Below, one piece after another: positions 1 to 64,000 of a DNA stretch of 64,000 nt. Each line of letters opens with the position of its first letter. Positions within the stretch are counted from its first letter, which is position 1. The stretch is from Streptomyces albogriseolus. GTDB lineage: Bacteria > Actinomycetota > Actinomycetes > Streptomycetales > Streptomycetaceae. The stretch is from NCBI GenBank assembly GCA_014650475.1, contig BMVA01000021.1, positions 1-64,000 on the forward strand, read 5' to 3'. The notes beneath the pieces were generated by a model. The model searched no databases. It saw only the letters and a program-made list of their open reading frames with translations, and was not told the origin of the DNA. A program made the translations under genes and the position numbers.

Positions 1-1970
1 CGCTTGAGGCGCTCCTCCAGCGGCAGCGCGGCCAGCTCCTCGGCCTTGCCCGCCTTCAGCGACTTCGCCGTCGCCCCCTCGAACAGCTGCATGAGCTTCT
101 GCAGCGGGTCGTAGCCCTCCGAGCGGCGGTCGTAGATCAGGTCCAGGGCGGTGGTCACTTCCTCCTCGCTGAACCGGGCGATCGGGAGGATCTTCGACGC
201 GTGGACGATCGCCGAGTCCAGGCCCGCCTTCACACACTCGTCGAGGAAGACACTGTTCAGCAGGATCCGGGCGGCCGGGTTCAGGCCGAAGGAGATGTTC
301 GACAGGCCCAGAGTGGTCTGCACGTCCGGGTGACGGCGCTTCAGCTCACGGATGCCCTCGATCGTGGCCAGGCCGTCCTTGCGGGACTCCTCCTGACCGG
401 TGCAGATCGTGAACGTCAGACAGTCCACGAGGATGTCCTCCTCGCGGATGCCCCAGTTCCCGGTCAGATCCGCGATCAGCCGCTCGGCGATCTCGACCTT
501 CTTCTGGGCCGTGCGCGCCTGCCCCTCCTCGTCGATGGTCAGCGCGATCAACGCCGCACCGTGCTCCCGCGCCAGCTCCGTCACCCGCGCGAACCGGGAC
601 TCGGGGCCGTCGCCGTCCTCGTAGTTCACCGAGTTGATCACCGCGCGGCCGCCCAGCATCTCCAGCCCGGCGCGGATCACGTCGACCTCGGTGGAGTCCA
701 GCACGATCGGCAGCGTCGAGGCGGTCGCGAACCGCCCCGCCAGCTCCCGCATGTCCGCCACACCGTCACGGCCCACGTAGTCGACACACAGGTCCAGCAG
801 GTGGGCGCCCTCACGGATCTGCTCCCGCGCCATCTCCACGCAGTCGTCCCAGCGGCCCTCCAGCATCGCCTCACGGAACTTCTTCGACCCGTTGGCGTTC
901 GTGCGCTCACCGATCGCCAGATACGAGGTGTCCTGCCGGAACGGCACACTCTGATACAGCGACGCCGCACCCGGCTCCGGACGCGGCTCACGCTCCACCG
1001 GGGCCAGCTCCCGCACCCGCTCGACCAGCCGGCGCAGATGCTCCGGAGTGGTACCGCAGCAGCCGCCCACCAGCGACAGCCCGTACTCCCGCACGAACGT
1101 CTCCTGCGCGTCCGCCAGCTCCGGCGCGGTCAGCGGGTAGTGGGCGCCGTCCTTGGTCAGCTCGGGCAGACCGGCGTTCGGCATGCACGACAGCCGGACG
1201 CGGGAGTGGCGCGCCAGGTAGCGCAGGTGCTCGCTCATCTCCGCGGGGCCGGTCGCACAGTTCAGGCCGATCATGTCGATGCCCAGCGGCTCCAGCGCGG
1301 TCAGGGCCGCACCGATCTCCGAGCCGAGCAGCATCGTGCCGGTGGTCTCCACCGTCACCGACACGATCAGCGGGACCTCGAGGCCGACGGCCTCCATGGC
1401 ACGGCGGGCGGCGATGACGGACGCCTTGGTCTGCAGCAGGTCCTGCGTGGTCTCCACGAGCAGCGCGTCGGCGCCGCCGGCGAGCAGGCCCTCCGCGTTC
1501 TGCTGGTAGGCGTCGCGGATGGCGCCGAACGTGGTGTGGCCGAGGGTGGGCAGCTTGGTGCCCGGGCCCATGGAGCCCAGCACCCAGCGCGGCCGGCCAT
1601 CCTGGCCGGTGAACTCGTCCGCCGTCTCGCGGGCGATGCGGGCGCCCGCCTCGGACAGTTCGAGCACGCGCTCGGCGATGTCGTATTCGCCCAATGCGGT
1701 GAGGTTGGCGCCGAACGTGTTCGTCTCGACGCAGTCGACGCCCGCGTCGAAGTACTCGGCATGGACCGAACGGACGATGTCGGGGCGGGTGACGTTCAGG
1801 ATCTCGTTGCAGCCCTCGAGGTTCTGGAAGTCCTCGAGCGTGGGGTCCTGGGCCTGGAGCATCGTGCCCATGGCTCCGTCGGCGACCACCACACGGGTGG
1901 CCAGAGCCTCACGGAGTGCGGACACACGGGTCCGGCTGTCGGCGGAAGGGGTCAGCGGCAACGAGGCCAT
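1..1970 (-). CDS. metH: MetH, cobalamin-dependent methionine synthase (N-terminal part)
   Basis: Transfers a methyl group from methyltetrahydrofolate to homocysteine through cobalamin, giving methionine in the cytoplasm. About 656 residues are visible and the gene runs off the left edge. The homocysteine-binding barrel comes first: the zinc-thiolate ligands are visible as an N-C-A-T-G segment near residue 238 and a G-G-C-C-G motif near 303. The pterin-binding domain follows, with the sequence AIGERTNANGSKKF near residue 350. The start of the B12-binding part is reached at the window edge. The start chosen gives MASLPLTPSAD, typical for actinobacterial MetH. No cobalamin riboswitch was recognised upstream. 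The B12-binding and reactivation domains lie outside the window. Confidence 0.96.
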   Translation of the reverse strand, partial: MASLPLTPSADSRTRVSALREALATRVVVADGAMGTMLQAQDPTLEDFQNLEGCNEILNVTRPDIVRSVHAEYFDAGVDCVETNTFGANLTALGEYDIAERVLELSEAGARIARETADEFTGQDGRPRWVLGSMGPGTKLPTLGHTTFGAIRDAYQQNAEGLLAGGADALLVETTQDLLQTKASVIAARRAMEAVGLEVPLIVSVTVETTGTMLLGSEIGAALTALEPLGIDMIGLNCATGPAEMSEHLRYLARHSRVRLSCMPNAGLPELTKDGAHYPLTAPELADAQETFVREYGLSLVGGCCGTTPEHLRRLVERVRELAPVEREPRPEPGAASLYQSVPFRQDTSYLAIGERTNANGSKKFREAMLEGRWDDCVEMAREQIREGAHLLDLCVDYVGRDGVADMRELAGRFATASTLPIVLDSTEVDVIRAGLEMLGGRAVINSVNYEDGDGPESRFARVTELAREHGAALIALTIDEEGQARTAQKKVEIAERLIADLTGNWGIREEDILVDCLTFTICTGQEESRKDGLATIEGIRELKRRHPDVQTTLGLSNISFGLNPAARILLNSVFLDECVKAGLDSAIVHASKILPIARFSEEEVTTALDLIYDRRSEGYDPLQKLMQLFEGATAKSLKAGKAEELAALPLEERLK

Positions 1971-2198
1971 GAAAGGGGCTCCCTCAGGTGCGACGGCTGT
2001 CGGCTTTGCGGCTGCCCGGAAAAGTCACCTGTTCGAGCTTCCCCGGCAGGGCGCACGCCGTCAGGGTATCCGGGACCGCCCCCTGGCGTCGGGAGCGTCC
2101 ACGGGCCGGACGAAGATGGCCGACGGGCGACGGTCGGGGCGGGAGAGACCCGGCCGATCATGACCGACTATTAGCGAAGGGTCGGCATCGACCGGTAG

Positions 2199-2217
2199 TG
2201 TTCGGCATTGCCGAACA
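2199..2217 (+). promoter_or_regulatory. GylR operator upstream of gylR
   Basis: A perfect 9-bp inverted repeat with one central base (TGTTCGGCA-T-TGCCGAACA) lies 52 bp before the gylR start. A weaker copy of the half-site (GTCGGCATCGAC) sits just upstream at about 2181-2192. The same motif recurs before glpF at 3248-3266, which points to GylR autoregulation. Autoregulation by GylR is known for S. coelicolor; the site assignment here is inference from position and similarity. Confidence 0.8.
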
Positions 2218-2269
2218 GCGGCAGCGACGTCGCGAGTCGGCGCTCGAAGGGGACGGAGGCAGTACGGCG

Positions 2270-3034
2270 ATGGCACGGAACATCCAGTCGCTCGAACGGG
2301 CGGCAGCGATGCTGCGCCTGCTCGCGGGCGGCGAGCGACGGCTCGGCCTCTCGGACATCGCCTCCTCGCTGGGCCTCGCCAAGGGCACCGCCCACGGCAT
2401 CCTGCGCACCCTCCAGCAGGAGGGGTTCGTCGAACAGGACGAGGCCTCCGGCCGCTACCAGCTGGGCGCCGAGCTACTGCGCCTGGGCACCACCTACCTG
2501 GATGTGCACGAGCTGCGCGCCCGCGCCCTGGTGTGGACGGACGACCTGGCACGCTCCAGCGGGGAGAGCGTCTACCTCGGGGTGCTGCACCAGCAGGGCG
2601 TGCTGATCGTGCACCACGTCTTCCGGCCCGACGACAGCCGGCAGGTGCTGGAGATCGGCGCCATGCAGCCGCTGCACTCCACGGCCCTGGGCAAGGTGCT
2701 GTCGGCCTACGACCCGGTCGCGCACAGCGAGGCCCTGGAGGCCGACCGCAAGGCGTTCACCGACCGCACGGTGTGCGATGTCGAGGCCTTCGAGGAGATC
2801 CTCGACCTCACCCGCGCGCGGGGGTACGCGGCGGACGTGGAGGAGACTTGGGAGGGCGTGGCCTCGCTCGCCGCGCCCATCCACGACCGGCGGCGCATGC
2901 CGGTCGGGGCGGTCGGCATCACCGGCGCGGTGGAGCGGCTGCGCAAGGACGGCGAGCTGCGGCCCGAGCTGATCGCGGCGGTGCGGGACTGCGCCCGCGC
3001 GGTGTCGCGGGACCTGGGCGCCGGACGCTTCTGA
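2270..3034 (+). CDS. gylR: GylR, IclR-family repressor of the glycerol operon
   Basis: A 254-residue IclR-family regulator that represses glycerol uptake and catabolism, with glycerol-3-phosphate the known inducer in S. coelicolor. An N-terminal winged helix-turn-helix (about residues 5-70: SLERAAAMLRLL, then LGLAKGTAHGILRTL) is followed by the IclR effector domain (about 80-250, including the LHSTALGKVLSAY motif). ATG 2270 is chosen because a GGACGGAGG ribosome site precedes it; longer in-frame starts add a non-conserved tail. It lies directly upstream of glpF-glpK-glpD with an operator on each side. Equivalent to SCO1658 by recollection. Confidence 0.93.
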   Translation: MARNIQSLERAAAMLRLLAGGERRLGLSDIASSLGLAKGTAHGILRTLQQEGFVEQDEASGRYQLGAELLRLGTTYLDVHELRARALVWTDDLARSSGESVYLGVLHQQGVLIVHHVFRPDDSRQVLEIGAMQPLHSTALGKVLSAYDPVAHSEALEADRKAFTDRTVCDVEAFEEILDLTRARGYAADVEETWEGVASLAAPIHDRRRMPVGAVGITGAVERLRKDGELRPELIAAVRDCARAVSRDLGAGRF

Positions 3035-3393
3035 GCGGGCGGGCGCGCGCAGGCCGCGACCCGGCGCCCCCCATGTCGGACACACAGCACCCGGACGCCC
3101 CGAGGGCGGGCCGGGGCTCAGGCACGCCCGCGAACGAAGACGCGCGGCGACCGTCCGCCCGGGTCACCCCGGCGATCAATAACGATCGCACTTTCGACAA
3201 CCGAGACTCTTGACGCATCTCCGGTGCCGGGCAAGACTCCCGTCCATCGGTCGGCATTGTCGAACACCTACCGGCAATACGCGCTAGAGTGGGACAACGC
3301 CAAGGGCCGGCAACGCTCTCACCCCCTGAGGGCGCCAATCCCCGGAGGGACCCGGGGGTCGGCATCCCTGGACGAAGGACAAAGGAGTCGCGG
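3035..3393 (+). promoter_or_regulatory. gyl operon control region
   Basis: This 359-bp gap between gylR and glpF contains no gene. It holds an imperfect copy of the GylR palindrome at 3248-3266 (15 of 19 positions match the site at 2199). A possible -10 element TAGAGT lies at 3285-3290, just downstream of the operator, so bound repressor would block it. A second candidate promoter (TTGACG at 3210, AAGACT at 3233) lies further upstream. A strong AAGGAG ribosome site at 3382-3387 serves glpF. Promoter elements are by eye only. Confidence 0.65.
3248..3266 (+). promoter_or_regulatory. GylR operator upstream of glpF
   Basis: The stretch TCGGCATTGTCGAACA at 3251-3266 matches the right part of the perfect palindrome before gylR with one substitution; the left three bases diverge. 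It sits where a repressor of the glpFKD promoter should bind. Confidence 0.75.
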
Positions 3394-4188
3394 GTGTCCA
3401 GCTCCGACATCTTCATCGGCGAGACCATCGGTACCGCCATACTCATCCTGCTCGGCGGCGGTGTGTGCGCCGCCGTGACGCTCAAGGCCTCCAAGGCCCG
3501 TAACGCCGGCTGGCTCGCCATCGCCTTCGGCTGGGGCTTCGCCGTCATGACGGCGGTCTACATCGCGGGGCCGCTCTCCGGCGCCCATCTGAATCCGGCC
3601 GTGACCGTCGCCCTCGCTGTCAAGGACGGCGAGTGGGCGAACGTCCCGACCTACTTCGCCGGGGAGTTCCTCGGCGCGATGATCGGCGCCACGCTGGTGT
3701 GGCTCGCGTACTACGGCCAGTTCCAGGCCCACCTCACCGACAAGGAGATCGTCGGCGGCCCCGGCGCCCAGACGACGTCCGCCAAGGCCGTCGAGGCGCA
3801 GGAGAAGGGCGCCGGCCCGGTGCTCGGCGTCTTCTCCACGGGTCCGGAGATCCGGAACACGGTGCAGAACCTCACCACGGAGATCATCGGCACCTTCGTG
3901 CTGCTGCTCGCCGTGCTCACGCAGGGCCTGAACGACGCGGGCAACGGCCTCGGCGTGCTCGGCGGTCTGATCACCGCGCTCGTGGTGGTCTCGATCGGCC
4001 TGTCGCTGGGCGGCCCGACGGGCTACGCCATCAACCCCGCCCGTGACCTCGGCCCCCGTATCGTCCACGCCCTGCTGCCGCTGCCCAACAAGGGCGGCTC
4101 CGACTGGTCGTACGCCTGGGTCCCGGTGGTCGGTCCGCTGATCGGCGGCGCCATCGCGGCCGGCGTCTACAACGTCGCCTTCGCCTAG
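3394..4188 (+). CDS. glpF: GlpF, glycerol facilitator (aquaglyceroporin)
   Basis: A 264-residue membrane channel for glycerol uptake, first gene of the operon. Both aquaporin half-helix signatures are present: HLNPAVTVA near residue 70 and [10 protein letters not shown] near 212. The Asp after the second NPAR is the glycerol-channel hallmark that separates GlpF from water-only aquaporins. Several hydrophobic helices span the length. GTG 3394 is chosen because AAGGAG lies six bases before it; an ATG further upstream gives a charged, non-membrane extension. glpK follows after 83 bp. Called gylC in the S. coelicolor literature. Confidence 0.94.
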
Positions 4189-4271
4189 ATGACCTCACCG
4201 GCTTCCACCGCGATCGTTGCAGAAGCGCCGTACCCACTGCCCCGTAACCAAGGAACTTCCAGGAGCACACC

Positions 4272-5810
4272 GTGACCGACGCCCACACCGCCGGCCCGTT
4301 CATCGCCGCCATCGACCAGGGCACCACTTCTTCCCGCTGCATCGTCTTCGACCGCGACGGGCGCATCGTCTCCGTCGACCAGAAGGAGCACGAGCAGATC
4401 TTCCCCAAGCCCGGCTGGGTGGAGCACGACGCCACCGAGATCTGGGCCAACGTCCAGGAGGTGGTCGCCGGCGCCGTCGCCAAGGCCGGCATCACCCGGG
4501 ACGACATCAAGGCCATCGGCATCACCAACCAGCGCGAGACCACCGTGCTGTGGGACAGGCACACCGGTGAGCCGGTCCACAACGCGATCGTCTGGCAGGA
4601 CACCCGTACCGACGCCCTCTGCCGTGAGCTGGGCCGCAACGTGGGCCAGGACCGCTTCCGCCGCGAGACGGGCCTGCCCCTGGCCTCCTACTTCGCCGGC
4701 CCCAAGGCCCGCTGGCTGCTCGACAACGTCGAGGGCCTGAAGGAGCGTGCGGAAGCGGGCGACATTCTTTTCGGCACCATGGACACATGGGTCATCTGGA
4801 ACCTCACGGGCGGAACGGACGGCGGCCGGCACGTCACCGACGTCACCAACGCCTCCCGCACCCTGCTGATGAACCTGCACACCATGCAGTGGGACCAGAA
4901 GATCGCCGAGTCGATCGGCGTCCCCACGCCGATGCTGCCGGAGATCCGCTCCTCCGCCGAGGTCTACGGCGAGATCAAGGGCGGCAAGCTGGGCGACCTG
5001 CTCGGCGGCATCCCGGTCGCCTCGGCGCTGGGCGACCAGCAGGCGGCCCTGTTCGGCCAGACCTGCTTCTCCGAGGGCGAGACCAAGTCGACCTACGGCA
5101 CCGGCACCTTCATGGTGATGAACACCGGCGACAAGCTCATCAACTCCTACAGCGGCCTGCTGACCACGGTCGGCTACCAGATCGGCGACCAGAAGCCGGT
5201 CTACGCTCTGGAGGGCTCGATCGCCGTCACCGGTTCGCTGGTGCAGTGGATGCGCGACCAGATGGGCCTGATCTCCACCGCCGCCGAGATCGAGACCCTG
5301 GCGCTGTCCGTCGAGGACAACGGCGGCGCCTACTTCGTGCCGGCCTTCTCCGGCCTGTTCGCCCCGTACTGGCGCTCCGACGCCCGCGGAGTGATCGCCG
5401 GCCTCACCCGGTACGTGACCAAGGCGCACCTCGCGCGCGCCGTCCTGGAGGCCACCGCCTGGCAGACGCGGGAGATCGCCGACGCCATGACGAAGGACTC
5501 CGGCGTGGAGCTCACCGCCCTCAAGGTCGACGGCGGCATGACCTCCAACAACCTGCTGATGCAGACGCTCTCGGACTTCCTGGACGCCCCCGTGGTGCGC
5601 CCGATGGTCGCCGAGACCACCTGCCTCGGCGCCGCCTACGCCGCCGGCCTGGCCGTCGGCTTCTGGAACAGCACCGACGACCTGCGCGCCAACTGGCGCA
5701 GGGCCGCCGAGTGGACCCCCCGCATGGACGCGGACACCCGCGACCGTGAGTACAAGAGCTGGCTCAAGGCCGTCGAGCGGACCATGGGCTGGCTCGAGGA
5801 CGAGGAGTAG
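4272..5810 (+). CDS. glpK: GlpK, glycerol kinase
   Basis: A 512-residue FGGY-family kinase that phosphorylates glycerol to glycerol-3-phosphate in the cytoplasm. The phosphate-binding DQGTTSSR motif is near residue 15, the substrate-loop WQDTRT near 108, the GTGTF segment near 277, and the C-terminal [12 protein letters not shown]-site motif near 420. GTG 4272 is preceded by AGGAG. Length is normal for the family. It is co-directional with glpF and with glpD, which starts 7 bp after the stop. Called gylA in S. coelicolor. Confidence 0.96.
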
Positions 5811-5817
5811 AACCGCC

Positions 5818-7434
5818 ATGACCACCCAAGCCACCCTGCAGTCCGTACCTGCCCTGGGGACGCACCCGGCGTCCGGCCCGAACCCGAGCCGTGCCGAGAC
5901 CCGGGAGCAGCTCTCCAAGGCGTCGTACGACCTCCTCGTCATCGGCGGCGGCATCCTGGGCATCTCCACCGCCTGGCACGCCGCGCAGTCCGGTCTCAGG
6001 GTGGCTCTGGTGGACGCCGGTGACTTCGCCGGGGCCACCTCCTCCGCCTCCTCCAAGCTGCTCCACGGCGGTCTGCGCTACCTGCAGACCGGCGCGGTGA
6101 AGCTGGTGGCGGAGAACCACTTCGAGCGCCGTGCGGTCTCCCGTCAGGTGGCCCCCCACCTGTCGAACCCGCTCACGTTCTACCTCCCCGTGTACAAGGG
6201 CGGGCCGCACGGCGCGGCGAAGCTCGGGGCCGGTGTGTTCGCCTACTCGGCGCTGTCGGCCTTCGGTGACGGCGTCGGCCACCTGCTCTCGCCGGCGAAG
6301 GCCGCGCAGGACGTGCCGGAGCTGCGCACCGAGAACCTCAAGGCCGTGGCCGTGTACGGCGACGACCAGATGAACGACGCGCGCATGGCGCTGATGACGG
6401 TCCGCGCGGCCGCCGAGTCGGGCGCGGTCGTGCTCAACCACGCCGAGGTGACGGGCCTGCGCTTCACCAAGGGCCGGGTCACCGGCGCCGAGCTGCGGGA
6501 CCGGCTCTCCGGCGACGAGTTCGGCGTCAACGCGCGGCTGGTGCTCAACGCGACCGGCCCGTGGGTGGACCACCTGCGCCGCATGGAGGACCCGGACGCC
6601 GCCCCGTCGATCCGGCTGTCGAAGGGCGCGCACCTGGTCCTGAAGCGGACCTCCCCGTGGAAGGCCGCGCTGGCCACGCCGATCGACAAGTACCGGATCA
6701 CCTTCGCCCTCCCCTGGGAGGACATGCTGCTGCTCGGCACCACCGACGAGGTGTACGAGGGCGACCCGGCGGACGTCGCGGTGAACGAGAAGGACATCGC
6801 GCAGATACTCGACGAGGCCGCGTTCTCCATCCGGGACCAGCAGCTCGGCCGTGACCTGATCACCTACTCCTTCGCCGGTCTGCGGGTGCTGCCGGGCGGC
6901 CCCGGCGACACGGCCAAGGCCAAGCGGGAGACGGTGGTCACCGAGGGCCGGGGCGGGATGCTGTCCGTCGCGGGCGGCAAGTGGACCACGTTCCGCCACA
7001 TCGGCCGTACGGTGATGCGCAAGCTGCAGGAGCTGCCCGGTCATCCGCTGGGCGAGAACTTCGAGCCGGTCGGCGCGCTGCCGAAGAAGCTGCCGCTGCC
7101 CGGCGTGGCCAACCCGCGCGCCGTCGCCCACCGCCTGCTGGTGGACGGCCCGGCGCCCGGCCCGCGCATGGCGGCGGACACCGCCCGGCACCTGGCCACC
7201 CACTACGGGTCGCTGGCCTTCGACATCGCCCGCCTGGCGAACGAGGACCCGGCGCTGGCCCGGCGTGTCCACCCGGACGCCCCGGAGATCTGGGCGCAGG
7301 TCGTGTGGGCCCGGGACCACGAGTGGGCCGAGACCGCGGACGACGTGCTGCGCCGCCGCACCACCCTGACCATCCGGGGCCTGGCCACGGACGAGATCCG
7401 GGCGGACGTGCAGGAGCTGCTCGACAGGAAGTGA
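5818..7434 (+). CDS. glpD: GlpD, glycerol-3-phosphate dehydrogenase (FAD)
   Basis: A 538-residue FAD enzyme that oxidises glycerol-3-phosphate to dihydroxyacetone phosphate and passes electrons to the respiratory chain, so it is peripheral to the membrane. The FAD-binding VIGGGILGIS motif lies at residues 41-50. The family block SSKLLHGGLRYLQTG is near residue 78, and the DAO_C domain fills the last 130 residues. ATG 5818 follows an AGGAG that overlaps the glpK stop region. It is the last gene of the operon, followed by two hairpins. Called gylB in S. coelicolor. Confidence 0.95.
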   Translation: MTTQATLQSVPALGTHPASGPNPSRAETREQLSKASYDLLVIGGGILGISTAWHAAQSGLRVALVDAGDFAGATSSASSKLLHGGLRYLQTGAVKLVAENHFERRAVSRQVAPHLSNPLTFYLPVYKGGPHGAAKLGAGVFAYSALSAFGDGVGHLLSPAKAAQDVPELRTENLKAVAVYGDDQMNDARMALMTVRAAAESGAVVLNHAEVTGLRFTKGRVTGAELRDRLSGDEFGVNARLVLNATGPWVDHLRRMEDPDAAPSIRLSKGAHLVLKRTSPWKAALATPIDKYRITFALPWEDMLLLGTTDEVYEGDPADVAVNEKDIAQILDEAAFSIRDQQLGRDLITYSFAGLRVLPGGPGDTAKAKRETVVTEGRGGMLSVAGGKWTTFRHIGRTVMRKLQELPGHPLGENFEPVGALPKKLPLPGVANPRAVAHRLLVDGPAPGPRMAADTARHLATHYGSLAFDIARLANEDPALARRVHPDAPEIWAQVVWARDHEWAETADDVLRRRTTLTIRGLATDEIRADVQELLDRK

Positions 7435-7444
7435 CCGCGCCCGC

Positions 7445-7509
7445 GCCGGCTCCCCCGCACGGGAGCCGGCGTGCGGTTGAGGGGCGGCCCGCGCCGACGG
7501 GGCCGCCCC
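7445..7509 (+). terminator. Double hairpin ending the gyl operon
   Basis: Two GC-rich hairpins lie in tandem: a perfect 10-bp stem (7445-7454 with 7461-7470, 6-base loop) and a second 10-bp stem (7481-7490 with 7500-7509). Neither has a U-tract, as is usual in Streptomyces. Confidence 0.7.
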
Positions 7510-7663
7510 TCGCCGCGTTCCGCGGTCCGCCGCGCGGGGTGTTTCCCGGTGCCGTGCGGGGCAGTGATGGGGCACTCCCCCTTGAGCGGGGAGCTGCGGG
7601 AGCCCCCGTGGACACGCCGTAAGGTTGGTGCGTACACGAGGGCACGTCGGAAGGAGGCGCTGG

Positions 7664-8653
7664 GTGATCGAGCTCGAGGGGGTTCCCGAGCTGATCGACC
7701 CGGTCATGGTGGCCGCGTTCGAGGGCTGGAACGACGCCGGTGACGCCGCCTCCACCGCGGTCGCGCATCTGGACAGGGAGTGGAAGGGCGAGGTGTTCGC
7801 GGCGCTCGACGCCGAGGACTACTACGACTTCCAGGTCAACCGCCCCACGGTGTTCATGGAGAACGGCGTGCGGAAGATCACCTGGCCGACGACGCGGCTG
7901 TCGGTGGTGCGGGTGGGCGGCGAGAAACCGCGCGACCTGGTGCTGGTGCGCGGCATCGAACCGTCCATGCGCTGGCGCTCGTTCTGCAACGAGATCCTCG
8001 GCTTCGCGCACGAGCTGGGCGTGGAGCTGGTGGTGGTGCTGGGCGCGCTGCTCGGTGACACCCCGCACACCCGTCCGGTCCCGATCAGCGGGACCACGTC
8101 CGACCCGGACCTGGCCCGCCGCATGGACCTCGAGGAGACCAAGTACGAAGGGCCCACGGGCATCGTCGGCATCCTCCAGGAGGCCTGCACGCACGCGGGC
8201 GTCCCCGCGGTGTCGCTGTGGGCTGCGGTCCCGCACTACGTGTCGCAGCCGCCCAACCCGAAGGCCACGCTGGCCCTGCTGAACCGGCTCGAGGACCTGA
8301 TCGACGTGCGGATCCCGCTGGGCGAGCTGCCCGAGGACGCGCGCGCCTGGCAGGTGGGCGTGGACCAGCTGGCCGCGGAGGACAGCGAGGTCGCCGAGTA
8401 CGTGCAGACGCTGGAGGAGGCGCGGGACACCGCCGAGCTGCCGGAGGCGTCCGGCGAGGCGATCGCCCGCGAGTTCGAGCGGTATCTGCGGCGACGGGAC
8501 GGGGCATCGGGCCCACCCGGGGGTCACGCGACCGCGGAGGGGTCCGACGGTGGGCCGTCGTACCGGCGGGACGGGCCCGGTGGCCGGTCTCGGCCGTCCA
8601 AGCCGCCTCGGCAGGAGGCGGATCAGGACGGCGACGAGTCGTCCGAGGAGTGA
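7664..8653 (+). CDS. parJ: PAC2-family protein, ParJ-like
   Basis: A 329-residue PAC2 (proteasome-assembly-chaperone-like) protein. The S. coelicolor protein at this place (SCO1662, ParJ) is described as binding ParA and affecting ParA polymerisation during sporulation; that role is transferred by position and resemblance. The conserved start MIELEGVPELIDPVM and the AFEGWNDAGDAAS segment are typical of actinobacterial PAC2. The last about 55 residues are charged, Gly/Pro-rich and probably disordered. GTG 7664 has AAGGAGG seven bases before it. Transcribed alone, convergent with mshC. Confidence 0.87.
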   Translation: MIELEGVPELIDPVMVAAFEGWNDAGDAASTAVAHLDREWKGEVFAALDAEDYYDFQVNRPTVFMENGVRKITWPTTRLSVVRVGGEKPRDLVLVRGIEPSMRWRSFCNEILGFAHELGVELVVVLGALLGDTPHTRPVPISGTTSDPDLARRMDLEETKYEGPTGIVGILQEACTHAGVPAVSLWAAVPHYVSQPPNPKATLALLNRLEDLIDVRIPLGELPEDARAWQVGVDQLAAEDSEVAEYVQTLEEARDTAELPEASGEAIAREFERYLRRRDGASGPPGGHATAEGSDGGPSYRRDGPGGRSRPSKPPRQEADQDGDESSEE

Positions 8654-8662
8654 CGTGACATG

Positions 8663-8696
8663 ACGAGGGGCCCGTTCTCAAGAGCGGGCCCCTCGT
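8663..8696. terminator. Terminator hairpin between parJ and mshC
   Basis: A perfect 12-bp stem (8663-8674 with 8685-8696) lies just after the parJ stop, followed by CTTGTTG. Position between two convergent genes suggests it acts in both directions. Confidence 0.75.
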
Positions 8697-8713
8697 CTTG
8701 TTGCGTTGCGCGG

Positions 8714-8760
8714 CGGGTGCGGCGCCGTTGTGGCCGGTCGCGCAGTTCCCCGCGCCCCTG
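8714..8760 (+). repeat. Dispersed intergenic repeat, copy A
   Basis: This 47-bp stretch starts CGGGTGCGGCGCCGT and ends TTCCCCGCGCCCCTG. A copy of the same length with the same ends lies at 53125-53171, and a more diverged one at 48678-48720. All three are in non-coding DNA. From memory this sequence recurs between genes across Streptomyces genomes. Confidence 0.7.
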
Positions 8761-8771
8761 GAGGGGTTCTC

Positions 8772-10001
8772 CTAGAGGGCGACTCCCAGCAGTGCGTCCA
8801 CGGCGCGGGAGACGATGCCGGGCGCGCCGGTGTCGGTGCCGCCGCTCTGCTCCTGCAGCACGGTCCAGCGGTCGACGGCGGCGAGCGCGGCCGGGGCGTT
8901 CAGGTCGTCCGCGAGGGCGTCGCGGATCTCCTCGACGAGCGCCTCGGCGGACGGGCCGTCGGGGCGGGAGACCGCGGCGCGCCAGTGCTGAAGGCGGGTC
9001 ACGGCGTCCTGGAGGACCTGGCCGGTCCACTCCCAGTCGGAGCGGTAGTGGTGGGCGAGGAGCGCCAGGCGGATCGCCGCCGGGTCGACGCCGTCGCGCC
9101 GGAGCTGGGAGACGAAGACCAGGTTGCCCTTGGACTTGGACATCTTCTCGCCGTCCAGGGCGACCATGCCGGCGTGTACATAGGCCTTGGCCATCGGGTA
9201 CTCGCCGGTGAGCACCTGGGCGTGCGAGGCGCCCATCTCGTGGTGCGGGAAGACCAGGTCGGAGCCGCCGCCCTGGATGTCGAAGGTCATGCCGAGGTGG
9301 TCGAGGGCGATGGCCACGCACTCGATGTGCCAGCCGGGCCGGCCGCGGCCGAGCGAGCCGCCGTCCCAGCTCGGCTCGCCCTCGCGGGCGGCCATCCAGA
9401 GCATCGGGTCGACGGGGTTCTTCTTGCCCGGGCGGTCCGGGTCGCCGCCGCGTTCGGCGGACAGCATCCGCATGGCGGCCGCGTCCAGGTGCGAGACCTG
9501 GCCGAAGTGCCGGTCGGATTCGACGGAGAAGTAGATGTCGCCGTCGATCTCGTAGGTGGCGCCGAGTTCCCGGAGCCGCTCGACGATCGGGACGATGCCG
9601 GGTATGGCCTCGACCGCGCCTATGTAGTGCCGGGGCGGCAGCATCCGCAGGGCGGTCATGTCCTCGCGGAACAGGGCCGTCTCCCGCTCGGCGAGTGCGG
9701 TCCAGTCGACGCCGTCGCGCTCGGCCCGCTCCAGCAGCGGGTCGTCGACGTCGGTGACGTTCTGGACGTAGTGAACCTGCCGCTTGTTGTCGAGCCACAC
9801 GCGCTGCACGAGGTCGAACGCGTTGTAGGTCGCCGCGTGTCCGATGTGGGTGGCGTCGTAGGGCGTGATGCCGCAGACGTAGAGACGGGCGACGGGACCG
9901 GGGTCGAGGGTGACCGGACCGTCGGTCGCGGTGTCGTGGATCCTCAGGTCGCGGCCCTGACCGGGCAGGGCGGGGACTTCGGAAGCGGGCCAGGCATGCA
10001 T
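8772..10001 (-). CDS. mshC: MshC, cysteine:GlcN-Ins ligase (mycothiol synthesis)
   Basis: Joins cysteine to glucosaminyl-inositol using ATP, the third committed step of mycothiol synthesis. The 409-residue protein is a class I aminoacyl-tRNA-synthetase fold related to CysRS. HIGH lies at residues 52-55, KMSKS at about 285-289, and a zinc-ligand-type Cys at 43 (YVCGITPYD). The [14 protein letters not shown] block is characteristic of MshC rather than CysRS, and the anticodon-binding domain of CysRS is missing. Three uncharacterised genes follow in the same orientation upstream, a grouping conserved in mycothiol-producing actinobacteria. Confidence 0.95.
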
Positions 10002-10113
10002 GTCATGAGCCTAACCGGACCCGAGTTCCGGATACGAACCGGAACGGGCTGTATGGCCGGGAAGGCGGTCTTGCGGGTCGCCGTGCCGTGTGCCCGACCG
10101 GCCTCCGTCACGG

Positions 10114-10947
10114 TCAGACCGGGGGCCAGGGGATGGCGGGCCAGTCGGTGCCCGGTTCCGGGTGGGTGCCGGAGGCGAGCAGGGAGTCCACGCGGGCGCG
10201 GGTGGCGTCGATCTCCGCGGGGGTGATCAGCGGGCTCAGGGCCGCGGTGAGGGGCCCGGAGGGGGCGAGGGCGCCCCTGAGGGTCCTCAGGACCTCCAGG
10301 GCCTCCTCGGGCAGCGGCTCCCCCGCCCAGCCCCACAGCAGCGTGCGCAGCTTGTTCTCGGTGTTGAAGGTGACCCCGTGGTCGATGCCGTAGAGGCGGC
10401 CGTCGGCCGTGGGCAGCAGGTGCCCGCCCTTGCGGTCGGCGTTGTTGATCACCGCGTCGAGCACGGAGAGGCGGCGCAGGCGGTCGTCGTCGGCGTGCAC
10501 CAGCAGCGCGGTGCGGCCCTCGCCGGCCTCGGCGAAGCCGATCGCCTTCCAGCCCGGCTCGGGCTCCTCGCCGTCCACCAGGGCGAGCAGCTCGGCGCCG
10601 GGCGCGGTCTCGATCCACAGCTGGCACATGCCCTCGCCGTACGGGCCGTCGCGCAGCACGGTGGGCGGCACCAGGTCCCAGCCGGTCGCCCGGGACACCT
10701 CGTACGCGGCCGCCTCGCGGCCGGCCAGGGTGCCGTCGGGGAAGTCCCACAGGGGCCGCTCCCCCGCGACGGGCTTGTAGACGCAGGCGGCCTCGCGGTC
10801 CTGGTGGGTGACGGTGCAGTACAGCGCGGCGTTCGAGGCCTCACGGATGCGTCCGCGCACGGTCAGCTCGCCGCGGGCGAGCAGCTCGGCCGCGGCCGGA
10901 TCGGTGGCGGTCACGCTCCGCGGCGGTATCCGTTCTGGCGCGGACAT
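10114..10947 (-). CDS. SCO1664-family PI3K-like protein
   Basis: A 277-residue protein with a PI3/PI4-kinase-like fold signature and no known substrate. Visible elements: a nucleotide-lysine candidate (VYKPVAGE, near residue 55), an REAAAYE helix, a catalytic-loop-like VINNADRKGGH near residue 165, and a metal-site GIDHG near residue 184. The start at 10947 overlaps the end of the DUF3090 gene by 37 bp, so the two are translationally linked. It is conserved beside mshC in actinobacteria. Kinase-like function is inference; nothing here fixes a substrate. Confidence 0.85.
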   Translation of the reverse strand: MSAPERIPPRSVTATDPAAAELLARGELTVRGRIREASNAALYCTVTHQDREAACVYKPVAGERPLWDFPDGTLAGREAAAYEVSRATGWDLVPPTVLRDGPYGEGMCQLWIETAPGAELLALVDGEEPEPGWKAIGFAEAGEGRTALLVHADDDRLRRLSVLDAVINNADRKGGHLLPTADGRLYGIDHGVTFNTENKLRTLLWGWAGEPLPEEALEVLRTLRGALAPSGPLTAALSPLITPAEIDATRARVDSLLASGTHPEPGTDWPAIPWPPV

Positions 10948-11501
10948 ACGTGTCCTTCCGGGTCGAGCGGGAGACTGCACAGCGGGCACGGCGGCCGGCC
11001 CGCGTTGACGACGTCCAGGGCGCGCTTGGCGAAGGCCCGCGCCTGCGCCCCGGTGAGCCGGACGCGCAGCACCGGGGGGCCGTTCTCCTCGTCCTGGAGG
11101 AGCCGCTCCTCCGCCTCGGCGAGGTCCTCGTCGGAGTCGGCGTCCAGTTCGACGAGGGCCTGCGCCTCCACGATCATGCGCTGCTCCTCGCCGTCCCAGG
11201 CGAGCGCCATGGTGCCGACGCGGAACTCCTCCTCCACGGGGGTGTCCAGCGGCGCGGTGTCGGTGATCTCGGCCGGCGCCATCGCGGGCACGGCCGCGCT
11301 GCCGCCGCTGCGGCGCACCACCTCGTCGAGCAGCTCGTCCATGCGTTCGGCGAGCGCCGCGACCTGGGTCTTCTCCAGGGCCACGCTGGTCACCCGGGAG
11401 CCGGCGGATGCCTGGAGGAAGAACGTACGGCGCCCTGGCAGTCCGACCGTGCCGGCCACGAAACGTTCCGGTGGGTCGTAGAGGAACACCTGACGGGACA
11501 C
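10911..11501 (-). CDS. DUF3090 family protein
   Basis: A 196-residue protein of a family restricted to actinobacteria and of unknown function. The N-terminus MSRQVFLYDPPERFV is typical. The middle is acidic, and the C-terminus carries a CPLC...C cluster (about residues 175-190) that could bind metal. It overlaps the downstream PI3K-like gene by 37 bp and is followed upstream by the histidine-phosphatase-like gene, forming a conserved trio next to mshC. Confidence 0.87.
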   Translation of the reverse strand: MSRQVFLYDPPERFVAGTVGLPGRRTFFLQASAGSRVTSVALEKTQVAALAERMDELLDEVVRRSGGSAAVPAMAPAEITDTAPLDTPVEEEFRVGTMALAWDGEEQRMIVEAQALVELDADSDEDLAEAEERLLQDEENGPPVLRVRLTGAQARAFAKRALDVVNAGRPPCPLCSLPLDPEGHVCPRQNGYRRGA

Positions 11502-11589
11502 GTCCTGTCTCCATGGGAAGTCGGGGATCGGGCGATGGGTGGTTCGGAACGCAGGCTCTGCGGTCGCTTCACCCTACTGCGGGGAACGA

Positions 11590-12276
11590 TCACGGTGCGC
11601 CCGCGTCGCCCCCCACCGTGGCGTCGCCGGTCGGCGGCTCCTCGCGCGGCGCCAGGGACGCGAAGTCGCCGGTGTCGCCGAGTCTGAGGAGAAAGGGGCG
11701 CAGCCGGGTGTAACGGATCGCGGTGACGGAACACGGTTCGACGGAGATCCGCTGGAAGAGGTCGAGATGAAGTCCGAGGGCGTCCGCCACCAGAGACTTG
11801 ATGATGTCGCCGTGCGAGCACATCAGGTACACGGCGTCGGGTCCGTGGTCACGCTCCACGCGCGCGTTCCACTCGCGCACCGCTTCGGCGGCGCGCGTCT
11901 GCATGGCGCGCATGGACTCCCCGCCGGGGAAGGCCGCGGCGGACGGGTGCGCCTGCACGACCTCCATGAGCGGCTCGTCCTTGAGCTCGGCGAGCTTGCG
12001 TCCGGTCCAGTCGCCGTAGTGGCACTCGCCGATGCGTTCGTCGGTGTGGTGGGTGAGGCCGGGGCGGGCCTGGAGGAGTGGGCCGACGGTCTCCCGGCAG
12101 CGGTCGAGTGGGCTGGTGACGACCTCGGCCAGCGGCAGCGGGGCGAGCCGTCCGGGCAGGGCGGCGGCCTGTGCGGTCCCGCGGTCGTCGAGGTGCACGC
12201 CGGGCGTCCAGCCGGCGAGCAGTCCCTCGGTGTTGGCGGTGGATCGTCCGTGCCGGACCAGGAGCAACGTGGGCAT
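11590..12276 (-). CDS. Histidine phosphatase-like protein (MSMEG_4193 family)
   Basis: A 228-residue member of the phosphoglycerate-mutase-like histidine phosphatase superfamily. The catalytic RHG motif is at residues 8-10 (LLVRHGRSTAN), with the second catalytic His expected in the LMCSHGDIIKSL segment near residue 155. Start 12276 gives MPTLLLVRHG, matching the family; longer starts add a proline/arginine-rich tail. The substrate is unknown. It is the first gene of the group leading to DUF3090, the PI3K-like protein and mshC. Confidence 0.88.
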   Translation of the reverse strand: MPTLLLVRHGRSTANTEGLLAGWTPGVHLDDRGTAQAAALPGRLAPLPLAEVVTSPLDRCRETVGPLLQARPGLTHHTDERIGECHYGDWTGRKLAELKDEPLMEVVQAHPSAAAFPGGESMRAMQTRAAEAVREWNARVERDHGPDAVYLMCSHGDIIKSLVADALGLHLDLFQRISVEPCSVTAIRYTRLRPFLLRLGDTGDFASLAPREEPPTGDATVGGDAGAP

Positions 12277-12383
12277 GCGGCCCAGGGTAGGCGCAGGGGC
12301 GTGCCCGGGGAGCGGGGCGTGTGGACGACGGCGGGACGGGAAGGCGACGGCAGACCGGTTGTCGGGACGGGAGGGCATGCTTC

Positions 12384-13379
12384 GTGATCGTCGACTGCGG
12401 CGTCTACCGGGAGGGGCACCGGGTGGAGGGCCCCCAGGACTTCTCCGACGCGCTGGACGAGGCACGGTCGGCGGGAGGTTTCGTCTGGATCGGGCTGCAC
12501 GAGCCGACGGCGGAGGAGTTCGACCTGGTCGCGCGGGAGTTCGCGCTGCATCCGCTGGCGGTGGAGGACGCCCTCAAGGCGCACCAGCGGCCGAAGCTGG
12601 AGGTCTACGACGACTCGGTGTTCGTGGTCCTCAAGCCGGTGGTGTACGAGCCGAGCGGCGACACCGTGTCCTCCGGCGAGATCATGCTCTTCCTGGGCGA
12701 CTCGTTCGCGGTGAGCGTACGGCACGGGGAGGGCGCCCCCCTGGACGCGGTGCGGGACCGGCTGGAGCGGGAGCCTGAGCTGCTGGGCGAGGGGGCGACG
12801 GCGGTGCTGTACGCGGTCGCCGACGCCGTGGTCGACCACTACCTGGAGGTGGCGACCGAGCTGCAGACCGACCTGGAGGAGCTGGAGGCGGAGGTCTTCA
12901 CCCCCGACGCGGGCGGTTCGCGCCGTACCGCGTCCAGGATCTACGGCTTCAAGCGGCAGATCCTGGAGTTCCGCCGGGCCACCGTGCCGCTGGCGGCGCC
13001 GCTGGCCCGGCTGGCGGGGGTCGGCACGTCCGGGGCGCGGGTGCCGTTCGTGGAGGACGGGTCCCGGCCGTACTTCCGTGACGTCCACGACCACCTCACG
13101 CGCGTGAACGAGACGGTGGAGGGGCAGGACCGGCTGGTCTCGGACGTCCTGTCGGCGCATCTGGCGCAGGTGGGCGTGCAGCAGAACGACGACATGCGGA
13201 AGATCTCCGCGTGGGCGGCCATGGCCGTGGTCCCCACGATGATCGCGGGCATCTACGGGATGAACTTCGAGCACATGCCCGAGCTGCGCTGGACGTGGTC
13301 GTACCCGGTGCTGATCGCGCTGATGGTTGTGCTCGAGGTGGTGCTGTTCCGCACCTTCAAGCGCCGGGGGTGGCTGTAG
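12384..13379 (+). CDS. corA: CorA-family magnesium/cobalt transporter
   Basis: A 331-residue CorA-type divalent cation channel. A large cytoplasmic N-terminal domain is followed by two C-terminal membrane helices. The signature YGMNFEHMPEL near residue 292 sits at the end of the first helix, and the protein ends with a short basic tail (FKRRGWL). GTG 12384 is chosen because a GGGAGG site precedes it and the sequence MIVDCGVYREG matches family N-termini. Monocistronic, divergent from the phosphatase-like gene. Confidence 0.9.
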   Translation: MIVDCGVYREGHRVEGPQDFSDALDEARSAGGFVWIGLHEPTAEEFDLVAREFALHPLAVEDALKAHQRPKLEVYDDSVFVVLKPVVYEPSGDTVSSGEIMLFLGDSFAVSVRHGEGAPLDAVRDRLEREPELLGEGATAVLYAVADAVVDHYLEVATELQTDLEELEAEVFTPDAGGSRRTASRIYGFKRQILEFRRATVPLAAPLARLAGVGTSGARVPFVEDGSRPYFRDVHDHLTRVNETVEGQDRLVSDVLSAHLAQVGVQQNDDMRKISAWAAMAVVPTMIAGIYGMNFEHMPELRWTWSYPVLIALMVVLEVVLFRTFKRRGWL

Positions 13380-13392
13380 CCGGCGCGGGCGG

Positions 13393-14181
13393 TCAGGCCA
13401 CTTCCGGCTCCGGGGTCGCGGGGCCGCCCAGCGCGTCGCGCCGCTCGGGCATCCGCAGCGAGACCATGCGGCGCCGGCCGCCGAGGCGTTCGTACAGGTA
13501 CACGGCGTGGATGCCGGCCGCGAGGAGCGCCGCCTTGGGTTTCGACCAGCCGAGGATGCGGCCCATGTGGGCCGTCACAGCGAGGCTGACGTCGCGGTAG
13601 ACGCGGATCTCGGCGCGCGCGCACTCGCGCAGGGTGCGCTGGATGGCACGGCCGTGTCCGGCGTAGGCGAAGCGGAGCAGCTCCTCGTGGCAGTAGGCGA
13701 GGTGGTTGTCCTCGTCGTTGGAGATCATCTTCACCGCGCGGCCGATGTCGGGGTGGTCCGCGAAGTGCTTGCGCAGCAGTTCCATCTGCTCGGAGGCGCG
13801 CTGCTCGGTGACCCGGCTGTGGGCGAGGTAGGTGACGATGTCCTGGACGGTGAGCGGCTCGTCGCGCTTGAGCTTGTCGTGGGCCAGGCCGATGCCGTTC
13901 CGCTCCAGGAGCATCGTGTAGTCGGTGTCCGGAGGGACCGGGACGGGCTCCAGACCGCGCTTCTTCAGCAGGGCGTTGAAGATCCGGCCGTGTTTGTCCT
14001 CGTCGGCGCCGTGCCGGGTGATCTTGGGGGCCAGGTCCCGCTGGGACTCGGGCACGAGGGCGGCGATACGGGCGTTCTCCCAGCCGCCTTGGGACTCACC
14101 GCTCGCGGCGATCGAACAGAACAGCGCGAACGACTCGTCGTTGTCGAGGATCTCCTGGAACAGACTCTTCGCCGACAGCAC
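13393..14181 (-). CDS. Ferritin-like domain protein
   Basis: A 262-residue protein, all helical by sequence, with repeated acidic/histidine pairs of the ferritin-like kind (DEDKHGRIFNALL near residue 62 and NDEDNHLAYCHEEL near residue 152) that suggest a di-metal site. GTG 14181 gives MLSAKSLFQEIL, with GGAGAGG on the coding strand nearby. The physiological role is unknown. Convergent with corA, 13 bp from its stop. Confidence 0.75.
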   Translation of the reverse strand: MLSAKSLFQEILDNDESFALFCSIAASGESQGGWENARIAALVPESQRDLAPKITRHGADEDKHGRIFNALLKKRGLEPVPVPPDTDYTMLLERNGIGLAHDKLKRDEPLTVQDIVTYLAHSRVTEQRASEQMELLRKHFADHPDIGRAVKMISNDEDNHLAYCHEELLRFAYAGHGRAIQRTLRECARAEIRVYRDVSLAVTAHMGRILGWSKPKAALLAAGIHAVYLYERLGGRRRMVSLRMPERRDALGGPATPEPEVA

Positions 14182-14454
14182 GGGGCCCACCTCTCCGCGG
14201 CGTCCGCAGCTCCGCGGTCCGCACGTCCACAGTTCCGCAAAGAAGGAGTCAAGTGCGCCGGTGGGGGTGCGGCAACCGGTGCGGCGGACAACTCCGCCAA
14301 TTGGAGTACGTGCGGGGTGGTGCGGGGGCGCGTAACCCCGGGGGCCTGAGGGCGTTGGTGTGGGTGACGGCCGTGGCGGGGTCGACCCCCGAGCCCCCAC
14401 CACGGCCGCAGGACCTGGCCGCCGCCGCGGGGGACGCGGCGGCGGCCGGACGGG

Positions 14455-15510
14455 TCAGGCCAGGCCCGCGCGCTCCAGGGCCTCGACGCCGGCGCGCAGC
14501 GAGGCCAGCCGCTCGTCGAGGGTGAAGCCGGCCGGGGCGAGGGTGAGGGTGGTGACCCCGGCGGCCGCGTAGGCCTTCATGCGGTCGGCGATGCGGTCGA
14601 CCGAGCCGAGCAGGGTGGTGCGGTCGATCAGGTCGTGCGGGACGGCGGCGGCCGCGCCCTGCTTGTCGCCGGACAGGTACTTGTCCTGGATCTCGGCGGC
14701 CTCCCGCTCGTAGCCCATCCGCTGGGCGAGCTGGTTGTAGAAGTTCTGCTTGCGGCTGCCCATGCCGCCGACGTACAGCGCCGTGTAGGGGCGGAAGGTG
14801 TCGGCGAGCGTGGCCACGTCCTTGTCGTCTCCCACGGCGAGCGGGACGGTCGGGCAGATGTCGAAGCCCTCGAGGGTCTTGCCGGCCTTCTCGCGGCCCG
14901 CGCGCAGATGGCGGACGGCGGTGTCCTCCAGGTGGTCGGCGGACGGGAAGATCAGCAGGGCGCCGTCGGCGATCTCACCGGTCTGCTCGAGGTTCTTCGG
15001 GCCGATCGCGGCGATGTACAGCGGGATGTGCTCGCGCTGCGGGTGCACGGTGAGCTTGAGGGGCTTGCCCGGGCCTCCGGGCAGGGGCAGGGTCCAGTGC
15101 TCGCCCTCGAAGGAGAGGCGCTCGCGGGTCATGGCCTTGCGGATGATCTCGACGTACTCGCGGGTGCGGGCCAGCGGCTTGTCGAACTTGACGCCGTACC
15201 AGCCCTCCGAGACCTGGGGGCCGGAGACGCCGAGACCGAGGCGGAAGCGGCCCTCGGACAGCGAGTCGAGGGTGGCCGCGGTCATCGCGGTCATGGCCGG
15301 CTGGCGGGCCGGGATCTGGAAGATGGCCGAGCCCACGTCGATGCGCTCGGTGCGGGCCGCGACGAAGGCGAGGACGGTGGCGGCGTCGGAGCCGTAGGCC
15401 TCGGCGGCCCAGCAGACCGCGTATCCGAGGCGGTCCGCCTCCTGGGCCACGGCGAGGTTGTCCGCGTCCATTCCGGCGCCCCAGTAGCCGAGGTTGATCC
15501 CTAGCTGCAT
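14455..15510 (-). CDS. LLM-class F420-dependent oxidoreductase
   Basis: A 351-residue luciferase-like (LLM) barrel protein that probably uses coenzyme F420 to reduce or oxidise a small substrate. Conserved blocks include the N-terminal GINLGYWGAGMDADN, GSAIFQIPARQP and the substrate-loop LGLGVSGPQVSEGWYG near residue 92. Length matches the F420-dependent methylene-H4MPT-reductase-like subgroup. The substrate cannot be read from sequence. Monocistronic, divergent from the aldo/keto reductase. Confidence 0.9.
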   Translation of the reverse strand: MQLGINLGYWGAGMDADNLAVAQEADRLGYAVCWAAEAYGSDAATVLAFVAARTERIDVGSAIFQIPARQPAMTAMTAATLDSLSEGRFRLGLGVSGPQVSEGWYGVKFDKPLARTREYVEIIRKAMTRERLSFEGEHWTLPLPGGPGKPLKLTVHPQREHIPLYIAAIGPKNLEQTGEIADGALLIFPSADHLEDTAVRHLRAGREKAGKTLEGFDICPTVPLAVGDDKDVATLADTFRPYTALYVGGMGSRKQNFYNQLAQRMGYEREAAEIQDKYLSGDKQGAAAAVPHDLIDRTTLLGSVDRIADRMKAYAAAGVTTLTLAPAGFTLDERLASLRAGVEALERAGLA

Positions 15511-15698
15511 GGCCGTCTCCCCTTACCGATCAGTAACGTGACTTGCGCAGACCTTATACCTCCCGCGCCCGCGAGGGAGGGGTGCCGGAGGCACGGCGGG
15601 GCGGGTCGGGCCGGACCCGCGGGCGGTCGCGCGGCGCCCGGAAAACGGTTGTCCACAGGCCCCCACTCGTAAGGCTCCGGCCAGTAATCTCGGCGTTC

Positions 15699-16685
15699 AT
15701 GGAGCAGAGGCATCTCGGCCGTACCGGCCTGCGTGTGTCCCGGATCGGGCTCGGGACCCTCACCTGGGGCCGTGACACCGACGAGCACGACGCGGCAGAG
15801 CTCTTGAAGACGTTCTGGGACGCGGGCGGGACGCTGGTCGACACGGCGGACGTGTACGGCGACGGGGAGGCCGAGTATCTGCTCGGGCGGCTGATGGAGG
15901 GGCTGGTGCCGCGCCGGGACCTGGTGATCTCCACGAAGGCCGGCAGCGTGCCCGACCCGGACCGCCGGTTCGACGGCTCGCGCGGCCATCTGCTGTCCGC
16001 GCTGGACGCCTCGCTCACCCGCCTCGGCACCGACTACGTCGACGTGTGGCACGTCCACGCCTACGATCCGGTCACCCCGCTGGAGGAGACGCTCCAGGCG
16101 CTGGACATCGCCGTCGCCAGCGGCCGGGTGCGGTACGCGGGCGTGTCCAACTTCTGCGGCTGGCAGCTCGCCAAGGCCGCGACCTGGCAGCTCGCCGCAC
16201 CGGGCGCGCGCACCCGCCTGGCGAGCACCCAGATGGAGTACTCGCTGCTGCAGCGCGGGGTGGAGCGGGAGGTGCTGCCCGCCGCGGTCGACCTCGGCAT
16301 CGGCATGCTGCCGTCCTCCCCGCTCGGGCGGGGCGTGCTCACCGGCAAGTACCGCGGGGACGCCACCCCGGCGGACTCGCGCGGCGCCTCGGAGCACCTC
16401 GCGCCGTTCGTCGCGCCGTACCTGGACGACACGGCGAGCCGGATCGTGGACGCGGTGACGACCGCGGCGGACGGGCTCGCGGTGACCGCGCTCCAGGTGG
16501 CGCTCGCCTGGGTCCGCGACCGGCCGGGGGTGACCGCGCCCATCGTGGGCGCGCGGACGGCGCAGCAGCTCACGGCGGCGTTGTCAGTGGAGGCGCTTAG
16601 TCTTCCTGACGAGATCTGCCGGGCGCTCGACGACGTGTCGGCTCCCGTGCACCGCTATCCCGATCACGACTGGAGCACGCTGTGA
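15699..16685 (+). CDS. Aldo/keto reductase
   Basis: A 328-residue NADPH-dependent aldo/keto reductase. The catalytic tetrad is visible in the DTADVYGDGEAEYLLG (Asp, Tyr) segment near residue 48, STKAG (Lys) near 79 and WHVHAYDP (His) near 113. ATG 15699 gives MEQRHLGRTGLRVSRIGLGT, the standard family start. The stop overlaps the next gene's start (GTGA), so the two are co-translated. Physiological substrate unknown. Confidence 0.9.
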   Translation: MEQRHLGRTGLRVSRIGLGTLTWGRDTDEHDAAELLKTFWDAGGTLVDTADVYGDGEAEYLLGRLMEGLVPRRDLVISTKAGSVPDPDRRFDGSRGHLLSALDASLTRLGTDYVDVWHVHAYDPVTPLEETLQALDIAVASGRVRYAGVSNFCGWQLAKAATWQLAAPGARTRLASTQMEYSLLQRGVEREVLPAAVDLGIGMLPSSPLGRGVLTGKYRGDATPADSRGASEHLAPFVAPYLDDTASRIVDAVTTAADGLAVTALQVALAWVRDRPGVTAPIVGARTAQQLTAALSVEALSLPDEICRALDDVSAPVHRYPDHDWSTL

Positions 16686-18721
16686 GCACGCCGGAGACCC
16701 CTGAGGAGCCGAGGAGCGCGGACGACGGCACGCCCGCCGAGGGCGCGCAGGTGTCCGAGGCCGAGGCGGAGCTGGCCGCGCAGCGCCTGGAGCGGGAGCG
16801 GATCGAGCGGCGCAAGGCGGAGCGGCAGGGCCCGATCGAGGCCGGCGCCAAGCTGAGCGGCACGGCGGCCGACCTGCTCGCCGCCGTCCGGGCCGTGGAG
16901 AGCGGCGAGAAGCCGCCGGCCACCGTGTTCGAGGAGGCGCGGCCCGCGCCGCGGCGCCCCGCGCCCGAGCCGGTGCGGCGGGCCCCGGTGGTCCCGGAGG
17001 GACCGGCCGCGCCCGCCGAGGGCACCGTGGGCGAGGTGCGGGAGGTCCTGACGCGGGGCGGTGCGCCCGCCGCGCTCGCCGCGCCGGCCGCCGCCGCCCT
17101 GGGCGAGGACGCCGCGGACCTGCTGCGGGAGGATCCCTGGCAGCTTCTGCGGGTGCCGGGCGTCCGCCCCGAGCAGGCGGACGGGTTCGCCCGCGCGCTG
17201 CTCGGCGGGGAGGCCGGGCCCGACGACGAGCGGCGGGGCCGTGCGCTGACCGTCTGGCTGCTGGAGCAGGCCGCCGCGGCCGGGCACACGGTGCTGGAGA
17301 CGGCCGCGCTCACCGAGGCGCTGGGCCGCCAGGGCGTGCTCGGCCCGGAGGACGCGGTGCGGAACGCCATCGCCGAGGGGGACGTCCTCGTGTTCCAGGA
17401 CGCGGTCGGCGAGGCGGTCGGGGAGGACGAGGAGCAGCCTGTCCGGGTGCTGGTCGGTCTGGAGCACTGCGCCCTCGCCGAGGAGAGCCTCGCCGACGGT
17501 CTGGCCCGGCTGATCAACTCCGCGCCCAAGCAGGACGGGGCGGCCGAGGAGTGGGAGCGGGCGGCCTCCGCGGCGGAGGGCTCCGCGGCCGACCTGATCC
17601 GCGCGGCCTCGGGGCACGGACTGGTGCTGCACACCGGCGGGGAGGCCGCGCTGGCCGAGCCGGCGGCCCTGCTGAACGCGGCGCACGGCATGGGGCTGCG
17701 CGCCTGGGCGGCCACGCACAGCCCGGTCGGGCGGGAGCGTTTCGCGTCCCGCGTCGACGGCCCGGCCGTCGCCACCGTCGCCGGGCTGCTGTCCGGCGCC
17801 GAGGGGCCCGGGCGGGACCCGGAGGGCGCGCTGGCCGTGGACCTGCTGGTGGTGCTGGACGCGCCGCAGCTCGACGTGGAGACCGCCGCGCTGCTGTCGG
17901 AGTCCCTGCCGGACGGGGCACGGCTGGTCCTGTCCGGCGACCCGGCGGTGCTGTGGTCGGTGGGACCCGGGCGGGTGTTCGCGGATCTGCTGGCGGCGCG
18001 GGCCTGCCCGCAGATCGCTTCCCGGCGCCCGGATCCGGGGCCGCTGGGCGAGCTGGTCTCGGGCATCGGCGTCGGCGAGCTGCTCCAGGTGGAGGCCCCC
18101 GAGAAGGAGGTCGTCATCGTGCCCGTGCGGGACGCGGGCGAGGCGGTGCACCGGACCGTCCAGCTGGTGGCGGACTCGGTGCCCCGCGCCCTCGGGGTGC
18201 CGGCCGAGGAGACGCAGGTGATCACCCCGGGCCACGGCGGCGCGGTCGGCACGCGCGTGCTGAACGCGGCGCTGAAGGAGCGGCTGAACCCGGGCCCGGG
18301 CCGCTTCGCCGGCTTCGACCCCGGCGACCGGGTCGCGTGGTCCCCCGCTCCCGGACGCACCCTGCCGGGCCGCGTGGTCGGGGCGGACGGCCAGGGCCTG
18401 CGCCTGGACTGCGCGGGCGAGACGGTCGTCGTGCCGCGTGACCGCGTGGAGCAGACGGTCCGCCACGGCTGGGCGCTGACCGCGCACCAGGCGGTGGGCG
18501 CCCGCTGGCCGGCGGCGGTCGTGGTCCTCCCCGGCGACGCGGTCCCCGCCCTGAGCCGCCCCTGGATCTACACGGCCTTCAGCCGCGCCGACCGCCACCT
18601 GTCGGTGGTCCACGGAGTGGACCAGGCCCTCCAGCGGGCGGTCGCCGAGGTCCCGGCCAAGCCGCGCACGACGCGCCTGCCCGTGCTGCTGGCACCGCAG
18701 TTGCCTGGGGCGGCGGAGTAG
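16682..18721 (+). CDS. RecD2-like protein with degenerate ATPase motifs
   Basis: A 679-residue protein related to the RecD2/RecD superfamily 1 helicases. Residues 1-110 are charged and proline-rich. A helix-hairpin-helix-like block (PWQLLRVPGVRPEQADGFA) lies near 150-170. The helicase core then shows a ruined P-loop (LHTGGEAALAEP near 313, no GKT) and a ruined Walker B (VVLDAPQLDV near 390, DA instead of DE). Motif III is recognisable (LSGDPAVLWSVGPG near 416), as are motif V (LTAHQAVGARW near 599) and motif VI (YTAFSRADRHL near 629). It probably still binds DNA but does not hydrolyse ATP. Coupled to the aldo/keto reductase by a 4-bp overlap. Confidence 0.85.
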   Translation: MSTPETPEEPRSADDGTPAEGAQVSEAEAELAAQRLERERIERRKAERQGPIEAGAKLSGTAADLLAAVRAVESGEKPPATVFEEARPAPRRPAPEPVRRAPVVPEGPAAPAEGTVGEVREVLTRGGAPAALAAPAAAALGEDAADLLREDPWQLLRVPGVRPEQADGFARALLGGEAGPDDERRGRALTVWLLEQAAAAGHTVLETAALTEALGRQGVLGPEDAVRNAIAEGDVLVFQDAVGEAVGEDEEQPVRVLVGLEHCALAEESLADGLARLINSAPKQDGAAEEWERAASAAEGSAADLIRAASGHGLVLHTGGEAALAEPAALLNAAHGMGLRAWAATHSPVGRERFASRVDGPAVATVAGLLSGAEGPGRDPEGALAVDLLVVLDAPQLDVETAALLSESLPDGARLVLSGDPAVLWSVGPGRVFADLLAARACPQIASRRPDPGPLGELVSGIGVGELLQVEAPEKEVVIVPVRDAGEAVHRTVQLVADSVPRALGVPAEETQVITPGHGGAVGTRVLNAALKERLNPGPGRFAGFDPGDRVAWSPAPGRTLPGRVVGADGQGLRLDCAGETVVVPRDRVEQTVRHGWALTAHQAVGARWPAAVVVLPGDAVPALSRPWIYTAFSRADRHLSVVHGVDQALQRAVAEVPAKPRTTRLPVLLAPQLPGAAE

Positions 18722-18753
18722 GTGTTCAGGCGGTGCCCCAGGCGCAGTGCGCG

Positions 18754-18793
18754 CGACGGCGGCGGCACCCCCGCGGGGGTGCCGCCGCCGTCG
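18754..18793. terminator. 40-bp perfect palindrome, bidirectional terminator
   Basis: Twenty-base arms pair perfectly about a centre at 18773/18774. It lies between the stops of the convergent genes ending at 18721 and 18801, the expected place for a shared terminator. Confidence 0.75.
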
Positions 18794-18800
18794 GCGTAGG

Positions 18801-19487
18801 TCAGCGGTCTGCGTCCAGGGGTTCCAGGTCCTCGTCCGTGTCGGGGGCCAGGACCGTTTCCAGGTCGTCGTCGTCCTCTTCGTCGTCTCCGTCGTCGTCG
18901 AAGACGGCGCTGACGTCGAAGCGGCACACCACCGCCTCGGGGTCCACCTGCTCGAAGGGGGCCTCGAGCCACTCGCCGGGGTCCGGGATCTCGTCCGATG
19001 CCGTCACCCAGAGCGTGGAGTCGCCCTCCTCCAGGCCGAACTCCTTGTGCCGGGAGGCGATCTCGTCCGGTTCGTACTCCCCGAACAGCAGGCCCAGCGC
19101 GCCGTGGACGGTGCGGGAGGCCTCCGAACCCTCGTCGTCCGCCTCCTCGATCCGCTGGGCGTGCGCCAGCAGCCGCTGTGGCTCGGCGACGGCGTAGTCG
19201 CGGCGGATCAGCACGCTGAGGGCGTTCGGCTCCTCGGGGCCGGCGTACGGGGGCAGGGCCTCCTCGGTACCGGGGATCTCGAAGGGCGTGACCTCGTCGT
19301 AACGGTCGTAGAGCAGTTCGTCGTACGTCTCCGCGGCCGCGGCCAGCTGGTTGAAGGCCTCGTAGACGGCCGGGTCGTCGTCACCCGACCGGCTCTCGAC
19401 CGCGGCCAGGTGGCGGTCGAGCGCGGTCTTCACCGCCTCGGCGGCGGCACGTACCTCGGCAGCGGTGGGCTGCGCAGCATCAGACAT
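18801..19487 (-). CDS. Conserved acidic hypothetical protein
   Basis: A 228-residue soluble, strongly acidic protein with no recognised domain. Helical segments at the N-terminus (EVRAAAEAVKTALDRHL) are followed by an alternating hydrophobic/acidic core, and the last 35 residues are almost a run of Asp/Glu. ATG 19487 gives MSDAAQPTAAEV; a longer start adds 13 non-conserved residues. Divergent from the small gene at 19535. The place next to the RecD2-like gene looks conserved in Streptomyces by recollection, but no function is known. Confidence 0.8.
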   Translation of the reverse strand: MSDAAQPTAAEVRAAAEAVKTALDRHLAAVESRSGDDDPAVYEAFNQLAAAAETYDELLYDRYDEVTPFEIPGTEEALPPYAGPEEPNALSVLIRRDYAVAEPQRLLAHAQRIEEADDEGSEASRTVHGALGLLFGEYEPDEIASRHKEFGLEEGDSTLWVTASDEIPDPGEWLEAPFEQVDPEAVVCRFDVSAVFDDDGDDEEDDDDLETVLAPDTDEDLEPLDADR

Positions 19488-19534
19488 AGTGCAGACGCTA
19501 TCCGTACCGGGGCCCGGCCCGCACAATAGATGCG

Positions 19535-19723
19535 ATGCCGGAATACGAATTTGTCGACGTGTACGTGCCGCGCGGGGTCTCCCGCAAGGAGACGGCGCGT
19601 CTGCTGACGGACCATGCCGAGTACGGTCACTGGGAGTTGTACCGCCTGACGCTGATGCGTGACGGCAGCCGCAGGGTGCGGCTGCGGCGGCGGATCATCC
19701 GCCAGGTGCGCGCCACCTGGTGA
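19535..19723 (+). CDS. DUF5703-type small basic protein
   Basis: A 62-residue protein, [20 protein letters not shown] at the start and very basic at the end (eight Arg in the last 19 residues). It matches a short actinobacterial family of unknown function that I recall as DUF5703. Divergent from the acidic protein, followed by a strong terminator hairpin. Confidence 0.8.
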
Positions 19724-19753
19724 GCTGCGCGCGCCCGACCGGAGTCAACAGGC

Positions 19754-19787
19754 GGAGCGGACCCCGCGTCCTCGCGGGGTCCGCTCC
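19754..19787. terminator. Terminator between DUF5703 gene and long chaplin gene
   Basis: A perfect 15-bp stem (19754-19768 with 19773-19787) with a 4-base loop sits between two convergent genes. Confidence 0.8.
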
Positions 19788-19799
19788 GTGTGTCCGAGA

Positions 19800-20594
19800 T
19801 CACGCCGCGGCGCGCGCCCTGCGGTACAGGATGCTGCCGGCGAGCAGCGCACCCGCGCCGGCCGGCAGCACGAGGCCGAGCGGCAGTCCGCTGCCGGTCT
19901 CGGCGAGCTGCGCGTCGCCCTGCGGGCCCGGCTGGTTGCCGGTGGAGGGGGTGTCCGGAGTGCTGGGCGTGCCAGGCGTACCGGGTTCACCCGGGTTCCC
20001 CGGCTCGCCGGGGTTGCCGGGCTCCTCCGGGTTACCGGGCTCTCCAGGGTTGCCGGGCTCCCCCGGGTTGCCGGGCTCTCCAGGGTTCCCCGGCTCACCG
20101 GGCTGACCGGGCTCCCCCGGGTTGCCCGGCTCACCCGGCTCACCGGGCTCGCCCGGGTGACCCCCGTCGTGCCCCGTGTTGGCGCAGTCGTTGCCGGCCG
20201 CACCGTTGCCCACGCCGATGACATCGACGCTGTTGCCGCAGACGTTCACCGGCACGTGCACCGGCGCCTGCACCACGTTGCCGGAGGCCACGCCGGGCGA
20301 GTCGCTCGCCGTGCCGTGGGCGTGCGCGCCGCCGAGGTGGCCGGAGCCGCCCTTGTTGGCGCAGGCGTTGCCGACCGCCGGGTTGAGGACCCCGACGACG
20401 TTGACCGTGTTGCCGCAGACGTTGACCGGCACATGCACCGGCGCCTGCACCACGTTGCCGGAGAGCACGCCCGGCGAGCCCTTGGCCCCGCCCGTCGCAC
20501 CGGAGTCGGCGTGGGCGGCGGCGCCGCCCGCGGCGGCGAGCACACCGGTGGCGGCGGCCATGGTCATCAAGCCCTTGCGGGTGACCTGTCGCAT
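19800..20594 (-). CDS. chpC: Long chaplin, sortase-anchored, with collagen-like stalk
   Basis: A 264-residue surface protein that helps aerial hyphae emerge by forming amyloid-like hydrophobic layers. Order: signal peptide (1-29), chaplin domain 1 (about 39-80, Cys60 and Cys78), chaplin domain 2 (about 99-140, Cys119 and Cys137), 21 Gly-x-Pro triplets (148-210), sortase signal LAETG (230-234), membrane helix (about 237-257) and a basic tail YRRARAAA. Two chaplin domains plus LAxTG define the long chaplins ChpA-C; position next to a short chaplin matches chpC-chpH (SCO1674-SCO1675). The collagen-like stalk is unusually long and regular. Confidence 0.92.
19965..20153 (-). repeat. Coding repeat for Gly-x-Pro triplets
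   Basis: About 63 codons of near-tandem 9/18-bp units encode GEP/GNP/GQP/GTP triplets in the long chaplin, broken only by one EEP triplet. Such a tract is prone to slippage, so its length probably varies between strains. Confidence 0.85.
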
Positions 20595-20756
20595 TGCTGA
20601 ATTCCTGTCCTCGGACCTGCTGCCGGGAGACGGCGCCTGCCGCGTCCCGGATTCTCGACGAATGAGGAACCGGTCGGCCCCGGAGCACATGGCGCGCGCT
20701 CCGGGGCCGACGGCTCGAACCCTCAGCGGGCGTTGCCTAGAGGGCGAGACACGACA

Positions 20757-20990
20757 TCACGCGTTGACGCAGGTGTTGCCGAAGGCGGGGTTCAGCAGCC
20801 CGATCACGGAGATCGTGTTGCCGCAGACGTTCACGGGCACGTGAACCGGCACCTGCACGACGTTGCCGGACAGGACGCCCGGGGAGTGCACGGCGGCACC
20901 CTGGGCACCCGAGTCGGCAGCGGCCATGCCCGCGCCCGCGAGAACCAGACCACCGGTGGCGGCCGCGACAGCGACGACCTTCTTCAGCAT
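20757..20990 (-). CDS. chpH: Short chaplin
   Basis: A 77-residue secreted chaplin. Signal peptide about residues 1-26 (LKKVVAVAAATGGLVLAGAG, cleavage after AAA/AD), then one chaplin domain with the two conserved cysteines at 56 and 74 that form a disulfide in the family. ATG 20990 is preceded by AGGAGG. Its mature form is about 51 residues, and it assembles on the surface of aerial hyphae and spores. Same orientation as the long chaplin gene, with 162 bp between them; the upstream leader contains an inverted repeat. Confidence 0.94.
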   Translation of the reverse strand: MLKKVVAVAAATGGLVLAGAGMAAADSGAQGAAVHSPGVLSGNVVQVPVHVPVNVCGNTISVIGLLNPAFGNTCVNA

Positions 20991-21010
20991 GTATTCCTCC
21001 TAGTTGACAA

Positions 21011-21034
21011 TGTGATCCAAAGTCGCGGATCACA
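21011..21034 (-). promoter_or_regulatory. Inverted repeat in the chpH leader
   Basis: Eight-base arms (TGTGATCC and GGATCACA, 8-base spacer) lie 20 bases upstream of the chpH start and about 10 bases from its ribosome site. It could be an mRNA hairpin that affects translation or stability, or a protein operator. The sequence alone does not decide. Confidence 0.55.
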
Positions 21035-21151
21035 TCATGGGTAACGAGGAGGGAGTAATGAGGCTACGAGCTTATGGTCGCATTCACCCTTCTCGGTCAA
21101 CTCTGCACAACTGCCCGATTCTTGGGACCGCCAGGACTCCGGGAACAGACC

Positions 21152-22477
21152 TCAGGACGCGTCCAGGAACCGGTCGAGCACACGTACGCCGAACTTGAGG
21201 CCGTCCACCGGCACCCGCTCGTCCACGCCGTGGAACATGCCCGCGAAGTCCAGCTCCGGCGGCAGCTTCAGCGGCGCAAAGCCGAAGCAGCGGATGCCGA
21301 GGTCGTCGAAGGACTTGGCGTCGGTGCCGCCGGAGAGCATGTAGGGCACGGCGCGCGCGATCGGGTCCTCGGCGCTCAGCGCGGTCTGCATGGCGTCGAC
21401 GAGCCGGCCGTCGAAGTCGGTCTCCAGCGCCTTGTCGGAGTGCACGTCCTCGCGCCGCACGCGCGGGCCGAGGATGCGGTCGAGGTCGGCGAGGAACTCC
21501 TCCTCGTAGCCCGGCAGGAAGCGGCCGTCGACGTGCGCGGTGGCCTGGCCGGGGATGACGTTGACCTTGTAGCCGGCGCCGAGCTGGGTGGGCGCCGCCG
21601 AGTTGCGCAGGGTGGTGCCGATCATGCGGGCGATGCCGCCCAGCTTGGCGAGGGTCTCGTCCATGTTCTCCGGGTCGAGCTCGGTGCCGAGCGCGTCGGA
21701 CAGCTCGTCCAGGAAGGCGCGGACGGTCTTGGTGACCCTGACCGGCCACGTGTGGCGGCCGAGGCGGGCGACGGCCTCGCACAGCTCGGTGATGGCGTTG
21801 TCGTCGTTGGTCATCGAGCCGTGGCCGGCGGTGCCGTCGACGGTGAGCCGCATCCAGTGCATGCCCTTCTCGGCGGTCTCGACGAGGTAGAGGCGCAGCT
21901 TCTCGTTGACGGTGAAGGAGAAGCCGCCGACCTCGCCGATCGCCTCGGTGACGCCCTCGAACAGCTCGGGGTGCCGGTGCACCAGGTGCTTGGCGCCGTA
22001 CGTGCCGCCGGCCTCCTCGTCGGCGAGGAAGGCGAGGACGACGTCCCGCGGGGGCTTGCGGCCGCTGCGCATGCGGTCGCGGACGACCGCGAGGGTCATC
22101 GCGTCCATGTCCTTCATGTCGACGGCCCCGCGCCCCCACACGCACCCGTCGGCGATCTCGCCGGAGAACGGGTGGTGGGTCCAGTCGTCCGCGTTGGCGG
22201 GCACGACGTCGGTGTGGCCGTGGATGAGCAGGGCGGGCCGCGACGGGTCCTCGCCCTCGATCCGCGCGATGGTGGAGGCGCGTCCCGGGTGGGACTCGAA
22301 GATCCGCGGTTCCAGGCCGACTTCGGCGAGCTTCTCGGCGACGTACTCGCCCGCCTTGCGCTCACCGGGGCCGGAGTGGTCGCCGTAGTTGCTGGTGTCG
22401 ATCCGGATCAGCTCGCGGCAGAGGTCCACGACCTCGTCCTCACCGGTGACGCCCTTGGCCGGGTCCGTCTCGCTCAC
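21152..22477 (-). CDS. M20/M25/M40-family metallopeptidase
   Basis: A 441-residue zinc peptidase or amidohydrolase of the ArgE/DapE/CPG2 type, probably cytoplasmic (no signal peptide). Metal-site motifs: IHGHTDVVPA near residue 90, GRGAVDMKDMDA near 116 and LADEEAGGTYG near 151, whose Glu pair is catalytic and metal-binding. The dimerisation lid domain lies in the middle (about 195-310). GTG 22477 gives MSETDPAKGVTGEDEV. Substrate not predictable; annotated elsewhere simply as M20/M25/M40 hydrolase. Confidence 0.9.
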   Translation of the reverse strand: MSETDPAKGVTGEDEVVDLCRELIRIDTSNYGDHSGPGERKAGEYVAEKLAEVGLEPRIFESHPGRASTIARIEGEDPSRPALLIHGHTDVVPANADDWTHHPFSGEIADGCVWGRGAVDMKDMDAMTLAVVRDRMRSGRKPPRDVVLAFLADEEAGGTYGAKHLVHRHPELFEGVTEAIGEVGGFSFTVNEKLRLYLVETAEKGMHWMRLTVDGTAGHGSMTNDDNAITELCEAVARLGRHTWPVRVTKTVRAFLDELSDALGTELDPENMDETLAKLGGIARMIGTTLRNSAAPTQLGAGYKVNVIPGQATAHVDGRFLPGYEEEFLADLDRILGPRVRREDVHSDKALETDFDGRLVDAMQTALSAEDPIARAVPYMLSGGTDAKSFDDLGIRCFGFAPLKLPPELDFAGMFHGVDERVPVDGLKFGVRVLDRFLDAS

Positions 22478-22673
22478 GTGCTTCCTCCCGCTGCTGGTGT
22501 TCCCGCTGGTCGGTCCTCCTCCATCCTCCCCCTCCCGGCGGCCGGCCCCAAGACCCGCCCCGGCCCGTCACACGCCGTTCACGCGGCGGCGCGCCAGGGG
22601 TGATCGGCCACCCGGAACACCTGGTAATGTTTATGTCGTCGCCGCGGGGGGAAACCCGCGCGACAGACACCTT

Positions 22674-22758
22674 GTCCGGGTGGCGGAATGGCAGACGCGC
22701 TAGCTTGAGGTGCTAGTGCCCTTTATCGGGCGTGGGGGTTCAAGTCCCCCCTCGGACA
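22674..22758 (+). tRNA. tRNA-Leu (anticodon GAG)
   Basis: An 85-nt class II tRNA. The acceptor stem pairs GTCCGGG (22674-22680) with CTCGGAC (22751-22757), discriminator A at 22758. The anticodon stem CTAGC/GCTAG encloses the loop TTGAGGT, anticodon GAG at 22707-22709. A long variable arm (TGCCCTTTATCGGGCG) and a T-loop GTTCAAG are present. CCA is not encoded. It reads CUC/CUU leucine codons. Confidence 0.96.
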
Positions 22759-22767
22759 CTGGGAACT

Positions 22768-22797
22768 GAGGGCCGCGACCGCGAGGTCGCGGCCCTC
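22768..22797 (+). terminator. tRNA-Leu terminator
   Basis: A perfect 13-bp stem (22768-22780 with 22785-22797) with loop GCGA starts ten bases after the tRNA. Confidence 0.8.
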
Positions 22798-22820
22798 GGG
22801 CGTTGTACGGAAGGTGCCTC

Positions 22821-23198
22821 ATGACGTCTCGCACGCCCTGCCCCTGCGGCCTCCCCGATGCCTACGAGGAGTGCTGCGGCCGCTTCCACGGCGGCGCGGC
22901 CTCCGCACCGACGGCGGAGCGGCTGATGCGGTCGCGGTACGCGGCGTACGTCCGGCGGGACGGGGCGTACCTGCTGCGGACGTGGCATCCGCGGACCCGG
23001 CCGGCCCGGCTCGACCTCGACCCGGGGATGCGGTGGACGGGGCTGGAGATCCTGGCCACGGAGGACGGCTCCGCCTTCCACTCCACCGGCACGGTGACCT
23101 TCCGCGCCTCGTACCGGGGCGGCTCCCTCCACGAGCGCAGCCGCTTCGAGCGGGTCGACGGGGCCTGGGTGTACGTCGACGGGGACTTCCCCGGCTGA
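22821..23198 (+). CDS. YchJ-family protein (UPF0225)
   Basis: A 125-residue protein with an N-terminal SEC-C-like zinc motif (CPCG at residues 6-9, then CCGRFH near 20) followed by the NTF2-like YchJ middle domain (ERLMRSRYAAYVRRD and a C-terminal RSRFERVDGAWVYVDGD). ATG 22821 is chosen over an upstream in-frame ATG because it gives the family start before the Cys motif. Function unknown. Convergent with the RidA gene across a short hairpin (23201-23221). Confidence 0.87.
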   Translation: MTSRTPCPCGLPDAYEECCGRFHGGAASAPTAERLMRSRYAAYVRRDGAYLLRTWHPRTRPARLDLDPGMRWTGLEILATEDGSAFHSTGTVTFRASYRGGSLHERSRFERVDGAWVYVDGDFPG

Positions 23199-23219
23199 GG
23201 GACCCGGCGCAGGGCCGGG

Positions 23220-23621
23220 TCAGGCGGGCAGCCGGGTGTCGACGACGAAGGCGATCTCGACGAGCTGGCCGGGCAGGGTCAGTTCGGTGACGCCGAGGAC
23301 CGTGCTCGCCGGGCGGTGGCCGTCGAAGTAGGCCAGGTTGGCCTCGGCCGTGGCCGCGGCGTGGCGGCCGAGGTCCACCACGTAGAGGGTCTGCGAGACG
23401 ATCTGGCCGCGGGTGGCGCCGTAGTGGGCGAGGACCCGGTCCATGGCGGTGTGGGTGAGCCGCAGTTGGGCGTCGAAGTCGCCGGGGTGCGGGAAGCCGC
23501 CCGCCTCGTCGAAGGCGAGCTGTCCCGAGACGTGGATCAGGTCGCCGGAGCGGATCGCCTGCGCGTAGCCGAAGTCGCTCTCGGCAGGGATCCCGTAGGA
23601 GAAGACATCATTGGTGGCCAT
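23220..23621 (-). CDS. RidA-family protein
   Basis: A 133-residue member of the RidA/YjgF/UK114 family; canonical members hydrolyse reactive enamine/imine intermediates. Conserved features include the HVSGQLAFDEAGG segment near residue 30 and the C-terminal TLPGQLVEIAFVVDTRLP. The usual Arg in the active site (about residue 105 in RidA proper) is not obvious, so it may belong to a RidA subgroup without deaminase activity. Divergent from an HxlR regulator that probably controls it. Confidence 0.87.
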   Translation of the reverse strand: MATNDVFSYGIPAESDFGYAQAIRSGDLIHVSGQLAFDEAGGFPHPGDFDAQLRLTHTAMDRVLAHYGATRGQIVSQTLYVVDLGRHAAATAEANLAYFDGHRPASTVLGVTELTLPGQLVEIAFVVDTRLPA

Positions 23622-23726
23622 GGGTCGGTTCGTCCTTTTCCAGTCGGTCTCTTGTGGTTACCCGGGAACTGTAGGAGAGTGAGCGCCGACCTGGAAGAAC
23701 GCACTTTTCAGTGACTGGGGAACCTG

Positions 23727-24113
23727 ATGGTGACCAAGCGTGTACTGGCGGGACTGCCGGAGGACGCCGATCTCCGGCGCGCGGACTCCCTGGCGCGGGA
23801 GATCTTCTCGGACGTCGCCAACAAGTGGGCGCTGCTGATCATCGAGGCGCTCGGCGAGAGCACTCTGCGGTTCAGCGAGCTGCGGGACGAGGTCGAGGGC
23901 GTGAGCCACAAGATGCTCACGCAGAATCTGCGCATGCTGGAGCGCAACGGCCTGGTCGAGCGGACGGTGCACCCCACCGTGCCGCCGCGGGTCGAGTACA
24001 CCCTCACCGAGCCGGGCCGGGCGCTGCGCATCGCCGTGGACGCGATCTGCGGCTGGACGCACGAGCACCTGGGGCACATCGAGCGGGCGCGGGAGCGCTT
24101 CGGCGACCGGTGA
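23727..24113 (+). CDS. HxlR-family transcriptional regulator
   Basis: A 128-residue winged-helix regulator. The HxlR block is clear: NKWALLIIEALGESTLRFSEL near residue 31, then SHKMLTQNLRMLERNGLVER as the recognition region. It lacks the extra N-terminal cysteine of redox-sensing HypR types. It is divergent from the RidA-family gene with 105 bp between the starts. An imperfect palindrome (GTTACCCGGGAAC, 23657-23669) lies in that gap near the RidA start and may be the operator. The inducer is unknown. Confidence 0.9.
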   Translation: MVTKRVLAGLPEDADLRRADSLAREIFSDVANKWALLIIEALGESTLRFSELRDEVEGVSHKMLTQNLRMLERNGLVERTVHPTVPPRVEYTLTEPGRALRIAVDAICGWTHEHLGHIERARERFGDR

Positions 24114-24131
24114 CCGCGACCGGCCGGCGGG

Positions 24132-24833
24132 TCAGGGCGCCAGGATGTCGAGTTCCTGGAGGGCTCCCTCGGTGATCTCGCGGGTGAGCTTCTCCGCGCG
24201 GGCGGCGTCGCGGGCGCGGACGGCCTCGGCGAGCTGGACGTGGAGGGTGACGGCGGCCGGGTCGGGGTCCTCGAACATCACGTCATGGTGGGTGCGTCCG
24301 GCCAGCACCTCCGCGACCACGTCGCCGAGGCGGGCGAACATCTCGTTGCCGGAGGCGGTCAGGATGACGCGGTGGAACGCCACGTCGTGGAAGAGGTAGC
24401 CCTCCAGCTTGTGGCCGCGTGAGTGGGCGACCATCCCCAGGGCGCACTCGGTGAGTTCGGCGCACTGCTCGGCCGTGGCGTTGCGTGCGGCGAGGCCCGC
24501 CGCGACCGGTTCGATCGCGGAGCGCAGCACGGTCAGGGAGCGCAGCTGGCGGGGGCGGTCGGCGCCGGCCAGGCGCCAGCGGATGACCTGCGGGTCGTAG
24601 ACGTTCCACTCGCGGGACGGGAGGACCGTGACGCCGACGCGGCGGCGGGACTCGACCAGGTGCATGGACTCCAGGACGCGGACCACCTCGCGCATCACGG
24701 AGCGCGACACGTCGAAACGCTGGGCGAGCTCGTCGGTGCGCAGCACACTGCCGGGCGGATACTCGCCTGCGGTGATCTCGGGGCCGAGGGTGTCCAGTAC
24801 GCGGCCGTGCAGCCCCCGGCCCGTGGTGCTCAT
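24132..24833 (-). CDS. gntR: GntR/FadR-family regulator, probable gluconate repressor
   Basis: A 233-residue regulator: N-terminal winged helix (about 10-75, DELAQRFDVSRSVMREVVRVLE) and a C-terminal all-helical FCD effector domain (about 95-225) with metal-ligand His residues (LFHDVAFHRVIL). It is divergent from the gluconate kinase gene with 144 bp between. Two AT-rich inverted repeats in that gap are the probable operators. Matches S. coelicolor SCO1678 by position. The ligand is most likely gluconate or 6-phosphogluconate, by context. Confidence 0.9.
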   Translation of the reverse strand: MSTTGRGLHGRVLDTLGPEITAGEYPPGSVLRTDELAQRFDVSRSVMREVVRVLESMHLVESRRRVGVTVLPSREWNVYDPQVIRWRLAGADRPRQLRSLTVLRSAIEPVAAGLAARNATAEQCAELTECALGMVAHSRGHKLEGYLFHDVAFHRVILTASGNEMFARLGDVVAEVLAGRTHHDVMFEDPDPAAVTLHVQLAEAVRARDAARAEKLTREITEGALQELDILAP

Positions 24834-24867
24834 GCACTCAGAGTACGGGGCGGATCACTCCCCTAAA

Positions 24868-24916
24868 AAGTCAGACTTATTCATCACAGCCTCTTGAAGT
24901 TGTCGTACTTATAAGT
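24868..24916. promoter_or_regulatory. gntR-gntK regulatory region with two inverted repeats
   Basis: This stretch of the divergent gap is unusually AT-rich for this genome. It carries AAGT-CAG-ACTT (24868-24878) and the perfect palindrome ACTTATAAGT (24907-24916), centres 39 bp apart. Both share the ACTTAT core, so they are probably two sites for the GntR-type regulator, covering promoters on both strands. Confidence 0.6.
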
Positions 24917-24977
24917 TTCAGTTGCCGTCGGCGTCATCGGCAAGGTGTCGACGAGGACAGCAGACAGTGAGGCAGCG

Positions 24978-25496
24978 ATGAACACCCCCCAGGTCGTCGT
25001 GGTCATGGGCGTCGCCGGAACGGGCAAGACCACCATCGGTCCCCTGCTCGCGGCCCGCCTCGGCGTTCCGTACGCCGAGGGCGACGACTTCCACCCGCAG
25101 AGCAACATCGCCAAGATGTCGGCGGGCACCCCGCTCACCGACGACGACCGGTGGCCCTGGCTGGACGCCATCGGCGACTGGGCACAGGGGCGCGCGGGTC
25201 TGGGCGGCGTGGTCAGCTGCTCGGCGCTGAAGCGGTCGTACCGCGACCGGCTGAGGGCCGCCGCGCCCGGCGTGGTCTTCGTGCACCTCACCGGCGACCG
25301 CGCCCTCATCGAGGACCGGATGTCGCACCGGCAGGGGCACTTCATGCCCACGGCACTGCTCGACTCCCAGTTCGCCACGCTCCAGCCGCTGGAGCCGGAC
25401 GAGGCCGGGATCGCCGTGAACGTGACGGGCCGCCCCGAGGAGATCACCGAACGGGCGGCCGCCGCCCTGACGTCGCTCTCCGAGCCCACCCCGTAG
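24978..25496 (+). CDS. gntK: Gluconokinase
   Basis: A 172-residue kinase that phosphorylates gluconate to 6-phosphogluconate for the pentose phosphate pathway. The P-loop GVAGTGKTT is at residues 11-19, EGDDFHP near 37, and the family block SCSALKRSYRDRLR near 86. ATG 24978 is preferred (TGAGG six bases before); an in-frame GTG at 24945 adds 11 residues without a ribosome site. The permease gene follows in the same orientation. Confidence 0.93.
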   Translation: MNTPQVVVVMGVAGTGKTTIGPLLAARLGVPYAEGDDFHPQSNIAKMSAGTPLTDDDRWPWLDAIGDWAQGRAGLGGVVSCSALKRSYRDRLRAAAPGVVFVHLTGDRALIEDRMSHRQGHFMPTALLDSQFATLQPLEPDEAGIAVNVTGRPEEITERAAAALTSLSEPTP

Positions 25497-25570
25497 GACC
25501 CACCCCCCACCGGCCCCCTCTCCCCCGGGGCCGCACTCTCCCCCGACCCCGTACACCCTAGGGATCCACC

Positions 25571-26968
25571 GTGACCAGACTCAGCGTCGAGATGCTGGCA
25601 GCGGACGTACCCGAGCCGATCACCTCGGCCGGCCACGCTCAGCTGGGCATCGCCGTCCTGGCGGGCATAGCCGTCATCGTCCTGCTCATCACCAAGTTCA
25701 AACTGCACGCCTTTCTGTCGCTGACCATCGGGTCACTGGCGCTCGGCGCCTTCGCCGGCGCGCCGCTGGACAAGGTCATCACCAGCTTCAGCACCGGGCT
25801 CGGCTCCACCGTCGCCGGCGTGGGCGTGCTGATCGCCCTCGGCGCGATCCTCGGCAAGATGCTCGCCGACTCCGGCGGCGCCGACCAGATCGTCGACACC
25901 ATCCTCGCGAAGGCCGGCGGCCGCTCCATGCCGTGGGCCATGGTGCTGATCGCCTCGGTCATCGGTCTGCCGCTGTTCTTCGAGGTCGGCGTGGTGCTGC
26001 TGATCCCGGTGGTGCTGATGGTCGCCAAGCGCGGCAACTACTCGCTCATGCGCATCGGCATCCCGGCCCTCGCCGGTCTGTCCGTGATGCACGGCCTGGT
26101 CCCGCCGCACCCCGGCCCGCTGGTCGCCATCGACGCGGTCGGCGCCAACCTCGGCGTGACGCTGGCGCTCGGCGTGCTCGTCGCCATCCCCACCGTGGTC
26201 ATCGCCGGTCCGCTGTTCTCCAAGTACGCCGCCCGCTGGGTGGACGTCCCGGCGCCGGAGCGGATGATCCCGCAGCGTCCCTCCGAGGACCTGGAGCGGC
26301 GCCCCGGCTTCGGCGCGACGCTGGCCACGATCCTGCTGCCGGTCGTGCTGATGCTCGCCAAGGCGCTGGTCGACATCGTGATCGACGACCCCGAGCACGA
26401 CGTGCAGCGCGTCTTCGACGTGATCGGCTCCCCGCTGATCGCGCTGCTCGCCGCGGTGCTGGTCGGCATCTTCACCCTCGGCATGCCCGCCGGCTTCAGC
26501 CGGGAGCGGATCTCCTCCCTGGTGGAGAAGAGCCTGGCGCCGATCGCGGGCATCCTGCTGATCGTCGGCGCGGGCGGCGGCTTCAAGCAGACGCTGATCG
26601 ACACCGGCGTGGGCCGGATGATCCTGGACATCTCCGAGGACTGGTCGATCCCGGCGCTGCTGCTGGCCTGGCTGATCGCGGTGGCGATCCGGCTGGCGAC
26701 GGGCTCGGCGACCGTGGCGACCGTCTCGGCGGCCGGTCTGGTCGCGCCGCTCGCGGCCGACATGTCGACCACGCACGCCGCGCTGCTGGTGCTGGCCATC
26801 GGCGCCGGTTCGCTGTTCTTCAGCCATGTCAACGACGCCGGCTTCTGGCTGGTGAAGGAGTACTTCGGCCTGAACGTCGGCCAGACGATCAAGACCTGGT
26901 CGATCATGGAGACGATCATCTCGGTGGTCGCGGGGGCGCTGGTGCTCCTGCTGTCCCTGATCATCTAG
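25571..26968 (+). CDS. gntP: GntP-family gluconate permease
   Basis: A 465-residue gluconate:H+ symporter of the GntP family with about 12 to 14 membrane helices. Family blocks seen: FFEVGVVLLIPVV near residue 137 and the MHGLVPPHPGPL signature near 174, plus the C-terminal HVNDAGFWLVKEYFG. GTG 25571 is the start of the full-length form. It lies 74 bp after gntK; a short hairpin (25511-25533) lies between, which may lower expression of the permease relative to the kinase. Confidence 0.94.
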   Translation: MTRLSVEMLAADVPEPITSAGHAQLGIAVLAGIAVIVLLITKFKLHAFLSLTIGSLALGAFAGAPLDKVITSFSTGLGSTVAGVGVLIALGAILGKMLADSGGADQIVDTILAKAGGRSMPWAMVLIASVIGLPLFFEVGVVLLIPVVLMVAKRGNYSLMRIGIPALAGLSVMHGLVPPHPGPLVAIDAVGANLGVTLALGVLVAIPTVVIAGPLFSKYAARWVDVPAPERMIPQRPSEDLERRPGFGATLATILLPVVLMLAKALVDIVIDDPEHDVQRVFDVIGSPLIALLAAVLVGIFTLGMPAGFSRERISSLVEKSLAPIAGILLIVGAGGGFKQTLIDTGVGRMILDISEDWSIPALLLAWLIAVAIRLATGSATVATVSAAGLVAPLAADMSTTHAALLVLAIGAGSLFFSHVNDAGFWLVKEYFGLNVGQTIKTWSIMETIISVVAGALVLLLSLII

Positions 26969-26986
26969 CCGGGTCCGGCTCGGCTC

Positions 26987-27032
26987 ACGGCGGCCCGTGC
27001 GCACCTCAGGGGAGGGGCGCACGGGCCGCCGT
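26987..27032. terminator. Terminator after gntP
   Basis: A perfect 16-bp stem (26987-27002 with 27017-27032) with a 14-base loop lies between gntP and the convergent cytochrome gene. Confidence 0.75.
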
Positions 27033-27037
27033 CGTGT

Positions 27038-27661
27038 TCAGGGCCGCCACAGGGGGTGCTCGCGCTCGGCCCACTCCCGGCGGACCGAGCCGGTGCGCAG
27101 ACCGCGGCGGGCCTCGGGGTCGGCGAGGGCCATGCCGACGTGCCCGGCGAGGACGATGCCGACGGTCAGCGCCAGCCAGTCGTGGACGAAGGTCGCGGCG
27201 GTGCGCCAGACCAGCGGGGTGAGGTGGGTGAACCACATCAGCAGCCCGGTGCCGAGCATCACCAGCGTGGCCCCGGCGATCCAGGCCGCGTACAGCTTCT
27301 GCCCGGCGTTGAACTTCCCGGCCGGGCGGGACGCGGGACGGCGGTCGCGGCGCAGGGTGGCCCGCAGCCAGACCCGGTCGTGCGGGCCGAAGCGGTTGAG
27401 CCGGGCCAGGTCGGCGCGGAAGGCGCGGGAGACGAGGGCGGCCAGCACGGGTACGGGCAGGAGCAGGCCCGACCACTGGTGGAGGGTGACGACCAGTGCG
27501 CGCCGGCCGGCGAGCTGGGCGAGCTGGGGGACGTAGAGGCAGGCGGCGGTGGCCACGCACACGCCCATGAGCAGGGCGGTGGCGCGGTGCGCCCATCGCT
27601 GGGCGGGGGCGAAACGCCGTACGGTCGTGTCGGCGGGCGGGGCGTCAGCTCGTGGGGGCAT
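27038..27661 (-). CDS. Cytochrome b561-like membrane protein
   Basis: A 207-residue integral membrane protein with four predicted helices, resembling di-haem cytochrome b561 / formate dehydrogenase gamma subunits. Candidate haem ligands: His near residue 25 (RWAHRATALLMG), His near 61 (LHQWSGLLLPV) and His near 155-170 (FVHDWLALTVGIVLAGHVGMA). ATG 27661 overlaps the end of the molybdopterin enzyme gene by 17 bp, so the two are a coupled pair: the enzyme outside, this protein exchanging electrons with the quinone pool. Confidence 0.82.
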   Translation of the reverse strand: MPPRADAPPADTTVRRFAPAQRWAHRATALLMGVCVATAACLYVPQLAQLAGRRALVVTLHQWSGLLLPVPVLAALVSRAFRADLARLNRFGPHDRVWLRATLRRDRRPASRPAGKFNAGQKLYAAWIAGATLVMLGTGLLMWFTHLTPLVWRTAATFVHDWLALTVGIVLAGHVGMALADPEARRGLRTGSVRREWAEREHPLWRP

Positions 27662-28406
27662 CGTCGCGTCCGTTCGAGCGGCCGACCCAGGCGTCGACGT
27701 CGTAGCCGCGCACCTCCCAGTAGCCCGGCTCGACGTCCTCGGTGATGGTGATGCCGGAGAGCCACTTGGCCGACTTGTAGAAGTACATGGGCGCCACGTA
27801 GAGCCGCGCCGGACCGCCGTGGCCGTGGCCGATGTCCTCGTCCCGCATCCGCAGGGCGACCAGGACGTCCGCGCGGCGGGCCTGGCCGAGGGTGAGGCTC
27901 TCGGAGTACGTCCCGTCGAAGCAGGTGAAGCGCACTGCGCGGGCGGCGGGGCGCACCCCGGCCGCGTCCAGCAGCCGGGACAGCCGCACACCCTCGAACG
28001 GGGTGCCGGGCACCCGCCAGCCGGTCACGCACTGCACGTCGCGGACCAGGCGGGTCTGCGGCAGCGCCTTCAGGTCGGCGAGGGTGTAGGAGGCGGGGCG
28101 GTCGACGAGGCCGTCGACGGTGAGCCGGTAGGTGCGGGCGTCCTTGCGCGGGACGGAGGCGGCGACGGAGTAGTAGCGGAAGCCGCCGCCGTTCGGGAGG
28201 AGTCCGGTCAGGCCGGTGGGGTCGCGGTCCGCGGCGCCGGCGAGGAAGGACTCCAGACCGCGCTGGAGGGAGGGCGCGGCGGCCAGGCCGAGCGCGCCGA
28301 GGCCGAGGGTGCCGAGCAGGACGCGGCGGCCGACGGGCGTGCCGCGCGCGTCCGGGTCGTCGGCGCCCGGGACGTCCGGCTCCGGTGAGGGGTGTTCGGG
28401 TTTCAC
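27645..28406 (-). CDS. Molybdopterin-dependent oxidoreductase (sulfite-oxidase fold)
   Basis: A 253-residue enzyme of the sulfite oxidase/MsrP superfamily. Residues 25-46 look like a twin-arginine signal (GRRVLLGTLGLGALGLAAAP), so the folded Mo-cofactor protein is probably exported. The molybdenum-ligand Cys is in DVQCVTGWRVPGTPFEG near residue 125. The C-terminus keeps the GGPARLYVAPMYFYKSAKW block. GTG 28406 is the likely start. It overlaps the cytochrome gene by 17 bp. The substrate is unknown. Confidence 0.9.
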   Translation of the reverse strand: MKPEHPSPEPDVPGADDPDARGTPVGRRVLLGTLGLGALGLAAAPSLQRGLESFLAGAADRDPTGLTGLLPNGGGFRYYSVAASVPRKDARTYRLTVDGLVDRPASYTLADLKALPQTRLVRDVQCVTGWRVPGTPFEGVRLSRLLDAAGVRPAARAVRFTCFDGTYSESLTLGQARRADVLVALRMRDEDIGHGHGGPARLYVAPMYFYKSAKWLSGITITEDVEPGYWEVRGYDVDAWVGRSNGRDDAPTS

Positions 28407-28415
28407 CCCCTCATT

Positions 28416-28458
28416 CGAGCACCCGCGCCCCGGACGGACCAGGGAACGCGGGTGCTCG
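28416..28458 (-). terminator. Terminator after APC permease
   Basis: A perfect 12-bp stem (28416-28427 with 28447-28458), 19-base loop, follows the stop of the permease gene at 28488 on the minus strand. Confidence 0.65.
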
Positions 28459-28487
28459 TCAGACTTCGGTAAGGGGCGGAGCCGGTC

Positions 28488-30029
28488 CTACGGGGTGTGC
28501 TCGGCCTCCTTGTCCAGCTGGAACGCCTCGTTGCCCAGGCCGATGCGGGCGTGGGTCTCGGGGGCGCGGGCGCGCAGGATCGCGCCCTGGACCAGTCCGA
28601 CCACGAGGGCGAGGCCGATGACGCCGGGCAGGATCCAGCGCAGGGCGGAGTCCGGTCCCGCGCCGACCAGCACGTCGAAGTCCTTGACCGTGTAGCCGGC
28701 GATCACCAGGAGGGCGATTCCGGCCACCGCCGAGGTGGCCAGGCGCCAGGCCTGGGCGGCCGCGGCGCCGCGCCGTACGAAGAAGACCACGACGGACAGC
28801 GAGGCGATGGCCATCAGGACGATGACGCCGAGCGCGCCGATGTTGCCGCCCCAGGTGAACAGGTGCAGCACGGGCGCGGTGGGGTCGCCGGCCGGCTTGT
28901 CGTCGGTGAGCGCGAAGGTCAGCACCAGCACGACGGCGATGCCGGTCTGCAGCAGGGAGCCGGTGCCGGGGGCGCCGCTGGAGCCCGTGGTGCGGCCGAA
29001 GGCGGCGGGCAGCAGGCCCTCACGGCCCATGGCGAAGGCGTACCGGGCGACGACGTTGTGGAAGCTGAGCATGGCGGCGAACATGCCGGTCACGAACAGC
29101 ACGTGCAGCACGTCCGTGAAGGCCGCGCCGAGCCGGTCCTCGGTGAGGAAGAACAGCAGGCCCGCGCTCTGCTCCTGGGAGGTGGGGACGATCGTGGCGG
29201 GGCCGGTGGCCACGGTGAGGGCCCAGCTGCTGAGGGCGAAGAAGACGGCGACGCCGGTGACGGCGAGGAACATCACGCGCGGCACCAGGACGTGCGGCCT
29301 GCTGGTCTCCTCCGCGTAGACCGGCGCCTGCTCGAAGCCGAGGAAGGCCGCGATGCAGAAGCACAGGGCGGTGCCGACGCCGGCGCCGGTGAGGGTGTCG
29401 GGGTTGAAGGCGTGCAGCGACAGGCCCTCCGGGCCGGGGTCGGCGACGGCGGCGATGTCGAAGACGACGACCAGCAGCACCTCGATGACCAGCAGGACGC
29501 CGAGCACCTTCGCGTTGACGTCGATCTTCAGCCAGCCCAGCACGCCCACGGCGAGCGCGGCGGCCAGCGCCGGTATCCACCAGGCGACCTCGAGGTCGGC
29601 GTAGGTGGCGAAGAGGCCGGAGACCTCGAAGCCGAAGATGCCGTAGATGCCGACCTGGAGGGAGTTGTAGGCGACCAGGGCGACCAGGGCCGCGCCCGCG
29701 CCCGCGGTGCCGCCGAGCCCGCGGGAGATGTACGCGTAGAAGGCGCCCGCGTTGTGCACGTGCCGGCTCATCTCGGCGTAGCCGAGGCTGAACAGCACCA
29801 GGACGGCGCCCAGGACCACGAAGAGCAGCGGCTGGCCGACGATGCCCATCACCGCGAATGTGGTGGGCATGACACCCGCGACGACCATGAGCGGAGCGGT
29901 CGCGGCCAGCACGGAGAGCAGCAGGCCCCCCGTGCCGAGGCGGTCGGCCCGCAGGGCCCGTTCCCGCCCCTTGAAGGTGCTGATCCCCTCGGCCGGGGCT
30001 CTGTTGGTGCTCGAACTGTCCGTCGTCAT
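28488..30029 (-). CDS. APC-family amino acid permease
   Basis: A 513-residue transporter with about 12 membrane helices of the amino acid-polyamine-organocation superfamily. The first helix pair has the GTGGLLLSVLAATAPL block near residue 32, and the consensus FLGFEQAPVYAEETSRP motif lies near residue 225. The C-terminus ends in a hydrophilic tail. ATG 30029 gives MTTDSSSTNRAPAEG. The substrate is not predictable. The TPR-like gene lies 51 bp upstream in the same orientation. Confidence 0.9.
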   Translation of the reverse strand: MTTDSSSTNRAPAEGISTFKGRERALRADRLGTGGLLLSVLAATAPLMVVAGVMPTTFAVMGIVGQPLLFVVLGAVLVLFSLGYAEMSRHVHNAGAFYAYISRGLGGTAGAGAALVALVAYNSLQVGIYGIFGFEVSGLFATYADLEVAWWIPALAAALAVGVLGWLKIDVNAKVLGVLLVIEVLLVVVFDIAAVADPGPEGLSLHAFNPDTLTGAGVGTALCFCIAAFLGFEQAPVYAEETSRPHVLVPRVMFLAVTGVAVFFALSSWALTVATGPATIVPTSQEQSAGLLFFLTEDRLGAAFTDVLHVLFVTGMFAAMLSFHNVVARYAFAMGREGLLPAAFGRTTGSSGAPGTGSLLQTGIAVVLVLTFALTDDKPAGDPTAPVLHLFTWGGNIGALGVIVLMAIASLSVVVFFVRRGAAAAQAWRLATSAVAGIALLVIAGYTVKDFDVLVGAGPDSALRWILPGVIGLALVVGLVQGAILRARAPETHARIGLGNEAFQLDKEAEHTP

Positions 30030-30080
30030 CTCGAGACCGTCCTTGGGTCGGTGGTGGGTACGGGGGCGTTCGGGGTGGGG

Positions 30081-31031
30081 TCAGGCCGTGCCCAGGGCGG
30101 CGGCGCGTGCGGTACGGAAGGCGGTGAGGCCGTCCCGGTCGGGATAGGACCAGGGGGCGGGGGTGGCGTGGTCGCCGATGCGGTGGAACAGCGCGGCGGC
30201 CTCGGCTCCCCGGCCCTCGCACACCTTGGCGTGGGCGAGGAAGTTGAGGTCGACCAGCCGGCGCGGATGGTCCTCGTGCTCCCACTCCAGCCACCAGTCG
30301 AAGGCGGCCTTCATCACCTGCCGGGCGCGGCGTCCGACCCAGTGGCCCGAGGCGGCCGGGTCGGCGGGCTCGTGCCCGGCGGCGGCGAGGGAGCGGTAGC
30401 GCTCCGCGTGCGCGATGACGGGCAGGATGGCCAGCGGTGAGTCGGCGGGGGCCTGTTCGGCGGCCCAGTTCGCGAAGTCGTACACCTCGTGCAGCGGGTC
30501 GGGGCCCGCCTCCACGCGGCGCTCCGCGAGCCAGCCGACGACCAGGTGGTGGGCGTGGTGGTGGTCGGCGTAGCGGGTGCGGACCTGCTCGAAGACGCGG
30601 ACGACGTCGCCCTCCGCGCCCAGGGAGCACTCCAGCATCAGCAGCCCGAGCCAGGGCGTCGGGTCGTGCGGCAGCTGCTCGGCGGCCTTGCGGCAGGCCT
30701 CGCGGACCCGGGCCGGTTTCTCCTTGCCGCGCAGGGCGCGCCGTACCTGGGCCATGGCCAGCAGCGCGGTCGCGTCACCGGAGTCGGGCTCGGCGAGCAG
30801 CCACTCGCGGGCCCACGCGGCGCAGTACGACTCCTTCGCGAGCACCGCGATCCGGTGTCCGCGGCGGTCCCAGTCGTCCCCCGTCCTGACCAGCAGCGAG
30901 CGGGTGCTCTGCCACCGCCCCTGTGCCAGTGCGGCCCGCGCGGCGACGAGTTCGGCGTCGTCGAGGGCCTCGTCGTGGGCCTGTGCCGCTCGTTTGCGGG
31001 CACGGCCGAGGGGAGGCGGGGGTGGGGACAC
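30081..31031 (-). CDS. Conserved hypothetical, TPR-like helical protein
   Basis: A 316-residue soluble protein rich in Ala, His and Trp, probably all helical with TPR-like repeats (AALAQGRWQSTRSLLVRTG, then AEPDSGDATALLAMAQVRRAL). It has no catalytic motif that I recognise. GTG 31031 gives MSPPPPPLGRARKR. Same orientation as the permease and 51 bp away, so possibly co-transcribed. Function unknown. Confidence 0.78.
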   Translation of the reverse strand: MSPPPPPLGRARKRAAQAHDEALDDAELVAARAALAQGRWQSTRSLLVRTGDDWDRRGHRIAVLAKESYCAAWAREWLLAEPDSGDATALLAMAQVRRALRGKEKPARVREACRKAAEQLPHDPTPWLGLLMLECSLGAEGDVVRVFEQVRTRYADHHHAHHLVVGWLAERRVEAGPDPLHEVYDFANWAAEQAPADSPLAILPVIAHAERYRSLAAAGHEPADPAASGHWVGRRARQVMKAAFDWWLEWEHEDHPRRLVDLNFLAHAKVCEGRGAEAAALFHRIGDHATPAPWSYPDRDGLTAFRTARAAALGTA

Positions 31032-31290
31032 CGCGGAACTTCCTCACGCGCTTCTCTTGTCATACGGCTCACGGCGGGTGGTCGGTGGCAGTGGTCGGCT
31101 GCCGATCGCCACGAGCTGATCACGGACAGCAAACCGTCAGCCAACGGACCACGTCAAGGGCACCGGGGCCGTTACACGCGTCAACTGCGGTCACGAACGG
31201 GCAACTTGTGTCGCCCGTGAACGAACTCGGGTTCCCGACGGCGCAGGTCGGCGGCGCCCGGGACGGCGCGGACGCTGCTTTGATGGCGGT

Positions 31291-31857
31291 ATGAGCGAGA
31301 GCGGCAGCAGCGGCAGCGGCAGCGGCAGCGGAATGAGCGCCGACGAGATCCTCGACGTCGTCGACGAGCACGACCGGGTGACCGGGCAGGCCCCGCGCGG
31401 CGAGGTGTACGCACGGGGGCTGCGCCACCGCTGCGTCTTCGTCCTGGCGCGGGACGCGGAGGACAGGATCTTCGTCCACCGCCGCACCCCGGCGAAGCTG
31501 GTGTTCCCGTCGCTGTACGACATGTTCGTCGGCGGGGTGGTCGGGGCGGGCGAGACGTACGACGACGCGGCGCTGCGGGAGGCGGAGGAGGAACTGGGCG
31601 TGAGCGGCCTGCCCGCCCCCTCGCACCTGTTCACCTTCCTGTACGACGACGGCGGGAACCGGACCTGGTGGTCCGCCGTCTACGAGGTGCGCTGCGAGCT
31701 GGACGTGCGTCCGCAGGCCGAGGAGGTGGCCTGGCACGCCTTCCTGCCCGAGGACGAGGTGCGGCGGCGGCTCGGTACGTGGGAGTGGGTGCCGGACGGG
31801 CTCGCGGCGTACGAGCGGTTGCGGGCGTATCGGGCCGGGCGGACGGACCCGGCCTGA
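31291..31857 (+). CDS. NUDIX hydrolase
   Basis: A 188-residue NUDIX hydrolase acting on a nucleoside-diphosphate-linked substrate. The Nudix box runs from G82 (GVVGAGETYDDAALREAEEE) with the REAEEELG core complete. The ILDVVDEHDRVTGQAPRGEVYA start resembles IPP isomerase-like/YfcD-type NUDIX proteins. An unusual N-terminal (SG)n run precedes the domain; ATG 31334 just before SADEIL would remove it, so the start is uncertain. Confidence 0.88.
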   Translation: MSESGSSGSGSGSGMSADEILDVVDEHDRVTGQAPRGEVYARGLRHRCVFVLARDAEDRIFVHRRTPAKLVFPSLYDMFVGGVVGAGETYDDAALREAEEELGVSGLPAPSHLFTFLYDDGGNRTWWSAVYEVRCELDVRPQAEEVAWHAFLPEDEVRRRLGTWEWVPDGLAAYERLRAYRAGRTDPA

Positions 31858-31874
31858 CCGGTAAGGTCGCCCCC

Positions 31875-32267
31875 GTGATCGACTTTGTACGGAACGTCCG
31901 GTTGTGGTTCGCCCCCGCCGAGGTGCGGAACGACGGGGAGACGCCCGACTACCGCTTCTCGCTGGCGAACGAGCGGACGTTCCTCGCCTGGCTGCGGACC
32001 GCGCTCGCGCTGATCGGCGGCGGATTCGCGGTCGACCAGTTCCTGCCCGATCTGCCCTGGGGGTGGCGGGTCGGACTGGCCCTCGCGCTGCTGGCGGCGG
32101 GGGCGCTGTGCGCGCTGCGGGCGGTCAACCACTGGGTGCGGTGCGAGCGGGCGATGCGGCGGGGGGAGGATCTGCCCGTGTCGCGGTTCCCGGCGCTGCT
32201 GGGGGTGGTGGTGGCGGGGGTGGCCGTGGTGATGGTCGTGGTGGTGCTGGTGGGGTGGGAGGCGTGA
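31875..32267 (+). CDS. DUF202 / YidH-family membrane protein
   Basis: A 130-residue membrane protein with three helices and the DUF202 motif FSLANERTFLAWLRTALALIGGG near residue 29. GTG 31875 is used. Its stop overlaps the start of a second DUF202 gene by 4 bp (GTGA), a common tandem arrangement. Function unknown. Confidence 0.87.
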   Translation: MIDFVRNVRLWFAPAEVRNDGETPDYRFSLANERTFLAWLRTALALIGGGFAVDQFLPDLPWGWRVGLALALLAAGALCALRAVNHWVRCERAMRRGEDLPVSRFPALLGVVVAGVAVVMVVVVLVGWEA

Positions 32268-32590
32268 CATCCGGGGCGCTCGGGGAGCGGGACCCCGGGC
32301 TTCAGCCCGAGCGGACCCGGCTGGCGTGGCGGCGGACGACGCTGGCGAGCACGGTGGTGGCCGTGCTGGCGGGCAAGGCGGGGCTGGCGGGCGGGGCGTC
32401 GGCGGGGGTGCTGGCGGCGGGGGCGGTGTGCTGTGCGGGGTGGGTGGGGGTGTTGGCGGTCGCCCAACGGCGGATTCGGGGGCTGGCGGGGGTGGGTGAG
32501 CCCGAGCGGCTGGCGGTGCGGTGGGCGGTGGGGGTCGTGGTGTGCGTGCTTCTGACGGTGGGGGGTGGGGTGGGGGTGGTGCTGGGGTAG
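32264..32590 (+). CDS. DUF202 family membrane protein (second)
   Basis: A 108-residue membrane protein with DUF202 motif QPERTRLAWRRTTLASTVV near residue 15 and two or three helices rich in Val, Ala and Gly. It is translationally coupled to the preceding DUF202 gene through the GTGA overlap, so the two products probably act together. Confidence 0.85.
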   Translation: MTSGALGERDPGLQPERTRLAWRRTTLASTVVAVLAGKAGLAGGASAGVLAAGAVCCAGWVGVLAVAQRRIRGLAGVGEPERLAVRWAVGVVVCVLLTVGGGVGVVLG

Positions 32591-32624
32591 GGGTTCTCGC
32601 CCCCGCCGCCCTTTCCCTTCCCGA

Positions 32625-32694
32625 CCCGGGGCTCCGCCCCGGACCCCGCTCCTCAAACGCCGGAGGGGCTGTTGGTCCGGGGCGGAGCCCCGGG
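32625..32694. repeat. Long inverted repeat, Streptomyces intergenic hairpin element
   Basis: Perfect 21-bp arms (32625-32645 and 32674-32694) surround a 28-base loop that includes CTCCTCAAACGCCGGAGG. From memory this hairpin and loop recur between genes throughout Streptomyces genomes. Here it also sits between convergent genes, so it can serve as a terminator. Confidence 0.8.
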
Positions 32695-32698
32695 AGGG

Positions 32699-33628
32699 TC
32701 ACTCCGGCACCGTGACCACGATCTTGCCGCGCACGTGGCCCTCCTCGCTGCGGCGGTGGGCGTCCGCCGTGCGCTCCAGGGGGAACGCCTCCTCGACGTG
32801 GATCGTCAGGACGCCCTGGTCCGCCAGTTCGGACAGCTTGCGGAGGTCCGTGGGGTCGGGGCGGACGAACCAGTACGCGCCGCCGTAGCCGGTGACGCCG
32901 GGGTCGACGATCGACGCCACGCGGCCCTCCGGCGCCACGAGGTTCGCGGAGGCCGTGAGGGCGTCCCCGCCGACCGTGTCGAAGACCGCGTCCACGCCCT
33001 CGGGGGCGAGGCCGCGGACGCGTTCGGCCAGGCCCTCGCCGTAGCTCACCGGCTCGGCGCCCAGCCCGCGCACGAAGTCGTGGTTGCCCTCGCTCGCCGT
33101 GCCGATGACCCAGGCGCCGAGGTGCGCGGCGAGCTGGACGGCGACGGAGCCGACCCCGCCGGCCGCCGCGTGCACCAGCACGGTCTCGCCCCGGCGCACG
33201 CCGAGGACGCGGTGCAGCACCTGGTACGCGGTGAGTCCGGCGAGCGGGATGCCGGCCGCCTGCTCGAAGCTGAGAGCGCGCGGCTTGGGCGCGAGGGTGC
33301 GCACGGGGGCGGCCACGTACTCGGCGCAGGTGCCGAAGGAGAGGACGTCCTCGCGGACGTAGCCGATCACCTCGTCGCCCTCGGAGAACTCGGGGACCGC
33401 GGGCCCGGGGCGGACGACGACGCCCGCGAGGTCCCAGCCGGGGATCACCGGGAAGACGGCCGGGAGGATCGCGTCGAGGTGACCCTGGCGGGCCTTCCAG
33501 TCGACCGGGTTGACGGACACCGCCCGGACTCTGACGAGCACCGAGTCGGGGCCCAGCTTGGGGTCGTCGGCCTCGCCGTACTCGAGGACCTCGGGGCCGC
33601 CGTACCGTGCGTAGCTGATCGCCTTCAT
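32699..33628 (-). CDS. NADP-dependent quinone oxidoreductase-like protein
   Basis: A 309-residue zinc-independent medium-chain dehydrogenase/reductase (quinone oxidoreductase type). The GroES-like N-terminal domain is followed by a Rossmann fold with VHAAAGGVGSVAVQLA near residue 148. The catalytic zinc Cys residues are absent, as expected for this subgroup. ATG 33628 gives MKAISYARYGGPEVLEYGE. Divergent from the phosphotransferase gene. The substrate is unknown. Confidence 0.9.
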   Translation of the reverse strand: MKAISYARYGGPEVLEYGEADDPKLGPDSVLVRVRAVSVNPVDWKARQGHLDAILPAVFPVIPGWDLAGVVVRPGPAVPEFSEGDEVIGYVREDVLSFGTCAEYVAAPVRTLAPKPRALSFEQAAGIPLAGLTAYQVLHRVLGVRRGETVLVHAAAGGVGSVAVQLAAHLGAWVIGTASEGNHDFVRGLGAEPVSYGEGLAERVRGLAPEGVDAVFDTVGGDALTASANLVAPEGRVASIVDPGVTGYGGAYWFVRPDPTDLRKLSELADQGVLTIHVEEAFPLERTADAHRRSEEGHVRGKIVVTVPE

Positions 33629-33767
33629 GCGTCGACCCTCCGGGGCCGGCCCACGGCGTGCAAGCCGAATGGCCCGATGTACGCCATTCGCGCCACCGGA
33701 GGGGCCGACGAAGGAAGGGCGCTCCCCCTATCGTGGACCCGATCACGTTTCGCTCCCGGTCTGGACG

Positions 33768-33787
33768 GCATACCGACCGGTCGGCAT
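33768..33787 (+). promoter_or_regulatory. Putative TetR operator, GCATACCGACCGGT copy 1
   Basis: GCATACCGACCGGT (33768-33781) followed by CGGCAT forms a near-palindrome around ACCGACCGGTCGGC, 39 bp before the phosphotransferase start. The same 14 bases occur before the SDR gene (41958-41971, other strand) and before the molybdopterin oxidoreductase gene (62565-62578). Confidence 0.7.
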
Positions 33788-33825
33788 CATGGGCGGGTAC
33801 TGTCCGCCTGCCCACAGGAGCGACG

Positions 33826-34848
33826 ATGAGCCCCGACCACCCGCCCGGACTGGACCTCGACCGGCTGCGCGAGCTGCTCGAACGCGAGCGGCCCGGTCTG
33901 CTCGGCGGCCCGCTCTCCGGCCGGCTGATCGAGGGCGGCAGGTCGAACCTCACCTACACGGTCACCGACGGCGCGGCGACCTGGGTGGTGCGGCGCCCGC
34001 CGCTCGGCCATGTCCTGGCCACCGCGCACGACATGAAGCGCGAGCACCGGGTGATCAGCGCCCTGCACCCGACCGGGGTGCCGGTGCCGCGTCCGGTGCT
34101 GCTGTGGGAGGACGAGGAGGTGCTCGGCGCGCCGTTCTACGTCATGGAGTACGTCGAGGGCACCCCGTACCGCACCGCCGAGCAGCTCGCCCCGCTGGGT
34201 CCCGAGCGCACCCGGAACGCCGTGCTGAACCTGGTGGACACGCTGGTCGAGCTGCACGCCGTCGACCCGGCCGAGGTCGGGCTCGCGGACTTCGGCCGGC
34301 CCGAGGGCTTCCTGGACCGGCAGCTGCGGCGGTGGGGCAAGCAGCTCGACGCCTCGCGCAACCGGGAGCTGGCCGGCATCGACGAGCTGCACGCCGCGCT
34401 GGGCCGTGGGCTGCCCGTCTCCCCGGCGCCCACCGTCGTGCACGGCGACTACCGCCTCGACAACGCGCTGATCAGCGATGACGAGTCGGTCCGCGCCGTC
34501 CTGGACTGGGAGATGTCCACGCTGGGCGACCCGCTGACGGACCTGGGTCTGCTGGTGATGTACAGCAGCCCGCTGGGGATGCCGGACTCCCCCGTCTCCA
34601 CCACCGCCGAGGCCCCGGGCCATCCGACGCCGGCCGAGCTGATCGAGCGGTACGCCGCACGGTCGGGGAGGGACGCGTCGTCCGTCTCCTGGTACACGGC
34701 GTTCGCGTGGTTCAAGCTCGCCGTGATCCTGGAGGGCATCCACTACCGGTACACGCTGGGCCAGACGGTCGGAGCCGGGTTCGACCGCATCGGCGATCTG
34801 GTCCCGGTCTTCATCGAGCACGGTCTGACCACCCTTCAGGAAGGCTGA
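33826..34848 (+). CDS. APH-family phosphotransferase (acyl-CoA catabolism type)
   Basis: A 340-residue kinase-fold protein of the aminoglycoside phosphotransferase superfamily, of the kind found beside ACAD10/11-type acyl-CoA dehydrogenases, where it is thought to phosphorylate hydroxy-acyl-CoA. Catalytic motif HGDYRLDN is near residue 206 and the metal-binding DWEMSTLGDP near 227. ATG 33826 has AGGAG five bases before it. It ends 6 bp before the dehydrogenase gene, so the two form an operon. Not an antibiotic resistance gene by context. Confidence 0.88.
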   Translation: MSPDHPPGLDLDRLRELLERERPGLLGGPLSGRLIEGGRSNLTYTVTDGAATWVVRRPPLGHVLATAHDMKREHRVISALHPTGVPVPRPVLLWEDEEVLGAPFYVMEYVEGTPYRTAEQLAPLGPERTRNAVLNLVDTLVELHAVDPAEVGLADFGRPEGFLDRQLRRWGKQLDASRNRELAGIDELHAALGRGLPVSPAPTVVHGDYRLDNALISDDESVRAVLDWEMSTLGDPLTDLGLLVMYSSPLGMPDSPVSTTAEAPGHPTPAELIERYAARSGRDASSVSWYTAFAWFKLAVILEGIHYRYTLGQTVGAGFDRIGDLVPVFIEHGLTTLQEG

Positions 34849-34854
34849 CGAGAC

Positions 34855-36069
34855 ATGGACTTCACGTTCGACGCGCGCACCGAGGAGCTGCGCGCCCGGC
34901 TCCTCGCCTTCATGGACGAGCACGTGTACCCGGCCGAGCAGGTCGCGCACGAGCAGCGGGAGCGGCTGTCCTCGCCGTGGGAGAACCCGCCGGTGGTGGA
35001 GGAGCTGAAGGCGGAGGCGCGCCGGCAGGGCCTGTGGAACCTGTTCCTGCCCGACGCCGAGCACGGCGCCGGACTCACCAACCTCCAGTACGCCCCGCTC
35101 GCCGAGATCACGGGCCGGTCCCCGCAGCTCGCGCCGACCGCCACCAACTGCGCCGCGCCCGACACCGGGAACATGGAGGTGCTGGCGCAGTTCGGCGACG
35201 AGCGGCAGAAGAAGCAGTGGCTCGAACCGCTGCTCGCGGGCGAGATCCGCTCGGCGTTCGCGATGACCGAGCCGGACGTGGCCTCCTCGGACGCCACCAA
35301 CATCACCACGCACATCCGGCGGGAGGGCGACGAGTACGTCGTCACCGGACGCAAGTGGTACATCTCCGGGGCGATGCACCCGGACTGCACGATCTTCATC
35401 GTGATGGGCAAGACCGACCCGGACGGGGCGGACATCCGCCGCCAGCAGTCCATGGTGCTGGTCCCGCGCGACACCCCGGGCGTCACCGTGAAGCGGGCGA
35501 TGCGGGTCTTCGGCTACGAGGACCACTACCACGGCGGCCACGCCGAGGTGATCTTCGACGAGGCGCGGGTGCCGGTGTCGAACCTCATCGGCGAGGAGGG
35601 CGGCGGGTTCGCCATCGCCCAGGCGCGGCTCGGTCCGGGCCGGATCCACCACTGCATGCGGCTGATCGGCATGGCCGAGCGGGCGATCGAGCTGATGTGC
35701 CGCCGGGCGGTCTCCCGGGACGCCTTCGGCAAGGCGCTCGCCCAGCAGGGCGTGGTGCAGAACTGGATCGCGGACGCCCGGGTCGCGGTCGAGCAACTGC
35801 GGCTGCTGGTGCTGAAGACCGCCTGGATGATGGACACCGTCGGCAACCGGGGCGCGCACACCGAGATCCAGGCCATCAAGATCGCGACTCCGCGCACGGT
35901 CGTCGGCATCCTCGACCGGGCGATCCAGCTGTACGGCGCGGGCGGGGTGAGCCAGGACTTCCCGCTGGCCGAGCTGTACGCGGGCGCGCGCACGCTGATG
36001 ATCGCGGACGGCCCGGACGAGGTGCACCAGCGGTCGCTGGCCCGGCGGGAGCTGAAGAAGTACCGGTAG
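34855..36069 (+). CDS. Acyl-CoA dehydrogenase (ACAD10/11-like)
   Basis: A 404-residue FAD-dependent acyl-CoA dehydrogenase. Visible: the AFAMTEPDVASSDATNI flavin-contact segment near residue 138, the RGAHTEIQAIKI C-terminal domain and the GAGGVSQDFPLAELYAGARTLMIADGPDEVHQ block near residue 361, typical of ACAD10/11. ATG 34855 follows the phosphotransferase by 6 bp. The pair probably lets the cell use 4-hydroxy or other modified fatty acids: phosphorylation, elimination, then oxidation. Confidence 0.92.
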   Translation: MDFTFDARTEELRARLLAFMDEHVYPAEQVAHEQRERLSSPWENPPVVEELKAEARRQGLWNLFLPDAEHGAGLTNLQYAPLAEITGRSPQLAPTATNCAAPDTGNMEVLAQFGDERQKKQWLEPLLAGEIRSAFAMTEPDVASSDATNITTHIRREGDEYVVTGRKWYISGAMHPDCTIFIVMGKTDPDGADIRRQQSMVLVPRDTPGVTVKRAMRVFGYEDHYHGGHAEVIFDEARVPVSNLIGEEGGGFAIAQARLGPGRIHHCMRLIGMAERAIELMCRRAVSRDAFGKALAQQGVVQNWIADARVAVEQLRLLVLKTAWMMDTVGNRGAHTEIQAIKIATPRTVVGILDRAIQLYGAGGVSQDFPLAELYAGARTLMIADGPDEVHQRSLARRELKKYR

Positions 36070-36076
36070 GCGGGGA

Positions 36077-36114
36077 CCGGCTCGCCGGGTGCCGCGGGGC
36101 GCCCGGCGGGCCGG
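36077..36114 (+). terminator. Hairpin after acyl-CoA dehydrogenase
   Basis: A 17-bp stem with two G-U-type mismatches (36077-36093 with 36098-36114) and a 4-base loop begins 7 bp after the stop codon. Confidence 0.65.
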
Positions 36115-36270
36115 AGCCGTTCCGTACCTGTTTCTCAACCTCCGGCCTTTGTGATCAAGGAATGGGCGGTGGGGTTACTTGGGTAACCGGCATGGTGACA
36201 GTGAGTGACGTGTTCTGCGATGTGGGCGGTGCCCGGTTTGACGCTCGCCGTGGTGCTCCTCACTCTGTAG

Positions 36271-37539
36271 ATGGGGTCCGCCAACGGGAGCGGGTATGCG
36301 GTGGATGGGCAAGGTGAGCTTCCCCAGCTGCTGACGGCAGCGGAAACGGCGGCGCCGGTGGAGGCCGTCGACGTGGTCGCCCAGGATCTTCTGCGGCGTT
36401 TTGGTGCCACGCGGGTCTCGTTCCTGATCGTGGACCTGACCGGGAAAGCGGTGGTGCCGCTGTCCACGGTCTCGCAGGCGGAGGCCGGAGCCGGGCGGCA
36501 GGCGGACAGGATCGACCTGCGCGGCAGTGTCTACGAGCATGTGGTGCGTACCCAGCGGCCGTACCGGGAGACGACGGGCCGGGGCGAGCGGGTGATCTTT
36601 CCGGTCACCAACCGCGGCGATGCCATCGGTCTGCTGGAGCTGTTGCTGCCGGCCGGGCCCGGTCAGGGGGTGCTCGACGCGGTGGGTGAGGCCGCGCACA
36701 TCCTGGCGTACATCGTGATCGCCAACCAGCGCTTCACCGACCTCTACACCTGGGGAAGGCGCAGCAGGCCCCTGTCTCTGGCTGCGGAGATCCAGCACCA
36801 ACTGCTGCCGCCCTCGCTCACCTGCGAGGCGGCGCAGTTCGCGCTGTGCGGGAGCCTGGAGCCCTCCGAAGACGTCAGCGGCGACACCTTCGACTACACC
36901 CTCGACCGCGACACCCTCCACCTGTCCTTGACCGACACCATGGGCCACAACCTTCAGGCCGCGCTGGCGGCGACGGTCCTGGTGGGGGCCCTGCGCGGAG
37001 CCCGCCGCCAGGGGGCCGACCTCATGGAACAAGCCCGCCAGGCCGACGAGGCCCTGGCCGGCCACAGGCCGCACGGCCACGCCACCGGGCAACTGGTGCG
37101 CATCGACCTCCACACCGGGCAGGCGCACATGGTCAACGCGGGCCATCCCTGGCCGCTGCGCATGCGCGACGCAGCGGTGGAGGAGATCGCCTTGGAGGCG
37201 GACCAGCCCTTCGGGCTGATCATGCCCATCCCCCACCTCTACCGGGTCCAAGAGCTCGACCTTCGCCCCGGCGACCGGTTGATCATGCTCACCGACGGCA
37301 TGCTCGAACGCGGCGCGGAGAAGGTGGACCTGCCCGCCCTCGTCAAGGACACCCGGCACCTGCACCCCCGCGAGACCGCGCTGACGCTGAGCACCGCCGT
37401 CCTGGACGCGGCCGGCGGCCATCTGCAGGACGACGCCACGGTGATGTGCCTGGACTGGCACGGCCCCCAGGAGACCAAGCGGCACGTCTGCTCGGGCGCG
37501 GACATCCAGCAAGCCTCACCCCGCCGCACGAAGCGTTAG
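36271..37539 (+). CDS. GAF-SpoIIE (PP2C-type) serine phosphatase
   Basis: A 422-residue cytoplasmic protein: a GAF-like sensor domain (about 25-155) followed by a SpoIIE/RsbU PP2C phosphatase domain (about 165-405). The first motif reads AAEIQHQLLPP, then SGDTFDYTL where canonical proteins have GGDxYD, LTDTMGHN for DGMGHG, LTDGMLER, and DDATVMCLDW. It likely dephosphorylates an anti-sigma-factor antagonist. No partner (anti-sigma or antagonist) lies nearby. A TTGACG-17-CACTCT promoter ends about where ATG 36271 begins, so it may be leaderless. It borders the decayed island. Confidence 0.8.
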   Translation: MGSANGSGYAVDGQGELPQLLTAAETAAPVEAVDVVAQDLLRRFGATRVSFLIVDLTGKAVVPLSTVSQAEAGAGRQADRIDLRGSVYEHVVRTQRPYRETTGRGERVIFPVTNRGDAIGLLELLLPAGPGQGVLDAVGEAAHILAYIVIANQRFTDLYTWGRRSRPLSLAAEIQHQLLPPSLTCEAAQFALCGSLEPSEDVSGDTFDYTLDRDTLHLSLTDTMGHNLQAALAATVLVGALRGARRQGADLMEQARQADEALAGHRPHGHATGQLVRIDLHTGQAHMVNAGHPWPLRMRDAAVEEIALEADQPFGLIMPIPHLYRVQELDLRPGDRLIMLTDGMLERGAEKVDLPALVKDTRHLHPRETALTLSTAVLDAAGGHLQDDATVMCLDWHGPQETKRHVCSGADIQQASPRRTKR

Positions 37540-37804
37540 AGCTTTTGCGATCTGGAGTCAGGCTTTGCGGTGAAAAGCCGCGTCGCACCGTGAAAGCGGC
37601 CGTGATCTGGAGGGCATGCGGAGCGGCCGCCCGTGAGGCGCGATGCCGCTTGCGGAAGGCTCGCGTGCACTGCGGACCTGACGGCTGCCGGGCACGGCCG
37701 TTTCCTCCTGGGTCGCGGCCCCGTGTGGCTGCCACGCCGCGCCTGAAGCGATGTTCGCCCGAACGGGTGGCCCTTGGGTCGCTGCTGTCGGGCACGCGCA
37801 GCAC

Positions 37805-38017
37805 ATGGTTGTTGTGCCAGGACCACCGGCCGCATTACGTCAGATGATCCAGCAGATCGTGGCAGCCGTCCGTGAAGGCGATGACGCCCGCACCCACGTC
37901 CTGCTGCAGGACTTCGCCCGCGAAGCAGACCTCTGCGCCGCTCTCGCCCTGCGCCGGCAGTTGTACCGGGATCTCGACGCCGATCAGGGCAGCGCACGCC
38001 CATCCAGGCGGTCGTGA
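37805..38017 (+). CDS. Small hypothetical protein
   Basis: A possible 70-residue helical protein (MIQQIVAAVREGDDARTHVL in the middle). If ATG 37805 is the start, codon 11 is the rare TTA, which would make it bldA-dependent; a later ATG at 37844 would exclude it. No ribosome site is obvious. It lies between the phosphatase and an IS fragment. The preceding stretch, 37540-37800, shows nothing that I recognise. Confidence 0.4.
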   Translation: MVVVPGPPAALRQMIQQIVAAVREGDDARTHVLLQDFAREADLCAALALRRQLYRDLDADQGSARPSRRS

Positions 38018-38091
38018 TGGTGCGACAGTTGGGTCGGCACGAGGTCCCGGCGGGCTCTTGGTGGCGCTGGTGACCACCGGCGCCACGATGA

Positions 38092-38520
38092 TCAATCGCG
38101 GTGGGCTTCGCGGGAGGCCGGTTGTTTGCTGCGGCGGGAGGACCGGCGGGTGATGCGCCTGGTCATGAGGGTGATCGCGGCCCAGGTGATCAGCGATTCG
38201 GAGTGCTGGATGAGGCGTTCGTAGTCGCGGGCGTGTCGGCGGGCGTGCATGACCCAGGCGTGGGAGCCTTCGACGACCCAGCGGCGGGGCAGGACGACGA
38301 AGCCGGGGGTGTTCTTCGGGCGGCTGACGGTCTTGATGGTCAGGTTGAGGTAGGTCTTTGCCCAGGTCACGAGCTGTCCGGCGTAGGCGGAGTCGGCCCA
38401 GACGATGGTGATCTCGGGGTGCGTCAGCCGCAGTAGGAACAGGACTTCCTTGGCCGCGTTGCGGTCGGTCATGTCGGCGGGGGTGACCATGACGAACAGC
38501 GGCAGGCCCTTGGTGTCCCG
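38092..38520 (-). mobile_element. IS5-family transposase fragment
   Basis: Only the C-terminal half of a DDE transposase remains. Present: DTKGLPLFVMVTPADMTDR, the second catalytic Asp in VWADSAYAG, and the Glu region PRRWVVEGSHAW followed by RDYERL and the C-terminal tail. The N-terminal part with the first Asp is missing. The break point near 38520 fuses it out of frame to a truncated racP gene. No intact terminal inverted repeat was found, so this is a remnant and not mobile. Confidence 0.88.
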
Positions 38521-38522
38521 CG

Positions 38523-38792
38523 GATGACCGCGACCTCATAGGCCTGGAGCTGGTCGGGGTCGGCGCAGAACTTGTAGCCGTCCGGCCTCGTCCAGATCAG
38601 CGGCGGCCAGCCGCGTTCGGTGATGGTGTCGCGCAGGCAGGCCAGCCCGCGGGTTTGGTGCGGGGACAGTTCGCTGGATCTGACCAGCTGGGCGAAGGTC
38701 AGACCGGCCGGCCGTGCTTCGAAGAGCACGAACCGGACCGTGTCGGCGTGCCGTTGGGCGGCCGGCGATTGGCGCTGTGAGGCGCGGGGCAT
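38523..38792 (-). pseudogene. Truncated RacP-like gene
   Basis: About 90 residues of a RacP-type protein remain (MPRASQRQSPAAQRHADTVR at the start, then LSPHQTRGLACLRDTI and TRPDGYKFCADPDQLQAYE). The reading then runs into the IS5 fragment near 38520, where the RacP similarity stops and the remaining frame is out of phase with the transposase. The family has a winged-helix look. Its start lies 4 bp from the stop of the DUF6192 gene, the usual arrangement of the pair in other Streptomyces, from memory. Confidence 0.72.
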
Positions 38793-38795
38793 CGA

Positions 38796-39805
38796 CTATT
38801 CGCCTCGCAGGAGCCGGGTGAGTTCGTCGTCGACGTCGACCTTGCCGGTGTCCACGGCGGTCTCGATCCAGTCCAGCGTCGCCCTCACCCGTGCGACGTT
38901 CCCGTGGACGATGACCCGTTCGTCGTCGCCGAGCTGCCGGTCGCGCATTCCGGGGACGACCCGGCCGGCCGCGGCGACGAACGCGTGGCAGGCGGTGACC
39001 AGGTCCAAGAACTCCACCGACTTGTCGATGCCGCGGACCGCCGACGCGAGCGGGCTGGTGTCCTCGAAGTGCTCGCGGGCCTGCCGGCCCCGCTCGACCT
39101 GGGCGTGGTTGACCTGGTGGCGGGCGGTGTCGTCCGGCATCGCCCGGAACGCGACGTCCGGGCGCCGCAGCAGACCGGTGGTCACCGTCGCGGCGACGTG
39201 GTCGTCGCGGGTCAGTTCCTCCACGACCCGGACCTTGTCCTCCTGCTTGACCTGCGCGACCACCGTCGGACGCCGCAGCAGGTCGCTGGTCACGGTCGCC
39301 GCGACCTCCTCATCGGTGGCCAGGGTGTGGATCGCGCTGACCTTCTCCTGCGGCGTGACGGGCTTGACGACCTGCCGGCCGACCCTGCGGTTGGCCTCGT
39401 CCGGTGTCCAGCGGGACTTGCCCTCAGGCGGGCGGGTGATCACGTCGTAGCGTTCCTCGTCGTCCACGATGGACGCAAAGATCTTGTGGACGGTGAAGGA
39501 CACCCCCGCCACCCGGCGGTCCTTGGGCCACTTCGACGCCGTCCACCGGGCGGTGTCCACCGTCTTGTAGGACAGGTCGATGTCCTCGGACAGACGGAAC
39601 AGCGAGTCCTTGACCGTGAACAGCGCATCACTGCGCTGCTGGCCGCCGGCCTCGCGCACCGGCTCGACCTCCAGCGCGTAGTCACCGACGCTGAACTGGA
39701 TCCGGCTGCGGTTTCCACCAGCTTCCGCAGCTCGGTCACGATCTGTGCGTGCCGGTCCGCGCTGACGCTGCCGACCTTGTCGGCGATCTCGATCTCCTCG
39801 GGCAT
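38796..39805 (-). pseudogene. DUF6192 family gene with frameshift
   Basis: The true start at 39805 reads MPEEIEIADKVGSVSADRHA... to LVETA, then the frame fails; the continuation FSVGDYALEVEPVREAGGQ ... DELTRLLRGE lies in the next frame and runs to 38796. Restoring one base near 39708 gives an unbroken protein of about 336 residues. The helical DEEVAATVTSDLLRRPTVVA repeat occurs two to three times (about residues 190-260), as in intact homologues. Function unknown; usually paired with RacP. The shift is a real mutation or a sequencing error. Confidence 0.78.
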
Positions 39806-39972
39806 GGAGTTTCACCACCCACGGCGGAGTCGGGGCGCGGCCCCGCGGCCGTGGCAAGACCCGGCCCGCTTCTGCAACCGAGCCTCAGACCGGAAATAGG
39901 AAGATCACAACGAACGACCGGAAATGACCGGGAACCGGTCGAAGATGCCCTCCGGGCGCGTTCGCGATGCGG

Positions 39973-40285
39973 TCACAGTGACCGTTCGCCGAACGAGTCC
40001 TTTCGCGCCCGCCACGCCCGCGTGACACACCGCCGCGAGCAGTAGACCCGCGTTCGAACGGCGGTCCACCCCCGCAATCCAAGTAGCCCCGCACTGCGGG
40101 CACTCAGCCCGGCCGGCGCCACCCAGCTCCGCGGCCACCCGCTTGCGCAACCGCAGGTCCCGCCGCCACCGCCTGGCACGACACGCCGTCGAGCAGAACC
40201 TCGCCCGAGGCGGAGCCCCCGGTCTCAGCCGAACCCCACAGCCCTCACAAACCCGTCTCGCAGCCTGCCCGGCGTCCTCGGACAC
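39973..40285 (-). pseudogene. Double zinc-finger protein with frameshift
   Basis: The protein begins MSEDAGQAARRVCEGCGVRL and carries one zinc finger (CEGC...FCSTAC). A second begins CPQCGATWIAGVDRR, but its last half, YCSRRCVTRAWRARKDSFG, lies in another frame. Removing one C from the run at 40047-40049 restores a protein of about 103 residues. The unshifted frame continues to 39905 with no sense. GTG 40285 start. Small paired zinc-finger proteins like this occur in accessory Streptomyces DNA. Confidence 0.7.
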
Positions 40286-40377
40286 CCAGCCGGCCTAGGG
40301 CACAAAGCTACTCAAATCTGAGGATTCGGAAACAGGCACTCAGGGGCGCGGGAGCCGTGCGGGGGCTTCGGAGCCGC

Positions 40378-40980
40378 TTACGGGCGCAGCGCGCGCAGCA
40401 GCAGGTCGGCGAGGTGGTCGGCGACCTGCTGGGGGCTGAGCGGGCCGTCGGGGCGGTACCAGGTGGACAGGTGGTGCACCGAGCCGAAGTGGTAGTCGAC
40501 GACCAGGTCGGCCGGGGTCGCCGTGGAGAAGACGCCCTCGCGCTGGCCCTCCTCGATCAGCGCGCGGAACCGCTCGTGGTAGCGGCGGCGCTCTGCGCGG
40601 ACCTGCTTGTTCTTCTCCGGGCTGAGGTGGTGCATGGAGCGGAAGAAGATCGACGCGTCGTCGAGGTTCTCGATGGTGGTGACGACGACGTCGGCGGCCG
40701 CGCCGCGCAGCCGCCTCTCGATGGGCTCGTCGGCGTCGGCGAACCGGTCCAGGCGCTCCTGCTGGAGGCGCAGCACGCGCGCGTACACCTCGTGCAGCAG
40801 GTCGTCCTTGGAGCCGAAGTAGTGGTACAGCGCCCCCTTGGTGACGCCGGCCGCCTCGACGATCTCCTGCACCGAGGTGCGGTCGTAGCCCTGCTCGGCG
40901 AAGAGCCGGGTGGCGGCGGCCAGCAGCCGCTGCGGCACGGGGGTCCCGTCACCGTCCGTCGTTCTGGGCACTGCCGCCAC
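40378..40980 (-). CDS. TetR-family regulator
   Basis: A 200-residue TetR regulator. Helix-turn-helix: QRLLAAATRLFAEQGYDRTS then VTKGALYHYFGSKDDLL (about residues 18-60). The C-terminal domain resembles TetR_C of the acyl-CoA-linked type. GTG 40980 is chosen (GGAAAGG before it); GTG 40971 is possible. It lies between the acyl-CoA dehydrogenase operon and the SDR gene, both of which carry the GCATACCGACCGGT box, so it is the best candidate for the regulator of both. Confidence 0.88.
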   Translation of the reverse strand: MAAVPRTTDGDGTPVPQRLLAAATRLFAEQGYDRTSVQEIVEAAGVTKGALYHYFGSKDDLLHEVYARVLRLQQERLDRFADADEPIERRLRGAAADVVVTTIENLDDASIFFRSMHHLSPEKNKQVRAERRRYHERFRALIEEGQREGVFSTATPADLVVDYHFGSVHHLSTWYRPDGPLSPQQVADHLADLLLRALRP

Positions 40981-41137
40981 CCGCCTTTCCGTGTTGCTGT
41001 CGGTCGTCGTGCGTCCAGGGAACGCCGTCCCCGCCGGGAGATCTTCCCACTTCACGGAACCGCCGCGTCAGGCACCGCCTCCCCGCCCGGTTCCTCCCCC
41101 GGTGCGGCGGGGGTGCGGGCGGGTGCCGGCGCGTGCG

Positions 41138-41911
41138 TCAGCGGGTGGTCTCCCACTGCCGCTGGACGCGGTTCATGCCGCCGAGCCAGCGCTCGGGGTC
41201 GGTCGCGCGGGCGCGGTAGTACTCGGCGACCTCGGGGTGCGGCAGGATCAGGAAGCGGTCCTGCTCGATGCCGTCGAACAGGGCGTCGGCCACGTCCTCC
41301 GGGTCGATCGCGGTGGGCTTCAGCACCAGGTCCCCGGCGCTGCCGCTGGCGTCGAGCATGTCGGTGCGCACGCCCTGCGGGCAGATCGCGTGCACCTTCA
41401 CCCCGCGGTGCCGGTACGTCAGCGACAGCCACTCGGCGAAGGCGTAGGCGCCGTGCTTGGTGACGCTGTAGGGGGCGGTGCCGATCATGGTGAGCAGTCC
41501 GGCGGCGGAGACGGTGGAGACGAAACGGCCGCTGCCGCGCTCCAGCCACTCGGGGAGCAGCGCGTGCGCCGCGCGGACGTGCGCCATCACGTTGACGTCC
41601 CAGGACAGCGCCCAGTCCTCCTCGCGCAGCGGCTCGCCGGGCTCCCCGCCGTCGCGGCCGACCCCGGCGTTGGCGCACCAGACGTCGACCGTCCCGCCGA
41701 GCGCGTCGCGGGCCTCGTCGACGACCGAGGAGGCGTCGCCCGCCACCGCGAGGCCGCCGATCTCCTCGGCCACGGCCTTGGCGCGGGCGGCGTCCAGGTC
41801 GTTGACCACGACCCGCGCCCCCTGCGCGGCGAAACGGCGGGCGAGCGCCGCTCCGATGCCGCCCCCGGCTCCCGTGACGACCACCTTCGCACCCTGCACG
41901 GCTTGCACCAT
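41138..41911 (-). CDS. SDR-family oxidoreductase
   Basis: A 257-residue short-chain dehydrogenase/reductase. The cofactor motif TGAGGGIG is at residues 13-20, NAG near 86, and the catalytic Ser/Tyr/Lys in STVSAAG and YSVTKHG (YxxxK) near 134-151. ATG 41911 has GGAGGAG before it. It probably oxidises a beta-hydroxyacyl or alcohol intermediate in the same acyl-CoA pathway as the genes at 33826-36069, given the shared operator and the TetR gene beside it. The substrate is unproven. Confidence 0.9.
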   Translation of the reverse strand: MVQAVQGAKVVVTGAGGGIGAALARRFAAQGARVVVNDLDAARAKAVAEEIGGLAVAGDASSVVDEARDALGGTVDVWCANAGVGRDGGEPGEPLREEDWALSWDVNVMAHVRAAHALLPEWLERGSGRFVSTVSAAGLLTMIGTAPYSVTKHGAYAFAEWLSLTYRHRGVKVHAICPQGVRTDMLDASGSAGDLVLKPTAIDPEDVADALFDGIEQDRFLILPHPEVAEYYRARATDPERWLGGMNRVQRQWETTR

Positions 41912-41957
41912 CGGTCTCCTCCGACGCGGCTCGCGAACGCCTGACCGCGTCAGACTA

Positions 41958-41971
41958 ACCGGTCGGTATGC
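41958..41971 (-). promoter_or_regulatory. Putative TetR operator, GCATACCGACCGGT copy 2
   Basis: On the coding strand of the SDR gene the motif reads GCATACCGACCGGT, 46 bp upstream of its start codon. It is identical over 14 bases to copies at 33768 and 62565. Confidence 0.7.
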
Positions 41972-42095
41972 CGGGAGGAAGGGGCATTGCGAGCGTCGTC
42001 GGTCCGGCTCGTTCCCCGGCGCGGTCCGGCGCGCTAGCGTGCGTGGCCATGACATGTACCGCCCTGGCATGTACCGCGATCACGGAGGTCACCGC

Positions 42096-43352
42096 ATGAG
42101 GCTGTCCCGACGGAGCCTGCTCGCCACCACCACGGCCGCGGTCGCGGCCTCCGCCGCGCCGGCCGCCGCCGCTTCCGGACCGGGACCGGCGCACGGCGGC
42201 GGCCGCACCCTGCGCACCGGGTTCGAACGGCTCGCGGCGGACGGCTACGCGCTGCTCGACGGCCGCCGGGTGGGCGTGGTCACCAACCCCACCGGCATCA
42301 CCCGCGAGGTGCGGCACATCGTCGACGTCATGCACGCCGACGACAGAGTGGACCTGACCGCGGTCTTCGGACCCGAGCACGGCTTCCGGGGCACCGCGCA
42401 GGCGGGCGGCTCGGAAGGCCGCTACGACGACCCGGCGACCGGCCTGCCCGTCTACGACACCTACCTGAAGAGCGGCCAGGACCTCGCCGCCGTCTTCACG
42501 GCCTCCGGCGTGGACACGGTCCTCTTCGACATCCAGGACGTCGGCGCCCGCTTCTACACGTACATCTGGACGCTCTTCGACTGCATGGAGGCGGCGCAGC
42601 TCGCGGGCCTGTCCTTCGTGGTCCTGGACCGGCCGAACCCGGTGAGCGGGCGGGCGGCGCTGGGTCCGGTGCTGCACAAGGAGTTCGCGACGTTCGTCGG
42701 GCGGCAGCCCGTCTCGCAGGCGCACGGGATGACGGTGGCGGAGCTGGCGCTGCTGTTCAACGCGGAGTTCCTTCGGACGCCGGTCGCCCTGGAGACCGTG
42801 CGGATGTCGGGCTGGAAGCGGTCGGACTTCTACGACGCGTCCGGGCTGCCCTGGGTGCCGCCGAGCCCGAACATGCCGACACCGGAGACGGCACTGGTGT
42901 ACTCGGGGACGTGTCTGTTCGAGGGCACGAACCTGTCGGAGGGGCGCGGCACCACCCGGCCGTTCGAGCTGCTGGGCGCGGAAGGCGTCGACGGGCGCTG
43001 GGCGGCCGCGGCGAACGAGCTGGACCTGCCGGGCGTGCGGTTCCGTGAGGCGTACTTCGCGCCGACGTTCTCCAAGTTCCAGGGCAGGACCATCGGGGGC
43101 GTGCAGCTGCATGTGCACGACCGGGAGCGGTTCGACCCGGTGCGGACCGGCATCGGCCTGCTGGTCACGGCGAAGCGGTCGTGGGACGGCTTCGCCTGGC
43201 GCGCGGACAACTGGATCGACAAGCTCACCGGCTCCACCCAGGTCCGCACGATGATCGACGCGGGCGCGGACACCGACGAGGTGGTGGCCGGCTGGCAGAG
43301 CGAGCTGGCGGCGTTCCGCCGGAAGCGGCGCGAGCACCTGCTCTACCGGTAG
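42096..43352 (+). CDS. NamZ-like exo-beta-N-acetylmuramidase (DUF1343), secreted
   Basis: A 418-residue exported hydrolase of the DUF1343 / GH171 family, whose founding member NamZ releases MurNAc from muropeptides. A twin-arginine signal (RLSRRSLLATTTAAVAA, residues 2-18) is followed by the catalytic domain with GVVTNPTGITRE, FGPEHGFRGTAQAG, FDIQDVGARFYTYIW and the SGTCLFEGTNLSEGRGTT block. ATG 42096 has GGAGG seven bases before. It probably helps recycle peptidoglycan fragments outside the cell. No MurNAc uptake genes are adjacent. Confidence 0.92.
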   Translation: MRLSRRSLLATTTAAVAASAAPAAAASGPGPAHGGGRTLRTGFERLAADGYALLDGRRVGVVTNPTGITREVRHIVDVMHADDRVDLTAVFGPEHGFRGTAQAGGSEGRYDDPATGLPVYDTYLKSGQDLAAVFTASGVDTVLFDIQDVGARFYTYIWTLFDCMEAAQLAGLSFVVLDRPNPVSGRAALGPVLHKEFATFVGRQPVSQAHGMTVAELALLFNAEFLRTPVALETVRMSGWKRSDFYDASGLPWVPPSPNMPTPETALVYSGTCLFEGTNLSEGRGTTRPFELLGAEGVDGRWAAAANELDLPGVRFREAYFAPTFSKFQGRTIGGVQLHVHDRERFDPVRTGIGLLVTAKRSWDGFAWRADNWIDKLTGSTQVRTMIDAGADTDEVVAGWQSELAAFRRKRREHLLYR

Positions 43353-43817
43353 GTCCCTGCCGGCCAGGGCAGGCAACGGCGGCGGATCGCGTGACGGCGG
43401 TCCGCCGCCGTCGCGTTCACGCCTCCTTTTCCGCCCCATGCGCCCCAGTGACCTGCGCTTTCACCGCCCCGCGCCGTGTGGTGCGGGTCTTCTCGGCCGA
43501 GTGAACGGTGATCGGTGTGCATATCGGCGCGGTGTTCAGGAACCCGTGGAAGCCGCGGGGAGTTCTCAGAGCGTCGGGAAAGGGCCGTTCCTCCGCCGGG
43601 AGGGACGAAGGGCGGCCGTTACCGCCGGTATTCCCGCGACGGCGACAACTGAAGTGCGGGCAAAGGGAGTTGGCACGGCGCTCCCGCGGCCGGCTGAGGG
43701 GGCCGTCGAAAGAAGGATGGAGCCGAATCGCATGCCGACACGTCTATTCGGCGACGTCCGTTCGACGACGCCGAAGTGACCGGATTACAGGTGCAGGTGT
43801 GACGGAGGTGCAGGACG
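43353..43817. other. Intergenic region after the NamZ-like gene
   Basis: This 465-bp stretch holds a terminator hairpin at 43376-43411 and a second inverted repeat at 43747-43775 (12-bp arms, one mismatch, 5-base loop). A 113-codon open frame at 43438-43779 shows no recognisable family. I see no gene here that I can support. Confidence 0.55.
43376..43411 (+). terminator. Terminator after the NamZ-like gene
   Basis: An 11-bp perfect stem (43376-43386 with 43401-43411), 14-base loop, 24 bp after the stop codon. Confidence 0.65.
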
Positions 43818-44420
43818 ATGGCCGGTTTCCGGAGTCTGGCGAGACAGGTCCGAGATCCCCGGTGCGATCTGGCGCTGCGGCGCTACTCGCTGCGCAAGTG
43901 CCTGGAGCGGTTCGCCCCGTACGGGCACCGGGCGACCTGGGACCACTTGTGCTCGCGAGCCGGGTTCGATCCCGAGGACCGCTCCGTCGACCCGGCGCGG
44001 CTCGTGGCCGCACTGGACGAGCTGGAGGAGGCCCGGGCGGTCTGGCTGGCGTACGAGGTGGAGTTCGCCGAGCGCCGCAGGAAGGAGAAGCACGACGGTC
44101 TGCGCAGGCCGGGCAGTGTGGACGACTGGCACCGGATGACCTGGGGAGGTTTCGGGGTCGCCTGGTGCGACGACCCGCGGGTGCACCCGACGGAGCCCCT
44201 GGCGGAGGTGCTGCGGCGGCTGATCGCCGCGCTGGAGCGTGAGCCGGGCTCGTCCTGCCCCGTGTGCGGGGGAGAAGGGCTCGTCTGGCGCCACGACCTG
44301 GATCACGAGCCCTCGGCGGGCCCGGTGTGCACGGAGTGCGGCATCCTGGTCCCGCCTCCCGTGCTGACCCCGGCGGCCCTCGCCGAGTCCCGCCGCGCGA
44401 GGCTGCTGGTCTCCGCCTGA
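43818..44420 (+). CDS. Orphan protein with C-terminal zinc ribbon
   Basis: A 200-residue protein I do not recognise. It is basic at the N-terminus (RSLARQVRDPRCDLALRRYSLRKCLERFAPYG), helical in the middle, and ends with CPVCGGEG...CTECGIL, a Cys4 zinc ribbon at about residues 150-178. The ribosome site GGAGG lies 9 bases upstream. Upstream lies a 12-bp-arm hairpin. Zinc-ribbon proteins often bind nucleic acid, but nothing more specific can be read. Confidence 0.75.
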   Translation: MAGFRSLARQVRDPRCDLALRRYSLRKCLERFAPYGHRATWDHLCSRAGFDPEDRSVDPARLVAALDELEEARAVWLAYEVEFAERRRKEKHDGLRRPGSVDDWHRMTWGGFGVAWCDDPRVHPTEPLAEVLRRLIAALEREPGSSCPVCGGEGLVWRHDLDHEPSAGPVCTECGILVPPPVLTPAALAESRRARLLVSA

Positions 44421-44512
44421 CCCGGCGGCCGACGAGGGCAACACGAAGGACGAACGACGAGCGACAGCCGCCGGTCGAGCAGGGGCGGGGGGCGGAACGG
44501 CCGCCCGCCCCG

Positions 44513-44989
44513 TCAGTCGCCGGAGCCCTTCTTCCGGCTCTCGGTCATGAGCCGGGACCCGGTGAGGCGCTCACCGAAGACGTCGTCGGGGTTGGACAGC
44601 ACGCAGCCCTCCAGCGAGAGGCAGCCGCAGCCGATGCAGTCGGTGAGGTGGTCGCGCAGCCGGTTCAGCTGCCGGATGCGCTCGTCCAGTTCGGAGCGCC
44701 ACGCCTCGGAGAGCCGCGCCCAGTCGTCGCGGGTCGGTGTGCGCTCCTCGGGCAGCTCGGCGAGCGCCTCGCGGATCGTGGCGAGGGGGATGCCGACGCG
44801 CTGGGCGGCGCGGATGAAGGCGACCCGGCGCAGGGTGTCACGGGTGTAGCGGCGCTGGTTGCCGGGGGTGCGCCGGCTGCGGATCAGCCCTTTGGACTCG
44901 TAGAAGTGCAGGGCCGACACGGCGGCTCCGCTGCGGGCGGAGAGCTGGCCGACCGTGAGTTCGTGGATCTTCTCTGGAATCCGGTGCAC
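44513..44989 (-). CDS. soxR: SoxR, redox-sensing MerR-family activator
   Basis: A 158-residue MerR-family regulator with the SoxR iron-sulfur motif [12 protein letters not shown] (C-x2-C-x-C-x5-C) near residue 118. The helix-turn-helix is [21 protein letters not shown] near residue 10. In Streptomyces it senses redox-active compounds such as actinorhodin and activates oxidoreductase and export genes. GTG 44989 is chosen because the sequence [11 protein letters not shown] aligns with known SoxR N-termini; a start at 45043 would add 18 residues. Matches SCO1697. Its usual targets are not adjacent here. Confidence 0.9.
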
Positions 44990-45027
44990 TCCTCGAAGCC
45001 TACCGACCCCGTCCGGCGGCCGGTCCG

Positions 45028-45070
45028 TTGACAGGGGCCGCACGGCCGACCATGCTAAGCAGTTGCTTAG
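45028..45070 (+). promoter_or_regulatory. Promoter and TetR operator before the MaoC-like gene
   Basis: TTGACA at 45028-45033 is followed 17-19 bases later by CATGCTAA. The palindrome CTAAGCA-GT-TGCTTAG (45055-45070) overlaps the -10, so a bound repressor would shut it off. This is the kind of box used by TetR regulators of acyl-CoA genes; the divergent-end TetR gene at 45579 is the likely ligand protein. Confidence 0.65.
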
Positions 45071-45120
45071 GCATGCGCACGCGGATGCGCCTGCGACTAC
45101 GTGACGCGAGAGGCCGGGAC

Positions 45121-45582
45121 ATGGCAGAGCCGAGGATCTTCACGTCCGTCGACGACCTGAAGGCGGCGGTGGGCGAGCAGCTGGGGTACACCGACTGGCT
45201 GGAGGTCGACCAGAAGCGGATCGACCTGTTCGCCGAGGCCACCGGTGACCACCAGTGGATCCACGTGGACCCGGAGAAGGCCGCGGCGGGACCGTTCGGC
45301 ACGACCATCGCGCACGGCTATCTGACGCTGTCGCTGCTGCCGCTGTTCGGCCCCCAGCTGATGTCCGTCGAGGGCGTGAAGATGGGCGTCAACTACGGCA
45401 CGAACAAGGTGCGCTTCCCCGCCCCCGTCCCGGTCGGCTCGCGGCTGCGCGCCACCGCGAGGATCAGCGCCGTGGACGAGGTGCCGGGCGGCGTGCAGGT
45501 GGCCACCGCCTTCACCGTGGAGCGCGAGGGCGGCGACAAGCCGGTGTGCGTGGCCGAGTCGGTGGCCCGCTACTACCTCTAG
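45121..45582 (+). CDS. MaoC-like (R)-hydratase
   Basis: A 153-residue hot-dog-fold enoyl-CoA hydratase. The catalytic motif [19 protein letters not shown] near residue 40 contains the Asp/His pair, and the [15 protein letters not shown] helix follows. ATG 45121 gives [18 protein letters not shown]. Its stop codon overlaps the stop of the convergent TetR gene (both in CTAG). It hydrates or dehydrates beta-hydroxyacyl-CoA, consistent with acyl-CoA metabolism in this region. Confidence 0.92.
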
Positions 45583-46217
45583 ACGGACCCGGTGTTCCCG
45601 GCCCCCACCATGCGGAGCACGAGGTCGGCGTAGAGCGCGCCGACCTGCTCCGGGGTGCGGGGCCCGTCGACGTTGAACCAGCGGGCCACGTCGATGCACA
45701 GGGAGAGCACGGCGAGCGTGGTGCCCGGCACGTCCGGGACGTCGAACTCGCCGGAGCGGACGCCGTCCTCGATGATGCCGCGCACCTCGGCGTCGACCTG
45801 GCGGCGCAGGCCGACGATCTCCGCGCGGGCGCCGGGGCCCAGCGAGTCGAGTTCGTACTGCACGACCCTGGCGGTGGTGCGGCCGCGCGCGTGCCAGCGG
45901 ACGAAGGAGCTGACCGCGTCGGCGAGCCGCTCGGTCGCGGTGCCCTCGCCGCGGGACGCGGTGCGCAGGATGTCCAGCGCCTTCTCGTGCCCGATGCGGC
46001 TGATGCGGTGGAGCAGCTCTTCCTTGGTCTTGTAGTGGATGTAGAGCGCGGCCGGGCTCATCCCGGCGCGGCCCGCGATGTCGCGGGTCGTCGTGGCGTG
46101 GTAGCCGCGCTCCGCGAAGGCCTCCACGGCGGCGAGCAGCAGCCGCCGTGCCGCGTCGGGCGTGACCTCACCCCACGGCTGCGCCTCACCGCCGGCCGTC
46201 TCCTCCGCCGTACTCAT
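45579..46217 (-). CDS. TetR-family regulator
   Basis: A 212-residue TetR regulator. The DNA-binding domain begins RLLLAAVEAFAERGYHATTTRDIAGRAG, then MSPAALYIHYKTKEELL as the recognition helix region (about residues 24-75). The C-terminal domain is of the KstR2/fatty-acid type by its length. The gene is convergent with the MaoC-like gene and shares its stop. A CTAAGC-containing half palindrome lies upstream of this start (46268-46278), related to the box at 45055, suggesting autoregulation. Confidence 0.9.
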   Translation of the reverse strand: MSTAEETAGGEAQPWGEVTPDAARRLLLAAVEAFAERGYHATTTRDIAGRAGMSPAALYIHYKTKEELLHRISRIGHEKALDILRTASRGEGTATERLADAVSSFVRWHARGRTTARVVQYELDSLGPGARAEIVGLRRQVDAEVRGIIEDGVRSGEFDVPDVPGTTLAVLSLCIDVARWFNVDGPRTPEQVGALYADLVLRMVGAGNTGSV

Positions 46218-46356
46218 CGCTCACCCCATTCGCTGACAGGGTCGCCATCCTACCGGCAAGGGTGAGCGAGCGCTTAGCGCGCCTACGGGCGCTTTGGGAT
46301 CCGCGCCGCGGCCCCCGGCGCGCCCCCGCTCCGCCCACCGCCCGCAGGCGCGGCCC

Positions 46357-46644
46357 TCACAGCTTCTGCAGGGGGTCGTAATCGGCCAGCATCTTCTCCA
46401 GCCGCGCCTGGTCGACCCGGTTCACGATCTGCCCCGCCTCCTGGCGGTCGCGGATGACCTTGGCCAGGGTGAACGCGGACGTGACCAGGTACAGGACCGC
46501 GATCCCCAGGAAGGCGCGGACCCAGGCGTCGGTCTCCAGGTTGAAGATGCCGACCGCGGTGGCCCCCAGGGCCACTCCGAAGGACGCCACGGCCTGACCG
46601 TAGAAGGCCGCCGTGCTCTGCTGCTTGACCGGTGTCTCGCTCAT
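46357..46644 (-). CDS. YiaA/YiaB-family two-helix membrane protein
   Basis: A 95-residue protein with two membrane helices (about residues 16-35 and 41-62), matching the YiaAB domain. The C-terminus is soluble and charged (RQEAGQIVNRVDQARLEKML). ATG 46644 is chosen; a longer in-frame start adds an unconserved leader. Function unknown. Confidence 0.8.
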   Translation of the reverse strand: MSETPVKQQSTAAFYGQAVASFGVALGATAVGIFNLETDAWVRAFLGIAVLYLVTSAFTLAKVIRDRQEAGQIVNRVDQARLEKMLADYDPLQKL

Positions 46645-46723
46645 GCGGAACAGGATCGGCGGATGCGGCCGCGGCCACATCCGCCGGGGTACTCATGCCG
46701 TACTCAGTTCGACGGCCCGGTCC

Positions 46724-47875
46724 TCAGAACGCCGAGACCCCCGTCAGCGCCCGCCCGATGACCAGCTTCTGTATCTGGCTGGTGCCTTCGTAGAGCGTCA
46801 TGACCCGCGCGTCGCGCAGCAGCTTCCCCGCCGGGTACTCGTCGATGTAGCCGTACCCGCCGAACACCTGCAGCGCGTTGTTCGCGGCCCGCACCGCCGC
46901 CTCCGACGCGAACAGCTTCGCCTTGGACGACTCCACGGCGAACGGTTCCCCCCGGTCGATCAGATCGGCGACCCGCCAGGTGAGCAGCCGTGCCGCGTCC
47001 ACGTCGACAGCGATGTCACTGATCAGCTCCTGGACCAGCTGGTGCCCGGCGATCGGCTTGCCGAACTGCTCCCGCTCCCCCGCGTAGGCCACCGCCGCGT
47101 CCAGCGCGGCCTGGGCGATGCCGACACACCCCGCCGCCACCGACATCCGCCCCTTCGCCAGGGCGGACATGGCGACCGAGAACCCCTTCCCCTCCTCGCC
47201 CACCCTCGCGGACGCGGGCACCCGCACCCCGTCCAGCACCAGCTCGGCCGTGGCCTGCCCCCGCAAACCCAGCTTCCCGTGCACGGCGCGGCGGGTCAGG
47301 CCGGGCGTGTCCGTGGGCACGAGGAACGCGGAGACCCCCTTGTGCCCCGGTGCGTCCGTGGAGCGCGCGAACAGCAGCACCACGTCCGCCCACGTCCCGT
47401 TCGTGATGAACATCTTCGCGCCGTCGACGACGTACTCGTCACCGTCCCGCACCGCCCGCGTGGCGAGCTGTCCCGCGTCGGAGCCGGTCCCCGGCTCGGT
47501 CAGCCCGAAGCAGCCGACGAGCGCACCGGAGGTGAGCCCCGGCAGCCAGGTCCGCTTCTGCTCCTCGGTCCCCCAGGCGGCGATCGTCTTGGCGACCAGC
47601 CCGAGGGAGACGGAGACGATGCCGCGGACGGAGGAGTCACCGCGCCCCAGCTCCTCGGTGACCAGGCAGTACGCGAGGTGGTCGCCGCCGGACCCGCCGT
47701 ACTCCTCGTCGATCGTCAGCCCGAGGAAGCCGACCTCGCCGAGCTTCTTCACGATGCCCCGGTCGACCTCCTCCGCGCGGTCCCAGGCGGCGGCGTACGG
47801 CGTGACCTCGCGCCGCACGAAGTCCCGGGCGAGCCGGGACACGGCCTCCTGCTCGTCACTCAGCTCCAGGTCCAT
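46724..47875 (-). CDS. Acyl-CoA dehydrogenase
   Basis: A 383-residue FAD-dependent short/medium-chain acyl-CoA dehydrogenase. Visible: CFGLTEPGTGSDAGQL flavin segment near residue 121, KMFITNGTWADVVLLFA, and the C-terminal RVMTLYEGTSQIQKLVIGR block, where the Glu of YEGTSQIQ is the catalytic base. ATG 47875 is used. Divergent from a TetR gene with a palindrome between them. It differs from the ACAD10/11-like enzyme at 34855 in length and motif. Confidence 0.93.
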   Translation of the reverse strand: MDLELSDEQEAVSRLARDFVRREVTPYAAAWDRAEEVDRGIVKKLGEVGFLGLTIDEEYGGSGGDHLAYCLVTEELGRGDSSVRGIVSVSLGLVAKTIAAWGTEEQKRTWLPGLTSGALVGCFGLTEPGTGSDAGQLATRAVRDGDEYVVDGAKMFITNGTWADVVLLFARSTDAPGHKGVSAFLVPTDTPGLTRRAVHGKLGLRGQATAELVLDGVRVPASARVGEEGKGFSVAMSALAKGRMSVAAGCVGIAQAALDAAVAYAGEREQFGKPIAGHQLVQELISDIAVDVDAARLLTWRVADLIDRGEPFAVESSKAKLFASEAAVRAANNALQVFGGYGYIDEYPAGKLLRDARVMTLYEGTSQIQKLVIGRALTGVSAF

Positions 47876-47927
47876 CCCGAGTCACCCCATGCGAATGTGA
47901 GACGCGCGTGATCGTACACACGTTAAT

Positions 47928-47938
47928 TAGCACTGCTA
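47928..47938. promoter_or_regulatory. TetR operator between acyl-CoA dehydrogenase and TetR genes
   Basis: TAGCA-C-TGCTA is a perfect palindrome with flanking AA...TTT pairs (47923-47943), set in a locally AT-rich stretch 53 bp from one start and 31 bp from the other. It is the likely site for the TetR protein at 47969. Confidence 0.65.
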
Positions 47939-47968
47939 GTTTACTGTCGCAGCCCTACTATGTGCGCC

Positions 47969-48610
47969 ATGGCCCGACCGCGCAAGCCCTTGCTCAGCAC
48001 CGACCGGATCGTGGAGACGGCGCGTGCGCTGGTGGACGCGGAAGGGCTCACGGCGGTCTCCACCCGCCGGCTCGCCGCCGAGCTGGGGGTCAGCGGGCCG
48101 TCGCTCTACAACCACTTCCGCACCAAGGACGAGATCCTGGAGGCGGTGGCGGACTCGGTGAGCGCGCAGGTCGACCTGTCGATGTTCGAGGACGGCCGGG
48201 ACTGGCGGACGGCGCTGCACGACTGGGCGGTGTCCTACCGCAACGCGCTGCGCGACCACCCCAACATCGTCCCGGTGCTGGCCCGCGGCCCCGGCCGGCG
48301 CCCCGCGGCGCTGCGGCTGGCCGACGCGGCCTACGGCGCGATGGTCGAGGCGGGCTGGCCGCCCGCGCAGGCCACGTCCATCGGCGCGCTGATGCGCTAC
48401 TTCATCATGGGCTCGGCGCTCGGCTCCTTCGCCGGAGGCTTCGTGGACGACGCGAGCGCCTACGACCCCGCGGACTACCCGCACCTCGGCCAGGCGCATC
48501 TCCTCGCGGAACAGCAGGAGAAGATCGACGAACGCGCCTTCGAGACGGGTCTGACGGCCCTGCTGGACGGCCTGGCCCTGCAGTTCGAGCAGGTACGGCA
48601 ACGCGCGTGA
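47969..48610 (+). CDS. TetR-family regulator
   Basis: A 213-residue TetR regulator with an HTH (TDRIVETARALVDAEGLTAVS then VSGPSLYNHFRTKDEIL, about residues 12-52) and a TetR_C_1-like C-terminal half. No ribosome site is visible, and ATG 47960 (three codons earlier) is possible, so the message may be leaderless. It is divergent from the acyl-CoA dehydrogenase gene with a palindrome between, so probably its repressor. Confidence 0.88.
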   Translation: MARPRKPLLSTDRIVETARALVDAEGLTAVSTRRLAAELGVSGPSLYNHFRTKDEILEAVADSVSAQVDLSMFEDGRDWRTALHDWAVSYRNALRDHPNIVPVLARGPGRRPAALRLADAAYGAMVEAGWPPAQATSIGALMRYFIMGSALGSFAGGFVDDASAYDPADYPHLGQAHLLAEQQEKIDERAFETGLTALLDGLALQFEQVRQRA

Positions 48611-48677
48611 CCGCGCCCGGACCGGAGGGCGCGCCGCCAGGGCGGAACCGGCACCGTGGATCCGCGCTTCCGACCGC

Positions 48678-48720
48678 CGTGCGGCCCGGCGGAGGTCGCT
48701 CGCGGTTCCCCGCGCCCCTG
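48678..48720 (+). repeat. Dispersed intergenic repeat, diverged copy C
   Basis: Shares the end GCGGTTCCCCGCGCCCCTG with the copies at 8714 and 53125, but its left half is only partly alike. It lies in the 223-bp gap between a TetR gene and an ArsR gene. Confidence 0.55.
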
Positions 48721-48800
48721 AGGGCGTCCCCGACGCCCCGCGCACCGGAGCGGCACCGGCCCTGGACTCACCCCGCGGACGCCGCCGTCCGCACTCCCGC

Positions 48801-48824
48801 ACGGTTCGGCGGTCGCCGAACCGT
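48801..48824. promoter_or_regulatory. Operator palindrome before the ArsR-type gene
   Basis: Perfect 10-bp arms (ACGGTTCGGC and GCCGAACCGT) with spacer GGTC lie 10-22 bp before the start codon, typical of an autoregulated ArsR-family gene. Confidence 0.7.
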
Positions 48825-48845
48825 TCCTGCCGCATGCTGGAGGGC

Positions 48846-49556
48846 ATGACCTCCAAGGACCCCAGGGCGGGCGCCCTCGCGCGGCTCGCCGCACTGGCCG
48901 CGGACGAGACGCGGGCCGCGTGTCTGCTCGCGCTGCTGGACGGGCGGGCCTGGACGGCGGGTGAGCTGGCCCGGCACTGCGGGGTCGCCGCGTCCACGCT
49001 CAGCGAGCACCTGGGCAAGCTGGTCGGCGGCGGGCTGCTGACCGAGGAGCGGCAGGGCCGGCACCGGTACGTGCGGCTGGCGGACGCCCGGGTCGCCCAG
49101 CTCGTGGAGGACCTCACGGCGCAGCTCTCCCCGGACGCCGCCGAACCGCCGCGCGGGCTGCGGCAGTCGGGCGCGGGCTCCGCGATGGCACGCGGCCGCA
49201 CCTGCTACGACCATCTCGCCGGGCGGCTCGGGATCGCCGTCACGGACGCCCTCACCGCGCGGGGGCTCCTGCGCCAGGACACCGGGTTCGCGCTCACCGA
49301 CGCGGGGCTGGACTGGTTCGGCGCGCTCGGTGTGAACCTCGACGGGCGGGGCCGGCGCCCGCTCGCCCGCGCCTGCCTGGACTGGACGGAACGCCGCCCC
49401 CACCTGGCCGGGGCGGCGGGCGCGGCCCTGTGCCGGCACCTCCTGGAGCGGGGCTGGTGCGTACGGATCGGCTCCGGGCGCGCCGTGAAGGTGACCGGCA
49501 CCGGGGAGCAGGCGCTCACGGACCTCCTGGGGATCGACACGGCGGCGCTGCGCTGA
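48846..49556 (+). CDS. ArsR-family winged-helix regulator
   Basis: A 236-residue regulator. The ArsR winged helix occupies about residues 10-80 (ARLAALAADETRAACLLALL, then CGVAASTLSEHLGKLVGGGLL). A second half of about 130 residues with a cysteine-containing stretch (TCYDHLAGRLGIAVTDAL) is not a plain ArsR and probably binds the effector. No metal-binding cysteine pair is obvious in the DNA-binding part. ATG 48846 is chosen; ATG 48834 is also possible and would be leaderless. Confidence 0.85.
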   Translation: MTSKDPRAGALARLAALAADETRAACLLALLDGRAWTAGELARHCGVAASTLSEHLGKLVGGGLLTEERQGRHRYVRLADARVAQLVEDLTAQLSPDAAEPPRGLRQSGAGSAMARGRTCYDHLAGRLGIAVTDALTARGLLRQDTGFALTDAGLDWFGALGVNLDGRGRRPLARACLDWTERRPHLAGAAGAALCRHLLERGWCVRIGSGRAVKVTGTGEQALTDLLGIDTAALR

Positions 49557-49574
49557 GACACCGAGGCGCGCCCC

Positions 49575-50177
49575 TCAGTCCAGCGCGTGCGCCCGGCACG
49601 TACGCAGGATCTCGTCGGACAGTTCCGGCTCGACATGCCGCACCGCCCGCGCCAGCACCATCGCGCCGACCATCCGGCTGAGCAGCAGCACCGCCCGGTC
49701 CCGCGCCTCCTCAGGAGTGACCTCGCCACCCTCCCCCTCACGCGCGAACTCCCCCGCGAATCCGGCGAGGTAGCCCTCCACCCCGGCCGCGTACGAGCGC
49801 TGCACCTCCTCGGTGTGCCGTCCGGCGTCGATGACCAGGGAGGCGGAGGGGCAGCCGCCGTCGGGGGCGTCGCGGTGCTCGGCGGAGAGGTAGTCCTCCA
49901 CCACCCGCCGCAGGGGCGGCCCGGCGGGCACGTCACCCTCCTCGACGGCCTGCCTCAGCACGCCCAGTGAGGCCGCGAACGAGGCGTTGCAGACCTCGGC
50001 GGCCAGGTCGTCCTTGGACGCGAAGTGGTTGTAGAAGCCGCCGTGGGTGAGGCCCGCCTCCTTCATCAGGTCGGCGATCCCGACGGCGTCGATGCCCTGC
50101 GCACGGAACATGCGTCCGGCCGCCTCGACGATGTTCTGCCGGTTCCTGGCCTTCTCTTCCCTGGTGATCCGCGGCAT
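49575..50177 (-). CDS. TetR-family regulator
   Basis: A 200-residue TetR regulator. HTH: RQNIVEAAGRMFRAQGIDAVG then LTHGGFYNHFASKDDLAAE (about residues 13-55). ATG 50177 has GGGAGGG before it. It is divergent from the quinone oxidoreductase gene at 50272. A strong palindrome at 50234-50257 lies between the two starts. Probably senses an electrophile or quinone and controls the three redox genes that follow on the other strand. Confidence 0.9.
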   Translation of the reverse strand: MPRITREEKARNRQNIVEAAGRMFRAQGIDAVGIADLMKEAGLTHGGFYNHFASKDDLAAEVCNASFAASLGVLRQAVEEGDVPAGPPLRRVVEDYLSAEHRDAPDGGCPSASLVIDAGRHTEEVQRSYAAGVEGYLAGFAGEFAREGEGGEVTPEEARDRAVLLLSRMVGAMVLARAVRHVEPELSDEILRTCRAHALD

Positions 50178-50233
50178 GCCCGCCCTCCCGCTCCGACGCT
50201 GTTTGACGTTTTCAAGGTTACCCCTCATCATTA

Positions 50234-50257
50234 TTTTAATGTCGATCATCATTAAAA
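50234..50257. promoter_or_regulatory. TetR operator between regulator and redox genes
   Basis: Perfect 8-bp arms TTTTAATG and CATTAAAA with an 8-base spacer, very AT-rich against the genome background, 15 bp before the redox operon start. It would overlap the promoter. Confidence 0.7.
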
Positions 50258-50271
50258 GGTGGTGAGCAGTC

Positions 50272-51294
50272 ATGCGCTCCGTCGTGCACACCCGCCGAGG
50301 GGACCCCGCCGAGGTCCTCGAACTGCGGGAGGAACCCGGCCGGCCGCGGCCCGGCGCCGGGGAGGTGCTGGTCCGCCTTCGGGCCAGGCCCGTCCATCCG
50401 GGCGACCTGGTCGCCGTGGAGGGCGGCCTGCCGGGCCTCCCGGACCAGCGGCCGAAGCCCCGGATCCCCGGAGTGGAGGGGATGGGCGTCGTCGAGAGCG
50501 CCGGCGCGGACGTGCGGACGCCGCGGCCCGGTCGGCGCGTCGCGGTGTTCCCTGCGCCGGGCGCCTGGGCCGAGTACGTGGTGGTCCCGGCCGAGCACGC
50601 CGTGCCGGTGCCGGACGAGGTCGGGGACGACACCGCGGCGCTCATGCTGGTCAACCCGCTGACGCTGATCATGCTGCACCGGGCGGTGGAGCAGGCCCTG
50701 GACGGGCACGACGGCCCGGTCGTGCAGACCGCCGCCGGCTCCTCCGTCGGCCGGCTCGTCGCCGCGCGCGCCGAGCGGCACGGTCTGCGCCTGGTCAACC
50801 TCGTACGGAGCACGGCCGGGGCGCGGAGGATGCGGGAGCTGTTCCCCGCGCAGCCCGTGATCGTCACGTCGGACGCCGACTGGCGGGAGCAGGTGCGCCG
50901 CGCGACCGGCGGCGAGGGCGCGCGGGCCGTCCTGGACTGCGTCGGCGGCTCCCTCACCGAGGACCTCGCCGGCCTGCTCGCCGACGGCGGCACCCTGATC
51001 AGCTACGGCCGGCTCGGCTCCGGCGCCACCACGCTGGACGACCTGCCGCTCGTCAACCGGGGCTTGACGATCCGGGGCGTGACCATATGGCACTGGACGG
51101 AGCGCACCCCTGAACAGCGGGCGGAGGACCTCGCCTTCGCCGTGGACCTGGCGCGCACCTCCCCGGAGCTGCTGGAAGTCGCGGCCCGCTACGACCTGGC
51201 CGACGTCAAGGCCGCCGTGGAACACGCCCGCCGCCCGGGCAAGAGCGGCACCGTGCTGCTCACCTCGCCGCCCGGGACCGGGGGTGTGCGATGA
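50272..51294 (+). CDS. Quinone oxidoreductase-like MDR protein
   Basis: A 340-residue medium-chain dehydrogenase/reductase. GroES-like N-terminal domain, then a Rossmann domain with TAAGSSVGRLVAARAERHG near residue 153 and CVGGSLTEDLA. No zinc ligands. It starts 15 bp after the operator and overlaps the next gene by 4 bp (ATGA), so it leads a redox operon with the NADP-binding protein and the ene-reductase. Probably an NADPH:quinone or enone reductase. Confidence 0.88.
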   Translation: MRSVVHTRRGDPAEVLELREEPGRPRPGAGEVLVRLRARPVHPGDLVAVEGGLPGLPDQRPKPRIPGVEGMGVVESAGADVRTPRPGRRVAVFPAPGAWAEYVVVPAEHAVPVPDEVGDDTAALMLVNPLTLIMLHRAVEQALDGHDGPVVQTAAGSSVGRLVAARAERHGLRLVNLVRSTAGARRMRELFPAQPVIVTSDADWREQVRRATGGEGARAVLDCVGGSLTEDLAGLLADGGTLISYGRLGSGATTLDDLPLVNRGLTIRGVTIWHWTERTPEQRAEDLAFAVDLARTSPELLEVAARYDLADVKAAVEHARRPGKSGTVLLTSPPGTGGVR

Positions 51295-51893
51295 GGATCG
51301 GCATGCTCGGCGCCGGAACCGTCGCCCAGGCCCTCGCCCGGCACGCGATCCGCCAGGGCCACGAGGTCGTCCTCAGCAACAGCCGCGGCCCCGCCTCGCT
51401 CACCCCGCTGGTGCGGGAACTCGGCCCGCTCGCCGGTGCCGCGACCCCGGCGGAGGCGGCCGCCGCCGACCTCGTCGTGCTCGCGGTCGGCTGGCCCCGC
51501 GTGCCGGAGGTCGCCGCCGCGCTCCCCCGCCTGGACGGCACCGTGGTCGTCGACGCCACCAACCAGTTCGCGTCCCTTCCCCCGAACCCGAGGATCGCCG
51601 ACCTGGGCGACCTCACGGGCAGCGAGTACGTGGCCTCCCTGCTGCCGGGCGCGCGCGTGGTGAAGGCGTTCAACGCCCTCTTCGCGCAGTACATCGCGGC
51701 CGACCCGCGCCACGCGGCCGGACGGCAGGTGCTGTTCCTCGCCGGCGACGACCCGGACGCCAAGCGGACCGTCGAGCGCCTGGCCGGCTCCTTCGGTTTC
51801 GCGCCCGTCGACCTCGGCCCGCTCCGCGAGGGCGGCCGTCTGATCCAGCTCGGCGGACCGCTGTCGGGGCTGCACGTCCTCAAGCAGGACTGA
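51291..51893 (+). CDS. NAD(P)-binding oxidoreductase (F420H2:NADP-type fold)
   Basis: A 200-residue Rossmann-fold protein beginning MRIGMLGAGTVAQALARHAI, with SNSRGP near residue 30 as the NADP phosphate-binding signature, and WPRVPEVAAALP. It resembles NADPH-dependent F420 reductase and related oxidoreductases. It overlaps the preceding MDR gene by 4 bp and is followed 80 bp later by the ene-reductase. The reaction is unproven. Confidence 0.87.
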   Translation: MRIGMLGAGTVAQALARHAIRQGHEVVLSNSRGPASLTPLVRELGPLAGAATPAEAAAADLVVLAVGWPRVPEVAAALPRLDGTVVVDATNQFASLPPNPRIADLGDLTGSEYVASLLPGARVVKAFNALFAQYIAADPRHAAGRQVLFLAGDDPDAKRTVERLAGSFGFAPVDLGPLREGGRLIQLGGPLSGLHVLKQD

Positions 51894-51972
51894 TCCGCCC
51901 TCGGACGCAGTGCCCCGCCGGGCGCGGCGCCCCTCCCTCCCTCACTCCCTTCACCCGAGAAAGAGATTCCTC

Positions 51973-53073
51973 ATGTCCGACACCGCCTCCCAGCCCCTCC
52001 TCCGGCCCGTCCGCCTGGGCGCGCTCGAGCTGCCCAACCGGGTCGTCATGGCGCCCATGACCCGCGCCCGGGCCACCAATCCGGAGCTGGCCCCGACCGC
52101 CCTGCACGCCGCGTACTACACCCAGCGGGCGAGCGCCGGGCTGATCGTCAGCGAGGGGACCTGGGTCGGCCCGGACGCCATCGGCTACGTCCACGTCCCC
52201 GGCATCTACACCGAGGCGCAGACCGCCGGCTGGGCCGCGGTCACCGACGCCGTGCACGCGGCGGGCGGCAGGATCGTCTCGCAGATCGGCCATCTCGGAG
52301 CCGTCTCCCACCCGGACCACCTCGACGGCCGGCTCCCCGTGGGGCCGTCGGCGGTCAACCCCCACGAGATGTCGTTCACCCCCGACGGCCCGAAGGAGAC
52401 GGTCACGCCCCGCGCCCTGACCGCCGCGGAGATCGCCGCCACCCTCGACGACTACCGCCGGGCCGCCGAGAACGCCCGGCGCGCCGGGTTCGACGGCCTG
52501 GAGATCCACGCGCAGGGCAACCAGTTCATCGCCCAGTTCCTCAGTCCCCGTCTCAACCGGCGCACCGACGCCTACGGCGGCAGCGCGGAGAACCGGGCGC
52601 GCCTCCTCCTCGACATCGTGGAGACCGTCACCGCGGTATGGGGCTCCGGCCGGGTGGGCGTGAAGCTCTCCCCGTACTGGCGGAGCGGGACCGCCTTCAC
52701 CGCGGACGACGAGGTGCTCGCCGACTACGACCAGGTGCTGAAGCGGCTCGGGGACTGCGACCTGGCCTATCTCCACCTGGTCGGCCCGGAGGCGGGCGCG
52801 GGCGTGGACGACACGCTCACCGCGTTCAGCCGCTTCCGCGCGCACTACCGGGGCGCGGTCGTCGCCAACCTCGGGTTCACGCGGGAGAGCGGCAACGACC
52901 TGATCGCGCGGGGATTGGCCGACGCGGTGTCCTTCGGGGCGCCGTACATCGCCAACCCCGACCTGGTGGAGCGGTTCGGCCACGGCCTTCCGCTCGCCGA
53001 GGGCGACCGTGACACGTACTACTCGGGCGGCGAGCGGGGGTACACCGACTACCCCGCCGCCGGTCGGCCGTAG
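51973..53073 (+). CDS. Old Yellow Enzyme-type alkene reductase
   Basis: A 366-residue FMN enzyme of the OYE family that reduces activated C=C bonds. FMN-binding segments: RVVMAPMTRARA near residue 24, QIGHLGAVSHP (substrate/FMN), and RRTDAYGGSAENRARLLLDIV near 197. The usual active-site pair is changed: where OYE has HxxN or HxxH (HGANGYLxxQFL), this protein has EIHAQGNQFIAQFL, so the second donor is displaced by one residue. ATG 51973 is used, third gene of the redox operon. Confidence 0.9.
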   Translation: MSDTASQPLLRPVRLGALELPNRVVMAPMTRARATNPELAPTALHAAYYTQRASAGLIVSEGTWVGPDAIGYVHVPGIYTEAQTAGWAAVTDAVHAAGGRIVSQIGHLGAVSHPDHLDGRLPVGPSAVNPHEMSFTPDGPKETVTPRALTAAEIAATLDDYRRAAENARRAGFDGLEIHAQGNQFIAQFLSPRLNRRTDAYGGSAENRARLLLDIVETVTAVWGSGRVGVKLSPYWRSGTAFTADDEVLADYDQVLKRLGDCDLAYLHLVGPEAGAGVDDTLTAFSRFRAHYRGAVVANLGFTRESGNDLIARGLADAVSFGAPYIANPDLVERFGHGLPLAEGDRDTYYSGGERGYTDYPAAGRP

Positions 53074-53124
53074 GGCGCCCCGACGGCGCCGCGGCCGCCC
53101 CCTTCACCGGCTTGAGGGCGGGGG

Positions 53125-53171
53125 CGGGTGCGGCGCCGTGGGGATTGTTCGCGCGGTTCCCCGCGCCCCTG
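53125..53171 (+). repeat. Dispersed intergenic repeat, copy B
   Basis: A 47-bp stretch with the same start (CGGGTGCGGCGCCGT) and end (TTCCCCGCGCCCCTG) as copy A at 8714, with a few substitutions inside. Lies between the convergent ene-reductase and alcohol dehydrogenase genes. Confidence 0.7.
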
Positions 53172-53193
53172 GGGGCGCGTCCGCACCGCATGG

Positions 53194-54279
53194 CTAGAAG
53201 ACCACCAGGGCGCGGCCTCCCTTGCCGGCGATCATGGTGTCGAAGGCGGCCGGGATGCCGTCCAGGGTGATCCGCTCGGTGACCAGGGCGCCCAGGTCGA
53301 AGGCGCCGGAGCGGATGTGCGCGGCGAGGACGGGCAGGTCGCGGGCGGGGTCGGAGTTGCCGTAGACGCAGCCGGCGAGGGTGCGGCCCCAGTGGAAGAT
53401 CTCCAGGGCGTTGAAGGAGACCTTCTCCTCCTTGCCGCCGATGCCGACGACCGTGGTGCGTCCACCGCGCCGGGTGGACTCCCAGGCGGTGCGGATGGTG
53501 CTCGCCCGGCCGACGCACTCCACCGCGACGTCCACGCCCTGCTTCCCGGTGAGGGCGCGGATCTGGCGGGCGGTGGTGTCGGAGGCGACGACGTACTCGG
53601 TGGCGCCCGCCGCGCGGGCCAGTTCCTCCTTCTCCGGGGACACGTCCACGGCGACGACCGTGCCGGCGCCCGCGATCCGGGCCGACTGGAGCGCGGCGAG
53701 TCCCACTCCCCCGACGCCGAACACGGCGACGCTCTCGCCGGCGCGGACGCGGGCGGAGTGGTGGACCGCGCCGTAGCCGGTGAGGACGGCGCAGCCCAGC
53801 AGGGCGGCGTCGGCGAGGGGGACGCCGTCCGGGGCGGGCAGCACGCAGGCGCCGGGCACCACGGTCTCCTCGGCGAACGCGGCCACGTTCAGGCCGGGGT
53901 GCAGGGCGGTGCCGTCGTCGGCGCGGCGGGCGTGCACCCGGGCGGCGCCGTCCAGGGCGTGCGCGCACAGCCACACCTCGCCGCGCCCGCAGGCGGGGCA
54001 GGTACCGCAGGAGGGCGCCCAATTGAGGACGACGCCGTCGCCGGGTGCGACATGGGTGACGTCCTCGCCGACGGCGACGACGGTGCCGGCGCCCTCGTGG
54101 CCGAGGATCGCCGGGACGGGCACGCGCATGGTGCCGTCGGACAGGGACAGGTCGGAGTGGCACACCCCGGCGGCGGCGAGGCGGACGCGCACCTCGCCGG
54201 GTCCGGGGTCGGGCAGGTCGACGCCGGTGATCTCCAGCGGGGCGCCGACGGCGGGCAGAACGGCGGCTCGTACGGCCAT
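53194..54279 (-). CDS. Zinc-dependent alcohol dehydrogenase
   Basis: A 361-residue medium-chain zinc alcohol dehydrogenase. Catalytic zinc Cys in GVCHSDLSLSDG near residue 39 and GHEGAGTVVAVG near 60; structural zinc cysteines in SCGTCPACGRGEVWLC (four Cys, near 90-105); Rossmann motif FGVGGVGLAALQSAR near 186. It probably oxidises an alcohol to the aldehyde handled by the dehydrogenase gene 16 bp upstream on the same strand, so the two form an operon. Confidence 0.92.
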   Translation of the reverse strand: MAVRAAVLPAVGAPLEITGVDLPDPGPGEVRVRLAAAGVCHSDLSLSDGTMRVPVPAILGHEGAGTVVAVGEDVTHVAPGDGVVLNWAPSCGTCPACGRGEVWLCAHALDGAARVHARRADDGTALHPGLNVAAFAEETVVPGACVLPAPDGVPLADAALLGCAVLTGYGAVHHSARVRAGESVAVFGVGGVGLAALQSARIAGAGTVVAVDVSPEKEELARAAGATEYVVASDTTARQIRALTGKQGVDVAVECVGRASTIRTAWESTRRGGRTTVVGIGGKEEKVSFNALEIFHWGRTLAGCVYGNSDPARDLPVLAAHIRSGAFDLGALVTERITLDGIPAAFDTMIAGKGGRALVVF

Positions 54280-54295
54280 GAGGGTCTCGACTCCC

Positions 54296-55684
54296 CTAGA
54301 ACTGGAGGGACTTGGTCTGCACGTACTCGGTCAGGCCGTGCACGCCGAGTTCACGGCCCACGCCCGACTGCTTGTAACCCCCGAACGGGGCCAGCGGGTT
54401 GAACCGGCCGCCGTTGATGTCGACCTGGCCGGTGTCCATACGGCGGGCGAAGGCGACGGCCTCCGACTCGTCACCGGCCCAGACGGCTCCGGCCAGGCCG
54501 TAGACGGTGCCGTTGGCGATGCGCAGGGCGTCCTCCTCGTCCTCGTAGCGCAGCACGCACAGCACGGGGCCGAAGATCTCCTCCTGCGCGACGGTCATGT
54601 CCGGGGTGACGTCGGCGAGGACGGTGGGGCTGACGTACCAGCCCTGCGGGCGCGGGGCCTCGGGGCCGCCCGCGGCGAGGCGGGCGCCCTCGGCGACGCC
54701 CTTCTCGATGTAGCCGCGCACGCGGTCCCGCTGCCGGGCGCTGACCAGGGGGCCGATGCGGTCGCCGTACTTGGCGGCGGCCGCCGCGGCCAGCTCCACG
54801 GCCTCGTCGTACCGGTCGCGGTGGACCAGCATGCGGGTCCAGGCGCTGCACGTCTGGCCGGAGTTGGACATCACGTTGGCGACGCCGACGTTGACGGCGC
54901 GGGCCAGGTCGGCGCTGGGCAGGATGACGTTGGCGGACTTGCCGCCGAGTTCCAGGGCGACCCGCTTCACCATGCCGGCGGCGATCGCGCCGATCCGGCG
55001 GCCGACGGCGGTGGAGCCGGTGAAGGAGAGCAGGTCGACACCGGGGTGCTCGGCGAGCGCCTGTCCGGCCACCGGACCGAGGCCGGTGACCAGGTTGAAC
55101 ACACCCGCCGGGACGCCGGCCTCGTGCACGCACTCGGCGAAAATCCGGGCGACCAGCGGGGTGTTCTCGGCGGGTTTCACCACGATCGTGCAGCCGGCGG
55201 CGAGGGCGGGGGCGGCCTTGGCGACGATCTGGTGCAGCGGGTAGTTCCACGGGGTGATCGCGCCGACCACGCCGGCCGGTTCGTGGAACACGGTCGAGTT
55301 GCCGATCCTCTCCTCGAAGGAGTACGTCGCGGCCAGCTCGGCGTACGATCCGGCGACCGCGACCGGCACGCCGGCGTGGACGGTCCGGGCGAGCTGCTCG
55401 GGCGCGCCGAGTTCCGCGGTGACCGTCGCGGCGATCTCGTCCTGGCGGGCGTGCAGCTGGTCCCGCAGCGCGGTGAGGCGGGCCGCGCACTCGGCGGGCG
55501 GGGTGGCGGCCCAGGCCGGGAGGGCGGCGCGGGCGGCGCGCACGGCGGCGTCGACGTCCTCCACGGTGCCCGCGGGGACGGTGGCGATCACCTGTTCGTC
55601 CGCCGGGTCGACGACCTCGATCACGTCGGGGCCGGCGGCCGGGCGCCAGGCGCCGTCGATGTACATGCCGTCGTATGCCTTCAT
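54296..55684 (-). CDS. Aldehyde dehydrogenase
   Basis: A 462-residue NAD(P)-dependent aldehyde dehydrogenase. The NPWNYPLHQIVAKAAPAL-like cofactor block is near residue 145, the catalytic Glu in ELGGKSANVIL near 246, and the catalytic Cys in SGQTCSAWTRMLV near 280. ATG 55684 has a GGAGG upstream; longer frames add an unconserved tail. It shares an operon with the alcohol dehydrogenase gene. The inverted repeat at 55725-55743 lies upstream and may be the operator. Confidence 0.93.
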   Translation of the reverse strand: MKAYDGMYIDGAWRPAAGPDVIEVVDPADEQVIATVPAGTVEDVDAAVRAARAALPAWAATPPAECAARLTALRDQLHARQDEIAATVTAELGAPEQLARTVHAGVPVAVAGSYAELAATYSFEERIGNSTVFHEPAGVVGAITPWNYPLHQIVAKAAPALAAGCTIVVKPAENTPLVARIFAECVHEAGVPAGVFNLVTGLGPVAGQALAEHPGVDLLSFTGSTAVGRRIGAIAAGMVKRVALELGGKSANVILPSADLARAVNVGVANVMSNSGQTCSAWTRMLVHRDRYDEAVELAAAAAAKYGDRIGPLVSARQRDRVRGYIEKGVAEGARLAAGGPEAPRPQGWYVSPTVLADVTPDMTVAQEEIFGPVLCVLRYEDEEDALRIANGTVYGLAGAVWAGDESEAVAFARRMDTGQVDINGGRFNPLAPFGGYKQSGVGRELGVHGLTEYVQTKSLQF

Positions 55685-55724
55685 CGCGGTTCCTCCGGGG
55701 CGGGGGCGTCCTGTGCGGACCCCT

Positions 55725-55743
55725 AAACTAGCGATGTTAGTTT
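55725..55743. promoter_or_regulatory. Inverted repeat before the aldehyde dehydrogenase gene
   Basis: AAACTA (55725-55730) and TAGTTT (55738-55743) flank GCGATGT. The box resembles the TAGCACTGCTA-TTT site at 47928. No regulator gene is adjacent, so it may be a target of a regulator elsewhere, perhaps the TetR at 47969. Confidence 0.5.
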
Positions 55744-55774
55744 TTTCGCGCCAGGGGGTCACCGCCTGCCGCGC

Positions 55775-57151
55775 TCACTCCTCCAGGCCGGGCAGCCGGT
55801 CCGGGCGGGGGCAGATCCGCTGACCGTGCTGGTCGAAGACGAACAGGTGGGCGAGGTCGACCAGGAGCGGCACCTGCATGCCGTGCCGGAGCCGGATGTC
55901 GGGCGTGGTGCGGACGATGAGGTCGCCGGGGAGCCGGGGCTCGGCGGAGGCGGGGGCGGACAGCGTGCCTGCGGGGTCCGGACGCCCGGGTCCGTCCAGC
56001 GTGGCCACGGCGCCCGTGCGCGCGGAGTGTGCGCGGAGGGCGCCCGCGCGCTCCCGGAGGCGGTCCAGCACGGTGCCGCCCTCGCGGCGGCGGCGCCGGA
56101 CAGCCGGACGGCCGGGGGCCGGGCGCGGGGCCTCCAGCTCGGGGACGACGGCGGCGCGGGAGCCGGTGTCGAAGTGCACCAGCACCTCGTGGCCCTGGAA
56201 CTCCAGGTGCTCCACCAGGCCGGTGAGGGGCACCTCGCCGGGGCGCGCGGCGGACGGCTTGGCGATCCGCACGGCCTCGGAGCGCAGGCCCACGATGACC
56301 TCGCGGCCCTGCTGCACCCGCAGCAACTGGTGGTCCAGGGACAGCGGTTCGGGCAGCCGCAGGAACTGCTTGCCGAGACTGACGGTCATCGCGCCGTCCA
56401 GCGGGGCGCGGACCAGGCCGCGCAGGAGATTGATGCGCGGGGTGCCGATGAACGCGGCGACGAAGACGTTCTCCGGCAGGGAGTACACCGTGCGGGGCGT
56501 GCCGACCTGCTGGAGGACGCCGCCGCGCAGCACGGCGACCCGGTCGCCGAGCGACATCGCCTCGGACTGGTCGTGGGTGACGTAGACGGTGGTGACCCCC
56601 AACTGCTGTGTCAGCTGGGAGATTTCCGCGCGGACGTGGTTGCGGAGCTTGGCGTCGAGGTTGGACAGCGGCTCGTCCATCAGGAACGCGGAAGGGCGGC
56701 GGGCGATGGCCCGGCCCATCGCCACGCGCTGGCGTTCACCGCCGGAGAGCTGGGCGGGGAAACGGTCGAGGAGGTCCTCGATGCCCAGCATCCGGGCGGT
56801 GGCGTCCACCTTGGGCGACGGGTCGTCGCCGGGGGCCTCGATGCGGAGGGGGAAGCCGATGTTGTCCCGGCTGGTCATGCTCGGGTAGAGGGCGAAGTTC
56901 TGGAACACCATCGCCATGTCCCGCTCGGACGGGGGCAGGTCGTTGGCGTACTCGCCGTCGAGGAAGAGGCTGCCCTCGTCGATCTCCTCCAGGCCCGCGA
57001 TCATCCGCAGCACGGTGGACTTGCCGCAGCCGGACGGGCCGAGCAGGACGAGGAACTCGCCGGGGGTGACGGCCAGGGACAGCCGGTCGACCACGCGAGC
57101 ACCTCGCGTGTAGGACTTGCTCACGTCGTGCAGGGTGATGGCGCGTGTCAT
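55775..57151 (-). CDS. MalK/UgpC-type ABC transporter ATPase (orphan)
   Basis: A 458-residue ABC ATPase of the sugar-importer type. Walker A GPSGCGKST is near residue 38, the signature LSGGERQRVAMGRA near 133, Walker B FLMDEPLSNLDA near 156, and switch His in VTHDQSEAMS near 191. A C-terminal TOBE/MalK regulatory domain follows (about 240-458), with an unusual Pro/Arg-rich insert near 345-400. ATG 57151. No permease or binding-protein genes are adjacent, so it probably serves transporters encoded elsewhere, as MsiK does. Confidence 0.9.
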   Translation of the reverse strand: MTRAITLHDVSKSYTRGARVVDRLSLAVTPGEFLVLLGPSGCGKSTVLRMIAGLEEIDEGSLFLDGEYANDLPPSERDMAMVFQNFALYPSMTSRDNIGFPLRIEAPGDDPSPKVDATARMLGIEDLLDRFPAQLSGGERQRVAMGRAIARRPSAFLMDEPLSNLDAKLRNHVRAEISQLTQQLGVTTVYVTHDQSEAMSLGDRVAVLRGGVLQQVGTPRTVYSLPENVFVAAFIGTPRINLLRGLVRAPLDGAMTVSLGKQFLRLPEPLSLDHQLLRVQQGREVIVGLRSEAVRIAKPSAARPGEVPLTGLVEHLEFQGHEVLVHFDTGSRAAVVPELEAPRPAPGRPAVRRRRREGGTVLDRLRERAGALRAHSARTGAVATLDGPGRPDPAGTLSAPASAEPRLPGDLIVRTTPDIRLRHGMQVPLLVDLAHLFVFDQHGQRICPRPDRLPGLEE

Positions 57152-57422
57152 GAAGGGTGCCCCCGGGGGCTCATCAGGGCGCTGCTGCTCCGCGGTCGGA
57201 CGCCTCGTGCGGGTCGTACGGGGCGTGTGAGTCACGGAAGCTAACGGAAAGTAGGCGGCCGGGGAAGACGGCGGACGCGATCGGGACGTACCGTCCGCCT
57301 GGTGAGAAACCGGAGGGGACCGTTCGACACGGCCGCTCGGCTCCCCTGGTCGTCCGGTCCGCCGTCGCCGGAGGTCGAGCCGCCCCGGCGGGGGCCGTCC
57401 CGGCAGGACCGGCCCACGGGGC

Positions 57423-58667
57423 TCACCGCGCCCTGCGGGCCCCGCACCGGCCCCGCTCGTGCGGGACGCGCGCGGACGTGTCCGCCGCAGCCCCCTCCGG
57501 TGCGGGCCCCGCCGGTGTCCGCACCGCGACCCCCGCCGACGCCAGCAGCAGGGCGCCCAGCATCACGAACGGGGCCGCCACGCCTGCGGCTCCGGCGACC
57601 AGGCCCGCCGTCGCGGGGGCCGCGACCTGGCCCAGGCGGTTGCCGGTCAGGCGCAGGGCGAGGGCGGTGGAGCGGGCGGCGGGGGGTGCGGCCTGGACGA
57701 CCGTCGTCATGGAGAGCGGCTGCCCCACGCCCAGGCAGAAGCCCAGGGCCGCGAGGACGAGCGCCAGTACGGGCACCGGCAGCGGCAGCGCGACGGCCGC
57801 GCACAGCAGCGCCGCGAGCAGGCAGGTCACCGTGAGCAGGGCCGTACGGCCGAGCAGCCGCAGCATCGGGGTGAGGACCAGCCGGCAGGCGATCGTCGCG
57901 GCGGCGCGCAGGCTGAGCAGCAGGCCGACGACGGCCGGTTCGATTCCCCGGTGCTCGCCGACCACGGGCAGGTAGGCGGTGAGGATGTCGGTCGCGGACA
58001 GCACCGCCACGCTGATCAGCAGGCCGGCCGGCACGCCCCGCGCCCGCAGGATGCCGCGTACCGGCACCCGGTCGCCCCGCGCCCTGCGGGGTTCCACCTC
58101 CCCCGGTTTCTCGACGCGCCACAGCGAGGTGAGCGCGACGGCCCCGCCCGCGCCCGCCGCGAGCAGGGCGAGGGCGCTGGTGCGGGCCATGTCCGCGCCG
58201 ATCAGCACGCCCGCCGCGACCGGCCCGGCGAGCTGCCCCAGCGAGGCGCCGATGGTGAAGTGCCCGAAGTTGCGGTCCTGTTCGTGCGGCGCGGACCGGC
58301 GGGCGACGAGCGACTGCGCCCCGATGACGAAGCACAGGTGTCCGAGGCCCATCACCCCGCTCCACAGCGCCATGGCCCACAGGGTCCCGGCGACGCCGCT
58401 GAGCGCACAGCCCGCGGAGATCAGCACGACGCCCGTCCACAGCAGCGGGGCGCAGCGGCCGTGGTCGGTGCGCCGGCCGAGCGGGACGGCGGCGAACAGC
58501 GGCAGCAGCGCGTAGACGCCGGCGATGACGCCGACCGCCCGCTCGTCCGCGCCGAGGGCCAGCGCCCGGTAGGAGACGGCGGGCCGGGCCATCGACACGG
58601 CCGCCTGCGCGAAGCCGAAGGCGATGACGAGCCGGAGCAGCCAGCCGCGGTTCCCGCCGGGCGTCAT
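57423..58667 (-). CDS. MFS transporter
   Basis: A 414-residue major facilitator superfamily transporter with 12 membrane helices. The loop 2-3 motif VPLGRRTDHGRCAPLL is a variant of the family signature. It probably exports or imports a small molecule, unknown. ATG 58667. It is 42 bp from the CitMHS stop in the same orientation. The 271 bp between 57152 and 57422 hold no gene that I recognise. Confidence 0.88.
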   Translation of the reverse strand: MTPGGNRGWLLRLVIAFGFAQAAVSMARPAVSYRALALGADERAVGVIAGVYALLPLFAAVPLGRRTDHGRCAPLLWTGVVLISAGCALSGVAGTLWAMALWSGVMGLGHLCFVIGAQSLVARRSAPHEQDRNFGHFTIGASLGQLAGPVAAGVLIGADMARTSALALLAAGAGGAVALTSLWRVEKPGEVEPRRARGDRVPVRGILRARGVPAGLLISVAVLSATDILTAYLPVVGEHRGIEPAVVGLLLSLRAAATIACRLVLTPMLRLLGRTALLTVTCLLAALLCAAVALPLPVPVLALVLAALGFCLGVGQPLSMTTVVQAAPPAARSTALALRLTGNRLGQVAAPATAGLVAGAAGVAAPFVMLGALLLASAGVAVRTPAGPAPEGAAADTSARVPHERGRCGARRAR

Positions 58668-58709
58668 GACGAAGTCCTTCCTGGGACGGAGGGTTGAGGT
58701 GCGGCGCGG

Positions 58710-60122
58710 TCAGATCGTGCCGAAGAGGATCCCGGCCGCGAGGATCAGCAGGCAGGTGAGCGCCGCCCACTTGACCACGAACCGGGTGTGGTCGCCGAAC
58801 TCGACCCGGGCCATGCCGACGAGGACGTACACCGCCGGGACGAGCGGGCTGGACATGTGCAGCGGCTGGCCGACGAGGGAGGCGCGGGCCATCTCCAGCG
58901 GGGTGACGCCGTGCGCCGCCCCGGCCTCGGCGAGCACGGGCAGGACGCCGAAGTAGAAGCCGTCGTTGGACATGAAGTAGGTGAGCGGCAGGCTCAGCAC
59001 GCCGGTGACGAGGGCCATGTGCGGGCCCAGTCCCTCGGGGACGGTGTCGACCAGCCAGCCGGCCATGTGGTCGACCATGCCGGTGCCCTGGAGGACGCCG
59101 GTGAAGACGGCGGCGGCGAAGACCATGCCGGAGACGTTGAGCACGTTGTCGGCGTGGGCGGCGATACGGGCCTTCTGGTCGGGCAGGCGCGGGTAGTTGA
59201 CGGAGAGGGCGAGCGCGGCGCCGAGCAGGAACAGCACCGGGATGGGCAGCAGCTCCAGGATCATCGCGGTGAGCAGGACGCCGGTGAGCAGCGCGTTGAA
59301 CCAGTAGAGGCGCGGCCGCAGGGTGGGCCGATCCGGGTCGAGGCCCTTGAGGAGGTCCTCGTCGTCGTCCCCGCTGTCCGCGCGGTCCACGTGGTCCGTG
59401 CCGCCGCCGACGGGTCGCTTCCGGGGACGCGCGGGGCCTGCGGCGGCGCCCGCGCCGACCAGCACCGCCTCCTTCGCCCCGGCGGACTCCTCGTCCTCGA
59501 TCCGCAACGCGCCCAGGCGCCTCCGCTCCCGCAGGCCCAGCACGTAGGCGAGGCCGAGGACGCCCAGCAGGCCGACCAGCAGCGCGGGGATCATCGGGAC
59601 GAAGATGTCCGCGGCGTCGAGCTTCAGCGCGGTGGCCGCGCGGGCCGTGGGGCCGCCCCAGGGGACGGTGTTCATGACGCCGTTGGCCATGGCGGCGACG
59701 CCGGTCATCACGACCAGGCTCATCCCCAGCCGCTTGTACAGCGGGTACATCGCCGAGACGGTGATCATGAAGGTGGTGGAGCCGTCGCCGTCCAGCGACA
59801 CGATCGCGGCGAGCACGGCGGTGCCCACGACGACCCGCATCGGGTCGGCCTTGCAGAAGCGGAGGATCGCGCGCACGACCGGGTCGAAGAGCCCGACGTC
59901 GATCATGACGCCGAAGTAGACGATCGCGAACATCAGCATCGCCGCCGTGGGGGCGAGGCTGGACACTCCGTCGATGACGTAGTCGCCGAGGTGGGCGCCC
60001 TTGCCGACGGCCACGCAGAACAGCGCGGGGATCAGCACGAGCGCCGCGATCGGCGACATCTTCTTCGTCATGATCAGGACCAGGAAGGTCGCGATCATGG
60101 CGAAGCCGAGGATGGTCAGCAT
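58710..60122 (-). CDS. CitMHS-family citrate:metal symporter
   Basis: A 470-residue transporter of the CitMHS family, which imports citrate complexed with Mg2+ or Ca2+. About 12 helices are seen; the conserved SLDGDGSTTFMITVSAMYPLY and FMSNDGFYFGVLPVLAEA segments near residues 114 and 382 match the family. A central hydrophilic loop (about 220-280), rich in Asp/Glu/Arg, is longer than I expect. ATG 60122. The widely spaced inverted repeat at 60132-60187 lies directly upstream. Confidence 0.9.
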   Translation of the reverse strand: MLTILGFAMIATFLVLIMTKKMSPIAALVLIPALFCVAVGKGAHLGDYVIDGVSSLAPTAAMLMFAIVYFGVMIDVGLFDPVVRAILRFCKADPMRVVVGTAVLAAIVSLDGDGSTTFMITVSAMYPLYKRLGMSLVVMTGVAAMANGVMNTVPWGGPTARAATALKLDAADIFVPMIPALLVGLLGVLGLAYVLGLRERRRLGALRIEDEESAGAKEAVLVGAGAAAGPARPRKRPVGGGTDHVDRADSGDDDEDLLKGLDPDRPTLRPRLYWFNALLTGVLLTAMILELLPIPVLFLLGAALALSVNYPRLPDQKARIAAHADNVLNVSGMVFAAAVFTGVLQGTGMVDHMAGWLVDTVPEGLGPHMALVTGVLSLPLTYFMSNDGFYFGVLPVLAEAGAAHGVTPLEMARASLVGQPLHMSSPLVPAVYVLVGMARVEFGDHTRFVVKWAALTCLLILAAGILFGTI

Positions 60123-60131
60123 GAATGGGAC

Positions 60132-60187
60132 ACCTAACGTTCGCCCTTGAACATCCGGCCAGGGCCGGCGGTGTGACGACGTTAGGT
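60132..60187. promoter_or_regulatory. Spaced inverted repeat before the citrate transporter gene
   Basis: ACCTAACGT (60132-60140) and ACGTTAGGT (60179-60187) are perfect inverted copies 38 bases apart, beginning 10 bp before the start codon. Direct reading suggests two half-sites for a regulator that could loop or span the promoter. No two-component citrate sensor gene lies in the window. Confidence 0.6.
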
Positions 60188-60257
60188 ACGCCCGGGCGGC
60201 GTCAACAAGACGTCGGACCGTGAGCAATAAGCGCAAAACCCCAGGTCAGGCGTTTGC

Positions 60258-62522
60258 TCAGGTCAGCGCGGTGAGCATGTCGGGCTCGTCGGCCCGCTCC
60301 GGGGACACCTCGACGGGCACCCCGTTGAGCACCGCGTTGCCCGACAGCGGGTCGAGGAGGCTGCCGTCGAGGAGCTGGTTGACGTTGACTCCGGGGTTCA
60401 CGGAGGCGTGCCGGGTGCGGGTGCCGGGCCGGTCGTGGCCCCAGCCGTGCGGCAGGCTCACCACCCCGCGGCGCACGGCGTCGGTGACCTCGGCGGGGAC
60501 GGTCACCTCTCCCCCGGCCCCCGTGACCCGCACCGGCTGCCCGTCCCCCACGCCGAGGCGTGCGGCGTCGTCGGGGTGGAGGTGCAGGGTGCAGCGGTTC
60601 GAGCCGCCGGTGAGGGCGGGCACGTTGTGCAGCCAGCTGTTGTTGGAGCGCAGATGGCGGCGGCCGACGAGGACGAGTCCGTCGGGCCGCTCGCGCAGGG
60701 CGGCCCGCAGCCGGGGCAGGTCGGCGGCGATCGGGCCGGGCAGCAGTTCCACCTTGCCGCTGCGGGTCTTCAGCGGCCGGGGCAGGCGGGGGCGCAGCGG
60801 TCCGAGGTCGATGCCGTGCGGGTGGGCGAGCAGCTTCTCCAGGGTGAGCCCGTCCGGGTCGGCGCCGAAGCCCTCCCCGTAGGGGCCGAGGCGCAGCATC
60901 ATGTCCAGGCGCCGTTCGGGGCCGTTGTCGCCGGTGAGCAGGCCGGCGAGCTCCTTCGGGTCGCGGCCGTGCACCGGGGAGTGCGGTGCGCCGACGGCCT
61001 TGCTCAGGGTCTGCTGGATCACCAGGTCGTCCACGGCCGACGGGTCGGCGCCGTGCATGCCCGTGGCGGCGAGGACGAGCCGGGCGAGGATCTCGGTCTC
61101 GGCCATGCGGCCGGGTTCGAGGGGCACGGCGGGGCGCGTGTAGCGGACCTGGTTGCGTACGGCGAGGGTGTTGAACGCGAAGTCGTGGTGGGGGCTCTGG
61201 GCCGGCGGGGGCGGCGGCAGGACGACGTGCGCGTGCCGGGAGGTCTCGTTGAGGTAGGGGTCGACGCTCACCATGAAGTCGAGGGAGGCGAGCGCCCTGT
61301 CCAGCCGGTCGCCGTCGGGCGCGGAGAGCACCGGGTTGGCGCCGACGGCGACGACGGCGCGGACCGGGGCGCCCTCCTCGGTGGGGGTGTCGATCTCCTC
61401 GGCGAGGGCGGACAGCGGCAGTTCGCCCTTGGCCTCGGGGTGGCGGCCGACCCGGGAGTGCCAGCGGCCGAGGGCGAAGCCGCGGCCGGGTCCCGCGGGG
61501 CGCGGCGTCCTGTCGGTGGCGGCCAGCGGGAAGAGCGCGCCGCCCGGCCGGTCCAGGTTGCCCGTGAGGGCGTTGAGGACGTCGACGAGCCAGCTGGCGA
61601 GGGTGCCGTGCGGGACGGTGCAGCTGCCGATGCGGGCGTAGACGGCGGCGGTGGGCGCGGCGGCGAGTTCGCGGGCGAGGGTGCGGATGACGGCGGCGTC
61701 GACGTCGCAGGCGTCGGCGACCGCCTCGGGGGTGAAGTCGGCCAGGGCGTCGGAGAGTTCGGCGACGCCCTCGATGTGTGGCGCGGCGTCGCCGAGGTCG
61801 ACGAGGTCCTCGTCGAAGAGGGTGCGGGCGATGGCGGCGAGCAGCAGCGCGTCGGTGCCGGGGCGTACGGCGAGGTGCCGGTCGGCGAGGCGGGCGGTGC
61901 GGGTGCGGCGCGGGTCGACGACGGTGAGGGTGCCGCCGCGCGCCTTGAGCGCCTTGAGCCGCCCGGGGAAGTCGGGCGCGGTGCACAGGCTGCCGTTGGA
62001 CTCGAGCGGGTTGGCGCCGATCAGCAGCAGATGGCCGGTGCGGTCCAGGTCGGGTACGGGGATGAGGTTGGCGTCGCCGAAGAGGAGCCCGCTGGAGACG
62101 TGCTTGGGCATCTGGTCCACGGTGGACGCGGTGAACAGGCTGTGGGTGCCGAGCCCGCCGATGAGCAGCGGCGGGTAGAGGGCGCCGGCCATGGTGTGGA
62201 CGTTGGGGTTGCCGAGGACGACGCCGACGGCGTGGGGGCCGTACTGTTCGACGACTCCGCGCAGTCCGGCGGCGACGGCGTCGAAGGCCTCCTCCCAGGT
62301 GGCCTCGCGCAGTTCCCCGTCGACGCGGACGAGCGGGGTGCGCAGCCGGTCGGGGTCGGAGTCCACCTCCGGGAAGGCGGCGCCCTTGGGGCAGACGAAC
62401 CCCTTGCTGAACACGTCGTCGCGGTCGCCGCGGGCGCCGGTGACCTTGCCGTCGTCGACGGTGAGGACCAGGCCGCAGGTGGCCTCGCACAGGGGGCAGA
62501 TACGCAGGGCGGTGCGGGACAC
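60258..62522 (-). CDS. Molybdopterin oxidoreductase, formate dehydrogenase-like
   Basis: A 754-residue molybdopterin/bis-MGD enzyme. The N-terminal 4Fe-4S motif is C-x2-C-x3-C then a downstream VCPKG (CPLCEATCGL at residues 9-18, Cys about 44). The cofactor domain contains GLLFGDANLIPVPD and ESNGSLCTAPD. The C-terminal Molydop_binding domain starts near residue 610 (LVLVGRRHLRSNNSWLHN). No selenocysteine-type residue stands out at the active site, so formate as substrate is uncertain. GTG 62522 has GGGAGGA. Shares the GCATACCGACCGGT box. Confidence 0.9.
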   Translation of the reverse strand: MSRTALRICPLCEATCGLVLTVDDGKVTGARGDRDDVFSKGFVCPKGAAFPEVDSDPDRLRTPLVRVDGELREATWEEAFDAVAAGLRGVVEQYGPHAVGVVLGNPNVHTMAGALYPPLLIGGLGTHSLFTASTVDQMPKHVSSGLLFGDANLIPVPDLDRTGHLLLIGANPLESNGSLCTAPDFPGRLKALKARGGTLTVVDPRRTRTARLADRHLAVRPGTDALLLAAIARTLFDEDLVDLGDAAPHIEGVAELSDALADFTPEAVADACDVDAAVIRTLARELAAAPTAAVYARIGSCTVPHGTLASWLVDVLNALTGNLDRPGGALFPLAATDRTPRPAGPGRGFALGRWHSRVGRHPEAKGELPLSALAEEIDTPTEEGAPVRAVVAVGANPVLSAPDGDRLDRALASLDFMVSVDPYLNETSRHAHVVLPPPPPAQSPHHDFAFNTLAVRNQVRYTRPAVPLEPGRMAETEILARLVLAATGMHGADPSAVDDLVIQQTLSKAVGAPHSPVHGRDPKELAGLLTGDNGPERRLDMMLRLGPYGEGFGADPDGLTLEKLLAHPHGIDLGPLRPRLPRPLKTRSGKVELLPGPIAADLPRLRAALRERPDGLVLVGRRHLRSNNSWLHNVPALTGGSNRCTLHLHPDDAARLGVGDGQPVRVTGAGGEVTVPAEVTDAVRRGVVSLPHGWGHDRPGTRTRHASVNPGVNVNQLLDGSLLDPLSGNAVLNGVPVEVSPERADEPDMLTALT

Positions 62523-62564
62523 GGGTCCTCCCGGTACGGCGGCGGTGACGCACGGACGGGCCGA

Positions 62565-62578
62565 GCATACCGACCGGT
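62565..62578 (+). promoter_or_regulatory. Putative TetR operator, GCATACCGACCGGT copy 3
   Basis: The 14-bp motif lies 43 bp upstream of the molybdopterin oxidoreductase start and 46 bp beyond the stop of the TetR gene at 62624. Followed by ACGCATGG, a partial inverse of the left end (GCAT). Identical core to copies at 33768 and 41958. Confidence 0.65.
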
Positions 62579-62623
62579 ACGCATGGAGGGGAGGGCGTGC
62601 GGGAAACCGGGCGGGATCGGTGG

Positions 62624-63244
62624 TCAGTCCAGCACCCTGGCCAGGTACGCCCGGAGCAGCGCGCGCAGTTCGGCGATGACCTTCTCGTCCCCCTCGGGCG
62701 CCGCCCGGAACGCCAGGCCGACCAGGGCGTCGGCGGTCTCCACGGCGACCAGGAAGGCGCGGCGCAGATCGTCGTCGGCCGGGCGGCCCAGGTAGCCGGA
62801 GAGCAGCGCGGTGAGCCGGTCGGCGACCCGGTGGTTGGGCTCGGCGCGGCGCGCGCCGACCGGGATCTGGTTGCCGAAGTCGACGAGGGAGAAGCCGGGG
62901 GCGGTGCGCTTCATGTCCAGGTACGTGTCGAGCACGACGTCCATGGCGTGCCGCCAGCCGCGGTCGCCGGTCACGGACAGCCGTTCGGTGACGCGTGCGG
63001 TGAAGCGCTCCAGGTTGCGCTGGGCGAGCGCGTCCGCCATCTGGCGTTTGTTGCTGAAGAAGCGGTAGACGGAGCCGATGGGCACCCCGGCGCGCTCGGC
63101 GACCGCGCGGGTGCTCAGGTCGTCGTACCCGACCTCGTCGAGGAGGCCCGCGCAGGCGTCGAGGATCCTGGCCAGCCGTTCGGCGCTGCGCCGCTGCACC
63201 GGCGCCCGGCGGAGCGATGGCGTGTGGGACACGGGCCTCATCAT
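62624..63244 (-). CDS. TetR-family regulator
   Basis: A 206-residue TetR regulator. HTH: AERLARILDACAGLLDEVGYDDLS then VPIGSVYRFFSNKRQMADAL (about residues 19-66). ATG 63244 overlaps the lipoprotein stop (ATGA), so the two are translationally coupled. GTG 63232 is an alternative. It lies directly upstream of the molybdopterin oxidoreductase gene on the same strand, and the 14-bp box sits between the two, so it may autoregulate the downstream gene. Confidence 0.88.
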   Translation of the reverse strand: MMRPVSHTPSLRRAPVQRRSAERLARILDACAGLLDEVGYDDLSTRAVAERAGVPIGSVYRFFSNKRQMADALAQRNLERFTARVTERLSVTGDRGWRHAMDVVLDTYLDMKRTAPGFSLVDFGNQIPVGARRAEPNHRVADRLTALLSGYLGRPADDDLRRAFLVAVETADALVGLAFRAAPEGDEKVIAELRALLRAYLARVLD

Positions 63245-63813
63245 GCCTGCCCGGGACCGTCCGGTGAACCGGGCCCCTCGGCGAGCGGCGCCACGCTCTG
63301 CTCCGGGGTCGGCTCCTGCCCGGAGACGGTGATGTCGGCGGTGCTCTCCACGGGCCGGCCGTCGACGGCCCACACGGACCCGTCGTCGGCGTACAGCCGC
63401 GCGGTGACCTGGTGGGTGCCGCGCGGGAAGGCGCCGGGGGCGAGGTGGTACTCGGGGGTGCGCAGCACGGCGACGCGGCGGCCGTTCACCTCCAGGTGCG
63501 CCAGGCCCCGGCCGGCCTCGGCGCGGCGGCCCGTGCCGTCGGGTGAGAAGCGGAAGTTCCGCACCCGCAGCCGTACGTCCCAGCCGCCCTCGGCGTCGGG
63601 GGCGACCTCCACGGTGACCTGGGGCGCGTCCTGCTCGTCGACCTCCCGGTAGGGGCGGCCGTCCTCGTCGCGCTCGTCCAGGAGCCGGCCCACGGGTGAG
63701 GCCGACACCTCGCGCGCCCCCTGGCCGCCCGGGGTGTCGCAGCCCGCGGATCCGGCCAGCACGACGACACAGACCGCGAGCGCGGGGATGACCGTCCTCC
63801 GCCTCCACGTCAT
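63241..63813 (-). CDS. Secreted lipoprotein
   Basis: A 190-residue lipoprotein. The signal peptide TWRRRTVIPALAVCVVVLAG ends in the lipobox AGSAGC, so Cys25 becomes the lipid-modified N-terminus. The rest is a beta-rich soluble domain (about 60-170) of unknown fold, with GWDVRLRVRNFRFSPDG and TADITVSGQ, then a Pro/Gly-rich end. ATG 63813 is used. Coupled to the TetR gene by a 4-bp overlap. Function unknown. Confidence 0.85.
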   Translation of the reverse strand: MTWRRRTVIPALAVCVVVLAGSAGCDTPGGQGAREVSASPVGRLLDERDEDGRPYREVDEQDAPQVTVEVAPDAEGGWDVRLRVRNFRFSPDGTGRRAEAGRGLAHLEVNGRRVAVLRTPEYHLAPGAFPRGTHQVTARLYADDGSVWAVDGRPVESTADITVSGQEPTPEQSVAPLAEGPGSPDGPGQA

Positions 63814-63994
63814 GCCGGGGAGCGTAGAACGGCGGTCCGAACGCGCGAATCCCCCTGGAGTCTGGTTCCGCGTCCTCCGTGAAGGGGAGGGGAGGTCCGG
63901 CCCCGGAACGAGACCGCGCGGCACCCTTGCGTCCGGGTAACCGCAATCCTACGGTGTCCTATAGGAATCGGCTCGGTGCAAGGGAGCAGCGGAC

Positions 63995-64000
63995 ATGAGC
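63995..64000 (+). CDS. Start of next gene (partial)
   Basis: Only the first two codons (Met-Ser) are visible. An AGGGAG ribosome site lies eight bases before ATG 63995. The preceding stretch from 63814 contains CCTATAGG and a possible TTGCGT promoter element at 63927. The product cannot be identified. Confidence 0.6.

Follow-up and report, generated by a model that had tools for sequence, protein, structure and literature searches.

Gene organization and motif content of the locus

The window, i.e., the whole 64,000-nucleotide stretch of Streptomyces albogriseolus DNA that was analysed (family Streptomycetaceae, f1), carries on its forward strand an aldo/keto reductase (AKR) gene followed by a gene for a RecD2-like protein. 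Their features are given below (aa, residues of the RecD2-like protein).

15699..16685, forward strand: aldo/keto reductase directly upstream (Pfam PF00248), whose stop overlaps the helicase-like start by 4 nt
16682..18721, forward strand: coding sequence of the RecD2-like pseudohelicase, 679 aa, GTG start
17033..17293, forward strand: HHH_RecD2 domain (aa 118-204; Pfam PF14490)
17627..17662, forward strand: former Walker A (motif I), reading LHTGGEAALAEP (aa 316-327)
17849..17878, forward strand: former Walker B (motif II), reading VVLDAPQLDV (aa 390-399), with DA in place of DE
17930..17971, forward strand: altered motif III, LSGDPAVLWSVGPG (aa 417-430)
18158..18187, forward strand: subfamily signature VQLVADSVPR (aa 493-502), which can still be made out in most shortened forms
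18476..18508, forward strand: altered motif V, LTAHQAVGARW (aa 599-609)
18569..18589, forward strand: motif VI, YTAFSRA (aa 630-636), where the arginine is retained

The HHH domain is matched by Pfam (PF14490, E 7.7e-12, 45.4 bits vs. a cut-off of 27) and the predicted model keeps the overall RecD2 fold, as an initial sequence-only reading had anticipated. Deinococcus radiodurans RecD2 is the closest structure as well as the nearest solved sequence (3e1s, E 2.7e-21). Pfam also reports a UvrD_C_2 match (E 2.2e-7) and an AAA_30 match below the cut-off, which begins only at profile position 53 and thus leaves the Walker A part unmatched. The protein scores 119.7 bits against the RecD2 equivalog TIGR01448 (NCBIfam; curated cut-off 500), the first 140 positions of which are unmatched.

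It carries neither the Walker A GxxxxGK[ST] nor the Walker B DE of RecD2. The loss of both ATPase motifs was the central claim of the sequence-only reading and it is confirmed, given that neither GxxxxGK[ST] nor hhxDExS can be found in this protein or any of the other 70 family loci, and a search for a GKT or DE hidden elsewhere in it found none. Motifs III, V and VI, described earlier as recognisable, can all be identified, but III (GDPAQLPS to GDPAVLWS) and V (TVHRAQGSEWP to TAHQAVGARWP) are altered and motif Ia (APTGRAAKRL) is gone. Helicase ancestry combined with the loss of ATPase motifs across orthologues makes the protein a probable pseudohelicase. D. radiodurans RecD2 (SF1B, TIGR01448; 3gp8/3gpl/3e1s) shares with it the HHH domain, the two RecA-like domains and the inserted SH3-like part, while Walker A, DE and motif Ia are missing from the pseudohelicase. 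RecD of RecBCD (1w36, 6sjb), an active motor subunit, is only about 20% identical to it.

The assumption that the gene has no obvious redundancy proved wrong: a canonical RecD2 whose motifs are intact is encoded in this genome too (845.4 bits vs. the cut-off of 500). The motorless paralogue thus sits beside an intact RecD2 in a genetically tractable genus.

The pseudohelicase core has a net charge of -26, and that of intact relatives is -18 to -25 (five proteins, over 571-642 residues) or -13 (one, over 445). Such an acidic core calls for caution in assuming DNA binding. At the N-terminus, two helices lie within aa 20-76 (window 16739-16909), one charged (seaeAelaAqrxererierrkAe) and the other reading AdLlaAVRAvEsG, and the family conserves them in part; intact relatives carry an N-terminal HhH-like stretch at this place.

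Distribution of the motorless form and its intact relatives

Orthologue-grade matches were found in 97 of the 101 sampled genomes of the genus and in 60 of the 61 genomes of the family sample, the exception being G135 (1650 contigs). The best match in the other four genus genomes (G028, G050, G070 and G079) had an E value of merely 1e-15 to 1e-21, which is the range of canonical RecD2. As one of them, G070, is rated 100% complete, the gene is dispensable.

All 71 translated family loci lack both GxxxxGK[ST] and hhxDExS, read H[TS]G[GAS][ENDQ] at the former P-loop (H317 and G319 being kept at 98.5% of loci or more) and have an unbroken core frame. Both motifs are also absent from nine divergent family loci, one of them from a genome already among the 71, and from 11 loci of the order (11 of 15 sampled genomes, two other families). 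Twelve loci of families f17, f8, f31, f2, f6, f28 and f20 are motorless too. Nine of these twelve are shortened (L202, L203 and L191-L197), most with frames of only 319-489 aa; they mostly lack the P-loop region and the SH3-like part, whereas the C-terminal block and a recognisable QLVxxS(I/V)P-like stretch remain. A search of plasmids for an annotated orthologue gave 150 records, all below 60% identity, and the 20 listed were mostly named RecD-like helicases.

Sequencing error and a pseudogene were considered and rejected, because all 71 family loci repeat the altered motifs and have an open core frame. The genome search flagged a single stop inside the match of four genus orthologues (G026, G035, G059 and G089); in the two of these that are represented among the translated loci (L011 and L026) the core frame is continuous.

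The conservation of the former P-loop and Walker B as HTGGE and DAP might indicate that nucleotide is still bound or hydrolysed through a non-standard site. We regard this as highly improbable, as the defining lysine, serine/threonine and glutamate are absent, and so are the motif III glutamine and the RAQG of motif V.

A class-wide search gave a match of any kind in 47 of 98 genomes, including relatives at 41-45% identity with complete GGPGTGKS, APTGRAAKRL, VVVDExSM, GDPAQLPSIG, (H/Y)RQ and TVHRAQGSEWP. The GGPGTGKS and DExS motifs are intact in all 94 loci of other orders. A genome scan, from which the best 80 of 278 relatives were kept, yielded intact proteins in all 80, with Frankiales MAGs, Geodermatophilaceae and one Streptosporangiales MAG among the hosts; the scan leans to intact forms, since its query alignment was mostly intact and its patterns included the motif V stretch. 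The proteins of the 13 loci examined outside the class are of RecD2 type and retain the P-loop, and the flanking DNA examined there gave no AKR match. Intact motifs in close homologues would have spoken against the proposed loss. None were seen among the loci read within the order, and their presence in other orders dates the loss of the motifs and does not refute it.

The pseudohelicase belongs to a RecD2-like subfamily with the signature QLV(T/A)DS(I/V)PR. Its intact members resemble it in synteny, in the signature (QLVTDSIPR) and in the upstream AKR of most loci, at 37-43% identity in the alignment; unlike it, they have all ATPase motifs and an N-terminal FxAFCxAGLWPGLG stretch that looks HhH-like. 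The three intact members scanned also fall below the TIGR01448 cut-off (422-447 bits), and five canonical RecD2 rows form a separate clade in both gene trees described below (support 100 in the quick tree and 100/100 in the careful one).

Synteny and coupling to the aldo/keto reductase

The window and intact loci such as L049-L051 share the gene order luciferase-like protein, AKR, RecD2-like protein, M20 peptidase. In the flanking DNA examined, AKR was found at 79 of the best 80 intact scan loci, M20 at 25 and the luciferase-like gene at 10. AKR accompanies the motorless form in 67/71 family loci, 10/11 order loci and 10/12 other motorless loci; it was not found beside motorless L056, nor in either of the two wider loci of the intact family f18 (L199 and L200), and it was seen in only five of 14 further intact loci, whose flanks are short. 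The translational coupling proposed earlier holds in most loci: wherever the end of AKR could be located, the 4-nt overlap between its stop and the following start occurs in 57/67 family loci and 59/82 other loci, the latter drawn from the 80 intact scan loci and four of the 14 further intact ones. Motorless and intact proteins therefore occupy the same locus in most lineages, and the coupling is older than the loss of the motor.

This arrangement raises the question of whether the protein does no DNA work and serves instead as a partner or regulator of the co-translated AKR or of the neighbouring operon. The frequency of AKR beside both forms, the overlap on both sides of the motor loss and the acidic core agree with such a role. 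However, the link dates back to the intact helicase form and consequently leaves the motor loss unexplained, AKR was not found at the loci named above, and the HHH domain and RecD2 fold have been kept. It thus seems distinctly unlikely that a function tied to the AKR accounts for the pseudohelicase.

A probable single loss of the motor

Two gene trees were built. In the quick tree (70 chosen rows, motif I-II stretch removed) all 43 motorless rows form one clade (SH-aLRT 99), with a warning about long branches. In the careful tree (60 rows, built without motifs I to VI and without ten short or long rows, L064 among them) the 33 remaining motorless proteins form one clade with 100/99 support. 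Family f8 (L064) is in neither of the RpoB host trees, and L064 and the shortest forms are placed by the quick gene tree only.

The results of the two RpoB trees diverge. The first was rooted on the in-class small-genome family f5 and showed the intact hosts as a nested clade; in an AU test on it, a branch setting the 16 motorless rows apart from all others was rejected (p 0.0004), in a design that placed genomes without the gene on the opposite side and rooted the tree inside the class. This tree showed no single loss. The second, with four out-of-class genomes as outgroup, placed all 17 motorless hosts in a 21-row clade (96/93), the other four members of which do not have the gene, and the eight intact hosts outside it. 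Several independent losses were therefore set aside as less likely, because the motorless hosts share a clade once the tree is rooted outside the class. One ancient loss of the motor, followed by retention, by shortening in some lines and by loss of the gene in others, is the most likely history; it is also the simplest, as the motorless proteins form one gene-tree clade and their hosts one outgroup-rooted RpoB clade.

Selection and the probable role of the pseudohelicase

The gene is retained under purifying selection, in agreement with the earlier view that it is maintained and not decaying. The median dN/dS over aa 113-672 is 0.318 (Nei-Gojobori, 2483 pairs of 71 loci), with 0.334 in the HHH domain, 0.31 in the former ATPase domain, 0.141 in aa 470-540, 0.422 in the SH3-like part and 0.209 in aa 595-672; for AKR it is 0.20 (1768 pairs). 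These absolute values are rough, as the method ignores strong GC bias. In 16 genomes with both proteins (120 pairs; one canonical frame partial) dN/dS is 0.24 for the pseudohelicase and 0.09 for canonical RecD2, a 2.7-fold ratio. Identity is at least 98.5% at 159 positions, each compared among 65 or more of the 71 loci. The most conserved parts, aa 470-550 and 595-646, lie in the retained second RecA-like domain. When windows of equal size are ranked by conservation, the QLVADSVPR and ITPGHGG..GDR stretches come within the top <1%, the former Walker B within the top 14% and the former P-loop within the top 35%, while the motif Ia region falls in the least conserved tenth.

The elevated dN/dS relative to canonical RecD2, the shortened forms in several families and the absence of the gene from some genomes could also mean that it is vestigial, having lost its motor beside canonical RecD2 and eroding slowly while carried along by its coupling to AKR. 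Such slow erosion sits poorly with the low dN/dS of aa 470-540 and aa 595-672, the 159 nearly invariant positions, an altered P-loop that is itself conserved in all 71 loci and a core frame unbroken in every one of them, and we consider it rather unlikely.

The pseudohelicase is probably a RecD2 derivative that lost its motor, most likely once, and has been kept as a non-motor binding scaffold. According to this scenario, the ancestor of the RecD2-like subfamily would have been an ATP-driven helicase, and the ATP-binding loop and the Walker B glutamate would have been lost in an ancestor shared by a large clade of actinobacteria, to which the order of the window belongs. The present protein would neither hydrolyse ATP nor translocate, its former nucleotide pocket would no longer need ATP, and the HHH, accessory and second RecA-like domains may hold a nucleic acid junction, a partner protein or both. 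Binding at the second RecA-like domain and the C-terminal block is the likely activity, since the best-kept parts lie there. Some of our observations do not favour a scaffold. Motif Ia, usually a DNA-contact element in helicases, is gone and its region poorly conserved, and the core is acidic. Moreover, dN/dS exceeds that of canonical RecD2 and peaks in the SH3-like part, four genus genomes including the complete G070 have no orthologue-grade match, the shrinkage of the frame in some lineages could be slow erosion, and a single loss was not apparent in the RpoB tree with the in-class outgroup.

Little is understood about the role that RecD2 plays outside RecBCD. The excerpts available of a 2005 survey call it unidentified, record RecD2 in both Streptomyces then compared and mention no second form (PMC1193525). 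Pseudohelicases as such are already known. In D. radiodurans PriA, a replication helicase whose Walker A/B function was lost in a lineage, the protein no longer has ATPase activity and still binds DNA and DnaB by experiment (PMC4504706); there the orthologue itself changed, whereas here the change affects a second gene beside an intact RecD2, and not PriA. No description of a motorless RecD2-like subfamily was found in the literature searched, in which coverage of subscription papers is thin, and a text match concerned a ComEA-like protein. Because one locus encodes the complete helicase in some actinobacterial orders and its motorless counterpart in another clade, it offers a clean natural experiment for separating the non-motor job of a RecD2-type protein from unwinding.

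The convergent neighbour D241 and the chaplin gene

Downstream of the pseudohelicase lies one further feature:

18801..19487, reverse strand: D241, convergent acidic protein without any NCBIfam match or a significant Pfam one

Of the 22 genomes examined that have the motorless form, 19 encode D241 (the exceptions are G222, G190 and G155), as against none of 14 with the intact form; it was also found in two of six without the gene, in one of them weakly. G172 has D241 and no orthologue-grade RecD2-like match. D241 adjoins the pseudohelicase in all 71 family loci, but the distance is 16 kb in G129, and in G254 the two are on different contigs. About 75 of its N-terminal residues, ending in EVTPF, are common to short homologues in other actinobacterial families, and no relatives were confirmed in viral contigs. 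Since the motorless hosts form one clade, the spread of D241 may reflect shared ancestry and not a functional link. D241 was not accepted as a proven partner, given that its spread follows one clade, that it is absent from three genomes with the motorless form and that it is present in G172.

A bolder and, in our opinion, unlikely scenario is that one ancient event turned the motor into a structural subunit, the former ATP pocket being re-used as a conserved dock for a partner, possibly D241, in a motor-free complex acting at DNA junctions or in replication/repair. If true, a complex of D241 and the pseudohelicase would occur in Streptomyces and its allies.

Finally, a long chaplin is encoded between the D241 gene and the M20 peptidase (19803-20690, reverse strand). 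It has two ChpA-C stretches and a collagen-like tract of G-E-P repeats, with an LAETG-type sorting signal at the C-terminus. We take chpC to be SCO1674, and the neighbourhood of the locus would presumably carry the numbers SCO1670, SCO1671, SCO1672, SCO1673 and SCO1676, which are our guesses.
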